A DNA stretch of 44,529 nucleotides, taken from positions 1-44,529 of the forward strand of contig JAIUMA010000023.1 of the NCBI GenBank assembly GCA_022565795.1. The letters run 5' to 3'. The translations under genes and the position numbers were made by a program. This DNA comes from Balneolia bacterium. Its GTDB lineage: Bacteria; Bacteroidota; Rhodothermia; Balneolales; Cyclonatronaceae. Of the stretch, positions 1-44,529 are shown in pieces (position 1 is the stretch's first letter; each line of letters starts with the position of its first letter). The notes below the pieces were generated by a model, which saw nothing but the letters and a program-made list of their open reading frames with translations, did no database searches and had not been told where the DNA came from.

Positions 1-1
1 C

Positions 2-382
2 GGCACAAGCGTTCGCCGCGGCACGCCTGTAAACCTTGTTGTGAGCGACGGACTTGGAATGAACAAGGTGCCAATCCCGGATATCGTGGGCAGCCGTCTT
101 GCCGTTGCGCAGCGGGAAATTCGTCAGGCGGGGCTGCGGGTGGGGCAGATAGAATTCCAGCCGAGCGCCACCGTTGAACCCAACACCGTACTTCGTTTTA
201 CGCCTTCAGAATCCGATTCACTTTTTGAGGGCGACCGCATCAACCTGGTTGTATCCGAACTTTCCGATATTCAGGAGTCCGAAGAGCGCGGAGCCGTAAT
301 TATCGACTCAACCGACGTGCAGCAATCCGTGCCCGACAGCCTGATTGTACCTGAAGAGGACAATAACGAAGTCGAAGATTAA
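2..382 (+). CDS. PASTA domain protein (3' end only)
   Basis: The reading frame is open from the window edge, so this is the C-terminal part of a longer protein. The visible part holds the end of one PASTA repeat (GTSVRRGTPVNLVVS) and a complete second one, beginning VPIPDIVGSRLAVAQREI and ending INLVVSEL, followed by an acidic tail of about 40 residues. PASTA repeats are about 65-residue extracytoplasmic modules that bind peptidoglycan or muropeptides in Ser/Thr kinases and penicillin-binding proteins. The N-terminal domain lies outside the window, so the protein class cannot be decided. A GTG at 41 could be mistaken for the start, but the PASTA fold continues upstream of it. rpe follows 75 bases downstream on the same strand. 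Confidence 0.75.
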   Translation, partial: GTSVRRGTPVNLVVSDGLGMNKVPIPDIVGSRLAVAQREIRQAGLRVGQIEFQPSATVEPNTVLRFTPSESDSLFEGDRINLVVSELSDIQESEERGAVIIDSTDVQQSVPDSLIVPEEDNNEVED

Positions 383-457
383 AATGGTTTTCTTCGTCAG
401 CTAATCCGACTGACCGACTTTTAGCAATAAATATCCATCAACGTATCCTTACCGACT

Positions 458-1171
458 GTGAAAATTCCGCATCCGCTGTCTGAATCCTATTCATTTCCAA
501 CCATCGCTCCGTCCATTCTTGCCGCCGACTATACCAAACTGGGTGAAGATATCAGCGCCTGTACCGAATCCGGCGTGAAGTGGATTCACTGCGATATAAT
601 GGATGGCCATTTTGTTCCGAACATCAGCTACGGATCTCTTATTGTTAATGCCGCCCGCAGGGCCGCTCCAGATGCCTTTCTCGATGTTCACCTGATGATT
701 TACAATCCGGATCGCTATATAGCCGATTTTGCCAAAGCCGGAGCTAACCTCATCAGCGTTCATGCCGAGGCCGATCCGCATATCCACCGCACGCTTGGTG
801 CCATCAAAGAGCTGGGCTTGTACCGTGGCGTGGCCATTAATCCGGGCACTCCGCTTACTGCAATTGAAGAGGTACTCCCCGAGGTCGACCTTGTTTGTGT
901 GATGAGCGTGAATCCCGGTTTCGGTGGTCAGAAGTTTATACCCTCAGCGCTTCAAAAGATTGAACGTTTAGTGAAATGGAGGCAGCAAATGGGCCTGAAT
1001 TTCCTCATCGAAATTGACGGGGGCATTGGTCTCGCAAACACCGAGAACGTAGCCGCAGCCGGCACGGATGTGCTGGTGGCCGGAAGTAGCGTATTCGGAG
1101 CTGAAGACAAAAACGACCAAATTCAGAAGCTCTTTCAAAAAGCGATCATTGGTAGCAGTAATTTAACCTGA
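458..1171 (+). CDS. rpe: Ribulose-phosphate 3-epimerase
   Basis: This enzyme interconverts D-ribulose 5-phosphate and D-xylulose 5-phosphate in the pentose phosphate pathway, in the cytoplasm. The 237-residue length and all family blocks fit: APSILAADY near residue 17, HCDIMDGHFVPN with Asp46, DVHLM with His78, VNPGFGGQKF at 151-160 and the phosphate-binding EIDGGI with Asp187. Asp46 and Asp187 correspond to the acid/base pair, and the His and Asp residues to the metal ligands, of known Rpe proteins. The start is the GTG at 458; the next in-frame ATG lies inside the active-site motif, so it is too late. There is no strong ribosome binding site. The identity is secure. Confidence 0.96.
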   Translation: MKIPHPLSESYSFPTIAPSILAADYTKLGEDISACTESGVKWIHCDIMDGHFVPNISYGSLIVNAARRAAPDAFLDVHLMIYNPDRYIADFAKAGANLISVHAEADPHIHRTLGAIKELGLYRGVAINPGTPLTAIEEVLPEVDLVCVMSVNPGFGGQKFIPSALQKIERLVKWRQQMGLNFLIEIDGGIGLANTENVAAAGTDVLVAGSSVFGAEDKNDQIQKLFQKAIIGSSNLT

Positions 1172-1259
1172 CCTGCTCACTTCGGAATGAATACCGGCGT
1201 ATATTCATTCATCATACTGTACACTTCGCTATTTTCAATTCAACTTTTTTTGCACTGAT

Positions 1260-2273
1260 TTGATAGAACAAACAATTGTAATTCAGGATGTAGAGCCCGT
1301 TCTCGTACTTGGAATTCAGGATAAAATTCTGAAGCAGATTGAACGCGCCTACCCGGGAGCCAGCCTCACCGCACGGGGCAACAAAATCAAAATCAGCGGG
1401 TCTGCTGAGGACTTTGCTGAGATTAACGACATACTGAACCAGCTTATCAGGCTAGCGATGCGGAACAAAGCCGTTTCGGATCAGGATGTGAATACGCTGC
1501 TTAATATGAAGCAGAGCGACCGAATTGTGGAAGGCTTGGTAAAGCATGACGAAGACACCATTGTCTACACCCACACCGGTGAGGTTGTACGCGCCAAGAC
1601 GCCGAATCAGAAGAAGATTGTAGAGTCTTCGGCTGTAAATGACATTGTTTTTGCCATTGGACCCGCCGGTACCGGTAAAACCTATACCTCCGTGGCTATA
1701 GCCGTTAAGGCCCTCAAGGATAAAAAGGTGAAGAAGATTGTACTGGTACGTCCTGCCGTTGAAGCAGGCGAAAGCCTCGGATTTCTTCCGGGCGGCCTCA
1801 AAGACAAAATCGATCCCTATCTGCGCCCGCTCTACGATGCGCTGGAAGAGATGATTGACAAGGATCGTCTCGACCTGCACATGACCAAAAACGTTATTGA
1901 AATCGCTCCACTTGCCTACATGCGCGGACGTACGCTCAACAATGCATTTGTGATATTGGATGAGGCTCAGAACGCGACCAATATGCAGATGAAGATGTTC
2001 CTTACCCGCCTTGGCTTTAATTCCAGAGCGATTATTACGGGTGATGTTACCCAGACCGATCTTCCAAGACTGAAACAGTCCGGCCTCGTTTCAATTCAAA
2101 CCATTCTGAAATCCATCAAAGGGATTGATTTTGTGTATCTGGATCAGCGTGATGTGGTTCGCCACAAGCTAATCCGTGAAATCATTTCAGCCTACGAGCG
2201 ACATGAGGAAGAAGAGGAAAAAATGCGTGAAAAGCTTGAAAGCAAAGAGCGCAAAAAGAAAGAAGGAAAATGA
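1260..2273 (+). CDS. phoH: PhoH family ATPase
   Basis: A 337-residue PhoH-like protein. The N-terminal 60 or so residues form a small KH-like segment. The P-loop NTPase domain carries Walker A GPAGTGKT at 134-141, the family block RPAVEAGESLGFLPG and Walker B VILDEAQN. The C-terminal tail is a run of Lys and Glu residues. PhoH proteins are cytoplasmic ATPases linked to RNA metabolism and stress in several bacteria, but the molecular role is not settled. The start is a TTG at 1260, chosen because the N-terminal domain conserved in the family begins there and no upstream ATG is in frame. The stop overlaps the ATG of the MBL-fold gene by four bases, so the two are probably translationally coupled. 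Confidence 0.92.
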   Translation: MIEQTIVIQDVEPVLVLGIQDKILKQIERAYPGASLTARGNKIKISGSAEDFAEINDILNQLIRLAMRNKAVSDQDVNTLLNMKQSDRIVEGLVKHDEDTIVYTHTGEVVRAKTPNQKKIVESSAVNDIVFAIGPAGTGKTYTSVAIAVKALKDKKVKKIVLVRPAVEAGESLGFLPGGLKDKIDPYLRPLYDALEEMIDKDRLDLHMTKNVIEIAPLAYMRGRTLNNAFVILDEAQNATNMQMKMFLTRLGFNSRAIITGDVTQTDLPRLKQSGLVSIQTILKSIKGIDFVYLDQRDVVRHKLIREIISAYERHEEEEEKMREKLESKERKKKEGK

Positions 2274-3064
2274 GCTACAGCGTAAAACCACTTCATCAGG
2301 GGACATTTTCTGTAGGGCTTGACAAGCGGTTTAATCCAATCAGCAAGGAAGACCCGCCCAAAAACGGTGCGCTCAAGCTGGCTTTGAACCCTTTTCTGAT
2401 TCAGACGCCTGACCGCAACATGCTCATCGACTGCGGACTGGGTACATTCGGCATCGAAAGCCATCACCCTAAACTACTCGAAACCCTCGAGCAGGAAGGT
2501 TTGAGCGAACGCGACATTACCGACGTATTTTGCAGCCATCTGCACTACGATCATATTGGCGGGCTTGCCCACAACTCGAACGGCTACTGGGAACTCACCT
2601 TTCCCGATGCCACCATCTGGGCATCAGGCAAGGAGTGGGCCAAGCTGCAGTCGATAACCGACGACGAAGGGCCGCAAACAGAGTTTCTGGACTTCATTGA
2701 AGCCCGTGCCGATCTTAATCTAATGGACGATGAAGCCAGCCCGAATGAATACATCACCAGCAAAACTATGGGCGGGCACACCGAATTCAGCCAGCTCATC
2801 GAGCTCAGGCTTGGTGAGCAGCTTTTTCTAATGGCTGGAGATGTTATCGGGACCAAAGGCGCAATCAATCGTAAATATGCCGCTAAGTACGATTTCGACG
2901 GCAAAAAGAGTATGAAACTTCGCGAGGAACTGAGCCGCCGGGTTTATGATGAAAATGCCATTATTCTTGCGTATCATGATGTTAGCAGCCCGATGTTCAA
3001 GCTTCCGGACCACAATTCGGAGAAAGGATACTCCATAAAAACCGTAGATTCTTTTAATGACTGA
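2270..3064 (+). CDS. MBL-fold metallohydrolase
   Basis: A 264-residue metallo-beta-lactamase fold enzyme. The metal-binding signature is SHLHYDHIGG, with His90, His92, Asp94 and His95. A further histidine (MGGHTEFSQ) and an aspartate (LMAGDVIG) supply the later ligands, and a late YHD motif completes the set. The overall pattern resembles the lactonase and glyoxalase II-like branch that hydrolyses esters or lactones, but the substrate cannot be read from the sequence. No signal peptide is visible, so it is probably cytoplasmic. It overlaps phoH upstream by four bases and the purine nucleoside phosphorylase downstream by eight, which suggests one transcript. Confidence 0.88.
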   Translation: MSYSVKPLHQGTFSVGLDKRFNPISKEDPPKNGALKLALNPFLIQTPDRNMLIDCGLGTFGIESHHPKLLETLEQEGLSERDITDVFCSHLHYDHIGGLAHNSNGYWELTFPDATIWASGKEWAKLQSITDDEGPQTEFLDFIEARADLNLMDDEASPNEYITSKTMGGHTEFSQLIELRLGEQLFLMAGDVIGTKGAINRKYAAKYDFDGKKSMKLREELSRRVYDENAIILAYHDVSSPMFKLPDHNSEKGYSIKTVDSFND

Positions 3065-3851
3065 CGTAAATATTGCAGAAATAACCGCCGGCCTTTTTGA
3101 AAAAAACGCCGCTGAGGCCGATGCTGCGGTGATTCTGGGCTCCGGACTCGGAGATTTTGCAGATTCCCTCACAGACCGAATCGATATCCCCTATTCTGAT
3201 ATAAAGGGCATGCCCGAAGTTACGGTAGTAGGGCATTCCGGGACAATTCATTATGGCAAATCAGGCGGAAAAAGGGTACTAGCATTCGGCGGGCGTTTTC
3301 ACAGCTACGAAGGCCACGGCATGGATGTTTCCCTCTGTCTGGTGCGGATTGTGCACGAACTGGGCATCAAAAAGCTGATTATAAGCAACGCGGCAGGCGG
3401 TGTTTCAACCCGGCTCGAAACCGGTGATTTGATGCTTATCAGCGACTTTATGTCCCCCGGTTATGCCTACAGCTACCGGGGTGTGCCGAAGTCGAACGTC
3501 CGCTACGACATCAAGTCGCTCAGGCCTAAAATCCTACAGCTTGCAGCAGAAAACGGCATTCCGCTTCAGCACGGTACCTATTTCTATGTAAAGGGCCCGA
3601 CCTACGAAACCAAGGCCGAAGTGCGGGCCTACCGGGCAATGGGCGCGGATGTGGTCGGCATGAGCACCGCACCGGAAATGCTGGAAGCCACCCGGCTTGG
3701 CATTAGCTGCATCGGGATTTCATTGGTTACCAATATGGCCACCGGCGTGAACACCGGCAAGCTGGACCACAGCGAAGTAAAAGAGACGGCCGAGAGCCGC
3801 AAAGAAGATTTTGCCCGCTTTGTGAACAAACTCATTCAGTCAGATATCTGA
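3057..3851 (+). CDS. punA: Purine nucleoside phosphorylase
   Basis: Cleaves purine nucleosides with phosphate to the free base and (deoxy)ribose 1-phosphate for purine salvage, in the cytoplasm. The 264-residue length and motifs fit the trimeric PNP type I family: ILGSGLGDF near residue 25 (phosphate site), ISNAAGGV, YVKGPTYETKAEVR, the GADVVGMSTAPE block and SLVTNMATGV. The Glu of TYETKAE and the Asn of TNMATG are the residues known to contact the purine in this family. The ATG lies inside the end of the MBL-fold gene, with an eight-base overlap. The symbol follows common usage for this type; deoD-type PNPs have different motifs. Confidence 0.93.
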   Translation: MTDVNIAEITAGLFEKNAAEADAAVILGSGLGDFADSLTDRIDIPYSDIKGMPEVTVVGHSGTIHYGKSGGKRVLAFGGRFHSYEGHGMDVSLCLVRIVHELGIKKLIISNAAGGVSTRLETGDLMLISDFMSPGYAYSYRGVPKSNVRYDIKSLRPKILQLAAENGIPLQHGTYFYVKGPTYETKAEVRAYRAMGADVVGMSTAPEMLEATRLGISCIGISLVTNMATGVNTGKLDHSEVKETAESRKEDFARFVNKLIQSDI

Positions 3852-3881
3852 TATTTTGAATTCAAACGAGAGGTAATAGTT

Positions 3882-4298
3882 ATGGAAGTGAACATCACGC
3901 AGCTCAACGACAATCTACATTTCGAAGCCGTTAACCCGGATGGCAACTCCGTTCACCTGGACGGCGGCCCTGCTGTTGGGGGCGAAGGAAAAGGAATGCG
4001 CCCCATGGAGCTGCTGCTCACAGCCGTTGCATCATGCAGCGCATTCGATGTAGTAAGTATTCTCAAAAAGCAGCGCGAGCCTCTTAAAAATCTGTCCGTT
4101 TCAGCGAAGGCTGAACGCGCCACCGAGGGCGATGCCAAGCCGTTTACCAGCATGCATTTCGTGTTTAAAATAAAGGGTGATGTGAACCAGAAAAAGGCCG
4201 ACCGTGCGGTTCAGCTTTCGGTAGAAAAATACTGTTCCGTCGGGGCTTCGCTCGATCCTGACATTCCGGTTACATTCGAAGCCGTAATTGAAGGCTGA
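3882..4298 (+). CDS. OsmC/Ohr family peroxidase-like protein
   Basis: A 138-residue OsmC-family protein. Members reduce organic hydroperoxides using two conserved cysteines, and both are present: Cys52 in the TAVASCSAFDVV helix and Cys118 in KYCSVGASL. The PMELLLTA segment before the first cysteine is typical of the YhfA-like branch of OsmC proteins rather than Ohr, so the physiological substrate is uncertain. Cytoplasmic, no signal peptide. The ATG at 3882 follows a purine-rich GAGAGGTAAT stretch, one of the few recognisable ribosome binding sites in the window. It lies 30 bases after the PNP gene and may share its transcript. Confidence 0.87.
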   Translation: MEVNITQLNDNLHFEAVNPDGNSVHLDGGPAVGGEGKGMRPMELLLTAVASCSAFDVVSILKKQREPLKNLSVSAKAERATEGDAKPFTSMHFVFKIKGDVNQKKADRAVQLSVEKYCSVGASLDPDIPVTFEAVIEG

Positions 4299-4365
4299 TT
4301 AATCAGAACGACTTTCTGAACCGGAGCGTTAAAGCAGGCTCTGTAACGCAATCAACCTGAATGGT

Positions 4366-5166
4366 ATGGAATCCACATTTATAAAGCAGCTTTACAACGA
4401 TTTTAAGCTTGCGCAGCGCTGTCCGTCGCCTGCTCTGGTATCGCAGTTTTTCAACAAGCTCCTTGCATTTCTGTTTCCTGAAATAAGCACCGATAGCTAC
4501 AACTCGTACGAAGAGTTCGAAAAGGCGTTTGATTCCCTCCGTGACGATTTTCGGTTCATACTTTCAAAAAGGCTTAACAGGAGGCCTGAAGAAGATGAGG
4601 CTATTTTGCATCATGTTTTTGAGTCGCTGCCTGATATTAGGGAAATGCTTCGAGAGGACATACAGGCCGTTTATGATGGCGACCCGGCTGCTAAAAGCCT
4701 GACAGAGGTCGTGCGAACATACCCCGGATTTTATGCTATTGCGGCGTACCGCATTGCACACTGCATGTGCGAAAAAGGACTCGATCTTATCGCACGCATC
4801 ATATCATCGAACGCTCACAGTAAAACCGGAATTGACATCCACCCTGCCGCTCAAATTGGCCGCCACTTTTGCATTGATCACGGCACCGGCGTAGTTGTGG
4901 GTGAAACCACAAGAATTGGTAACCACGTGAAGATTTATCAGGGCGTTACTTTAGGTGCCCTAAGCGTAAAAAAGGAAGACGCCAAGACCAAGCGGCATCC
5001 CGATATCGAGGATCATGTGGTAATTTACGCCGGAGCAACCATTCTGGGCGGCAAAACGGTTGTAGGGCATCACAGCATCATAGGCGGCAATGTTTGGCTG
5101 ACAGAAAGCGTGGCCCCGCACTCCAAAGTGTATTATCAGCCCGAAGGCGGGGCGGTGAGGTATTAG
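4366..5166 (+). CDS. epsC: Serine O-acetyltransferase
   Basis: Transfers acetyl from acetyl-CoA to L-serine, giving O-acetylserine, the first committed step of cysteine synthesis. The protein has 266 residues. An N-terminal helical domain (about 1-145) is followed by a left-handed beta-helix of hexapeptide repeats (IDIHPAAQIG, FCIDHGTGVVVGE, VKIYQGVTLGALS, VVIYAGATILGG). The histidines of DIHP and IDHG match the catalytic residues of CysE. The long N-terminal domain resembles the EpsC subgroup; the symbol is by similarity and cysE would also be defensible. Its usual pathway partner, cysteine synthase, lies 1.8 kb downstream across a repeat-rich island. An ATG at 4361 is out of frame, so the start is 4366. 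Confidence 0.93.
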   Translation: MESTFIKQLYNDFKLAQRCPSPALVSQFFNKLLAFLFPEISTDSYNSYEEFEKAFDSLRDDFRFILSKRLNRRPEEDEAILHHVFESLPDIREMLREDIQAVYDGDPAAKSLTEVVRTYPGFYAIAAYRIAHCMCEKGLDLIARIISSNAHSKTGIDIHPAAQIGRHFCIDHGTGVVVGETTRIGNHVKIYQGVTLGALSVKKEDAKTKRHPDIEDHVVIYAGATILGGKTVVGHHSIIGGNVWLTESVAPHSKVYYQPEGGAVRY

Positions 5167-5210
5167 GAATTTGGGCTTTTTTGGGGATTGCTTACAATTC
5201 ATCCGTATGC

Positions 5211-5394
5211 TGAAGCTGACGGGAATTGATATTCCAGGGCGAAGATCAACAACGGGTTATCTGGATTAGGATGGATAGGACTTAAGGATTTTGAGGATGC
5301 TCGGGGTGGTTTGGAGATAATGATTAAAACCGCTACTGGTGTTGTAATAAGCAAGAAATCCTTTTGATCCTTAAATCCAACGAATCCTAATTCA
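5211..5394 (+). repeat. Interspersed element, copy 1 (imperfect terminal inverted repeats)
   Basis: First of three related copies in the same orientation. The core runs from GGATTAGGATGGATAGGA near 5263 to CGAATCCTAATTC at 5381-5393. The ends are imperfect inverted repeats of about 36 bases built from GGAT units on the left and ATCC units on the right. The interior shares GGTTTGGAGATAATG and ACCGCTACTGGTGTTGTAA with copy 2. About 50 bases left of the core are also shared with copy 2 and start with half of a REP-like palindrome (TGAAGCTGACGG). There is no gene in it, so it looks like a non-autonomous mobile or MITE-like element. Confidence 0.7.
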
Positions 5395-5473
5395 AAGATA
5401 CGCAGGAGTTGGTTTCCATTTACACAATTGGCAATTCAACCTCGGATATTTGTACTTTATATTTAAGCCCTTA

Positions 5474-5507
5474 TCTATTACCGTTGACTTCAGTCAACGG
5501 TAATAGA
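5474..5507. repeat. Perfect 15-bp palindrome (REP-like)
   Basis: Two 15-base arms, reading TCTATTACCGTTGAC and its exact reverse complement, flank a TTCA loop. The nearby palindromes GGGCT-TC-AGCCC at 5520-5531 and GTGGCT-AA-AGCCAC at 5609-5622 have the same layout. Such short palindromes with tiny loops resemble REP elements moved by REP-associated tyrosine transposases. No transposase gene is present in the window. There is no T-run, so a terminator is less likely. Confidence 0.6.
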
Positions 5508-5519
5508 GCCAACCCACTA

Positions 5520-5531
5520 GGGCTTCAGCCC
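5520..5531. repeat. Short REP-like palindrome
   Basis: GGGCT and AGCCC arms surround a TC loop. It lies 12 bases after the 15-bp palindrome and is part of the same palindrome cluster in the gene-free island. Confidence 0.4.
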
Positions 5532-5608
5532 CATTTTACGATGTAGTTTTGATTGACTATATATTCAAATTACACAGGAAGTGCGAGGTTGTTTGCACAC
5601 TCCGGTCT

Positions 5609-5622
5609 GTGGCTAAAGCCAC
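5609..5622. repeat. Short REP-like palindrome
   Basis: GTGGCT and AGCCAC arms surround an AA loop. It lies 16 bases before another imperfect palindrome (GCCGTC-a-GCT-ga-AGC-a-GACGGC, 5640-5661) that forms the left end of element copy 2. Confidence 0.45.
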
Positions 5623-5639
5623 CAAAAGGGGCATCAACT

Positions 5640-5661
5640 GCCGTCAGCTGAAGCAGACGGC
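5640..5661. repeat. Imperfect REP-like palindrome at the left edge of element copy 2
   Basis: Arms GCCGTC and GACGGC, with inner GCT and AGC, face each other around a GA centre with one mismatched pair. The following CAATTGATATTCC is repeated almost unchanged after the half-palindrome at copy 1 (GGAATTGATATTCC near 5221). The palindrome and its downstream flank were therefore duplicated together. Confidence 0.5.
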
Positions 5662-5844
5662 AATTGATATTCCGGGGCAAGAACCAACATTCGGGGCTCT
5701 CTGAATTAGGATGGATAGGATTTAAGGATATTGAGGATATTGAGGATGCTCAGGGTGGTTTGGAGATAATGGTTAAAACCGCTACTGGTGTTGTAATAAG
5801 CTGGAAATCCTTTCAATCCCTAAATCCACCGAATCCTAATTCAG
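5649..5844 (+). repeat. Interspersed element, copy 2
   Basis: Closely matches copy 1 over its whole length, including about 50 bases to the left of the core. The core runs from GAATTAGGATGGATAGGA at 5703 to CGAATCCTAATTCA at 5830-5843. It has an extra nine bases (ATTGAGGAT, a tandem repeat of its neighbour) near 5730 compared with copy 1. The ends are imperfect inverted repeats. An open reading frame of 64 codons runs through it, but it is just repeat sequence. Confidence 0.7.
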
Positions 5845-5945
5845 CTATGCTATATTAAAGCTTGCTTATAGACCTTCAGAAATTTCCAACTCGCCCATTC
5901 GTTAATTATATTGCTTTAAGAAGGTCAATTCTACTTATCTGAAAA

Positions 5946-6161
5946 ATGGTTACTCAAAATAATCTTATTGAAAGGCGAAAGGACATACTCGGGGGAATAC
6001 CTGTTTTCAAGGGCACCCGTGTACCAGTAAGTACCTTTTTTGAATATCTGGAGACCGGTTCTTCCCTGAATGATTTTCTGGATGATTTTCCCACAGTTTC
6101 CAGACAACAGGCAATTCAGGTGCTCGAGAGATTTAAGGATCAGCTACTGCAGCCGCAATGA
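5946..6161 (+). CDS. DUF433 antitoxin
   Basis: A 71-residue DUF433 protein. The family core is visible: ILGGIPVFKGTRVPVSTFFEYLETG near 14-38, then a segment (LNDFLDDFPTVSRQQAIQVL) typical of a small DNA-binding winged-helix fold. DUF433 proteins are the usual partners of DUF5615 PIN-like toxins, and that partner follows here with its ATG overlapping this stop by four bases. The antitoxin gene comes first, as in most type II pairs. It would neutralise the toxin and probably repress its own promoter. The role is inferred from family and context. Confidence 0.85.
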   Translation: MVTQNNLIERRKDILGGIPVFKGTRVPVSTFFEYLETGSSLNDFLDDFPTVSRQQAIQVLERFKDQLLQPQ

Positions 6162-6490
6162 TAAAAATATTGCTGGATGAATGTCTCCCCCGAAAGCTGA
6201 AGTACAGAATCGAAGAGTCGGATACCAAATTCTTTGTTAAAACAGCACCTGATATGGGATGGGCTAGTCTTTCTAATGGAAAACTATTGACAGCTGCGGA
6301 AAAGGAGTTCGAAGTTTTCATCACCAGCGACAAAAATCTGAGTTTCCAGCAGTCCGTCTCCTCTTCTTCTATTTATATCATATTGCTAATTGCCAGGACA
6401 AATACCTACGAAGACCTATTACCACTGGTTCAAAAGATAAAAAAGGCTGTCAAAGCTCATAAACCCGGAACTCTTATAGAAATTGAGTAG
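6158..6490 (+). CDS. DUF5615 PIN-like toxin
   Basis: A 110-residue DUF5615 protein, a PIN-like nuclease family. It opens with KILLDECLPRKL, carrying Asp7 and Glu8 where PIN-like nucleases have their first acidic ligand, and continues to FITSDKNLSF with Asp58 in the second acidic motif. Toxins of this group are thought to cleave RNA. It is translationally coupled to the DUF433 antitoxin through an ATGA overlap. The pair sits between element copies 2 and 3, which suggests it was acquired by transfer. Activity on RNA is an inference from the fold. Confidence 0.83.
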   Translation: MIKILLDECLPRKLKYRIEESDTKFFVKTAPDMGWASLSNGKLLTAAEKEFEVFITSDKNLSFQQSVSSSSIYIILLIARTNTYEDLLPLVQKIKKAVKAHKPGTLIEIE

Positions 6491-6573
6491 GATGGCTATA
6501 AATAAGCTTCCTTCTCACATTAAGGCAGCTATTCCCAAAGATCCTCTCCAGAGTGAGTTATAACCGGGCCTAT

Positions 6574-6698
6574 CTGAATCAGGGTGGATAGGATTTAAGG
6601 TTTTTGAGGATGGGCGGGGTGGAATGCGAATAATGTACTAAACCGCTCCTGACGTTGTAATAAGCAGAAAATCCCTAAATCCACCGAATCCTAATTCA
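6574..6698 (+). repeat. Interspersed element, copy 3 (diverged)
   Basis: A shorter and more diverged copy. It starts CTGAATCAGGGTGGATAGGA, keeps TTTGAGGATG, GGGGTGG, AACCGCT and GTTGTAATAAGC, and ends CACCGAATCCTAATTCAA. The left flank shared by copies 1 and 2 is missing. It lies 84 bases after the toxin gene in the same orientation as the other two copies, so the toxin-antitoxin pair is bracketed by direct copies. Confidence 0.65.
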
Positions 6699-6887
6699 AC
6701 GACACTCGCGAATTACTATCCTCTCCAACCCTTCAGGTTTTTTGAGAAGTTTTTCGGCTTTGGGATTTAATATGCCTGCTTTTATTGTTTCAGTACTATA
6801 ATAACAGGAAGAGTTGAAGCTCCTTTTGATTTCCCGTAAACTGACTGAATTGCAATGCCCGAATCCTGAAGCCTTGCAGTTTATTGG
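6696..6887 (-). pseudogene. Possible antitoxin remnant
   Basis: An open frame of 63 codons on the minus strand has no ATG. Its last 30 or so residues include TETIKAGILNPKAEKLLKK, which resembles the N-terminus of small antitoxin-like proteins common in Bacteroidota. The frame ends at a TGA inside the last bases of element copy 3. It could be an old antitoxin gene cut by the element, or chance. The rest of the 6491-6966 gap shows only element copy 3 and no other gene. Confidence 0.25.
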
Positions 6888-6966
6888 TTACTATTAAATC
6901 AAGCCCTGAGCTAATCAGATCTAATTTCCACCACGAAGCGCATCACCCTGCAAAAAACCAACTGCT

Positions 6967-7851
6967 ATGTATATCGAAGAACTTATTGGAAACACGCCGC
7001 TTGTCCGGCTCAAGCATATACCCGTGAAAAAAAACGTGGCGATATACTGCAAGCTGGAGGGACAAAATCCAGGCGGGAGCGTAAAGGACCGGGCTGCGCT
7101 GGGCATGATAAACGGGGCGATGGAGCGTGGAGAGCTTAAAAGCGGGGACACCATCGTGGAAGCCACCAGCGGAAATACCGGCATTGCACTGGCCATGATT
7201 GCCAGGCTGAAGGGCATTAAAATCAAGCTGGTGATGCCCGAAAACTCGACCAAAGAGCGCGTTCAGACCATGAAAGCCTATGGCGCTGAGGTCATCCTTA
7301 CGCCAGCCGAAGGCACCATCGAATATTCCCGCACGCATGCCGAAGAGCTGGCGGAGAAACACGGCTACGTGATTCTGAATCAGTTTGGAAATCCAGATAA
7401 CTACCGCATGCACTACAACACAACCGGGCCGGAGATATGGCACGATACGGAGGGCAAAATCACGCACTTTGTGTCATCTATGGGCACAACGGGCACCATT
7501 ATGGGCGTTTCCCGCTATCTGAAGGAGCAGGACAAAAACGTGCAGATTGTAGGTACGCAGCCCAAGGACGGCTCCAGCATTCCGGGCATCAGGAGATGGT
7601 CGCCCGAGTTTCTCCCGGCCATTTACGAAAAGGAGCGCGTTGACCGCATCATAGACGTTAGCGAGGCCGAAGCGACGCGCATGACCCGCAGAATGGCCAA
7701 AGAGGAAGGCATCCTGGCCGGCATGAGCAGCGGAGGCGCGCTACAGGCCGCCATGAAACTGGCCATTGAGCTGGATGAGGGACTTATCGTCTGCATCACC
7801 TGCGACCGTGGCGACCGCTATCTGAGCTCACCCTTGTTTGAGGATATCTGA
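6967..7851 (+). CDS. cysM: Cysteine synthase B
   Basis: A PLP enzyme that makes L-cysteine from O-acetylserine and sulfide (CysM types can also accept thiosulfate). It has 294 residues. Lys40 in GGSVKDRAA is the Schiff-base lysine, SGNTG at 68-72 binds the substrate carboxylate and GTTGTIMG binds the PLP phosphate. The C-terminus CDRGDRYLSS is characteristic of the CysM branch rather than CysK. It is the partner of the serine acetyltransferase at 4366-5166; the two are often adjacent, and here an island of repeats and a toxin-antitoxin pair lies between them. Identity is secure; thiosulfate use is not shown. Confidence 0.94.
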   Translation: MYIEELIGNTPLVRLKHIPVKKNVAIYCKLEGQNPGGSVKDRAALGMINGAMERGELKSGDTIVEATSGNTGIALAMIARLKGIKIKLVMPENSTKERVQTMKAYGAEVILTPAEGTIEYSRTHAEELAEKHGYVILNQFGNPDNYRMHYNTTGPEIWHDTEGKITHFVSSMGTTGTIMGVSRYLKEQDKNVQIVGTQPKDGSSIPGIRRWSPEFLPAIYEKERVDRIIDVSEAEATRMTRRMAKEEGILAGMSSGGALQAAMKLAIELDEGLIVCITCDRGDRYLSSPLFEDI

Positions 7852-7861
7852 CAAGCGTCCC

Positions 7862-7885
7862 AAAAACTAAATCTTTATTATTTAG
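7862..7885 (-). terminator. Weak candidate terminator of the lipoprotein gene
   Basis: On the minus strand CTAAAT and ATTTAG form a 6-bp AT-only stem with a 7-base loop, followed by five T (7866 down to 7862). The stem includes the stop codon of the lipoprotein gene. The stem is weak, so the call is tentative. Confidence 0.3.
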
Positions 7886-8621
7886 CTAAAGGCCTAAAAT
7901 GAGGCTCGAAATCGTTGCTCTCCTGCTGCGGGATTTGCCACCTCAGGAAAGCGTCATACATTCCTTCCGTATGTGAAGTCACATCTCCTGAAAAGTACGA
8001 CAGGCTTCCGTTGATTTCGATGACTAGCTGAGGCGGGCCTGAATCTCCAAAAGTTTGTTGTGAGGTAAACAAAAAGCGCCGTTCGCGGTCAGATACAACC
8101 TCTACTATAACACCATACCCACCAAAGCCGCTGAATATATAGTATTCAGGCGCACATCGCTCTATACCCTCAAGCTGCAGATAATTACGGCATAATGCTC
8201 CCGGATTCAAATCTGCTCTGAATCTCAGATAAGCATATTGCTCGGATATAGGAAAAAACGAAACCTCTGATGGCAACAAGCCGGGGCGAATATCATCCCA
8301 CGGGAGTGAGCCATCTTCTTCAAACCTGCTTCTGGCCTCATCTGATAGCATGACTGTTATTAAACCCGGTCGCCATGGTGTAATAAACCGATTTTGGAAA
8401 AAATCGCTTCGGTTTCCATAGCGCGTCCGAATTTGGTTTAATGTACGGGCAGCTGATTCAATGTCGGCTTCTGAAGGCTCAATTTCACCGGTATACCACA
8501 ACGCAAAACCATAGGCTTCCGCGAGATCTTCTTCTGTTAAGTCGGCCGGATTAAACGGATCGACCGTATCGCAGGAAGTCAGAAAAAGAACGAGAATCGC
8601 AAAAAGGGTGATGGTTTTCAT
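7878..8621 (-). CDS. Lipoprotein of unknown function
   Basis: A 247-residue protein with a clear type II signal: MKTITLFAILVLF, then the lipobox LTSC with Cys17 as the lipidated residue. The mature N-terminus (DTVDPFNPADLTEEDL) is acidic. The rest is globular, with a central FSGFGGYGVIVEV segment and two further cysteines (LCRNYL, ERCAPE) that could form a disulfide. I do not recognise the family. It is convergent with cysM, and a short repeat-like gap follows upstream on its promoter side. Likely an outer or inner membrane lipoprotein exposed to the periplasm. Confidence 0.75.
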   Translation of the reverse strand: MKTITLFAILVLFLTSCDTVDPFNPADLTEEDLAEAYGFALWYTGEIEPSEADIESAARTLNQIRTRYGNRSDFFQNRFITPWRPGLITVMLSDEARSRFEEDGSLPWDDIRPGLLPSEVSFFPISEQYAYLRFRADLNPGALCRNYLQLEGIERCAPEYYIFSGFGGYGVIVEVVSDRERRFLFTSQQTFGDSGPPQLVIEINGSLSYFSGDVTSHTEGMYDAFLRWQIPQQESNDFEPHFRPLAK

Positions 8622-8730
8622 AGTTGACGCAGATTTGAGTTGCCGGTCTTTATTTATTTAATGTACTGAATCATTGGTTTCAGGGGAAAGCATTTTAATT
8701 AATTCCGGGTATTGGTGTTATGGCGGGTAA

Positions 8731-8830
8731 ACACTAAAACGGAAACCACTAAGAACCACTAAAAATTGAAAGAATCTCTTTCTACTACCTTAATCACTAC
8801 CTTTGCGGCCCTGCGTCTTTACGTGAAACC
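8731..8830. repeat. Degenerate intergenic repeat-like sequence
   Basis: The gap 8622-8907 has no gene. Within it, AAACCACTAAGAACCACTAA and the later CTTTGCGGCCCTGCGTC and TTTACGTGAAAC resemble dispersed intergenic repeats with CTAAG/CTTTGCG motifs seen in other environmental genomes. There is no second copy in this window to prove it. The remaining part would hold the promoters of the lipoprotein (minus) and the integrase-domain gene (plus), but I see no clear motif. Confidence 0.25.
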
Positions 8831-8907
8831 CGCACGGCACCAAAATGTTTCAACTTGTGTAAGGTTTTTGGCTTACGGCGCTCTATAGAGAAAAAAAGAA
8901 ATGCCGT

Positions 8908-9222
8908 ATGAAACTACTCCAGCAGCTCGAAAAGAACTTACTTGATGAGGGCTACAGTCCGCGCAGCCGGCATCAGTACCGGAAGTGGATTGTGGCCTTC
9001 ATTCGCTTTCACTACCTCAGGCATCCGTCTGAGCTTTCTGAATGGCACATCCGCCTGTACCTGCTTCACCTCTCTTGCTACAGAAAATGCGGGCGGTATC
9101 AGATCAGACAGTGTACGTCGGCTCTTCTGTTTTTATACAGACGCGTATTGGATTTGCCTGATTTCTACCTGCCCGAACCTCAGCCGCCTGAGCAGCCTCC
9201 GCATCCGGCATTTGACAGCTGA
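8908..9222 (+). CDS. Lone core-binding (SAM-like) domain of an integron-type tyrosine recombinase
   Basis: A 104-residue protein whose whole length matches the N-terminal core-binding domain of IntI/XerC-type integrases. Visible features are LLQQLEKNLLDEGYSPRSRHQYRKWI at 3-28, FIRFHYLRHPSEL, a helix with LRLYLLHL-like pattern (IRLYLLHL) and TSALLFLYRRVLDLP. In full-length integrases a catalytic domain with Arg, His, Arg and Tyr residues follows; here the frame stops after a proline-rich tail (PEPQPPEQPP). No catalytic domain is found downstream before the thioesterase gene. It is either a truncated integrase or a stand-alone DNA-binding protein. The start ATG at 8908 fits the family N-terminus. 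Confidence 0.7.
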   Translation: MKLLQQLEKNLLDEGYSPRSRHQYRKWIVAFIRFHYLRHPSELSEWHIRLYLLHLSCYRKCGRYQIRQCTSALLFLYRRVLDLPDFYLPEPQPPEQPPHPAFDS

Positions 9223-9298
9223 GACAGAACGCATCACCCTTTACCCTGCCTTCAAAAGCGGTTATATTAGTCGCCCATATCCGCTCACTCAATTTTGT

Positions 9299-10069
9299 AT
9301 GATGAAGCCATTTGTGTTCACTCACACCGTCCGAACATTCGAAACCGACGCTCAGGGACTCCTGACCCCTTCTTCCCTCCTCAATATTCTGCAGTACGGC
9401 GCCGGCAAACATGCCGACGACCTGGGCTGGTCAGTGCGATCGCTGCACGAAAGCGGAAAGACGTGGGTACTTCAGCGGTTTTATGTGGAAATCGAAAAGC
9501 TGCCATCCGACAATGAGACCATCACCCTTACCACCTATCCAACAGGTGCGGAGCGGATTCTGGCCTATCGTGACTACAAGGTCGAAAATGAGGCCGGCGA
9601 GCTTCTTGTGAAAGCAACATCAAGCTGGGTTATTCTGGATCTCGAAAGCAGACGCGTGGTGGCTGTGCCCGACAACGTGAAGGACATAAGCGAATCATTC
9701 GGTCCGAAAATCACTTCCCTCCCCGCAAGCAGAATAACGCCATTTGACCCGCAAGATGGACCGGACAAAAACATCACGCATGAGTTCCGGGTGAGGCGGC
9801 ATGATTTAGATTTGAATCGCCACGTAAACAATGTGCGCTACATGGAATGGGCTATCGAAAGCGTGCCCGAAGCCGTATTTGAGAAGCTTCGTCTATCCAC
9901 TCTGGATATTGTTTTCAAGGCCGAATGCTTTTATGGCGACACGGTGATGTCGGTTAGTCGTCCGCTATCGGTTTCATCACATGATTACGCGCTCACGCAA
10001 TTTGAGCACCTCCTGTACAGAACATCAGACAAAAAGCCGGTCTGTCTGGTGCATTCCTCCTGGAAGTAA
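9299..10069 (+). CDS. Acyl-ACP thioesterase
   Basis: Releases fatty acids from acyl carrier protein. The 256-residue protein has the two-hotdog layout of the FatA/FatB-like family (Pfam acyl-ACP thioesterase). The first hotdog begins HTVRTFETDAQG and includes SLLNILQYGAGKHADDLG. The second carries the active-site block DLDLNRHVNNVRYMEWA, with Asn173 and His175. A longer open frame starts at 8942, but its first 119 codons overlap the integrase-domain gene in another frame and match nothing, so the tandem ATG at 9299 is the start. Cytoplasmic. The product may feed membrane lipid or free fatty acid pools; chain-length preference cannot be read. Confidence 0.9.
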   Translation: MMKPFVFTHTVRTFETDAQGLLTPSSLLNILQYGAGKHADDLGWSVRSLHESGKTWVLQRFYVEIEKLPSDNETITLTTYPTGAERILAYRDYKVENEAGELLVKATSSWVILDLESRRVVAVPDNVKDISESFGPKITSLPASRITPFDPQDGPDKNITHEFRVRRHDLDLNRHVNNVRYMEWAIESVPEAVFEKLRLSTLDIVFKAECFYGDTVMSVSRPLSVSSHDYALTQFEHLLYRTSDKKPVCLVHSSWK

Positions 10070-10293
10070 AATAACGACCGACTTCCTATCAGCCTGTTCC
10101 ATATAAGTGGTTGGCGAACCGGGTTGAAGTTCCTTTCCGGGATACTCACCTATTCCGGTTCAGAATGTGATGCATTTCATGGCAAACGGCATGCGTGCCA
10201 CCTTCTGTCTCCTCCCCCTGTTCCACCTTTTATTCGCATAATCATTGCGCCGTAACGCGTTAGAATAATCAAATAATCGAATACAAATGTCGC

Positions 10294-10312
10294 ATTTAGA
10301 TTTTATCTAAAT
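10294..10312. promoter_or_regulatory. Candidate operator upstream of the rrf2/cco locus
   Basis: A perfect inverted repeat: ATTTAGAT, spacer TTT, ATCTAAAT. It ends 50 bases before the rrf2 ATG. Size and symmetry suit a dimeric Rrf2 regulator, so self-regulation is plausible. A second, looser pair (ATTCTA at 10327-10332 and TAGAAT at 10349-10354) lies between it and the gene. The rest of the gap 10070-10362 shows no gene. Confidence 0.5.
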
Positions 10313-10362
10313 AGCTTTAATCCTATATTCTAATATCAATATACGATATAGAATTTAGGACT

Positions 10363-10821
10363 ATGCAGTTTCTATCCTTAGGCACACAATACACCCTTAC
10401 CGCGCTCATCACCCTCAGCAAAGAGGGCACCGGCGTAGCTGTGTCCGCTTCTAAACTTGCTGAACCGCTTAACAGCCCGAGCACCTATTTAAGCCAGATG
10501 CTCACTAATCTCATTGAGCCGGGCATAATTGGCACCAGACGGGGAATAAACGGTGGTGTGTACCTTGCCAGGGATGCCAAAGAGGTTTCTCTTTACGACA
10601 TCGTAACCGCTGTTGAGGGAGATACATTTTTCCAGACCTGCTTCCTTGGCATAAGCGGCTGCGGCGATATCGAGCCCTGCCCTTTCCACGATGAATGGGG
10701 GAAGAAGAGAGGAAAAATCGAAGACTGGCTGAAATCTACCTCGCTTGAAGAGCTTGCCAACGATACATCGACCATGCTTACAGATGGCTTGTTGCAATTT
10801 GAGCGTAAAGCAAAACGCTGA
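10363..10821 (+). CDS. Rrf2 family Fe-S transcriptional regulator
   Basis: A 152-residue Rrf2 regulator. The N-terminal winged helix-turn-helix covers about 1-75 (TYLSQMLTNL recognition region, GGVYLAR wing). The middle has three cysteines, Cys93, Cys100 and Cys106, spaced C-X6-C-X5-C, which is where IscR, NsrR and RirA bind their [Fe-S] cluster. The cluster would sense iron-sulfur status, oxygen or nitric oxide; which one cannot be told. It lies 22 bases before ccoI on the same strand, so it probably controls the cbb3 oxidase genes and itself. The X6 spacing differs slightly from the X5 of IscR and the X7 of RirA, so orthology to a named member is not claimed. Confidence 0.88.
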   Translation: MQFLSLGTQYTLTALITLSKEGTGVAVSASKLAEPLNSPSTYLSQMLTNLIEPGIIGTRRGINGGVYLARDAKEVSLYDIVTAVEGDTFFQTCFLGISGCGDIEPCPFHDEWGKKRGKIEDWLKSTSLEELANDTSTMLTDGLLQFERKAKR

Positions 10822-10843
10822 TTCACTTTTTTGATTCACTTAC

Positions 10844-13294
10844 ATGTCTGCTGAACTACTCGAAAAAACTCAGTGCACCCATTGCGGTGAACCCTGTGAC
10901 GAAGAGCTTATAAGCAGTGGCGACAATCACTTTTGTTGCCACGGTTGCCAGACTGTATTTGAACTTTTGAGTGAAAGTGGCCTAAACTCCTACTACAGCC
11001 TCGATAAGGAAACGCCCGGGATATCGATGCGCAAGGTAAAGCAATCCTCGGAGTTTGCGCACCTCGACGACCCGACTGTCAGCTCCAAACTGCTTGATTT
11101 CACAGACGGAACGCAGGCACGGGTTACCCTTCGACTGCCGCAAATTCACTGCAGCTCCTGCATCTATCTGCTCGAAAACCTGCACAAGCTGGAGTCCGGC
11201 GTAAAACAGGTTGAAGTATTCTTCGATCGTCGTGAAGCATCTATACATTTCAGCATAGATACGCTGCCGCTTTCGGGACTAGCCGCGCTTCTCTCCCGCA
11301 TTGGCTATGAGCCTGATCTGAGCCTCGATCACCTGAGCGAAAAGAAACAGAAGCAAAACAACAAGCCGCTGCTGCTTAAAATCGGAATTGCGGGTTTCGC
11401 ATTTGGCAATATCATGCTTTTCAGTCTGCCGGAATACCTGGCAGGACCCGGCGGAATTGACAAGCAGTTTCTCACGCTGTTCGGCGGCCTCAACATCATC
11501 CTTGCCCTGCCCGTCTTTTTTTACAGCAGTCTGGATTTCTATAAACCGGCTATAACGAGTATTCGTCAGCGGCAGTGGAGCATGGATATTGCCATTTCAC
11601 TTGGCATAATCGCGATGTTTTTCCGCAGCCTGTATGAGATTCTTTCGGGTTATGGAGTGGGCTATATGGACTCCTTCACTATGCTGGTTTTCTTCCTTCT
11701 GGTAGGACGTCTCTTCCAGCAAAAAACCTACGACAGCCTCTCCTTCGATCGCGACTTCAAGGCTTATTTTCCGCTATCGGTCATTCGTCTCACCTCATCC
11801 GGTGGTGAGGAGAGCGTTGCCGCCACTCGTATTGAGACCGACGACAAAATCGTAATCCGCAACGGAGAACTGGTTCCGGCCGACTCGCTTCTCCTTGATG
11901 AAGAGGCATGGCTGGACTACAGCTTTGTAACCGGCGAGTCCGAGCCGGTTAAAGTTACGAAGGGGCAGCTTGTGTATGCCGGAGGACGCAATGTTAAAAC
12001 ATCTGCGCTTTTTAAGACCGTAAAGCCTGTTTCGAGCAGCTACCTTACCAGACTTTGGAACAGCGAGACGTTCAGAAAGCCCAAAGCAGAAGGCCTGTAC
12101 TCGACATCAGCCCGATTCAGTCGGTACTTCTCGCCTACTATATTGGCCGTTGCCACTTTGTCTGCTCTTTACTGGCTGCCTAACGAGCCAGGGCTGGCCA
12201 TTAATGCGTTTACAGCCGTACTCATAATTGCGTGTCCCTGTGCCATCGCCCTCTCGGCTCCGTTCACTCTTGGGTGGGCAACAAAAATAATGGGCAAGAA
12301 CAAAATCTACCTGAAAAATGCCGAAGTGACCGAGCAGTTTGCCGTGGTCGACAGCGTTGTTTTCGACAAAACCGGCACGCTTACCCACCGAGACCAAAGC
12401 GATGTAACCTTTCGCGGCCGGAATCTGGATCAGGACGAAATCAGGCTGCTCATTTCCTCACTGCACGAAAACACGCATCCACTGGGTCGCGCAATCTACC
12501 ATCACCTTAAAAAAGACCTGAACGCTCCTCTTCAACAGTATCTCCTTCGGGCTGACTCGTACACAGAGGAGAGCGGCAAAGGAACCGAGGCCGTCATTTC
12601 CGGCCAAAGGGTACGCGTAGGTTCTGCAAAATGGGTAGGAGCAGAAGCTGAAGCTCAGGATGATACCAGCGGTCGTTCTTCCCGGGTTTTCATCTCATTT
12701 GATGACATCATCCCCGGTTATTTCGAGCTTGCCAATCGCTACCGCAGCGGGATGAACGAGCTTGTGAGCAATCTGCGCGGCTCGGTTCAGGACAAAGTTT
12801 ATCTGCTTTCCGGTGACAATGACCGCGAAAAAGCTACCCTCACCCCTGTTTTTGGTAGCGAACAAAACCTCAGATTCCATCAGACTCCGCACGACAAGCT
12901 GGCTTTTATTGAGCAGCTCCGCGACGGCAAAGCCGAAGTGCTTATGATTGGCGACGGACTAAATGATGCCGGAGCGCTTCGATCAAGCACCGTGGGTATT
13001 TCACTGGCTGAAGATACCAGCAGCTTCACTCCGGCAAGCGATGTAATTATGGAAGCCGGCTCATTGCCGCTGTTGGATCGGGTGCTCAACTTTTCGAAAA
13101 AGTCCATCACCATCATTTATATCAGTTTTGGCATTTCGATTCTCTACAACATCATCGGGCTTTCCTACGCGGTAACCGGCACGCTATCACCGCTGATTTG
13201 CGCCATCATTATGCCGGTAAGCTCAATCTCAGTAATCTTTTTCACCACCTTTGCAACCCACTGGGCTGCATGGAAAAACGGACTTCAAACATGA
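10844..13294 (+). CDS. ccoI: CcoI-type copper P1B-ATPase for cbb3 oxidase assembly
   Basis: An 816-residue heavy-metal P-type ATPase that moves copper across the inner membrane for insertion into cbb3 oxidase. It starts with a Cys-rich domain (CTHCGEPC at 11-18 and FCCHGC at 30-35) typical of CcoI/FixI, then an HMA domain with CSSC at 103-106. The transmembrane CPC motif is at 464-466, the phosphorylation motif DKTGT begins at Asp508, TGES lies in the actuator domain and MIGDGLNDAGAL in the hinge. Several membrane helices flank these. Its place before ccoS and ccoNO supports the CcoI assignment over a general copper exporter. The stop overlaps the ATG of ccoS by four bases. Confidence 0.94.
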   Translation: MSAELLEKTQCTHCGEPCDEELISSGDNHFCCHGCQTVFELLSESGLNSYYSLDKETPGISMRKVKQSSEFAHLDDPTVSSKLLDFTDGTQARVTLRLPQIHCSSCIYLLENLHKLESGVKQVEVFFDRREASIHFSIDTLPLSGLAALLSRIGYEPDLSLDHLSEKKQKQNNKPLLLKIGIAGFAFGNIMLFSLPEYLAGPGGIDKQFLTLFGGLNIILALPVFFYSSLDFYKPAITSIRQRQWSMDIAISLGIIAMFFRSLYEILSGYGVGYMDSFTMLVFFLLVGRLFQQKTYDSLSFDRDFKAYFPLSVIRLTSSGGEESVAATRIETDDKIVIRNGELVPADSLLLDEEAWLDYSFVTGESEPVKVTKGQLVYAGGRNVKTSALFKTVKPVSSSYLTRLWNSETFRKPKAEGLYSTSARFSRYFSPTILAVATLSALYWLPNEPGLAINAFTAVLIIACPCAIALSAPFTLGWATKIMGKNKIYLKNAEVTEQFAVVDSVVFDKTGTLTHRDQSDVTFRGRNLDQDEIRLLISSLHENTHPLGRAIYHHLKKDLNAPLQQYLLRADSYTEESGKGTEAVISGQRVRVGSAKWVGAEAEAQDDTSGRSSRVFISFDDIIPGYFELANRYRSGMNELVSNLRGSVQDKVYLLSGDNDREKATLTPVFGSEQNLRFHQTPHDKLAFIEQLRDGKAEVLMIGDGLNDAGALRSSTVGISLAEDTSSFTPASDVIMEAGSLPLLDRVLNFSKKSITIIYISFGISILYNIIGLSYAVTGTLSPLICAIIMPVSSISVIFFTTFATHWAAWKNGLQT

Positions 13295-13500
13295 GCGTAA
13301 TGTATATGCTTATTGCCTTCAGTCTGCTCATCGCAAGCGGCTTTTTGCTGGCCTTTATCTGGGCGATGCGAAACGGGCAGTATGAAGACAAATACACACC
13401 ATCGGTTCGCATCCTGTTCGATGATGAGCCCAGAGTAGATTCGACAACCGATTCTGAAGAAAAAACATCAACAAAATCACAACACACTAACAAATCATAA
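13291..13500 (+). CDS. ccoS: CcoS, cbb3 oxidase assembly protein
   Basis: A 69-residue protein with one membrane helix near the N-terminus (YMLIAFSLLIASGFLLAFIW) followed by NGQYEDKYTPSVRILFDD, the signature of CcoS, which takes part in maturing the cofactors of subunit CcoN. The tail is polar and rich in Ser, Thr and Lys. The ATG at 13291 overlaps the ccoI stop (ATGA); a longer frame from 13198 exists but would run through ccoI code, so the short form is chosen. ccoNO follows three bases after the stop. Confidence 0.92.
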   Translation: MSVMYMLIAFSLLIASGFLLAFIWAMRNGQYEDKYTPSVRILFDDEPRVDSTTDSEEKTSTKSQHTNKS

Positions 13501-13503
13501 ATC

Positions 13504-15690
13504 ATGGCAACTGAAACCTTTTACTACGACAATAAGATTGTCCGCAATTTTGCGATTGCGACCGCTATTTGGGGTGTAATTGGTATGCTGGTAGGCTTGA
13601 TCATCGCCATCAAGCTGTTTGCGCCGGACTTTCTGGGATTCATACCGGAATTGTCGTACGGCCGCCTGCGTCCGCTTCACACCAATGCTGTTGTTTTTGC
13701 TTTTGCCGGCAACGCCATTTTCCTGGGGGTTTACTACTCGCTGCAGCGACTGTGTAAGAGCAGAATGTGGAGCGACACCCTCAGTAAACTCAACTTCTGG
13801 GGCTGGCAGGCGATTATTGTATCGGCCGTCTTCACCCTTCCATTGGGCTATACACAAAGTAAAGAATATGCTGAGCTGGAGTGGCCAATTGCCATTGCAA
13901 TCGCCGTAGTATGGGTGATTTTCGGCGTAAATATGATGATGACCATCTACAAGCGCCGCGTGAAGCACATGTATGTAGCCATCTGGTTCTACATCGCTAC
14001 GTTTGTAACGGTTGCCGTGCTTCATATCGTAAACAACCTGGTGCTCCCGGTTGATATGCTCAAAAGCTACTCTATGTTTGCCGGGGTACAGGATGCGCTG
14101 GTGCAGTGGTGGTACGGACACAACGCGGTTGCGTTCTTCCTTACCACGCCTTTCCTCGGGTTTATGTACTACTTTATCCCGAAAGCAGCCAATCGTCCGA
14201 TTTTCTCCTACCGATTGTCGATCGTCCACTTCTGGGCGCTGATTTTCATTTATATCTGGGCCGGACCCCATCACCTTCTGTACACCGCTCTTCCGGGCTG
14301 GGCACAGTCGCTCGGGGTTGTCTTCTCGGTGATGCTTATCGCTCCATCGTGGGGTGGTATGATTAACGGTCTGTTTACGCTTCGCGGCGCCTGGGACCGC
14401 GTTCGTCAGGATCCGGTGCTGAAATTCCTCGTAGTAGGCGTTACCGCATACGGTATGGCAACGTTTGAAGGGCCTATGATGTCGTTCAAGAGCGTGAACG
14501 CCATCACCCATTACACCGACTACGTGATTTCCCACGTGCACACCGCTGCGCTGGCATGGAACGGTGGTCTGACGTTCGCCATGCTCTATTTTATCATTCC
14601 GCGGATTTTCAACACGAAAATCTACAGCATCAAGCTGGCCAACTTCCACTTCTGGGCCGCGACCATGGGTATGGTGATTTACGTGATTCCAATTTACTGG
14701 GGCGGTATCACACAGTCGCTGATGTGGAAAGAGTTCACCGCTGACGGTACCCTCATGTACCCGAACTTCATGGAAACCGTAACCCACCTCATCCCGATGT
14801 ACATTGCGCGCGCCGTTGGCGGTTCGCTTTACATCGTTGGTATTCTGGTCGGTACGTTCAACCTATTCAAAACCATGAGAGCAGGCGAGCTGATTGCCGA
14901 TGAGAAAGCTGAAGCTCAGGTTGCCGTTGCAGAATCTGCTGCCCGCAAGGAAAGCACCTTCCACCGCTGGCTGGAGTCAAAACCGACGCTCTTCACCGTT
15001 CTTACAACCGTAGCCATCCTTATTGGGGGTATCGTTGAGTATGTGCCTACAGCACTTATCAGCTCGAACGTACCTACGATTGAGAGCGTACAACCATACA
15101 CCCCGCTTGAGCTTGAGGGCCGCGACATTTACATCGCAGAGGGCTGCCTTGGCTGCCACTCCCAGATGATTCGTCCGTTCCGTTCGGAAACAGAGCGCTA
15201 CGGTGAGTACTCCAAAGCCGGCGAGTTTGTATATGATCGCCCGTTCCTCTGGGGCTCCAAGCGTACCGGTCCGGATCTTCACCGCATTGGCGGAAAGTAT
15301 CCTGACTCCTGGCACTATATGCACTTCATGGAGCCGCGCTCGACCTCACCGGGTTCGATTATGCCGGCATATCCGTGGTTTGCAACAAGCACTGTTAATA
15401 TTGAGTCCATTCCGGCCAAGATCCGTACGCTTCAGCGCCTCGGAGTGCCTTACGCTCAAGGTTTCGACCAGCAGGCCATCGATCACTACCGTAACCAGGC
15501 TGAAGCCATTGCGAGTGGCCTCAGCAGCAGCGGATTTGACGTTGAGTGGGACAGCCAAATGGTAGCGATGATTGCCTATATGCAGCGTCTCGGTACTGAT
15601 ATAAGTGCGCAGGCTGATAGAGTCGACGCCGTACCGCTCAGACGCGACAATGACGAAGCGGACGCCACGGCAACCGTAAGCCATAATTAA
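13504..15690 (+). CDS. ccoNO: Fused cbb3 cytochrome c oxidase subunits I and II (CcoN-CcoO)
   Basis: A 728-residue fusion of the catalytic subunit and the monoheme cytochrome c subunit. The CcoN part (about 1-470) has 12 or more membrane helices with heme and copper ligands in LHTNAVVF, WWYGHNAVAF, WAGPHHLLYT and HVHTAALAWNG. The CcoO part (about 490-728) starts with a membrane helix and has one heme c site, Cys548-Leu-Gly-Cys551-His552, plus the family block QMIRPFRSE and SIMPAYPW, whose Met is a probable axial ligand. The enzyme reduces oxygen to water at low oxygen levels and pumps protons. Fusion of ccoN and ccoO is common in Bacteroidota. The two subunits are normally separate proteins. 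Confidence 0.95.
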   Translation: MATETFYYDNKIVRNFAIATAIWGVIGMLVGLIIAIKLFAPDFLGFIPELSYGRLRPLHTNAVVFAFAGNAIFLGVYYSLQRLCKSRMWSDTLSKLNFWGWQAIIVSAVFTLPLGYTQSKEYAELEWPIAIAIAVVWVIFGVNMMMTIYKRRVKHMYVAIWFYIATFVTVAVLHIVNNLVLPVDMLKSYSMFAGVQDALVQWWYGHNAVAFFLTTPFLGFMYYFIPKAANRPIFSYRLSIVHFWALIFIYIWAGPHHLLYTALPGWAQSLGVVFSVMLIAPSWGGMINGLFTLRGAWDRVRQDPVLKFLVVGVTAYGMATFEGPMMSFKSVNAITHYTDYVISHVHTAALAWNGGLTFAMLYFIIPRIFNTKIYSIKLANFHFWAATMGMVIYVIPIYWGGITQSLMWKEFTADGTLMYPNFMETVTHLIPMYIARAVGGSLYIVGILVGTFNLFKTMRAGELIADEKAEAQVAVAESAARKESTFHRWLESKPTLFTVLTTVAILIGGIVEYVPTALISSNVPTIESVQPYTPLELEGRDIYIAEGCLGCHSQMIRPFRSETERYGEYSKAGEFVYDRPFLWGSKRTGPDLHRIGGKYPDSWHYMHFMEPRSTSPGSIMPAYPWFATSTVNIESIPAKIRTLQRLGVPYAQGFDQQAIDHYRNQAEAIASGLSSSGFDVEWDSQMVAMIAYMQRLGTDISAQADRVDAVPLRRDNDEADATATVSHN

Positions 15691-15716
15691 TTAACACTCT
15701 TAAATCATAAACTATT

Positions 15717-15926
15717 ATGGCACGCAACGTACTCGAGACCGTTCAGGGGATTGAAATATTTCCACTGATTTCACTGGTCATTTTTGTGGGGTTTTTCGCG
15801 CTCATGCTGGGCTACGTATTCAGCATGAGCAAGAGTAAGGTTGAAGAGCTGGAAAACATGCCGCTTCGGCCCGACTCAGACGCTGATGATATTTTTACCG
15901 CTGATCCTAAGGAAACGAGGAATTAA
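15717..15926 (+). CDS. ccoQ: CcoQ-like small membrane subunit
   Basis: A 69-residue protein with one membrane helix (FPLISLVIFVGFFALMLGYVF) and an acidic cytoplasmic tail (LRPDSDADDIFTADP). Size, topology and position between ccoNO and ccoP fit CcoQ, the small subunit that stabilises cbb3 oxidase. The family is poorly conserved, so context carries most of the weight. The gap to ccoP is two bases. Confidence 0.8.
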   Translation: MARNVLETVQGIEIFPLISLVIFVGFFALMLGYVFSMSKSKVEELENMPLRPDSDADDIFTADPKETRN

Positions 15927-15928
15927 GT

Positions 15929-16591
15929 ATGTCTGAAGAAAACAACAAACCGAAACAAGACAAAGAAAAAAACCTGATTCTGGATGATGAGCGCGATCTT
16001 TTGATGGATCACGAATACGACGGGATTCAGGAGCTGGACAACAACATGCCGCCCTGGTGGCTGTGGGGCTTTTATTTCACGATAGCTCTTTCGGTCGTTT
16101 ACCTTTTTTATTATGAGGTAAGCGGCTGGGGTCCGACCCAGGAAGAGCAGTATGAAATCGAAATGGCCATGGCGGCCGAGCGCTACGGAACAACCGACGA
16201 AATCATTTCCGATTTTGCACAGGCCCAGATTCTCACCGATATGCAAAGCATCGAGCGCGGACGCGAAATTTACAGCGCTTCCACGAATCTGTGTGCAACC
16301 TGCCACGGTGCTCAGGGGCAAGGACTTGTAGGACCGAACCTGACGGATAACTACTGGAAGCACGGCTGTGATTTTCAGTCGGTTATTACCAGTATCAAAA
16401 ACGGGTTTCCGGCTCAGGGTATGCCACCTTACGGAAGCACGGTTCGCATTGCCGACGACGATTTGATTATGCTTGCGAGCTACATCATGTACATCCGCGG
16501 TTCAGAACCGGATAATCCCAAAGCTCCGAACATGAGCAGAGCGGTAGAGTGTGTGGAAGAACTGCCGGAAGAACACCCGGCAGAAGACTAG
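15929..16591 (+). CDS. ccoP: CcoP, cytochrome c subunit III of cbb3 oxidase
   Basis: A 220-residue membrane-anchored cytochrome c that brings electrons to the oxidase. A polar N-terminus is followed by a PPWWLWGFYF segment and a membrane helix near 42-62, the CcoP signature. One heme c site is present, Cys122-Ala-Thr-Cys125-His126, with the likely axial Met in QGMPPYG (Met165). Proteobacterial CcoP carries two hemes; the second CXXCH is absent here and the protein is shorter, which is a one-heme form. It ends the first part of the cco cluster, followed by a stem-loop at 16610-16646. Confidence 0.92.
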   Translation: MSEENNKPKQDKEKNLILDDERDLLMDHEYDGIQELDNNMPPWWLWGFYFTIALSVVYLFYYEVSGWGPTQEEQYEIEMAMAAERYGTTDEIISDFAQAQILTDMQSIERGREIYSASTNLCATCHGAQGQGLVGPNLTDNYWKHGCDFQSVITSIKNGFPAQGMPPYGSTVRIADDDLIMLASYIMYIRGSEPDNPKAPNMSRAVECVEELPEEHPAED

Positions 16592-16609
16592 AACCACCTG
16601 CTGGTAATG

Positions 16610-16646
16610 AAGCGGGTCGTGTAGTCCATTAGCGCACGACCCGCTT
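16610..16646 (+). terminator. Stem-loop after ccoP
   Basis: A perfect 12-bp stem, AAGCGGGTCGTG and CACGACCCGCTT, has a 13-base loop and is followed by ATTTAAAC with only a short T stretch. It could end transcription or stabilise the ccoI-ccoP message, separating it from ccoG-ccoH. The 3' side lacks a strong T-run, so full termination is uncertain. Confidence 0.6.
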
Positions 16647-16742
16647 ATTTAAACTGAACACCCGGCCAGACAAATGCCGGATTTATAGTTACACAGCCTT
16701 CGTCTCAGAATATGACTTAGGCAAACTGAACGGGCCATTGCC

Positions 16743-18221
16743 ATGAGTAAAGCCAACAAAAAAGATATTAACCCGATTACCCGGGAGGAAAGCTACCGGG
16801 ATTTTGTATCGACCATTACAGAAGACGGAAAGCGGAACTGGATTTATCCCAAGAAACCAAGCGGGCGTCTGTACAAGCTGCGCAGCTACGTAAGCTGGCT
16901 CCTGCTTGGCTTTTTGTTCGCCGGTCCTTTCATCACCATTAACGGAAATCCTCTTCTCCTGCTCAACATCTTTGAGCGTACGTTCGTGATTTTCGGTGTC
17001 GTCTTTTGGCCACAGGATTTCTATCTGTTCTTCCTGGCTATGATCACCCTTATTGTCTTCATTGTGCTTTTTACGGCAATCTGGGGACGACTATTCTGCG
17101 GCTGGGTCTGTCCGCAGACGATTTTTATGGAGATGCTGTTCAGAAAAATCGAATACTGGATTGAGGGTGATGCAAATCAGCAGAAACGACTGAACGCTGC
17201 GCCTATGGACCGTAGCAAGTTCTTTAAAAAGGCCAGCAAGCACGCATTATTTATACTTCTGGCTCTGGCCATTGCCCATACCTTTATGGCCTATATTATC
17301 GGAAAGGATCAGGTGCTGGAAATTGTGACAGCCGGTCCGGCCGAAAACCTCGGCGGCTTTATCGCAACCATGGTCTTTACGGGCTTGTTCTACGGCGTTT
17401 TTTCCCGCTTCAGAGAGCAGGTTTGTCTGGTGGCCTGTCCGTACGGGCGCTTTCAGTCAGTGCTGGTGGATAACGACAGCATAGCCGTAACCTACGACTT
17501 CGCCCGCGGTGAAGGACGTGCTAAAGTCGGCGCGCGAAAGAAAGAAGACGGTGTGGTGACCAACTTTCCGAAAAAAGGTCCTGAAGAAGAAGTATACGGC
17601 GACTGCATCGACTGTGAGCAGTGCGTTAAGGTATGCCCGACCGGTATCGACATCCGCAACGGGATTCAGCTGGAATGCATCAACTGCACGGCCTGTATCG
17701 ATGCCTGCAACGAGGTGATGCGCAAAGTCGGTAAGCCCGAGGAGCTCATCACCTATACCTCGTACAACGCGGTTGTTGAGGGAAGCAAACCCAACTTTTT
17801 CACTACAAGGGTGAAGGCGTACCTTGCCGTATTCACTGTTCTGTTCTCGGTCTTTATTTATCTGTTTGTCACCCGGCCGGAGGTTTACACCGTAATTCTT
17901 CGTGAGCCCGGCATGCTCTTCAACGAGCTTCCCGGCGACCGCTTTTCGAATTTCTACAATGCCCGGTTCTTTAACAAAACCTTCGACGACATGGATGTAG
18001 AGCTTCGCCTGCATTACCCTGCCGGCGAGATTCAGTGGCTTGGCGAACAGCGAACCATTCCCGGGCAGCAGCAGGTCGAAAACCGGATTATGGTCTTCCT
18101 TGAAGGCGATCAGTTAACAGGAGCGCAGACGGCCGTTGAGTTTGGTGTTTATCGAAACGGGAGATTGATACAAACGCTCCAAACCGGTTTTATAGGTCCG
18201 CAAAACCGACCTCAGCAATAG
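16743..18221 (+). CDS. ccoG: CcoG, cbb3 oxidase accessory ferredoxin-like protein
   Basis: A 492-residue polytopic membrane protein required for maturation of cbb3 oxidase; the family is reported to act as a cupric reductase during copper supply. Early helices are followed by the NapH-like block RLFCGWVCPQTIFMEMLFRK, then CLVACPYGRFQS. A two-cluster ferredoxin domain lies around 290-330, with CIDCEQCVKVCP and CINCTACIDAC. A membrane helix near 360-380 and an immunoglobulin-like C-terminal domain complete the family layout. The start ATG at 16743 follows about 95 bases after the ccoP stem-loop, so it may have its own promoter. ccoH follows. Confidence 0.94.
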   Translation: MSKANKKDINPITREESYRDFVSTITEDGKRNWIYPKKPSGRLYKLRSYVSWLLLGFLFAGPFITINGNPLLLLNIFERTFVIFGVVFWPQDFYLFFLAMITLIVFIVLFTAIWGRLFCGWVCPQTIFMEMLFRKIEYWIEGDANQQKRLNAAPMDRSKFFKKASKHALFILLALAIAHTFMAYIIGKDQVLEIVTAGPAENLGGFIATMVFTGLFYGVFSRFREQVCLVACPYGRFQSVLVDNDSIAVTYDFARGEGRAKVGARKKEDGVVTNFPKKGPEEEVYGDCIDCEQCVKVCPTGIDIRNGIQLECINCTACIDACNEVMRKVGKPEELITYTSYNAVVEGSKPNFFTTRVKAYLAVFTVLFSVFIYLFVTRPEVYTVILREPGMLFNELPGDRFSNFYNARFFNKTFDDMDVELRLHYPAGEIQWLGEQRTIPGQQQVENRIMVFLEGDQLTGAQTAVEFGVYRNGRLIQTLQTGFIGPQNRPQQ

Positions 18222-18270
18222 AATAAATCAAACTTTTTAATCACATCACATCACATAAACAAGCTGAACA

Positions 18271-18735
18271 ATGGAAACAAAGAAAGAGCAAAAAGAATGG
18301 AAATGGCCGCTCGGTATTTTCCTGTTTTACATGACCTTTGTGGTTGGAACCCTCTCCTTCGTATTCTTCACCTTTACACAGGAAACCGACCTTGTGGTTG
18401 AGCAGTATTACGAGGCTACGATTACCTGGCAGGACCATATCGACCGCAGCGAACGCGCCCTCAATCTGGACGAACCTCTTCGTGTAGAGCAGACTGGCAG
18501 CTACGTTGATATCATCTTTCCCGCCAATATGGTTGATGAGGGTTTAACCGGCACCGTCCACCTCTATCGTCCTTCCGGCTCGTCTATGGATGTGAAAATA
18601 CCCGTAAATCCTGATGCGGAAGGCGTGCAGCGTATCAACCTGGAGGGCAGAGCGAAAGGCCTGTGGACCGTAAAAGTGGACTGGGATCACTATCAGACCG
18701 GCTATTTCGCGGAGTCGAGGCTATATTTGCAGTAG
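18271..18735 (+). CDS. ccoH: CcoH/FixH family protein
   Basis: A 154-residue FixH-type protein. One membrane helix (WPLGIFLFYMTFVVGTLSFVFF) sits near residues 14-35, then EQETDLVVEQYYEATITWQDHI-like sequence that marks the family, and a beta-rich periplasmic domain ending GYFAESRLYLQ. FixH/CcoH takes part in assembly and stability of cbb3 oxidase. It closes the cluster, 49 bases after ccoG. A 173-base gap without a gene follows before yicC. Confidence 0.88.
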   Translation: METKKEQKEWKWPLGIFLFYMTFVVGTLSFVFFTFTQETDLVVEQYYEATITWQDHIDRSERALNLDEPLRVEQTGSYVDIIFPANMVDEGLTGTVHLYRPSGSSMDVKIPVNPDAEGVQRINLEGRAKGLWTVKVDWDHYQTGYFAESRLYLQ

Positions 18736-18908
18736 CAGCAACAGATTAGAACAGGCACTGTCCTGCTGTGAGGTATTGTGCACGGTGTTCGACTCGAAAG
18801 TGGGATCCGGAACCTACACCAATATGCCCAATCCATTTTATTCGTGTGATTGAGCAATGAGTTCATTACATTTGAGCCAAAACTACTTTCGGATCTTAAT
18901 TTATTAAC

Positions 18909-19790
18909 ATGGTAGAATCAATGACCGGCTTTGGCCGGGCTCAGGCTCAGGCCGACGGATATTCGGTGGAAGCCGAAATCCGCTCCGTAAACAACCGCTA
19001 CTGCGACGTTAGCATTAAGCTGCCCGGAGATTTTCAGCAGCTCGAGAGCAAGCTTCGCACCGGACTTCAGCAGCAGTTTGGCAGAGGAAAAATTTCCGTT
19101 AGTGTTAAGCTGGAACAGGTTAGCGGCAATAAAGCTAATGTTCGCGTAAATCAGGAGCTGGCAGCCGCCTATCTACATATGCTCCGGGATTTAAGAGCCA
19201 CAACGGGAATCAGCGAAGAGCCCGGATATAATGAGTTGCTGCATTTCTCAGATATTTTTGAGCGCGACAGCTTTACCGATGAACAAAAGGAACTCATTGA
19301 AGCTGGAATTGAAGAGGCCGTTCAAAATGCCGCCAAAATTACGATCGGCATGCGTCGTGAGGAAGGGAAAACGCTCGCGACCGACATTCTCTCCCGGATT
19401 GATGCTATCGAAGAGATAACCACTTCTATTCTCACCCTATCAGAAGGTCGTGTGCAGGAAGCCCGCGAAAAGCTGCAGGAAAGGGTGAAGTCACTGCTCG
19501 ACGACGACAGCTACGACAAAGAGCGTCTTGAGCTTGAAATTGCCCTACTAGCCGACAAGCTGGACATCACCGAAGAGATTGTACGGCTGAATTCACATCT
19601 GAGCTTTTTCCGCGACGCCCTCAAAGGAAAAGCTTCTGCCGGACGCAAGCTTAATTTCCTGATGCAGGAGATGCTGCGTGAGATAAACACCATTGGCTCA
19701 AAGTCCTATAATGCTGAAATCGCGCACAAGGTGGTCGATGCCAAAGAGATCATCGAAATCATTCGTGAACAAATCCAGAATCTGGTCTGA
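18909..19790 (+). CDS. yicC: YicC family endoribonuclease
   Basis: A 293-residue YicC protein. The N-terminus SMTGFGRAQ, the EIRSVNNRYCD block and the C-terminus GRKLNFLMQEMLREINTIGSK are family hallmarks. YicC proteins have been described as metal-dependent endoribonucleases, and a coiled-coil stretch is visible near 165-215. Its position directly before gmk is widely conserved. The stop TGA and the gmk ATG share one base (19790). Cytoplasmic. Confidence 0.93.
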   Translation: MVESMTGFGRAQAQADGYSVEAEIRSVNNRYCDVSIKLPGDFQQLESKLRTGLQQQFGRGKISVSVKLEQVSGNKANVRVNQELAAAYLHMLRDLRATTGISEEPGYNELLHFSDIFERDSFTDEQKELIEAGIEEAVQNAAKITIGMRREEGKTLATDILSRIDAIEEITTSILTLSEGRVQEAREKLQERVKSLLDDDSYDKERLELEIALLADKLDITEEIVRLNSHLSFFRDALKGKASAGRKLNFLMQEMLREINTIGSKSYNAEIAHKVVDAKEIIEIIREQIQNLV

Positions 19791-20374
19791 TGATTACCTC
19801 TCAGGATAAACCCGGCAAGGTGATTGTAATAACCGCTCCGAGCGGAGCCGGCAAAACCACTATTGCGAAGAAGCTGCTTCAAGAGACGCAAAAGCTTGTT
19901 TTCTCGGTATCAGCTACAACCCGCGCCCCCAGAGCTGGAGAGGTACACGGCAAGGATTATTACTTCCTTGACCGCAAAACGTTCGAAGACTACATCAAAG
20001 AAGGACGCTTCATTGAGCACGAGGAGTTCTATAACGGTTCGCTCTACGGAACCCTGCGCAGCGACGTTGAAAATCAAAGAAAAAAAGGTTATTTTGTCCT
20101 GTTCGACGTGGAGGTAAAAGGTGCCATCAGCCTTAAAAACGTTTATGGCGCAGAGTGCATGTCGCTGTTCATTAAACCGCCCGATCTTCAGACGCTTGAA
20201 CAACGCCTCAGAAGCAGAGGCACGGAGTCGGAAGAGACCCTCAAGCTAAGGCTTCAGCGGGCTGAAATGGAGTTATCAAAATCCGGTCAGTTTGACCATG
20301 TTGTTGTAAACGATGATTTTGATACCGCCTACAATCAGGTAAGCACACTGGTTAACGATTTTATGAACAGCTAA
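19790..20374 (+). CDS. gmk: Guanylate kinase
   Basis: Phosphorylates GMP to GDP with ATP, in the cytoplasm. It has 194 residues. The P-loop TAPSGAGKTT is at about 15-24; SATTRAPRAGEVHGKDYYF binds GMP, followed by EHEEFYNGSLYGT and DVEVKGA. The length is usual for the family. It shares a base with the end of yicC and is followed 54 bases later by rpoZ, the common yicC-gmk-rpoZ-coaBC order. Confidence 0.96.
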   Translation: MITSQDKPGKVIVITAPSGAGKTTIAKKLLQETQKLVFSVSATTRAPRAGEVHGKDYYFLDRKTFEDYIKEGRFIEHEEFYNGSLYGTLRSDVENQRKKGYFVLFDVEVKGAISLKNVYGAECMSLFIKPPDLQTLEQRLRSRGTESEETLKLRLQRAEMELSKSGQFDHVVVNDDFDTAYNQVSTLVNDFMNS

Positions 20375-20428
20375 ACACCGCAACGCTTCACGCATTACTT
20401 TCGAAACAAACTAAAGCAAAAGAATTCT

Positions 20429-20719
20429 ATGCCACTTCGCGCACTCGATGTTGAAAAAATCCAGGACATTACAGGTAATCTGTACGAGTCTATTGTAATT
20501 ATGTCCAAGCGCTCGCGCCAGATTGCTGCCCGCGAAAAGATGGAACTCGATGAGAAGCTCAAATACTTCGAAGGTTTCGAAGAAGAAGATGAGTTTTCTT
20601 TCAACGAAGAGCAGGAGCGTATTTCAAAAGAATACGAAAAGAGACCACACGCAGGTCAGCGTGGCGTCGATGAACTGCTCGATTCAAAAATTTCCTACCG
20701 CTACCCGGATAATATTTAA
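20429..20719 (+). CDS. rpoZ: RNA polymerase omega subunit
   Basis: A 96-residue omega subunit that helps assemble RNA polymerase. The N-terminus has LDVEKIQDITGNLYESIVIMSKRSRQIA, where the conserved Asn, Tyr and the RARQIN-like helix are recognisable (SKRSRQIAAREK). The acidic middle (FEGFEEEDEF) and the end with RGVDELLDSKISYRYP are typical of the Bacteroidota form. Its position between gmk and coaBC supports the call. Confidence 0.9.
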   Translation: MPLRALDVEKIQDITGNLYESIVIMSKRSRQIAAREKMELDEKLKYFEGFEEEDEFSFNEEQERISKEYEKRPHAGQRGVDELLDSKISYRYPDNI

Positions 20720-20733
20720 TAAGCCGCTTAGGT

Positions 20734-21966
20734 ATGACGCCATCCCCGACTTTTGAGGGTAAACGCATCATTCTTGGTGTAACAGGCGGCATAGCTGCAT
20801 ACAAATCGGCTGTATTACTCAGGGAGCTACAAAAATCCGGAGCGGAAGTGCGCTGTATTATGACGCCTTCCGCTCTTCGTTTTTTAGGTAAGGATACGCT
20901 CAGCGCCCTTACCCGGCAGCCCGTTCCGGTTGATGTCTTCCCCGACGATGCCGATATCAACGAGAGCTGGTCACGCCATATCCAATGGGCCGAATGGGCC
21001 GACCTGATGCTTATCGCTCCGTGCACCGCCAATACTTTGGCGAAAATAACCCACGGACTATCCGATAACATGCTCACCTCCACCGTTCTTGCCGCAAGAT
21101 GTCCCGTGGTTCTTTCTCCTACGATGGATGGCGGCATGTACGAGTCACCTGCCATGCGAATGAACCGTGAATTGGCTAAAGAGTTGGGTTATCACCTTAT
21201 TGAGCCCGAGCACGGCTATCTTGCCAGCGGACTTGAAGACAAAGGAAGGCTACCCGAAAATAAGGCAATACTAGATTACATTGCCGAAGTTTTGAAACCA
21301 GCCTCACCCTCCGACCAAATACTTACCGATAAAAAGGTTGTTGTAACAGCCGGACCAACGCGTGAGTATCTGGACCCGGTACGCTTTCTTTCAAACCCAA
21401 GCTCAGGCCGTATGGGCATTGCCATGGCAGTGGCCGCCCGGAATATGGGAGCGGAAGTAACTCTGATACACGGCAAGCTCGCTGACCCTGTGCCCGGCGG
21501 CATAGAATCCGTAGAGATTATTTCGGCTGATGATTTATTCGAAGCCGTGAAATCACATCATGCAGATACCGACATTTTTATCATGGCAGCTGCCGTGTCT
21601 GATTTCAAGCCCGAATCACGTGCCAATAGTAAGGTGAAGAAAAACGGTGCTGCTATGCAAATTCCGCTTCTGCCAACACCAGACTCGCTCAAGTGGCTTG
21701 GAGAAAACCGGATTGAAGGACAGACGCTTATTGGCTTTGCCATGGAGACCGAAAACCTTATTGAAGCCGCCAGAGGCAAGCTTGAGCGCAAAAAGTCCGA
21801 CTTTATTATCGCCAACACCATTGGTCAGTCTGGCTCCGGTTTTGAGTCTGAAACCAACGATGTATTTCTCATAGGCAACTCTGCCGAGCCGGCAGCTTTC
21901 AGCGGTCCTAAGACGGAAATTGCGGCACAGGTTCTTCATACCATTTTTCGCAATAAGCTCGGTTAG
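20734..21966 (+). CDS. coaBC: Bifunctional phosphopantothenoylcysteine decarboxylase/ligase
   Basis: Carries out two steps of coenzyme A synthesis: ligation of cysteine to 4-phosphopantothenate and decarboxylation to phosphopantetheine. It has 410 residues. The N-terminal flavoprotein CoaC domain (about 10-185) shows GVTGGIAAYKSA, HIQWAEWAD with the active His, PCTANTLAKI and the PTMDGGMYESPA loop. The CoaB domain follows with VVTAGPTREYLDPVRFLSNPSSG-type sequence, AAAVSDF and the IGFAMET block. panB on the other strand at 36892-37740 supplies the same pathway. Confidence 0.95.
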   Translation: MTPSPTFEGKRIILGVTGGIAAYKSAVLLRELQKSGAEVRCIMTPSALRFLGKDTLSALTRQPVPVDVFPDDADINESWSRHIQWAEWADLMLIAPCTANTLAKITHGLSDNMLTSTVLAARCPVVLSPTMDGGMYESPAMRMNRELAKELGYHLIEPEHGYLASGLEDKGRLPENKAILDYIAEVLKPASPSDQILTDKKVVVTAGPTREYLDPVRFLSNPSSGRMGIAMAVAARNMGAEVTLIHGKLADPVPGGIESVEIISADDLFEAVKSHHADTDIFIMAAAVSDFKPESRANSKVKKNGAAMQIPLLPTPDSLKWLGENRIEGQTLIGFAMETENLIEAARGKLERKKSDFIIANTIGQSGSGFESETNDVFLIGNSAEPAAFSGPKTEIAAQVLHTIFRNKLG

Positions 21967-21972
21967 CCTTCA

Positions 21973-22407
21973 ATGAGCGAGAAAGGAACGCATCCTCTGC
22001 TACGCCAAAAAGAGCGCCTGCTTGTAATCCTGCTTGCGGTAGCCTGTCTGCTAAGCGGCCTTATACTTCTGGCCTTTCCGGCACCTGAGCACAACCGCCT
22101 CGACGACTTAAGTACGATCGACCGCGCTATTGAGCGCACCCTATCCACGTACGGGCTTCCTGCAGATCAGATACGCGTCAGGAATACCCGGGTCGACAGC
22201 CTTTTTACGCGCGCTTCGTATCAGGTGAGCACTGCACGCGGATTTCCTTCCACGGCTGCCCATATTCATATAGCCCGGGAACTGCGTCCATATGGTGTTT
22301 CCGTGCAGGGTGAACGCCATTTCCCCGAAAATCGCCTTCACCTTACCATCACCTACTCGAACAGACTGGTCCGAACCGTAGAGTTCATTCCCTCTGCATC
22401 TCTTTAA
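21973..22407 (+). CDS. Single-helix membrane protein of unknown function
   Basis: A 144-residue protein with one N-terminal membrane helix (LLVILLAVACLLSGLILLAF, about 16-35) after a basic stretch, so the remaining 105 residues probably face the periplasm. The soluble part has a pattern of short strands (ARELRPYGVSVQG, LHLTITYSNRLVRTVEFIP). I do not recognise a family. It starts six bases after coaBC and is probably cotranscribed with it. An 86-base gap with an operator-like site separates it from the amylase. Confidence 0.7.
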   Translation: MSEKGTHPLLRQKERLLVILLAVACLLSGLILLAFPAPEHNRLDDLSTIDRAIERTLSTYGLPADQIRVRNTRVDSLFTRASYQVSTARGFPSTAAHIHIARELRPYGVSVQGERHFPENRLHLTITYSNRLVRTVEFIPSASL

Positions 22408-22460
22408 AAGTCGTTAATACGACGCGCATCATTTGAATGAGTAACGCCTCGTGCGTATTT

Positions 22461-22474
22461 TGAAAGCGCTTACA
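22461..22474. promoter_or_regulatory. LacI-family (cre-like) operator before the amylase
   Basis: TGAAAGCGCTTACA fits the pattern TGWAANCGNTNWCA at every fixed position and has the central CG typical of LacI-family operators. It ends 19 bases before the amylase ATG, where a repressor would block transcription or its start. No LacI-type gene lies in the window. Confidence 0.5.
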
Positions 22475-22493
22475 TCACTTTTAAATACTTCCT

Positions 22494-24980
22494 ATGCGCA
22501 TTTTTATCGTTTCTATTCTTCAATCACTGATTTTCATTCTCTTTAGCTTTTCGGCAGCCACGGCTCAGCCGGTCTCTGTTACCTTTAGTGTTAACATGAG
22601 CTATCAAACCGAAATGGGTAACTTCAATCCCGATACGCAGTTTGTAGACGTTGCCGGAAGCTTTAACGGCTGGGACGGCTCATCCCACGTGCTTTCTCCC
22701 GATGAAAACAACGAAATCTACAGCGTGACTTTAGATGGTTTCTCGCCCGGAGAGACGATACAGTTTAAGTTTCGGATTGATGGCGCATGGGATGGAAACG
22801 AAGAATTTCCCGGGGGCGGTCCCAATCGAAGCTATACAGTAATCTCCGGCACGAATGAGATTCTGGTATGGTACAGCGATGAAACACCGCCAACCGGGCC
22901 GCCGTCGGCAGCATTCAGTCCTACCAGCATCTCAATCTTTGAGAACGGTTCTGTACAATTTAACGATCAATCGGCCGGGCTCGTAACCGAGTGGGAGTGG
23001 ACGTTTGAAGGCGGCACACCATCCACATCCACCGACCGGAGTCCTTTGGTCACCTATTCGCAGGCCGTTTCGTATGATGTAACTCTCATCGCCCGTCACG
23101 AAGACCTCGCCGACACATTAACTATTGAAAACGCGGTTAAGGTAAACGTGCGCGAATCGACCGAAACCTTCTGGTGGAATGATGCCGTTTTCTACGAGAT
23201 GTTTGCCCGCAGCTTTTTCGACAGCAGCGGCGACGGAACCGGCGACTTTGCCGGCATGATTGAAAAGCTCGACTATCTAAACGACGGTAATCCGGAAACC
23301 ACCGACGACCTTGGCATTACCGGCATCTGGCTGATGCCCATTCACGAAGCATACAGCTATCACGGATACGATGTGATGGACTACAAGTCCGTTAGCAGCG
23401 ACCACGGCACCATGGATGAGTTCCGTGCCTTTGTTGAAGCGGCCCAGGAGCGCGGCATCCGCGTAATTATCGACTTCGTACTAAACCACAGCTCCTCCCG
23501 GCACCCCTGGTTTATAAATTCCCGCAATAATGTGGAAGGATACCGCGACTTCTACCGATGGGAAGACCAAGATCCCCAGCAAACCGGCCCCTGGGGTCAG
23601 AACGTTTGGCATTCGCACAGCTCCGGCTACTATTACGGCATTTTCTGGGGCGGCATGCCGGACATCAACTTTGAAAACGAAATTGTGAAAGAGAAGCTTT
23701 TTGAAGCCGCCGATTTCTGGTTAAGCGACATAGGCGTAGACGGATTCCGCCTCGATGCGGTAACCTACATTTTTGAAGACGGCGACCAGCTGGAACACGT
23801 GGAGGAGACCTTCGAATTCTGGCATGAGTTCAATCAGCGCGTTAAATCCAACAACCCCGATGCCATAACCGTAGGCGAAGCGTGGACCAGCACAGAGCAA
23901 ATCATCCCATACGTAACCAACGACCGTCTGGATATTGCCTTCGATTTCGACCTTGCCAGCGCCACGCTCAACGCCGTACGAAACGGTAACGCAACGGCTT
24001 TACAGTCCCAGATGCAGAAAGTGTACAACAGCTACAACTATCAGCAGTTTGCGACTTTCCTCACGAACCATGATCAGAACAGAGTGATGAATGAGCTTGG
24101 TGTAAACAACTGGGATCGCGCCAAGGCTGCGGCCTCCATTTACCTCACCCTGCCGGGTGTACCGTTCTTGTACTATGGCGAGGAAATCGGCATGACCGGA
24201 GCCAAGCCTGATCCGGATATTCGCACGCCTATGCAGTGGACCGACGGGCCAAACGCGGGCTTCACCACCGGCAATCCGTGGAGAAGCCTCAACAGCGACT
24301 ATCCGATCAGGAATGTGGCTGTGCAGGAAGAAGACCCAAACTCGCTGCTCAATCACTACAAAAGCCTGATTCACCTGCGTAACCGTACCTCGGCCCTGCG
24401 CACCGGCAGCTATCAGCCGGCAAGCGCTACGGACAGCGGACTGTTCAGCTTCACCCGTGAACTTAACGAAGAGCGCGTTCTGGTGGTGATTAACACCCGG
24501 TCTTCTGAAGTAAGTGAGAGCAGCATCACCTTTACAGGCGAGGCTATTCAGCCCGGAACATACGCACCCACAAACCTGCTCGACGACAGCTCATTCCCCC
24601 TCACCATTGAAGGCGGAAACCGCGTAACAGACTTTAAGATTGATGCTTACTCTACCGTCATCATTTCTCTGAGTGACGACCTTCCTGTTTCAACGGAGCC
24701 AACGGGAGAGCTTCCGCGCAGTTTCGAACTACGTCAGAACTATCCAAATCCGTTTAATCCCACCACGGTCATCAGCTACGACCTTCCGGAAACCAACGAT
24801 GTGCGCCTGACCGTTTACAACCTGCAGGGCCAGCGCGTAGCAACGCTGGTCAACGGAGAGCAAAGCGCAGGGACGCATGCGATAACCTTCGACGCATCAC
24901 ACCTTTCGAGCGGGATGTATCTGTACAGCATGCAGAGCGGCGGCATGCAGCAAACCAGAAAAATGATGCTCATAAAGTAG
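22494..24980 (+). CDS. Secreted GH13 alpha-amylase with T9SS sorting domain
   Basis: An 828-residue secreted glycoside hydrolase family 13 enzyme that would cut alpha-glucans. A signal peptide (about 1-24, ending SAATAQ) is followed by an N-terminal glycan-binding-like domain ([17 protein letters not shown]), a PKD-like domain (about 140-220, [11 protein letters not shown]) and the TIM-barrel. Catalytic residues are visible: Asp421 in DGFRLDAV (nucleophile), Glu462 in TVGEAW (acid/base) and Asp527 in LTNHDQNR. A beta-rich amylase C-terminal domain follows. The last 85 residues are a type A T9SS sorting domain ([13 protein letters not shown] near 745, GMYLYSM at the end). It would be exported and attached to the surface or released. 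Exact specificity is not readable. Confidence 0.92.
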
Positions 24981-25019
24981 CCTAAAGTTTTGGCAGGCTT
25001 CTTTATTGCGGTATAATTT

Positions 25020-25063
25020 GATATCATTTGCAAACACATACCCTGCTGTTTGTAAATGATATC
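25020..25063. promoter_or_regulatory. Large inverted repeat between amylase and lipase
   Basis: Arms of 17 bases, GATATCATTTGCAAACA and TGTTTGTAAATGATATC, match except for one pair and flank a 10-base spacer. It lies 40 bases after the amylase stop and ends 14 bases before the lipase ATG, where promoter elements are expected. It is AT-rich and has no T-run, so an operator is more likely than a terminator. Confidence 0.5.
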
Positions 25064-25077
25064 ACACCCGTTATACA

Positions 25078-25935
25078 ATGAAAGCATTCGAGAAGCTACG
25101 TCTTGACTATTTCCCCCAGCCAGATGTTATTCTGCTGAAACATCCCGTGCTTTTATGCCATGGTTTCGGTGCGATGGGCAGCTTTTCGAGCAAGGGTCTC
25201 CTTCATGCCACCTGCATGATGCTACGTGAACGCGGCGTACTGGCATTTGCCCCCAACATTGCGCCTTACGCTAAAATCGAAACCCGTGCCCAAGATTGGG
25301 CCGAGGCAATAGACCGGATAAAGGAAATCACTGGCGCCACGAAAATGCACGTTGTGGCGCACTCGATGGGCGGCCTGGACATCAGATATGCCATCAGCTC
25401 TATGGACAAATACAAGGACGTGATAAGCCTCACAACCGTGTGTACGCCTCATCGGGGCACAAGCCTTTCCACGCTAACGCTCAACACACCGGAAACCATC
25501 CGCGGAAGCCTCGAAGGCATCGCCAACTGGTTCGGAAATAACGTCTACCCGAAAGTGCCCAGCAACATTACCGGAGCTCTGGAGCAGCTTGGCCGTGAAT
25601 ACGTTAACGAACACTTCAATCCCGCCAACCCGGATCATCCGGAGGTACGTTATAAATCCGTAACAGCCGCGTGCGGAAAAGGCACGGAGTACGACATCAA
25701 CCGGCTCCTTATTCCGTTCAACAGCTACATTTATGAGCGTGAGGGCATCAACGATGGCTACATTTCTGAGGAGTCAGCAAAATGGGGTGAGGTAATTCTT
25801 CACTCTAATCTTTCCCATCCGGAGCAGATTAAGCTCAATCTGTCATCACGTAAAATACCGCAGTGGAAAGAGCTCTGGAGTGACATCATAAAATCCATAA
25901 AAGAAGACGACGAGCGGATCTTTACGGAGAAGTGA
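25078..25935 (+). CDS. Lipase-like alpha/beta hydrolase
   Basis: A 285-residue alpha/beta hydrolase close to bacterial triacylglycerol lipases of family I. The oxyanion block LLCHGFGAMGS is at 25-35. The nucleophile elbow AHSMGG has Ser96. VCTPHRGTSLS after it is the usual lipase motif. The acid is likely the Asp of GINDGYISEES and the base the His of LSHPEQ. There is no clear signal peptide, so it may act in the cytoplasm or leave by an unknown route. It starts after a large inverted repeat and has no close neighbour downstream (97 bases to mgtE). Confidence 0.85.
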   Translation: MKAFEKLRLDYFPQPDVILLKHPVLLCHGFGAMGSFSSKGLLHATCMMLRERGVLAFAPNIAPYAKIETRAQDWAEAIDRIKEITGATKMHVVAHSMGGLDIRYAISSMDKYKDVISLTTVCTPHRGTSLSTLTLNTPETIRGSLEGIANWFGNNVYPKVPSNITGALEQLGREYVNEHFNPANPDHPEVRYKSVTAACGKGTEYDINRLLIPFNSYIYEREGINDGYISEESAKWGEVILHSNLSHPEQIKLNLSSRKIPQWKELWSDIIKSIKEDDERIFTEK

Positions 25936-26031
25936 ACCGCTACTTCCTGCAGCACAATTTTTTAATTAAGTAGGGCTTTTGTATTCTGTGGGCATCAATT
26001 CGTGTTAATTCAGATGCTAACTTCCTAACTT

Positions 26032-27399
26032 ATGATATTAGAACCCGAAATTCTCCAGTCCTACAAGGAGAAGTTTGAAAAAGATCTGTACTCACAAAAT
26101 GTGGCTGAAGCCGTATTAAGTGCACAAAATATATCTGCCGGCCGGGTCGCACAAATTCTGACCGATTCTGACGACACCCTGGTTGTTCCCTTTCTTGAAA
26201 AAGCTGATCAAAAGCAGGCCGGAAAAATCCTTGCTCACTTCTCTGCGGAAATGGCGGTGGAGATTTTAGGTCAGATGGACCCCAAAATTGCCGCAACTCT
26301 GCTCGATGACATTCCGATTGACCATGCGGCTGACATCATGCAGATTATGGATCCGGATGAGGCAAGCGAGCTGTTCAGCCACATCAATCCGAATCTGGAA
26401 AAGATGATTCGCGACCTTATGCGCTACGAATCCGGCACCGTGGGCGCGGTAATGAATTCGTACTTCACAGCCGTTAAATCCGGAACTACTGTTGCTAATA
26501 CCATCACCGCACTTCGCGATGCTCCTATACAGATTGAGAACAAAAACTATGTTTATGTTGTGGATGCCGAGGGCAAGCCCCAGGGCGTTATTTCAATGAA
26601 GGACTTGCTAAGGACCTCACCCGACAAGAAAGTCGACGAGTTTATGACGCCAAACGTGGTGGCCGTGCATACCGATGACGATGCCATCAAATCCTCCGAG
26701 CTGCTTAGAAACCGCCGGTTCCAAATGCTCCCGGTTATCAATGAAAATGACAAAATTGTTGGGGTGCTTCTGCTGGATGATGCCATCGAAATCCTCTCCA
26801 ATAACATGGCCGATATGTTCATGCACATGGGTGCTGCTTCAGCCGATGAGTCATTCTATACACCGCCGCTTGGCTCGGTAAAGAAGCGCCTGCCCTGGAT
26901 GGCCGGTAACGTATTCCTGAACCTCGGCGCCGTGGCCGTAATAGCCTCATTCGAAGCCACTATTGAAGCTGTAGCCGCCCTTGCGATTTTCCTTCCAATG
27001 ATTACCGATATGGGCGGGAACGTGGGTATTCAGGCCCTTTCGGTATCGATTCGAAGTATTGCGCTGGGTGAAGTCAGGATTACGGAATACTGGCGTGCTA
27101 CCAAAAAGGAAATTGCCGTCGGTCTGATTAACGGACTTGCTCTGGGTATTTTGTTTGCCATCATTGCCTACTTCATACAGGCTAACGTTACGCTCGGGCT
27201 TGTTGCCGGCGCGGCACTGGCTGCCAACGTTTTCCTCGCCGGTATAGTGGGCGGAACGCTCCCGTTCCTGATCAAGCGATTTGGCGGAGATCCTGCTATG
27301 ATGACCGGCCCCGTTCTCACGACCATCACCGATATTACGGGTGTTTCGATCTATCTTGGCCTGAGTACCTACTTCCTCGCCAGCCTGATCGGAGGATAA
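26032..27399 (+). CDS. mgtE: MgtE magnesium transporter
   Basis: A 455-residue MgtE channel for Mg2+ uptake in the inner membrane. The cytosolic N domain (about 1-135) is a superhelix with repeated ILGQMDPKIAATLLDDIP and IMDPDEASEL segments. Two CBS domains follow (about 140-265, ending GVLLLDDAIEIL), then five membrane helices with LPMITDMGGNVGIQALSV, the family pore motif, and a last conserved TGPVLTTITD. The CBS domains bind Mg2+ and close the channel when it is plentiful. The ATG at 26032 fits the family N-terminus. A terminator follows. Confidence 0.95.
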   Translation: MILEPEILQSYKEKFEKDLYSQNVAEAVLSAQNISAGRVAQILTDSDDTLVVPFLEKADQKQAGKILAHFSAEMAVEILGQMDPKIAATLLDDIPIDHAADIMQIMDPDEASELFSHINPNLEKMIRDLMRYESGTVGAVMNSYFTAVKSGTTVANTITALRDAPIQIENKNYVYVVDAEGKPQGVISMKDLLRTSPDKKVDEFMTPNVVAVHTDDDAIKSSELLRNRRFQMLPVINENDKIVGVLLLDDAIEILSNNMADMFMHMGAASADESFYTPPLGSVKKRLPWMAGNVFLNLGAVAVIASFEATIEAVAALAIFLPMITDMGGNVGIQALSVSIRSIALGEVRITEYWRATKKEIAVGLINGLALGILFAIIAYFIQANVTLGLVAGAALAANVFLAGIVGGTLPFLIKRFGGDPAMMTGPVLTTITDITGVSIYLGLSTYFLASLIGG

Positions 27400-27414
27400 A
27401 ACCAACCATTCTGA

Positions 27415-27466
27415 AGCCGCTTACTCCTTATGAGGAACTTCCCTCAACAGGAGTGGCGGCTTTTTC
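27415..27466 (+). terminator. Rho-independent terminator after mgtE
   Basis: AGCCGC and ACTCC on the left pair with GGAGT and GCGGCT on the right, with a one- or two-base bulge between the two stem parts and a 22-base loop. Five T and then CAATTTG follow. It separates mgtE from the broken reductase gene. Confidence 0.75.
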
Positions 27467-27490
27467 AATTTGTGCTTATAACTATCTTTT

Positions 27491-28801
27491 ATGCGATACT
27501 CAGCCGGCAACGGTATTCTTTGGCTGTGCATATATTTTGTTCTGGCTCTGATTCCCATTGGCATAGCACTAGCCGGTGACCTGCCGGAGCTGCGTTCATT
27601 CTGGATTGAGTTCGGCGTGGCGCTTGGATTTATCGGGCTGGCCATGTTTGCTCTGCAGTTTTTGTTTTCCGGTCGCCTGAGGCATATCGCCCCTGTTTTC
27701 GGGAATGACAACGTGCTGAATTTTCACCGGCAGGTCGGAATCACCGCTTTTTTCCTGGTTCTGGCTCACCCTGTAATCCTGCTCACGGCCGACCCTGCAT
27801 TCTGGGAATATTTTGACCCAAGAGTGAACTTCATGCGGGCCGTGTCTCTCAGCTTTGTAACCATAGCCATTGTAATGATAACGGTTACGAGCATCTGGCG
27901 CATCAACTTCAGGCTTCAATACGAGCACTGGAGGCTTATACATGGCCTGCTCGCCATGGCAATCGTAGGCATTGGCACAGCGCACGCGATTCAGGTTGGT
28001 CACTATCTCGAGCCATTCTGGAAAAAGGCAGCCTTAGCTATTTTGATGGGCTCTGTAATCTAGCTGGTAGTTCACACCCGAATCGTGAGGCCGTGGCTCA
28101 GCAGAAAGAAGCCCTACCAGCTGATGCACGTTAAGCGAGAAACAGGTGAAGCATGGACGCTCAACCTCAAAGCCATCAATCATGAAAGACCTTCTTTCAA
28201 ACCCGGACAATTTGCATGGATTACGGTAGGGCCAACTCCGTTTTCTTTACAGTAGCATCCATTTTCTCTTTCCTCGAGCGCAAGGTCGGAGTATCTCTCC
28301 TTTACTGCAAAACCGGAAGGTGATTTCACCTCAACCTGGGAGAATATGAAGCCCGGCACAACGGTGTTCCTTGAAGGACCCTTCGGCTCTTTTGTGCCCG
28401 AGCCCGACAGCAATCTGTTTCTCATAATGGGCGGTATCGGGGTTACTCCGGCCATGAGCATGCTTAGGACTATGCGCGACGACAAAGACAAACGTAAAGC
28501 TATCCTCATATTCGCCAATGAAACGTATGATGACATCATCTTCCTTCATGAACTCGAAGAGCTGAGCCGGGAAATTAATCTCGAGATAATTCATGTGCTC
28601 GAAAAAGCCGCTGATGACTGGGAGGGCGAGCGTGGTTTGATAGATGAAGAACTGCTCAGCAGATACATCCCCGAAAATCCGGAGGAGTTCATGTTTTTCA
28701 TCTGTGGCCCGGGCCCTTTAATGGACGTATCAAGCATCGCCTTGCACGACCTCGGTGTGGCATGGAACCATATTTACATGGAACGCTTTAGTATAGTGTA
28801 A
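27491..28801 (+). pseudogene. Ferric-reductase-like membrane oxidoreductase, broken by two in-frame TAG codons
   Basis: One frame runs from the ATG at 27491 to the stop at 28799, 436 codons, interrupted only by TAG at 28061-28063 and TAG at 28253-28255. The first part (190 codons) has about five membrane helices and the ferric-reductase-like histidines (FHRQVGITAFFLVLAHP, EHWRLIHGLLAM) that bind heme. The second part is an FNR-type FAD/NAD domain: SFKPGQFAWI, HPFSLSSSA (FAD), MGGIGVTPAMSM (NAD) and FFICGPGPLMDV. The sequence after each TAG continues the family fold in the same frame, so each is a nonsense change and not a frameshift. The intact gene would move electrons from NAD(P)H across the membrane. 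Confidence 0.82.
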
Positions 28802-28830
28802 GCTTCAATCGCCGAATGAGTTAGCAAGAC

Positions 28831-28947
28831 ATGAATGAGTTTGAAAAGAACCGAAAACTGCTTCATAAGATTATCCGACGATGCGGTGATTTTATCACCA
28901 TTTTATTTATAGTCGTCTGCGTTCTGTTTGCAACCCGCGGCTTCTAA
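28831..28947 (+). CDS. Small single-helix membrane protein
   Basis: A 38-residue frame starts at ATG 28831: MNEFEKNRKLLHKIIRRC, then a hydrophobic stretch (DFITILFIVVCVLFAT) long enough to cross the membrane, ending RGF. The basic N-terminus and one helix suggest a small membrane protein with the N-terminus inside. It lies between the broken reductase and the polytopic protein, 13 bases before the start of the latter, so it may be coupled with it. No family is recognised, and it could be chance. Confidence 0.45.
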   Translation: MNEFEKNRKLLHKIIRRCGDFITILFIVVCVLFATRGF

Positions 28948-28960
28948 ACGATGTGCCGTT

Positions 28961-29953
28961 ATGAACCTTCTTATTCCAGTAGCCTTGTCTGTTGCCGGAA
29001 TTCTTCTGGCAATCTATAAAAACTACCTCCGTGGCCGCAGCGACGTGCCGCTTGATTCTGAACCTGCCGAAAACCGGCCGGTCGAACATATCAAAAGCAT
29101 TCTTTTTCTCGAAGTTCCCATCGAACGGATTACGCTGGGCTATTTCGCGCTCACGGCCCTCACGTACAGCGTTTTCCTTATTTCGGGCATATCCGTTCCG
29201 GCCATTGACCATACTATTATACTGCTAAGCGGGGTTATGGTTTTCCTTCTGCAGTTTAAATGGGTGATGGCCTTCGGAGTAACAAAGCGTCTTGACTGGC
29301 GGGTGCTTGCTTTCCTGATTCTCACCACCGCCATTGGCGTTTCACTGGTGATGATTCGTCCGGAAGCGATAAGCGAAAGTATGCTTGTAGCCGCATTTCC
29401 GTACAATCTCACGGCTCATCTGCTCGGTTTGGTACTTGGATTAGGCGGCGCAATTGTGCTGGACATTATGATATTTCACTTCCTGAAAAACTTCACTATT
29501 TCGAAGCGTGAAGCGGTTATTATGCACCTGATATCACAGATGATCATACTGGGGCTGGCTCTATTGCTGGTGAGCGGCGTCGCATTAACATTCACCGACC
29601 CCGAAACCTACCTGGAAAATTCCCGCTTCCTTATGAAGATGACCGCCGTTCTGGTTGTGCTAATCAACGGAATAATTATGAATCTGTACGTAGCCCCTAA
29701 GATGGAACTCATTTCGCTTAAGAAAGAAGAGCTCTCCGGTAATGAACGGCTGGTAAATACAGCTTTTGTTGTTGGCGCCGTTTCTGCGGTATCGTGGTTT
29801 GCTGTTTTCTTTCTCGCCATGATCGATATACTCGAAACGTTCAGCTATGCAGCTCTGCTAATCGCATACATGCTTATTCTGTTTTCAGCCATTGGCGGCG
29901 GACTCATTACAAAGCGGCTGTTCGAGTCGAAAGCGAAAGCTGAGGAAAAGTAA
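28961..29953 (+). CDS. Polytopic membrane protein of unknown function
   Basis: A 330-residue protein with about nine membrane helices and few loops. Helix five contains AHLLGLVLGLGGAIVLDIM followed by IFHFLKNF, and helix six begins with MHLISQ; these buried histidines could bind heme or metal. The charged loop between helices 1 and 2 is cytoplasmic or periplasmic and short. I do not recognise the family with certainty. The frame is open from 28928, but ATG 28961 is the better start, since it begins a signal-anchor helix (MNLLIPVALSVAGILLAIY). It follows the broken ferric-reductase-like gene, and a redox link is only an inference. Confidence 0.75.
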   Translation: MNLLIPVALSVAGILLAIYKNYLRGRSDVPLDSEPAENRPVEHIKSILFLEVPIERITLGYFALTALTYSVFLISGISVPAIDHTIILLSGVMVFLLQFKWVMAFGVTKRLDWRVLAFLILTTAIGVSLVMIRPEAISESMLVAAFPYNLTAHLLGLVLGLGGAIVLDIMIFHFLKNFTISKREAVIMHLISQMIILGLALLLVSGVALTFTDPETYLENSRFLMKMTAVLVVLINGIIMNLYVAPKMELISLKKEELSGNERLVNTAFVVGAVSAVSWFAVFFLAMIDILETFSYAALLIAYMLILFSAIGGGLITKRLFESKAKAEEK

Positions 29954-29981
29954 GCAATATGTTTCGCGGCACGCCATCGCC

Positions 29982-31613
29982 CTATTTAAGCAGCGTCATA
30001 CTTCGGGTTAAACTTCCGGCGGGAGTATCAATTCTGTACAGATAGATTCCGGAGCTATGTGCAGCAGCATCCCAGCGTACGGTGTGGGAACCAGAGGAAC
30101 GGGCTTCGTCAACCAGCACGGCAACTCTGCGGCCAAGCATGTCGTAGACAGAAAGTCGCACATGGCCGGACTCAGCCAGCGCAAACCGGATGGCCGTTGT
30201 AGGATTGAACGGGTTCGGATAGTTTTGTTCGAGTGTGATACTCTCCGGCAGCTCTGCAACCGGCTCGGTCGAAGTGCCCGTCAATTCATTACCGTAAAGG
30301 GTGATGTCATCGAGGCGGAACTGAAAATCGCTGTTTTTCGAAAACCGAAGGCTCACATCCGATACCGACGGAATAGCAGTCAGCTCCACTTCAAAGAGCG
30401 TCCACTGGTTGGCCGACACTGCTGATTCATATTGAATCTCAAACCAGCTGCCGCCATTATCCAGACTGTATTCAATCAAAAAGGATTCTGTATCGCCGGT
30501 GTGCACGCCAAACGTAAGGCCGATGTCTTCATATCCTAAAACATCAATATTACTGATTGTGAGGAACCGCTGGCCGAGATTCATAAATACCAAGCCCCCA
30601 CCGCTCGCTCCCGGATAACCCTGGGACGGGATTGAGCTTCTGATATCCCCGTTGCCTTCAAAAGTAAGGTTTTCGTTATCGTAGCTATGGTCGCTAATCG
30701 GTGTTGTTGATGAAGGGTTTCCGAATGTTTCCGCAAAGATGATGTCAAATTCCGGATCGGGATCAGGGTCAGGAGTTGAGTCATCATCGGTAAAATAAGC
30801 CCGGCGAACCAGAGTAGTATCGGCAATAAAGGGGTTCACATTGCCCTGCCACTCTTCAATTTGAGACGTTCTCCACAGCTCATACTCGCCCACGTGATCT
30901 GCATTGTGCCAGCTTCTGAGCGCCTCAGACATCGAGCTAAAATAGTTTGGATCGCTCGCATCAGCCTGATTGCGGTAAATCGTATAGAAGTAAAACATGG
31001 CACGGGCCACATCACCCTGCATATCTTTTTTTACTTCAAAACGAATATCGCCGGACAGCGTAATTTTACTGTATTCGTCGCGGACTTCAACGGGAGGAGG
31101 CGTTGTTGTGAAGATGAGATTGCCTTCATCTCTGTTAACTTTGTTGTACCAGCGGTCTACGTCTTCATCAGGAATATCACCAAATTTGTAGTTTGCGCGG
31201 TCAGCATTTACGCGGATTTCACTGGCATAAAGGCTGTGCAAGTCACTTCGTGCCGGTTCATTTCCTGCTCCAAGAGATTGTGGCCACAGATGCTCGGCAT
31301 TTATACCGTTGCCACCCTGAAACGCATCGGCTCTTGGTGTTGAGGAATTCGGATCTACCGGTACTTCAAAATAGGTATACAGGCAAACCACCATTCCGTC
31401 GAAATTATCCAGAATGGTGTACATACGGTCGCGGGCTGTGTCGTACCCCAGCGTTTGGTTGGGCGTGTAGTTTTCGCGGAGGTATTCCAGCAGCTCTTCC
31501 CCGGTGCGGTCTCCTCCAATTTGCTGGTTCTGGGCATGAATAATTCCGGGTAGTAAAATGAATAACAGCAGGATGTTGAGAGTGAACTTCAGAGGAGCGT
31601 GGGACATATACAT
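29982..31613 (-). CDS. Secreted endonuclease I with T9SS sorting domain
   Basis: A 543-residue exported nuclease. A signal peptide (about 1-27, ending IIHAQ) precedes the endonuclease I domain (about 35-270), which carries the metal and catalytic motif NAEHLWPQS with His108, SDLHSLYASEIRVNADRANYKFG and NVNPFI. A 150-residue jelly-roll-like domain (LTISNIDVLG, DDITLYG) follows. The last 85 residues are a T9SS type A sorting domain ([21 protein letters not shown]). Endonuclease I enzymes cut DNA without strong sequence preference. The start is the first ATG of MYMSH; a second in-frame ATG is two codons later. It is convergent with the membrane-protein gene. Confidence 0.92.
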   Translation of the reverse strand: MYMSHAPLKFTLNILLLFILLPGIIHAQNQQIGGDRTGEELLEYLRENYTPNQTLGYDTARDRMYTILDNFDGMVVCLYTYFEVPVDPNSSTPRADAFQGGNGINAEHLWPQSLGAGNEPARSDLHSLYASEIRVNADRANYKFGDIPDEDVDRWYNKVNRDEGNLIFTTTPPPVEVRDEYSKITLSGDIRFEVKKDMQGDVARAMFYFYTIYRNQADASDPNYFSSMSEALRSWHNADHVGEYELWRTSQIEEWQGNVNPFIADTTLVRRAYFTDDDSTPDPDPDPEFDIIFAETFGNPSSTTPISDHSYDNENLTFEGNGDIRSSIPSQGYPGASGGGLVFMNLGQRFLTISNIDVLGYEDIGLTFGVHTGDTESFLIEYSLDNGGSWFEIQYESAVSANQWTLFEVELTAIPSVSDVSLRFSKNSDFQFRLDDITLYGNELTGTSTEPVAELPESITLEQNYPNPFNPTTAIRFALAESGHVRLSVYDMLGRRVAVLVDEARSSGSHTVRWDAAAHSSGIYLYRIDTPAGSLTRSMTLLK

Positions 31614-31809
31614 GTTCGATAAAAAGGAATAATTAAGATGAATATAGTAATTAATCCCATCGCAACGGCGACCAATTGCGTAATCAACTGAAGCCCAAAC
31701 ACTTATGGTAAATAATGTGAATTGAAACTGTTATTTGCATCCAAATCTCCATATATTAAAAAATTCTAAATTACAGGTGTGTTTTATACATTTACGGGTA
31801 AGCAAGGCT

Positions 31810-33624
31810 ATGGCAAGCAAGAGTAAAAAAAACAGTCCCTGGCGCATTCTTGAAGAAACGGAAACGCTGGCAAGAACAGGGAGCTGGGAGCTAAATCTAA
31901 AAACGGATGAGCTAATCTGCACAAACGGTGTCTATCATATTTTAGATACAGAGCCCGGATCTTTTGATATCAACTTTAAAAAGGGTTTTGAGATCGTGCA
32001 TCCGGATGACCGGGACATGGCTTCCGCACATATGCGGGAAGTACTCGAAAAAGGGGTTGAATATAATATCCGCAAACGACTGCTTACTCCGGGCGGGAAA
32101 ATAAAACACGTTGTTTCCAGAGCTCACGTTATTCGGGATGAAAGCGGAGAAGCCATCAAATTAACCGGCGTTTTCCGTGATATCACCTCAGAAGTAGAGG
32201 AAAATCTCAAGCTGCGGGATATCAAAAATCATCTTGAGCAAACCATTCACTCGGTCAATGGTATTATTTGGGAAGCTTCGGCTAAAAATCTACAGACCAC
32301 CTACGTTAGCCCTCAGTCAGAAAACATATTAGGGTATAAGCCGGAAATGTTTTTAACTAAAGCCGGTTTTTGGAAAAGCCTTTTGCACCCTGATGATGCT
32401 GATGCTGTACTCGCGAAAAGCCAAAAAGCTGCAGACACGGCTACTGGTACGGTGCTGGAATACAGAATTCGAAATTCTGAAGGAACATATATCTGGCTTC
32501 AGGATTCCCTTAGCCCGGTTATCGGCAATGGGAAGTGCATCGGCCTCAGGGGATTGATGAGAGACATTACTCCTCAGAAGCAAACATCAGAACTGTACAA
32601 CAAAAGCGTCGACGACCTTAGAAAAAGCGAACGGCGATTCCGGGCACTGGTTCAGGATGGTTCAGACCTCACCGCAGCCATAAAAAAGGACGGCTTCTAC
32701 GGCTACACCACTCCGAATTATTACAATTTACTGGGTTATACTTCTGAAGAGCTAAAAGACATCAACGCCTACTCGCTCGTCCATCCCGATGATGCACACA
32801 AACTAAAAGCTCTCGTCAAAGATTTGGAACCTGGTGAACGGGTTAAGTTTGATAAGTACCGGTTTCGCGATAAGCAGGGCAAATGGAGATGGATGCAAAG
32901 CGTTTGTACAAACCTGCTTAACGAACAAAGCATAGAAGGTTATATCGTAAACAGCACCGATATAACAGATTTGATTGAAACGCAGCTCACCCTTAAAGAA
33001 AGCAATGATCGATTCAACCTGATCAATAAAGCAACCAATGATGCGATATACGACTGGGACATAATAGAAGACCGATTTATCTGGGGGGATGGGTTTAAAC
33101 GTATTTTTGGCCACGATACGACCGGCAGAATATTCCGAATGGAAGACTGGGCTGAGCTGGAGCATCCGTCCGACAAGAAAAAGTTTCACCTTGAATGGAA
33201 AGACTTTTTAGACGACCCTGAACAGTTTAAATGGCAAAACGGTATTCGTATCCGCAAAGGGGATGGAGCGTATGCATATATTGAGGAAATCGGACACATG
33301 ATCCGCGATAAGGCGGGAAAACCGGTTCGAATGATTGGTGCTATTCGAGATGTATCTGAACACAAGCAACAACAGATCAGAAACGAGATGCAGCAACATA
33401 TTTCGCGTATGTTTGCACAAAGCCATAGCTCTAAACAGGCGCTGCATGAACTTACAGAGTATCTTACCGATTACGGAGACTTTGGATTTTGTGAAGTCTG
33501 GCTCAAAGGCCAGATGAGCAGTAGTCTAAACCTTGCGGCCTCGTATGCATCTGGAAAACCCGGAGAGCTGTTTCAAAAAGCCTCATCCAGTATAAAAAGC
33601 CTCATCCAGTATAAAAAGCCTTAA
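31810..33624 (+). CDS. Multi-PAS histidine kinase, N-terminal fragment (frameshifted)
   Basis: The first 604 codons of a large sensor kinase, from ATG 31810 (a TTG at 31735 gives a longer frame without family support). It holds four PAS/PAC modules, in order near 31850-32200, 32240-32570, 32630-32970 and 33000-33360. HPDD motifs recur in the first three and a GAIRDVSEH end closes the fourth. The start of a GAF-like domain follows (FGFCEVWLKG). No membrane helix is seen, so the sensor is cytoplasmic. The frame ends early at 33624 because of a 19-bp tandem duplication at 33575-33612; the in-frame continuation is the ORF at 33650. PAS modules sense small ligands, light or redox state. Confidence 0.85.
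   Translation: MASKSKKNSPWRILEETETLARTGSWELNLKTDELICTNGVYHILDTEPGSFDINFKKGFEIVHPDDRDMASAHMREVLEKGVEYNIRKRLLTPGGKIKHVVSRAHVIRDESGEAIKLTGVFRDITSEVEENLKLRDIKNHLEQTIHSVNGIIWEASAKNLQTTYVSPQSENILGYKPEMFLTKAGFWKSLLHPDDADAVLAKSQKAADTATGTVLEYRIRNSEGTYIWLQDSLSPVIGNGKCIGLRGLMRDITPQKQTSELYNKSVDDLRKSERRFRALVQDGSDLTAAIKKDGFYGYTTPNYYNLLGYTSEELKDINAYSLVHPDDAHKLKALVKDLEPGERVKFDKYRFRDKQGKWRWMQSVCTNLLNEQSIEGYIVNSTDITDLIETQLTLKESNDRFNLINKATNDAIYDWDIIEDRFIWGDGFKRIFGHDTTGRIFRMEDWAELEHPSDKKKFHLEWKDFLDDPEQFKWQNGIRIRKGDGAYAYIEEIGHMIRDKAGKPVRMIGAIRDVSEHKQQQIRNEMQQHISRMFAQSHSSKQALHELTEYLTDYGDFGFCEVWLKGQMSSSLNLAASYASGKPGELFQKASSSIKSLIQYKKP
33575..33621. repeat. 19-bp tandem duplication that shifts the frame
   Basis: The unit AAAAAGCCTCATCCAGTAT occurs at 33575-33593 and again at 33594-33612; nine more bases repeat its start. 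Removing one unit joins the two kinase ORFs in frame, giving SSSIKSLNKDEGLPGKVTT across the junction. Confidence 0.95.
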
Positions 33625-33649
33625 CAAAGATGAAGGGCTTCCAGGCAAA

Positions 33650-36091
33650 GTGACTACCAGTGGAGATATCGTAATTTGTGATCAGCTGCAGAGCGCCGAT
33701 TACTTTGTCCGCCGCAAAGAAGCTGATGACTCCGGTATAAAATCCGTATTCGCGATGCCGTTATCAGCCAATAACGAAAATATTGGTGCACTGATGATTG
33801 GAAGCGCCAAGTTTTTTGGCCAGGACAACAGCAGGACGGATTACCTTACGCTGCTTGGAAATATCATAGGTGGTGAGATTGTGCGAAAGCATCAGGAAGA
33901 GGAAATGCAGCAGCTTTTCGAACACGCTCCTGAAATTCTCGGCGTTGCGTCTCCGAGCGGTTATTTCCACAAGGTAAATCCGGCCTTTTGCAAAGCGCTT
34001 GGTTATACTAAAGAAGAACTGATTTCTCGTCCGTTCAAAGAACTGCTGCACCCTGAAGACCTGGAAAAAACCCTGCGCGAGTTTGATGAAACCAAGAATG
34101 CCACAAGGTATGCGAAAAACTTTCTGAACCGCTACAAAACAAAAGACGGCGAGTATCGCTGGATAAGCTGGGATTCTTCCGATGTTATTAATGAGGAAGG
34201 TGCTGTTTTTGCTTTCGGCCGTGATGTCACTGAGCTGGTTAAGCTTGAGCAAGTAGCCAATAATGCCAATCAGTTATCCAGAATTGGCGCATGGGATATA
34301 AACATCAAAACCAACCTTGTTTATTTCTCTGAAATGACCAGCAAGATTTTTGGTCTGGAGCCCGGCAAATCGCCTCATGTAGATGAAGCATTGAGCTTTT
34401 ACCCGCCGGATGTGCAGAAACAGCTGATTTTATGCATCGAAAAGTGCCGAATCGAGGGCATCCCATGGGACCTTGAGCTGCAAATGAAAGACAGCAAGGG
34501 CAAGCCGGGCTGGGTTCGCTCTATTGGTCGAAGCGAGTTCGTAAACGGTGAGTGCGTCCGTTTGTTTGGAAGCGTACAGGATATCACAGACCGAAAATTG
34601 TCAGAAGTACAGCTTACGCAAACTCTTAAAGAGAAGAATACGCTTCTCGAAAGCATTGGCGAATCGTTTTTCTCAATAGACCGCAACTGGACCGTATTAT
34701 ATTGGAACAAACGTGCTGAAGAACTCATGGGAATCAGCCGTGATGAAATCCTTGGCAAGAATATCTGGGAAATATACCCCGATGCCAAAGCTATGAAATA
34801 CTACAAAGAGTATGTTCAAGCTTTTGAAACCGGGGAGCCTGCAGAGTTTACAGAACAGTTCAACACCGGTGAGCGTAACGCCTGGCTACAGGTTAACGCC
34901 TACCCTGCTGATGGAAATATGAGTATTTTCATCAGGGACATCACCGAAAAGAAAATCGGAGAAGAGAAGCTACGGCTTTCTAACGAGCGCTTTAAAAGGG
35001 TTACCGAAGCTACAAATGATGCAATCTGGGACTACGACGCTGAAAAAAATGAGCTTTTCTGGGGCAAGGGTTTCAACGTGCTGTTTGGTTATGACGACAG
35101 CATAAAGCCTGCACTTGAGCTGGTAATTAGCAAAGTACATCCGGATGACCGTCAGAGGATATTCCAGAAAATAAGCGATTATATGGCCCCCGGAACCGTA
35201 ACAAACTGGTTTGAGGAGTATCGTTTTCAAAAGGGTGATGGTACCTATGCACTGGTTATCGACCGGGCTGTATTCATTCGTAATGAAAACGGGCATGTTA
35301 TCCGCGTTGTTGGTGCAATGACCGACATCTCCTACCGGAAAGAGTATGAAGAATCGCTGAAGAAGCTTAATTCCGAGTTGAAACGGCAGGCGCATGAGCT
35401 CACTATTTCAAACCGGGAACTCGAACAGTTTGCCTATATAGCTTCCCATGACCTTCAGGAACCACTACGCATGGTTACCAGCTTCCTAACCTTGCTCAAA
35501 AAGCGATATGGCCACCTCTTCGACGATAAAGCGCATCAGTACATTCATTTTGCCGTAGACGGCAGCAAGCGAATGAGGGAAATCATACTCGACCTGCTCG
35601 AATACTCACGCGTTGGTAAACATGAGGACAAGGTCGAACAAATCGAGGTTTCTGAAATCATTGAAGAGGTACGCCTGCTTCAAAAAAGAGTAATTGACTC
35701 CAAGAACGCAGAAATTATAACACATAATCTGCCGGTTCTGTCCTCCTACCGCACGCCCTTAACGCTGGTGTTCCACAACCTTGTTGAAAACGCGCTCAAA
35801 TACAGCCGGAAAGACAGGACACCGATTATTGAAATCCGTGCCAGGGAAGAAACTAGCGACTGGATTTTCACCATCACCGATAACGGTATCGGTATCGAAG
35901 AGCAGCATTTCGATAAGATATTCATCATTTTCCAAAGGCTTCACAGCAAGGAAGAGTATCCCGGAACAGGAATGGGGCTGGCCGTTGTAAAAAAGACCCT
36001 CGAGAGTCTGGGTGGTGAAATCTGGGTGGAATCTGTTGCAGACAAAGGCTCTGCATTCCACATCTCGCTTCCCAAAGAGATAAAGCACTAA
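33650..36091 (+). CDS. Multi-PAS histidine kinase, C-terminal fragment
   Basis: The rest of the kinase, 813 codons, open from GTG 33650; ATG 33755 is a plausible restart if translated alone. It holds the end of the GAF-like domain (KSVFAMPLSANNENIGALMIGS), four more PAS modules (near 33900, 34250, 34620 and 34970), the HisKA dimerisation helix with the phospho-accepting His in IASHDLQEPLRM (codon at 35447), and an HATPase_c domain with HNLVENALKYS, DNGIGI and PGTGMGLAVVKK. There is no receiver domain, and the partner response regulator is not in the window. If the 19-bp duplication is removed, the full protein has 1420 residues with eight PAS modules. Confidence 0.88.
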   Translation: MTTSGDIVICDQLQSADYFVRRKEADDSGIKSVFAMPLSANNENIGALMIGSAKFFGQDNSRTDYLTLLGNIIGGEIVRKHQEEEMQQLFEHAPEILGVASPSGYFHKVNPAFCKALGYTKEELISRPFKELLHPEDLEKTLREFDETKNATRYAKNFLNRYKTKDGEYRWISWDSSDVINEEGAVFAFGRDVTELVKLEQVANNANQLSRIGAWDINIKTNLVYFSEMTSKIFGLEPGKSPHVDEALSFYPPDVQKQLILCIEKCRIEGIPWDLELQMKDSKGKPGWVRSIGRSEFVNGECVRLFGSVQDITDRKLSEVQLTQTLKEKNTLLESIGESFFSIDRNWTVLYWNKRAEELMGISRDEILGKNIWEIYPDAKAMKYYKEYVQAFETGEPAEFTEQFNTGERNAWLQVNAYPADGNMSIFIRDITEKKIGEEKLRLSNERFKRVTEATNDAIWDYDAEKNELFWGKGFNVLFGYDDSIKPALELVISKVHPDDRQRIFQKISDYMAPGTVTNWFEEYRFQKGDGTYALVIDRAVFIRNENGHVIRVVGAMTDISYRKEYEESLKKLNSELKRQAHELTISNRELEQFAYIASHDLQEPLRMVTSFLTLLKKRYGHLFDDKAHQYIHFAVDGSKRMREIILDLLEYSRVGKHEDKVEQIEVSEIIEEVRLLQKRVIDSKNAEIITHNLPVLSSYRTPLTLVFHNLVENALKYSRKDRTPIIEIRAREETSDWIFTITDNGIGIEEQHFDKIFIIFQRLHSKEEYPGTGMGLAVVKKTLESLGGEIWVESVADKGSAFHISLPKEIKH

Positions 36092-36098
36092 AGCCCGA

Positions 36099-36869
36099 TT
36101 ACAGCTTCATCTCAGACATGGTTTTGAACACCCGGTAGGCCGTAAGATCATATTGTATAGGCGTTACGGAAGCATAGCCATCATTCAGCACGTTTACGTC
36201 TATATCGAGCGCGTCATCAAGTATTTCGAGGCGTCCGGTAATCCAGTAGTAGGGCTTGTTCATCGGGTCTTTACGCGGAATGTACTCATCCGTGTAGCGC
36301 GAATCGCCCTGTCGCGTCCACTTGATACCTTTAAAAGGCCCGGCTGGAGCATTAACATTTAGGGTGATGCCCTTGGGCAGGCCGTTTTCGAACACAAAGC
36401 TGATGGCACGGGCCGCAGCTTCCTGCGCTCCGCTCATATCGGCATCCTCGCTGAAATCCATACAGCTAACCGCAATCGACGGATAGCCCAAAATAGTGCC
36501 TTCCGTAGCCGCACTCACCGTTCCGGAATAGATGATATTTATTCCCGCATTCGAACCGTGATTAATACCGCTCAGAACCAAATCAGGTTTACGGTCCAGA
36601 AGCTTATCGGTAGCCAGCTTCACGCAGTCGGCAGGCGTACCGTTTACAGCGATTCCGTTCATTCCGTTTTTCATTTCAAACGATTGGGCACGAAGTGGAT
36701 CCGAAATGGTGATGGAGTGCCCCACCGCGCTCTGCTGGCGATCGGGAGCCACTACGACCACATCACCGAAGCGCTGGGCAACCTCAACAAGAGCCCGAAT
36801 TCCTTTAGAAAAAATACCGTCGTCGTTGCAGACCAGAATCAGTCTGTCTTGTTTAGAAATGCTGCTCAT
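36099..36869 (-). CDS. surE: 5'/3'-nucleotidase SurE
   Basis: A 256-residue metal-dependent phosphatase that removes phosphate from nucleoside monophosphates and is linked to stationary-phase survival. The N-terminal VCNDDGIFSKGI, with Asp16 and Asp17, binds the metal; DRQQSAVGHSIT and SGINHGSNAG are the other signature blocks, and YSGTVSAATEG follows. The gene ends eight bases from the convergent kinase gene. Upstream on the minus strand come panB and fabZ, a probable operon fabZ-panB-surE. Confidence 0.95.
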   Translation of the reverse strand: MSSISKQDRLILVCNDDGIFSKGIRALVEVAQRFGDVVVVAPDRQQSAVGHSITISDPLRAQSFEMKNGMNGIAVNGTPADCVKLATDKLLDRKPDLVLSGINHGSNAGINIIYSGTVSAATEGTILGYPSIAVSCMDFSEDADMSGAQEAAARAISFVFENGLPKGITLNVNAPAGPFKGIKWTRQGDSRYTDEYIPRKDPMNKPYYWITGRLEILDDALDIDVNVLNDGYASVTPIQYDLTAYRVFKTMSEMKL

Positions 36870-36891
36870 TCAGGGAATTTAGCCTTTCAGG

Positions 36892-37740
36892 TTAGTTGTA
36901 TTGCTCCTGCTCGTTCGGAAAGTCTCTAGACTTTACATCGGTTACGTAGTTTCCAACCGCGTTTACGATATCGGTATGAAGATCGGCGTAGCGTCTGAGA
37001 AACCTCGGATGAAAGTCTTTATTCAGACCAAGCATATCGTGTAATACAAGAACCTGACCGTCACAATGTGGTCCGGCTCCAATACCTATGGTGGGAATAT
37101 CAAGCAGTTCAGTGACTTTCTTCGAGAGTTTTGAAGGTATTTTTTCCAATACCAGAGCAAAGCATCCTGCTTCCTGAAGCTTGAGCGCATCGCTAATGAG
37201 CTGTTCTGCCTCCAGATCCTCGGTAGCCCTAACTTTATACGTTCCGAACTTATAAATACTCTGTGGCGTAAGGCCGAGATGTCCCATCACGGGAATTCCG
37301 GCGTCTACAATACGCCTGACCGTGTCTACAATTGGCTTTCCGCCTTCGAGTTTCACAGCGTGGGCACCGGCTTCTTTCATCATTCGGCCTGCGCTTATCA
37401 GCGCCTCCTTGGTGGTAACCTGGTAGCTCATAAACGGGAGGTCGGCGACCACAAGCGCTCTGTCGACTCCGTTTACCACGCAGCGAGTGTGGTAAATCAT
37501 GTGGTCGAGCGTCATGGGCAGCGTGGTCTCATTTCCCGCCATCACGTTGCTTGCGGAGTCGCCTACAAGGATGATGTCTACCTGAGCCGCATCAACCAGT
37601 TTGGCCATCGTATAATCATAGGCCGTTAGCATACTGATAGCTTCACCCCTCGTTTTCATATCCACTACGGTCTGAGTGGTTACCTTAGACGGGTTGAACG
37701 AGTTTTGTTTCTTCTTTCCTCCGTTCAGTTCAGTGCTCAT
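36892..37740 (-). CDS. panB: 3-methyl-2-oxobutanoate hydroxymethyltransferase
   Basis: Makes ketopantoate from 2-oxoisovalerate and methylene-tetrahydrofolate, the first step of pantothenate synthesis. It has 282 residues. Motifs are [23 protein letters not shown] with the Mg2+-binding Asp, [22 protein letters not shown] and EKIPSKLS. The N-terminal tail ([11 protein letters not shown]) is longer than usual. Its ATG overlaps the fabZ stop by four bases on the minus strand. CoaBC at 20734-21966 works further down the same coenzyme A pathway. Confidence 0.95.
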
Positions 37741-38180
37741 ATCGAATCCGATGGTACAAATGCTGCAGTAGCTTCCAGCTCACAGGCTACCTTTCCATCG
37801 ACGGTTGCAGTGCCTTTAAGAGTGGCAAACTGACGGCGGATAGATACAATTTCCACTTCCATATGCAGCTGATCTCCGGGAACAACAGGTCTGCGAAATT
37901 TAGCCTTGTTTATGGTCGAGAACACAATAGTCGTATTTTCAGGATCCTCTGCAAGCATCTTCAGAAACAAAATACAACCGCTTTGGGCCATCGCCTCAAC
38001 CTGAAGCACACCGGGCATGAGTGGCTTACCCGGAAAGTGCCCGTTAAAAAACTCTTCGTTGCCGGTTACATTTTTAATGGCAATAATTTTCTTCTCATCC
38101 ATCTCAAGAACCCGGTCTACAAGCAAAAACGGGTATCTGTGAGGAATCACAGCTTTAATTTCTTCAATGTTCATCAACAT
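37737..38180 (-). CDS. fabZ: 3-hydroxyacyl-ACP dehydratase FabZ
   Basis: Dehydrates 3-hydroxyacyl-ACP in fatty acid elongation, in the cytoplasm. It has 147 residues. [15 protein letters not shown] near residue 12 is the family start, and the active site is [23 protein letters not shown], with His48 and Glu62. A second in-frame ATG (MNIEEI) two codons later could be the real start. It leads the probable operon with panB and surE. Confidence 0.95.
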
Positions 38181-38295
38181 AATTGGTCTGTCTGCTAATT
38201 GTATATTGTTAGGATACCGATACTGGTCTTGACTAGAACAATATCAGCAAATAATATCTTTTATTCCAATGGCTTAGAAGCCGCGAACCTGTAGA

Positions 38296-38985
38296 TCAGG
38301 CTACGGTGCCAACGTAAATGTAAGCGACTCCGCTTTGAAGGGTATGGTACTCCTGCCGCACGAATGAGCCGCTTTCTTTCATCATATCTGTAAACTTTTC
38401 GCCAGCAGGAAATTTTGCGCTGGTTTCAGGCAGGTATTCATAGGCTTCTTTGTTGCCGCTCAGAAAACCCCCAACAGTAGGCATCACATATTTCGAATAC
38501 AGTTTAAATGGCGTTTTCATGAGGCCATAAGGCTGACCAAATTCGAGTACAATCACCTTACCACCGGGCTTAACTACGCGGGCCAGTTCTTTAAGGCATA
38601 CAAGCGGATCGTCTACATTACGGATACCAAAGGCGATACTGCTAATATCAAAGCGGTCTTCTTCATAAGGTAAATCCATAGCATCGGCTACCTCGAACTG
38701 AATATCAAGTCCTTTTTTCTGCGCTTTGCCCGGGGCAGGCTGAATCATCGGGGCAGAGAAATCGGTACCCAGGACAAAACCTTCAGGTCCGACTGCTTTT
38801 TTGAAGCTGATGGCAAAATCGCCGGTTCCAGTGGCGCAGTCCAGAACATGGTGTCCTTTTTGAGCGCCGCTAAGTTTCACCGCTTTTTTTCTCCAGCGGT
38901 GATGTATTCCAAATGAAAGGACGGTGTTTATATAATCATACTTGTCGGCAATGGAGCCGAACATTTGCTTTACTTTTTCGCTCAT
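38296..38985 (-). CDS. ubiE: Demethylmenaquinone/ubiquinone methyltransferase
   Basis: A 229-residue SAM-dependent methyltransferase that puts the last methyl on menaquinone (MenG role). VKQMFGSIADKYDYINTVLSFGIHHRWRK is the family N-terminus, LDCATGTGDFAISF binds SAM, FGIRNVDDP is signature 2 and EFGQPYG lies near the C-terminus. Quinone type is not readable, but menaquinone fits the phylum. The gene would supply the quinone pool feeding the cbb3 branch. A 115-base gap precedes fabZ on its downstream side. The 174-base gap at 38986-39159 holds its likely promoter and no gene. Confidence 0.94.
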   Translation of the reverse strand: MSEKVKQMFGSIADKYDYINTVLSFGIHHRWRKKAVKLSGAQKGHHVLDCATGTGDFAISFKKAVGPEGFVLGTDFSAPMIQPAPGKAQKKGLDIQFEVADAMDLPYEEDRFDISSIAFGIRNVDDPLVCLKELARVVKPGGKVIVLEFGQPYGLMKTPFKLYSKYVMPTVGGFLSGNKEAYEYLPETSAKFPAGEKFTDMMKESGSFVRQEYHTLQSGVAYIYVGTVA

Positions 38986-39159
38986 AAATAATTTTCATCA
39001 ACCGGATACCCCTCAGAACTGCTGTTTCCGGCTTTATAATAATAAAATTGGGATGTGAATTAACGATCGCAGAAGCTGTTTTTGTGATGGCACAAAATAC
39101 AGAACTTTTCGATACCATATTCAGCTAAACCTCCCTTTCGGTCTGCCCATTCCGTTCGC

Positions 39160-39780
39160 TCAAAAACGCTGACGATTTACATCCAGAATATCCTGCCAAA
39201 GCTGTCCGAAAACGGAGCGTAGCGTCGGATAGACCGTTATTCGCTGAAGCTCCTCATCACGTCTCTCGTCGTCATCAGGAATGTAGAACCGGGCACCGTC
39301 GGCAGCCATCACGGCCAGATTACTGTCGAGGGTATGCCGCTGATCAAAAACCTTCTCCCCTCTTTCATATCCCGTTAAATGAACCCGAATTCGAAAGACC
39401 GGACCGGGATGAACCACATTCAGTGTACGAACCCGTCTTACAGATATCTCCTGTACTCTGAATTCAATATCAGCTTCCTCTGAGCTTTCAGCCATAGTAA
39501 CGGCCGGGCGGTCATCTCCCGAGTAGACCTGCATCACCCTTTCCATGGCACTTTTTGCAAGAGAATCAGCAACGCCTGAACGAAGTTCTTGCTTTATACT
39601 CTCGAGCACGATTCTTTCGTCGAGCTTGTACGCCTCTTCGGAGATTTCGCTCAGGTAGAGTGATTTGGACTGAAGACGCACATCATCAACCAGCCAGCCG
39701 CTTGATGAACACGCAGCGGTTGAAACAAGCATTACTGCTGCAAATAAATAGATGGTAAAGCGTGACTGCATATTTTTCAT
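39160..39780 (-). CDS. Lipoprotein of unknown function
   Basis: A 206-residue protein with a type II signal: MKNMQSRFTIYLFAAVMLVS and the lipobox STAAC, with Cys24 as lipidated residue. The mature part has a helical first half (DERIVLESIKQEL, MERVMQVYSG) and a beta-rich second half (FRVQEISVRRVRTLNVVHPG, FRIRVHLTGY). I do not recognise a family. Its ATG overlaps the stop of the membrane protein 39777-40448 by four bases, so the two are translationally coupled. Confidence 0.75.
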   Translation of the reverse strand: MKNMQSRFTIYLFAAVMLVSTAACSSSGWLVDDVRLQSKSLYLSEISEEAYKLDERIVLESIKQELRSGVADSLAKSAMERVMQVYSGDDRPAVTMAESSEEADIEFRVQEISVRRVRTLNVVHPGPVFRIRVHLTGYERGEKVFDQRHTLDSNLAVMAADGARFYIPDDDERRDEELQRITVYPTLRSVFGQLWQDILDVNRQRF

Positions 39781-40448
39781 TTTGATTTTTTCCCGCGCCA
39801 GGATTTCCGCTGTTGTTCACTTTTCTGCATCGCATTCATGATGTCATACTCCATCTGCCGGATGTTTGGAAGGGTGATGCCTTCACGGATGGAATAGCGC
39901 GTAATTAACATATTCAGGACTTTGTCATTTAACCCGGGCTCACCGGATTGGGTTTCATCCGGACGAATTTTACCAGCCAGCGTCCGGATTAAGCCAAATT
40001 TGAATACAATAAACAAAATTATCCCGGCGACCAGATGGCCGTACATGCCTGCCATTCCGAACCACGACAAAGGCGCCACAGCCACCAAAAACTGGGCGAT
40101 ATCATACTGAAGAATCTTAATTAAACCGTTCAGTCCGGGGCCGGCAAGAGATGTTTTGCCAAGGTGCCACACAAAAGCCATCGTTAGAGTTAACACAACG
40201 GCAATCGGCCATGGCAAAAGCAGGAGGAATATCAACGAAAGCACAATGCCAACGCCGTCAGTGCTTTCAATCCAGGTAACGGCTTTTTCCAGCATGGAAC
40301 CGACCGTATATTTTTCAAAAAGCGGACCGGCATGCTTTTTTAGCAGCTCTTCGGTTGTGTTAAAAACGTGGCCTTTAGGAGTGATAATCCCCGCAGGTGT
40401 ATCGAGATACGGAAATTCCTGCGGGCTTTTTTTCTGTTTTTTCAGCAT
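39777..40448 (-). CDS. Membrane protein of unknown function
   Basis: A 223-residue protein. A soluble N-terminal stretch of about 60 residues (FPYLDTPAGIITPKGHVFNT) precedes three or four membrane helices (VGIVLSLIFLLLLPWPIAVVLTL, LSWFGMAGMYGHLVAGIILFIVFKFG). A basic tail follows (QQRKSWRGKKSK). The family is not recognised. It is the first gene of a two-gene unit with the lipoprotein, so the pair may act together at the cell envelope. Confidence 0.75.
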   Translation of the reverse strand: MLKKQKKSPQEFPYLDTPAGIITPKGHVFNTTEELLKKHAGPLFEKYTVGSMLEKAVTWIESTDGVGIVLSLIFLLLLPWPIAVVLTLTMAFVWHLGKTSLAGPGLNGLIKILQYDIAQFLVAVAPLSWFGMAGMYGHLVAGIILFIVFKFGLIRTLAGKIRPDETQSGEPGLNDKVLNMLITRYSIREGITLPNIRQMEYDIMNAMQKSEQQRKSWRGKKSK

Positions 40449-40505
40449 GGCTAAAAGTACGCTGAATTCGCCAAAAATGGAAACCTGACCACATTCTCGG
40501 AAAAG

Positions 40506-41207
40506 TTATGCCATGCCGATAGTAAATATTCCAACCGATGCCGGACCGGCAGGAGCAATTACCGATGAGAGCGTGAAACAGGTTGAGCCCGTAGTGAAAA
40601 CATCATCAATAATAATTACATGCCGACCTTCAATCTGCTCCGGCTTTCGCAGCTCAAAAGCCTGCTTCAGATTCTGCATGCGTTTATCGAAATTGAACTT
40701 CGTTTGGGTTACGGTATGCTTCACACGAACAACCACGTCAGCTGGAAGCACCTGCACATCAAGCAGCTCTGCGATTCCCTCAGCTATTAGCCGCGCCTGA
40801 TTGTAACCCCGCTTCGTTTTTCTGCGCTTGTGGATGGGCACCGGCAACAAAATCACCTCTTCAGCAAGCGGAATGCGGGTTGCAAGATGCCTCTTGCTGA
40901 TTCGTTCAGCAGCCAGCCGGCCCAACATCTGACCGGTTTCAGCCATGCCCTCGTATTTGAGCATTCTCATAATGGTCTGAAGTACACTCTCTTTATCATA
41001 CAGCCACATGGCATCCTGAAAAGAGACTTCATCGGGCAGGATTAAGCCGCCGCAAGTATCGGCATTGGCGGGATTGGGGTCATCAAACCGCGTTGTGATA
41101 CAGGGCTCACAAAGCAGGTTTTCCTGTCCGCTAAGGATATCACCGCAACCCACACAGGTTGTCGGAAAGGCGATTTGCTCGAGCCCCTCTTTGAACAATG
41201 CAAACAT
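40506..41207 (-). CDS. comF: ComF family phosphoribosyltransferase-like protein
   Basis: A 233-residue ComF-type protein. An N-terminal zinc ribbon has CVGCGDIL and LLCEPC. The phosphoribosyltransferase-like domain carries VPIHKRRKTKRGYNQARLIAEGI and the PRPP loop VIIIDDVFTTGSTC. ComF proteins are needed for DNA uptake in competent bacteria and may interact with DNA-processing factors. No other competence gene lies nearby, so the role here is not certain. A short gap separates it from the membrane-protein gene downstream. Confidence 0.92.
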   Translation of the reverse strand: MFALFKEGLEQIAFPTTCVGCGDILSGQENLLCEPCITTRFDDPNPANADTCGGLILPDEVSFQDAMWLYDKESVLQTIMRMLKYEGMAETGQMLGRLAAERISKRHLATRIPLAEEVILLPVPIHKRRKTKRGYNQARLIAEGIAELLDVQVLPADVVVRVKHTVTQTKFNFDKRMQNLKQAFELRKPEQIEGRHVIIIDDVFTTGSTCFTLSSVIAPAGPASVGIFTIGMA

Positions 41208-41311
41208 AGTAGTAAGGTTGATGAGGTCTGTGATAGCTATACACTTTCATCATTATAGCAAACTATTTGTAAAATCATAGCTTACACATGGCATTGATGC
41301 CTGTTTAGGCG

Positions 41312-42739
41312 CTATGCCGCCTCGGCTTTCATCGCTTTAACACCGTATAAACTGAGGATTGCAACGATTGCAGCTGTTACGGCAAATCCCGGCCAGACAA
41401 GCATGATTCCGTATTTCAATCCTGCGCCGATTGCAATCACTACGGGTAGCATCCACAGCAGCGAAGCAATCTCTTTACCCGGAATGAGCGAGCGACTTTT
41501 GATTCCGTACTTCCGGCGGCAATAGCGGAACAGAAGCAGCGTGAAGAGAACATGGCCAAGCAGTGTTGCGATGGCCGGACCAATCAACCCGAGTGACATC
41601 ACCAGAGCAATACTAAAAATGAGGTTAAAGACCAGTTCTGCCACACCAAATCTTGCGTTCACGTCGCTGCGGCCGACCCCAAGCAGAATGCTCTGCGGGA
41701 AAACAAGCTGCGTAAGTATGGTGAGCAGATATACCCTGAAGATCGGCGCCGATTCCGAATAGCCGCCAAAAAGAAGGAAAAGAACTTCTTCGGCATAGAC
41801 AAACAGCATACACAAGCCCGGAACAACCAAATAGGAAAGTCGGGCGCTCGCTTTTCGGGCTTCCGAGACGATGCCCGAGAACGAGCCGGTTTTCAGATCA
41901 CCAGCGTATTCCGCAACCAATGCCGCACTTACGGCGGAAGTAAGGGCAACTACGAACGGGATTTTCTTGGCGCCGATTTCATAAATCGCGTAGAGGCTGT
42001 CGCTGTCAAAAAATACGCCAACAACCCATTTGTCTGTATAGACCGTTGCCAGCGAAACCGCGGTGAGCAGGAAAATGCCCCACCCGTACTTCAGCGATAC
42101 AGGCAGTTCAGCCTTCACAGCTGACCATCCCGGCCATTGTTGCATTCCCTGAAGGGCTACGCCAATTACAATCAAAGACCGTATCGCAGGGCCAATTGCC
42201 ATGATGAGAAGAATCTGAGCAATGGGCAGCCCCATCGCAAAGGGAATTACAATCAGGCAAAATTCTATGATATTATACCCGACGCTATAACCGACCAGCC
42301 ATTTCTTGCGCTTCAGCGTGATGAAAAGTGGCTCGGCTATGCCTGCAAAGACGGCCAGCGCCATATACGGTGAAAACATTCTGAAGGCATCCGTAAACTC
42401 GGGTATATTCAGCGCAGATGCCCAAAATCCGGCAAAAACGAGTCCAATCAAGCCGGTTATTAACCCGTAGACTGCGCCGAGCATGAGGTTTACCGAAATA
42501 GCTATATTTCCTTCACCCGCCTTCCCGCGGTAGTAGAGCGTGTTTGCAAGGGTATTCACAAAAGCCGGCCCGACTATGGCATACACCAGCCAAACCTTGC
42601 GGTAGGCACCGAACACATCCTGGTCCAGAACCCGGGTAAGCACCATCGTTACCAGCAGCGCAGCGCCAATGCTGGCATAGCGGGCCATCGACATGGCGCC
42701 AAGTTTACGGTAAAATGATGAGATAACCGGCAGCTTCAC
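41312..42739 (-). CDS. Oligosaccharide flippase / polysaccharide exporter
   Basis: A 475-residue membrane protein with about 14 helices, of the MATE/MVF superfamily (Wzx-like). Features are RYASIGAALLVTMVLTRVLDQDVFGAYRKVWLVY near the start, a GLPIAQILLIM helix, and PQSILLGVGRSDVNARFGVAE and GPAIATLLGHVLFTLLLFRYCRR in the second half. Such proteins flip lipid-linked sugar units across the inner membrane. No glycosyltransferases lie next to it, so the sugar is unknown. It is divergent from the RodZ-like gene. The 240-base gap between them holds both promoters and shows no gene. Confidence 0.88.
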   Translation of the reverse strand: MKLPVISSFYRKLGAMSMARYASIGAALLVTMVLTRVLDQDVFGAYRKVWLVYAIVGPAFVNTLANTLYYRGKAGEGNIAISVNLMLGAVYGLITGLIGLVFAGFWASALNIPEFTDAFRMFSPYMALAVFAGIAEPLFITLKRKKWLVGYSVGYNIIEFCLIVIPFAMGLPIAQILLIMAIGPAIRSLIVIGVALQGMQQWPGWSAVKAELPVSLKYGWGIFLLTAVSLATVYTDKWVVGVFFDSDSLYAIYEIGAKKIPFVVALTSAVSAALVAEYAGDLKTGSFSGIVSEARKASARLSYLVVPGLCMLFVYAEEVLFLLFGGYSESAPIFRVYLLTILTQLVFPQSILLGVGRSDVNARFGVAELVFNLIFSIALVMSLGLIGPAIATLLGHVLFTLLLFRYCRRKYGIKSRSLIPGKEIASLLWMLPVVIAIGAGLKYGIMLVWPGFAVTAAIVAILSLYGVKAMKAEAA

Positions 42740-42979
42740 AGAAACGATGTTCAGGATACAGTATTAGTAGGCAAACAGACGGATCAAAAGCTCCGCTTTG
42801 AAAAGGTAAACAGTTTATGACAGTAATCTGTAAAAAATATAGGTATCCGAATAATCTAATTTGTAATGAGTGATTCCGGTTCATCATTATTATATTAATC
42901 CAACGATCGATAACAGAACCAGGGCTGTTTACAGACTACAACGATCACTCACATTTTACTACAATAATTTCAGGTTTTT

Positions 42980-44206
42980 ATGTCGAAGCTTCACGCCGAT
43001 TTGGTAGCCATTCGCAAGAGTCAGAAACTGAGCGTGCAGGATATGCACGATAAAACGCGTCTTGCGATGAACACGATTCAGCAAATCGAAGATGGTTCAA
43101 TTTTTGAAGCCGAAAGTAACAAAACGTACACCCGCAGCTACGTGAGAACCTACGCCCGCGGATTGGGCATGGAAGACAGCGATATGATTCAGGCGCTGGA
43201 TCTGCGCGAAGGTGGCATGTATGATGGTTTTCTTGTACAAAAGTACACCGGTGAGAAGCCAGCTGAGCCTGCACCGCCCGCGGCCGAGAGCAAGCCAGCT
43301 CCTCCTACTCCCCCGCCGGCTCAGAAAAAAGCAGCCGATCCTGATGAAGCCGACCCTTCCGATGCCAAGGCAATTCCAACGCCCGGTAAAGAAACGCCTG
43401 ATCCTGTACAACCTGAGCCTTCGACCAAAACTGAGGACGTCCCAAAAAGTGATGCTGCCTCAACAGAGTCTAAGCCACGAGTTTTAGACGGCAGCACCAT
43501 TGGTCCGGGCAAAACAGGTCCGGTAAAAATCAGAAATGCGCAACACACTCCTCCGCCCCCTCCTACATCCGCCGATGTGGACTGGAGCGACCTTCGCCGC
43601 AACACCAAGCGCCCGGGCAAAGACATTCCGGTGCTTCCGATTGCGGGCGGCATCATCATTCTTCTGCTTCTTGCCGCAGGTATCTTTTGGCTGATCAACT
43701 CAGACGGCGAGCCGGCCGACACAACCGGACTTACTCCTGAAAACGGCGTCACCGAAGAGCGGGCAGCTCCTCCGGGCTCAGAGTTCGATGAAATGCTTGC
43801 CGATACGCTCGACGCACCTGTTCCGCCTGATCCGTCAAGAGCTGCAGCAGCTGCACTGCCCGATACGTTACATGTAGTCGTTTATGCCGCTACCGGAAAC
43901 CTTGAGCCTTTCCGCGTGCGCTCAGACACCTTCGAAAACAGACGCCCGTACTGGATTGAGCAAGGCGTGGGCATGCGCATCTCATTTGTGAATGAAATGA
44001 CGCTCACTGGCAACTTCAACCGCATGCTCGTGCTCTACGACAATCGCGTTATTACCGAATTTGATGAAATCGACGAAAACGGCGAACGGATTCTCCGCAG
44101 AAGTCAGTTTGAGGATGATCCCTCCCTGGGATCTTTCACCGAAGCCGGACTTCCAGCTGGTATTTCCGAGCCCCGTGAAGTAATAGAACGGCCGATTATC
44201 AACTAA
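42980..44206 (+). CDS. rodZ: RodZ-like helix-turn-helix membrane protein
   Basis: A 408-residue protein with the RodZ layout: an N-terminal helix-turn-helix domain (about 3-75, RKSQKLSVQDMHDKTRLAM and TYTRSYVRTYARGLG), a long proline- and acid-rich linker (about 90-215), one membrane helix (VLPIAGGIIILLLLAAGIFWLI, about 217-238) and a periplasmic domain (RVRSDTFENRRPYWIEQGVGMR) like the DUF4115 region. RodZ links the MreB cytoskeleton to the cell wall and sets rod shape. The domain match is clear, but a different HTH-membrane regulator cannot be ruled out. ligA starts eight bases after its stop. Confidence 0.82.
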   Translation: MSKLHADLVAIRKSQKLSVQDMHDKTRLAMNTIQQIEDGSIFEAESNKTYTRSYVRTYARGLGMEDSDMIQALDLREGGMYDGFLVQKYTGEKPAEPAPPAAESKPAPPTPPPAQKKAADPDEADPSDAKAIPTPGKETPDPVQPEPSTKTEDVPKSDAASTESKPRVLDGSTIGPGKTGPVKIRNAQHTPPPPPTSADVDWSDLRRNTKRPGKDIPVLPIAGGIIILLLLAAGIFWLINSDGEPADTTGLTPENGVTEERAAPPGSEFDEMLADTLDAPVPPDPSRAAAAALPDTLHVVVYAATGNLEPFRVRSDTFENRRPYWIEQGVGMRISFVNEMTLTGNFNRMLVLYDNRVITEFDEIDENGERILRRSQFEDDPSLGSFTEAGLPAGISEPREVIERPIIN

Positions 44207-44214
44207 ATCCGAAC

Positions 44215-44529
44215 ATGACCACAGAACAGGCACGCAAGCGTGTTGAAGAGCTGAGAACTACGCTCCACAAAGCCAACGACGCATATTATGGTGAGGCAAA
44301 CCCCATAATGAGCGATCGTGAATTCGACAAACTTCTGGAAGAACTGCTCGACATCGAGATTGAATTCGATCTTCAGAGCCCGGACTCTCCAACCGTTAGG
44401 ATAGGCGGAAAACCTTCCAAGACGTTCCAAAACGTAACGCATCCCGTGCCGATGCTGAGCCTGTCGAACACCTACTCCGTTGAGGAGCTTTTCGACTTCG
44501 ATAAGAGGGTTCAGAACATTCTCGGCCAT
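44215..44529 (+). CDS. ligA: NAD-dependent DNA ligase, 5' end
   Basis: The first 105 codons of LigA, cut by the window end. The start (TTEQARKRVEELRTTL), the NAD-binding region of domain Ia (NDAYYGEANPIMSDREFDKL) and DSPTVRIGG followed by HPVPMLSLSNTYS match the adenylation domain. The catalytic lysine of the KxDG motif would be just past the end of the window. The enzyme seals nicks in DNA replication and repair using NAD. Confidence 0.93.
   Translation, partial: MTTEQARKRVEELRTTLHKANDAYYGEANPIMSDREFDKLLEELLDIEIEFDLQSPDSPTVRIGGKPSKTFQNVTHPVPMLSLSNTYSVEELFDFDKRVQNILGH

Follow-up and report, generated by a model that had tools for sequence, protein, structure and literature searches.

The question raised by this locus is whether a short tandem duplication inside the gene of a giant sensor kinase works as a reversible on/off switch, or is the mark of a recent loss of the kinase. 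The window, by which we mean the whole stretch of 44,529 nucleotides that was analysed from a Balneolia bacterium, carries at 33575..33621 of the forward strand a 19-bp perfect tandem duplication of 2.5 units, in which two precise head-to-tail copies of the unit AAAAAGCCTCATCCAGTAT (33575-33593 and 33594-33612) are followed by a partial third copy, AAAAAGCCT (33613-33621), exactly as the preliminary description had given it in sequence and in position. This is by far the top tandem array of the window, with a TRF score of 94 vs. 48 for the runner-up, and its self-match at lag 19 extends over 28 bases vs. maxima of 10-12 bases in simulated sequences, the simulation background being five first-order Markov sequences of the window. 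No second occurrence of the 19-bp repeat was found in the 3.59-Mb draft genome, even with three mismatches allowed, and a DNA search in 60 relatives returned no close copy of the duplication site; there was also no match in a blastn search of plasmids or in the viral contigs scanned for the exact one-unit pattern. As the tandem-repeat background, 400 kb of this genome were sampled; further tandem repeats exist there, but none divides a long gene into two overlapping reading frames, and a 14-bp tandem repeat examined in contig C3 splits no gene either. Heptanucleotide tandem repeats (CAGTGAG x5.6, AACTGTC x3.7, and others) occur elsewhere in the genome, at L063:2836-2874, L052:8734-8759, L068:1860-1892, and L054:1669-1687, several of these heptanucleotide repeats adjoining gene ends, and a congener also has similar AATGGTG/AATTGTG repeats (L150:4388-4419).

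The 19 bp added by the duplication, not being a multiple of three, shift the frame by +1 inside the GAF domain of a PAS/GAF histidine kinase. The frame that starts at ATG 31810 stops at TAA 33622-33624, immediately 3' of the repeat array, and this N-terminal half (31810..33624, forward strand) contains the beginning of the GAF in addition to several PAS_3 domains. The C-terminal half (33596..36091, forward strand) lies in another frame, open from 33596 to 36091, and its first residues are the remainder of the GAF_2 domain, followed by PAS domains, HisKA, and HATPase_c; its earliest start codon is GTG 33650, located 25 bp past the stop of the first half, and it is open over 813 codons. The overlap of the two frames (33596-33621) measures 26 nt and includes A5 runs and AAA-AAG stretches. 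Without the extra unit, (36091-31810+1-19)/3 gives 1421 codons including the stop, or 1420 amino acids, and the earlier claims that removal of one unit produces a single 1420-codon frame from 31810 to 36091, and that the duplication splits the giant kinase within its GAF domain, are borne out by this arithmetic, by the frames, and by the stop at 33624. Because the shift falls in the middle of the GAF domain and translation ends there, the sequenced genome, as judged from the reading frames, cannot yield the full-length PAS/GAF/HisKA/HATPase kinase, and we infer that the function of this kinase is lost rather than shared between two polypeptides.

In the rest of its length, the kinase gene is well preserved. 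The PAS, HisKA, and HATPase_c domains exceed the Pfam cut-offs, as does GAF_2 for the C-terminal piece, none of the H, N, and G kinase motifs is damaged, and neither half contains a further stop or frameshift apart from the duplication. The gene has one attribute of a pseudogene, namely a disrupting mutation vs. intact homologues, and shows no decay past this first lesion. In either half, a stop would result from about 4.2-4.6% of all single-base changes that are possible, so that neutral drift should bring in one further stop for about every 1% of substitutions per half. The lack of a second lesion would be consistent only with a recent event; the clean sequence may mean that the duplication is young, that the downstream half is still used, or that the state is reversible. 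The best full-size paralogues of the kinase within the genome are intact. As a separate observation, the GAF at 33640-33690 lacks both Trp residues of the GLPGxVWx7W motif kept by most homologues (here GLPGKVTTSGDIVIC), possibly reflecting a divergent ligand pocket or relaxed constraint.

The sequence relatives of the kinase belong to Balneolaceae/Balneolia and to other Bacteroidota groups, which most likely makes the host a member of Balneolota. For the kinase itself, its domain order and GAF-PAS block are found at 31-48% identity in many homologues, the nearest being only about 48% identical. When some 70 homologues from Balneolota and Bacteroidota were aligned, the N-terminal and C-terminal halves overlapped by exactly KASSSIKSL, and the true GAF homologues having sequence on both sides all pass through the duplication point in one open frame with normal spacing, the usual short GLPG motif following this point. 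Extra residues at the duplication point are absent from these approximately 70 GAF homologues, no split kinase was seen among them, and neither the 19-bp unit nor its 9-bp repeat is present at the DNA level in the 17 loci checked. Uninterrupted homologues devoid of the unit indicate that the two-unit state is, on the evidence of the alignments, derived, and they support the one-unit state as the ancestral one.

As to the origin of the duplication, the one-unit form reads AAAAAGCCT-CATCCAGTAT-AAAAAGCCT, i.e., a 9-bp direct repeat with its copies 10 bp apart, placed at both ends of the unit in its single-copy state; in the present array, the first copy of this microhomology lies at 33575..33583 and the last at 33613-33621, both on the forward strand. 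Since the two AAAAAGCCT copies of the one-unit form sit in different codon phases, their match is a coding coincidence and not a conserved element. Direct repeats of such size are ordinary, not rare: the window has 17 self-matches that are 9 bp or longer and lie within 60 bp (two of them from the array) vs. 7-11 in the simulations. A 9-bp direct repeat is the usual trigger of slippage or microhomology-mediated tandem duplication, and we propose that two AAAAAGCCT repeats pre-existed 10 bp apart in the kinase gene and that replication slippage (or microhomology-mediated repair) between them would have produced exactly the observed array, whose additional 19 bp move the frame by +1 in mid-GAF and bring translation to an end. 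The 9-bp repeats would then be the cause of the duplication. Slipped-strand reversion, to which every perfect tandem repeat of this type is open, is plausible, and reversion to one unit may take place at an appreciable rate.

The genomic surroundings are also informative. The kinase gene stands alone between an opposite-strand gene for an endonuclease I-like secreted protein with a Por secretion tail, its upstream neighbour (29982..31613, reverse strand), and the convergent surE downstream (36099..36869, reverse strand). The nearest congener (G002) has a surE protein 92% identical and a panB protein 94% identical to those of the window, and two of its contig ends (C297 and C111) overlap by exactly 121 bp within the endonuclease gene, from which the order reductase, g28928, endonuclease I, surE, and panB is deduced. 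In this congener, only about 115 bp separate endonuclease I from surE, no kinase remnant was found between them, and no close kinase orthologue was found elsewhere in its genome, where the N half is at best 32% identical, and 48% is reached solely within the kinase core. In G004 and G005, two further congeners, and on a short contig of a third (G003), surE is followed by a homologue of the window gene 25078, which in G004 and G005 adjoins surE directly, and therefore the 26-36 kb region of the window (26032-36091) is a variable stretch, flanked by two neighbours that are conserved. This variability, together with the congener site devoid of the kinase, marks the kinase, by comparison of gene order, as an accessory gene, either gained in the sequenced genome or lost in the congener. 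A second broken gene, encoding a ferric-reductase-like NAD-binding oxidoreductase (27491..28801, forward strand), carries in-frame TAG codons at 28061-28063 and 28253-28255 and lies 5 kb from the duplication, and its orthologue in G002 is intact, with 444 codons open and with Tyr and Gln at the TAG positions (C111). Recoding of TAG in this oxidoreductase gene was rejected because TAG is the normal stop of 8 of the 33 window genes examined. With two genes broken inside 9 kb, relaxed selection is favoured over a tuned switch, and the kinase is probably located in a region undergoing gene loss.

All this bears on the functional switch that had been put forward at the outset, in which the 19-bp unit would be gained and lost by slipped-strand change and would thereby toggle the kinase reversibly in the population. 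Such phase variation would suit a perfect tandem repeat of non-3n length in a gene whose remainder is undamaged, the clean downstream half could reflect frequent reversion, and reversible microhomology tandem duplications are reported, as far as the summary in PMC13207564 goes, in the kinase gene ssp1 of fission yeast. However, the repeat is conserved in none of the approximately 70 homologues, no tract of varying unit number was found in orthologues, the genus having no close orthologue, and the array is of 2.5 units only, unlike selected contingency tracts. The switch is further disfavoured by the lack of the kinase from the corresponding locus in the nearest congener, by a neighbour decaying through independent and unrelated nonsense mutations, and by the 400-kb genome sample, devoid of comparable gene-splitting repeats. 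We consequently find the functional switch unsupported and regard toggling in the population as quite unlikely; with the repeat tract not conserved, nothing that can be read from the DNA suggests an evolved switch. The recent loss, mentioned earlier as the alternative to the switch, fits better with a congener site without the kinase and with a broken neighbouring gene. Most likely, the array is a recent loss-of-function tandem duplication that arose by slippage or microhomology between 9-bp repeats in an accessory kinase gene, and it has the appearance of an ordinary mutation of recent date that hit a dispensable gene, one for which reversion is possible in principle. There is little probability that, in the natural population, the 9-bp repeats cause the unit to be gained and lost frequently, thereby silencing and restoring the kinase in subclones.

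An error of assembly or sequencing, or the path of a minor strain, would imply that in reality the genome carries a single unit and the kinase is intact, and this is unlikely in our view: the genome is a draft in 145 contigs, and one unit gives a perfect frame in a gene otherwise undamaged, but the 47-bp array does not reach the length of an ordinary read, graph assembly with short k is more prone to collapsing such repeats than to adding units, and, with the neighbouring gene broken too, a decaying region is not unexpected here. It is very unlikely that the two pieces form a working split kinase, with the N-terminal PAS half terminating at 33624 and translation starting anew at GTG 33650 to give a C-terminal half freed from the upstream sensor domains. 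The long open C-terminal half, which keeps HisKA and HATPase undamaged and has a start codon closely following the stop, would allow it, and its clean sequence could reflect its use as a separate protein; nevertheless, the break falls within the GAF fold, so that each piece is left with half of the domain, a split form was not seen among the homologues, and no promoter-like site was found ahead of the second half, although the promoter and terminator scans carried little information, giving sites no more numerous than in shuffles. Ribosomal +1 frameshifting in the overlap at 33596-33621, still yielding some full-length protein, could make use of the 26 nt shared by the two frames and of their AAA-AAG stretches, but this overlap was created by the duplication alone and is not conserved, no known +1 stimulator is visible, and the product would gain about six residues within the GAF domain, all of which makes it extremely improbable.

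Simple-sequence-repeat contingency loci are the means of bacterial phase variation by slipped-strand mispairing, and the kinase tract is like them in being a non-3n repeat that alters the frame in a coding region, and unlike them in having 2.5 units only, in not being conserved, and in belonging to an accessory gene. The protein itself shares its domain order and GAF-PAS block with the multi-PAS/GAF sensor histidine kinases of Balneolota/Bacteroidota that have HisKA and HATPase_c, and it differs from them in its split gene and in a GAF without the two Trp of GLPGxVWx7W. With the microhomology tandem duplication (MTD) of S. pombe ssp1 (Dan et al. 2021), reversible and located inside a kinase gene in the account summarised in PMC13207564, the present case has in common the short direct repeats flanking the segment in its single-copy state, the precise head-to-tail duplication with a frameshift and a premature stop in a kinase gene, and an expected reversion by recombination or slippage; in contrast with what that summary describes, it is bacterial, and only one event was seen. 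In the literature searched, an exact precedent from a bacterial sensor kinase was not found.

Taken alone, the duplication is one ordinary mutation. It nonetheless illustrates neatly how large accessory kinase genes are broken by short direct repeats that were already present, and it advises looking for the decay of neighbouring genes and for an empty syntenic site before calling a short tandem duplication a phase switch. If frequent reversion were true, the locus would be a useful case of an unselected yet reversible gene silencing, and if gain and loss of the unit took place in the population, it would be a bacterial counterpart of the reversible microhomology tandem duplication.
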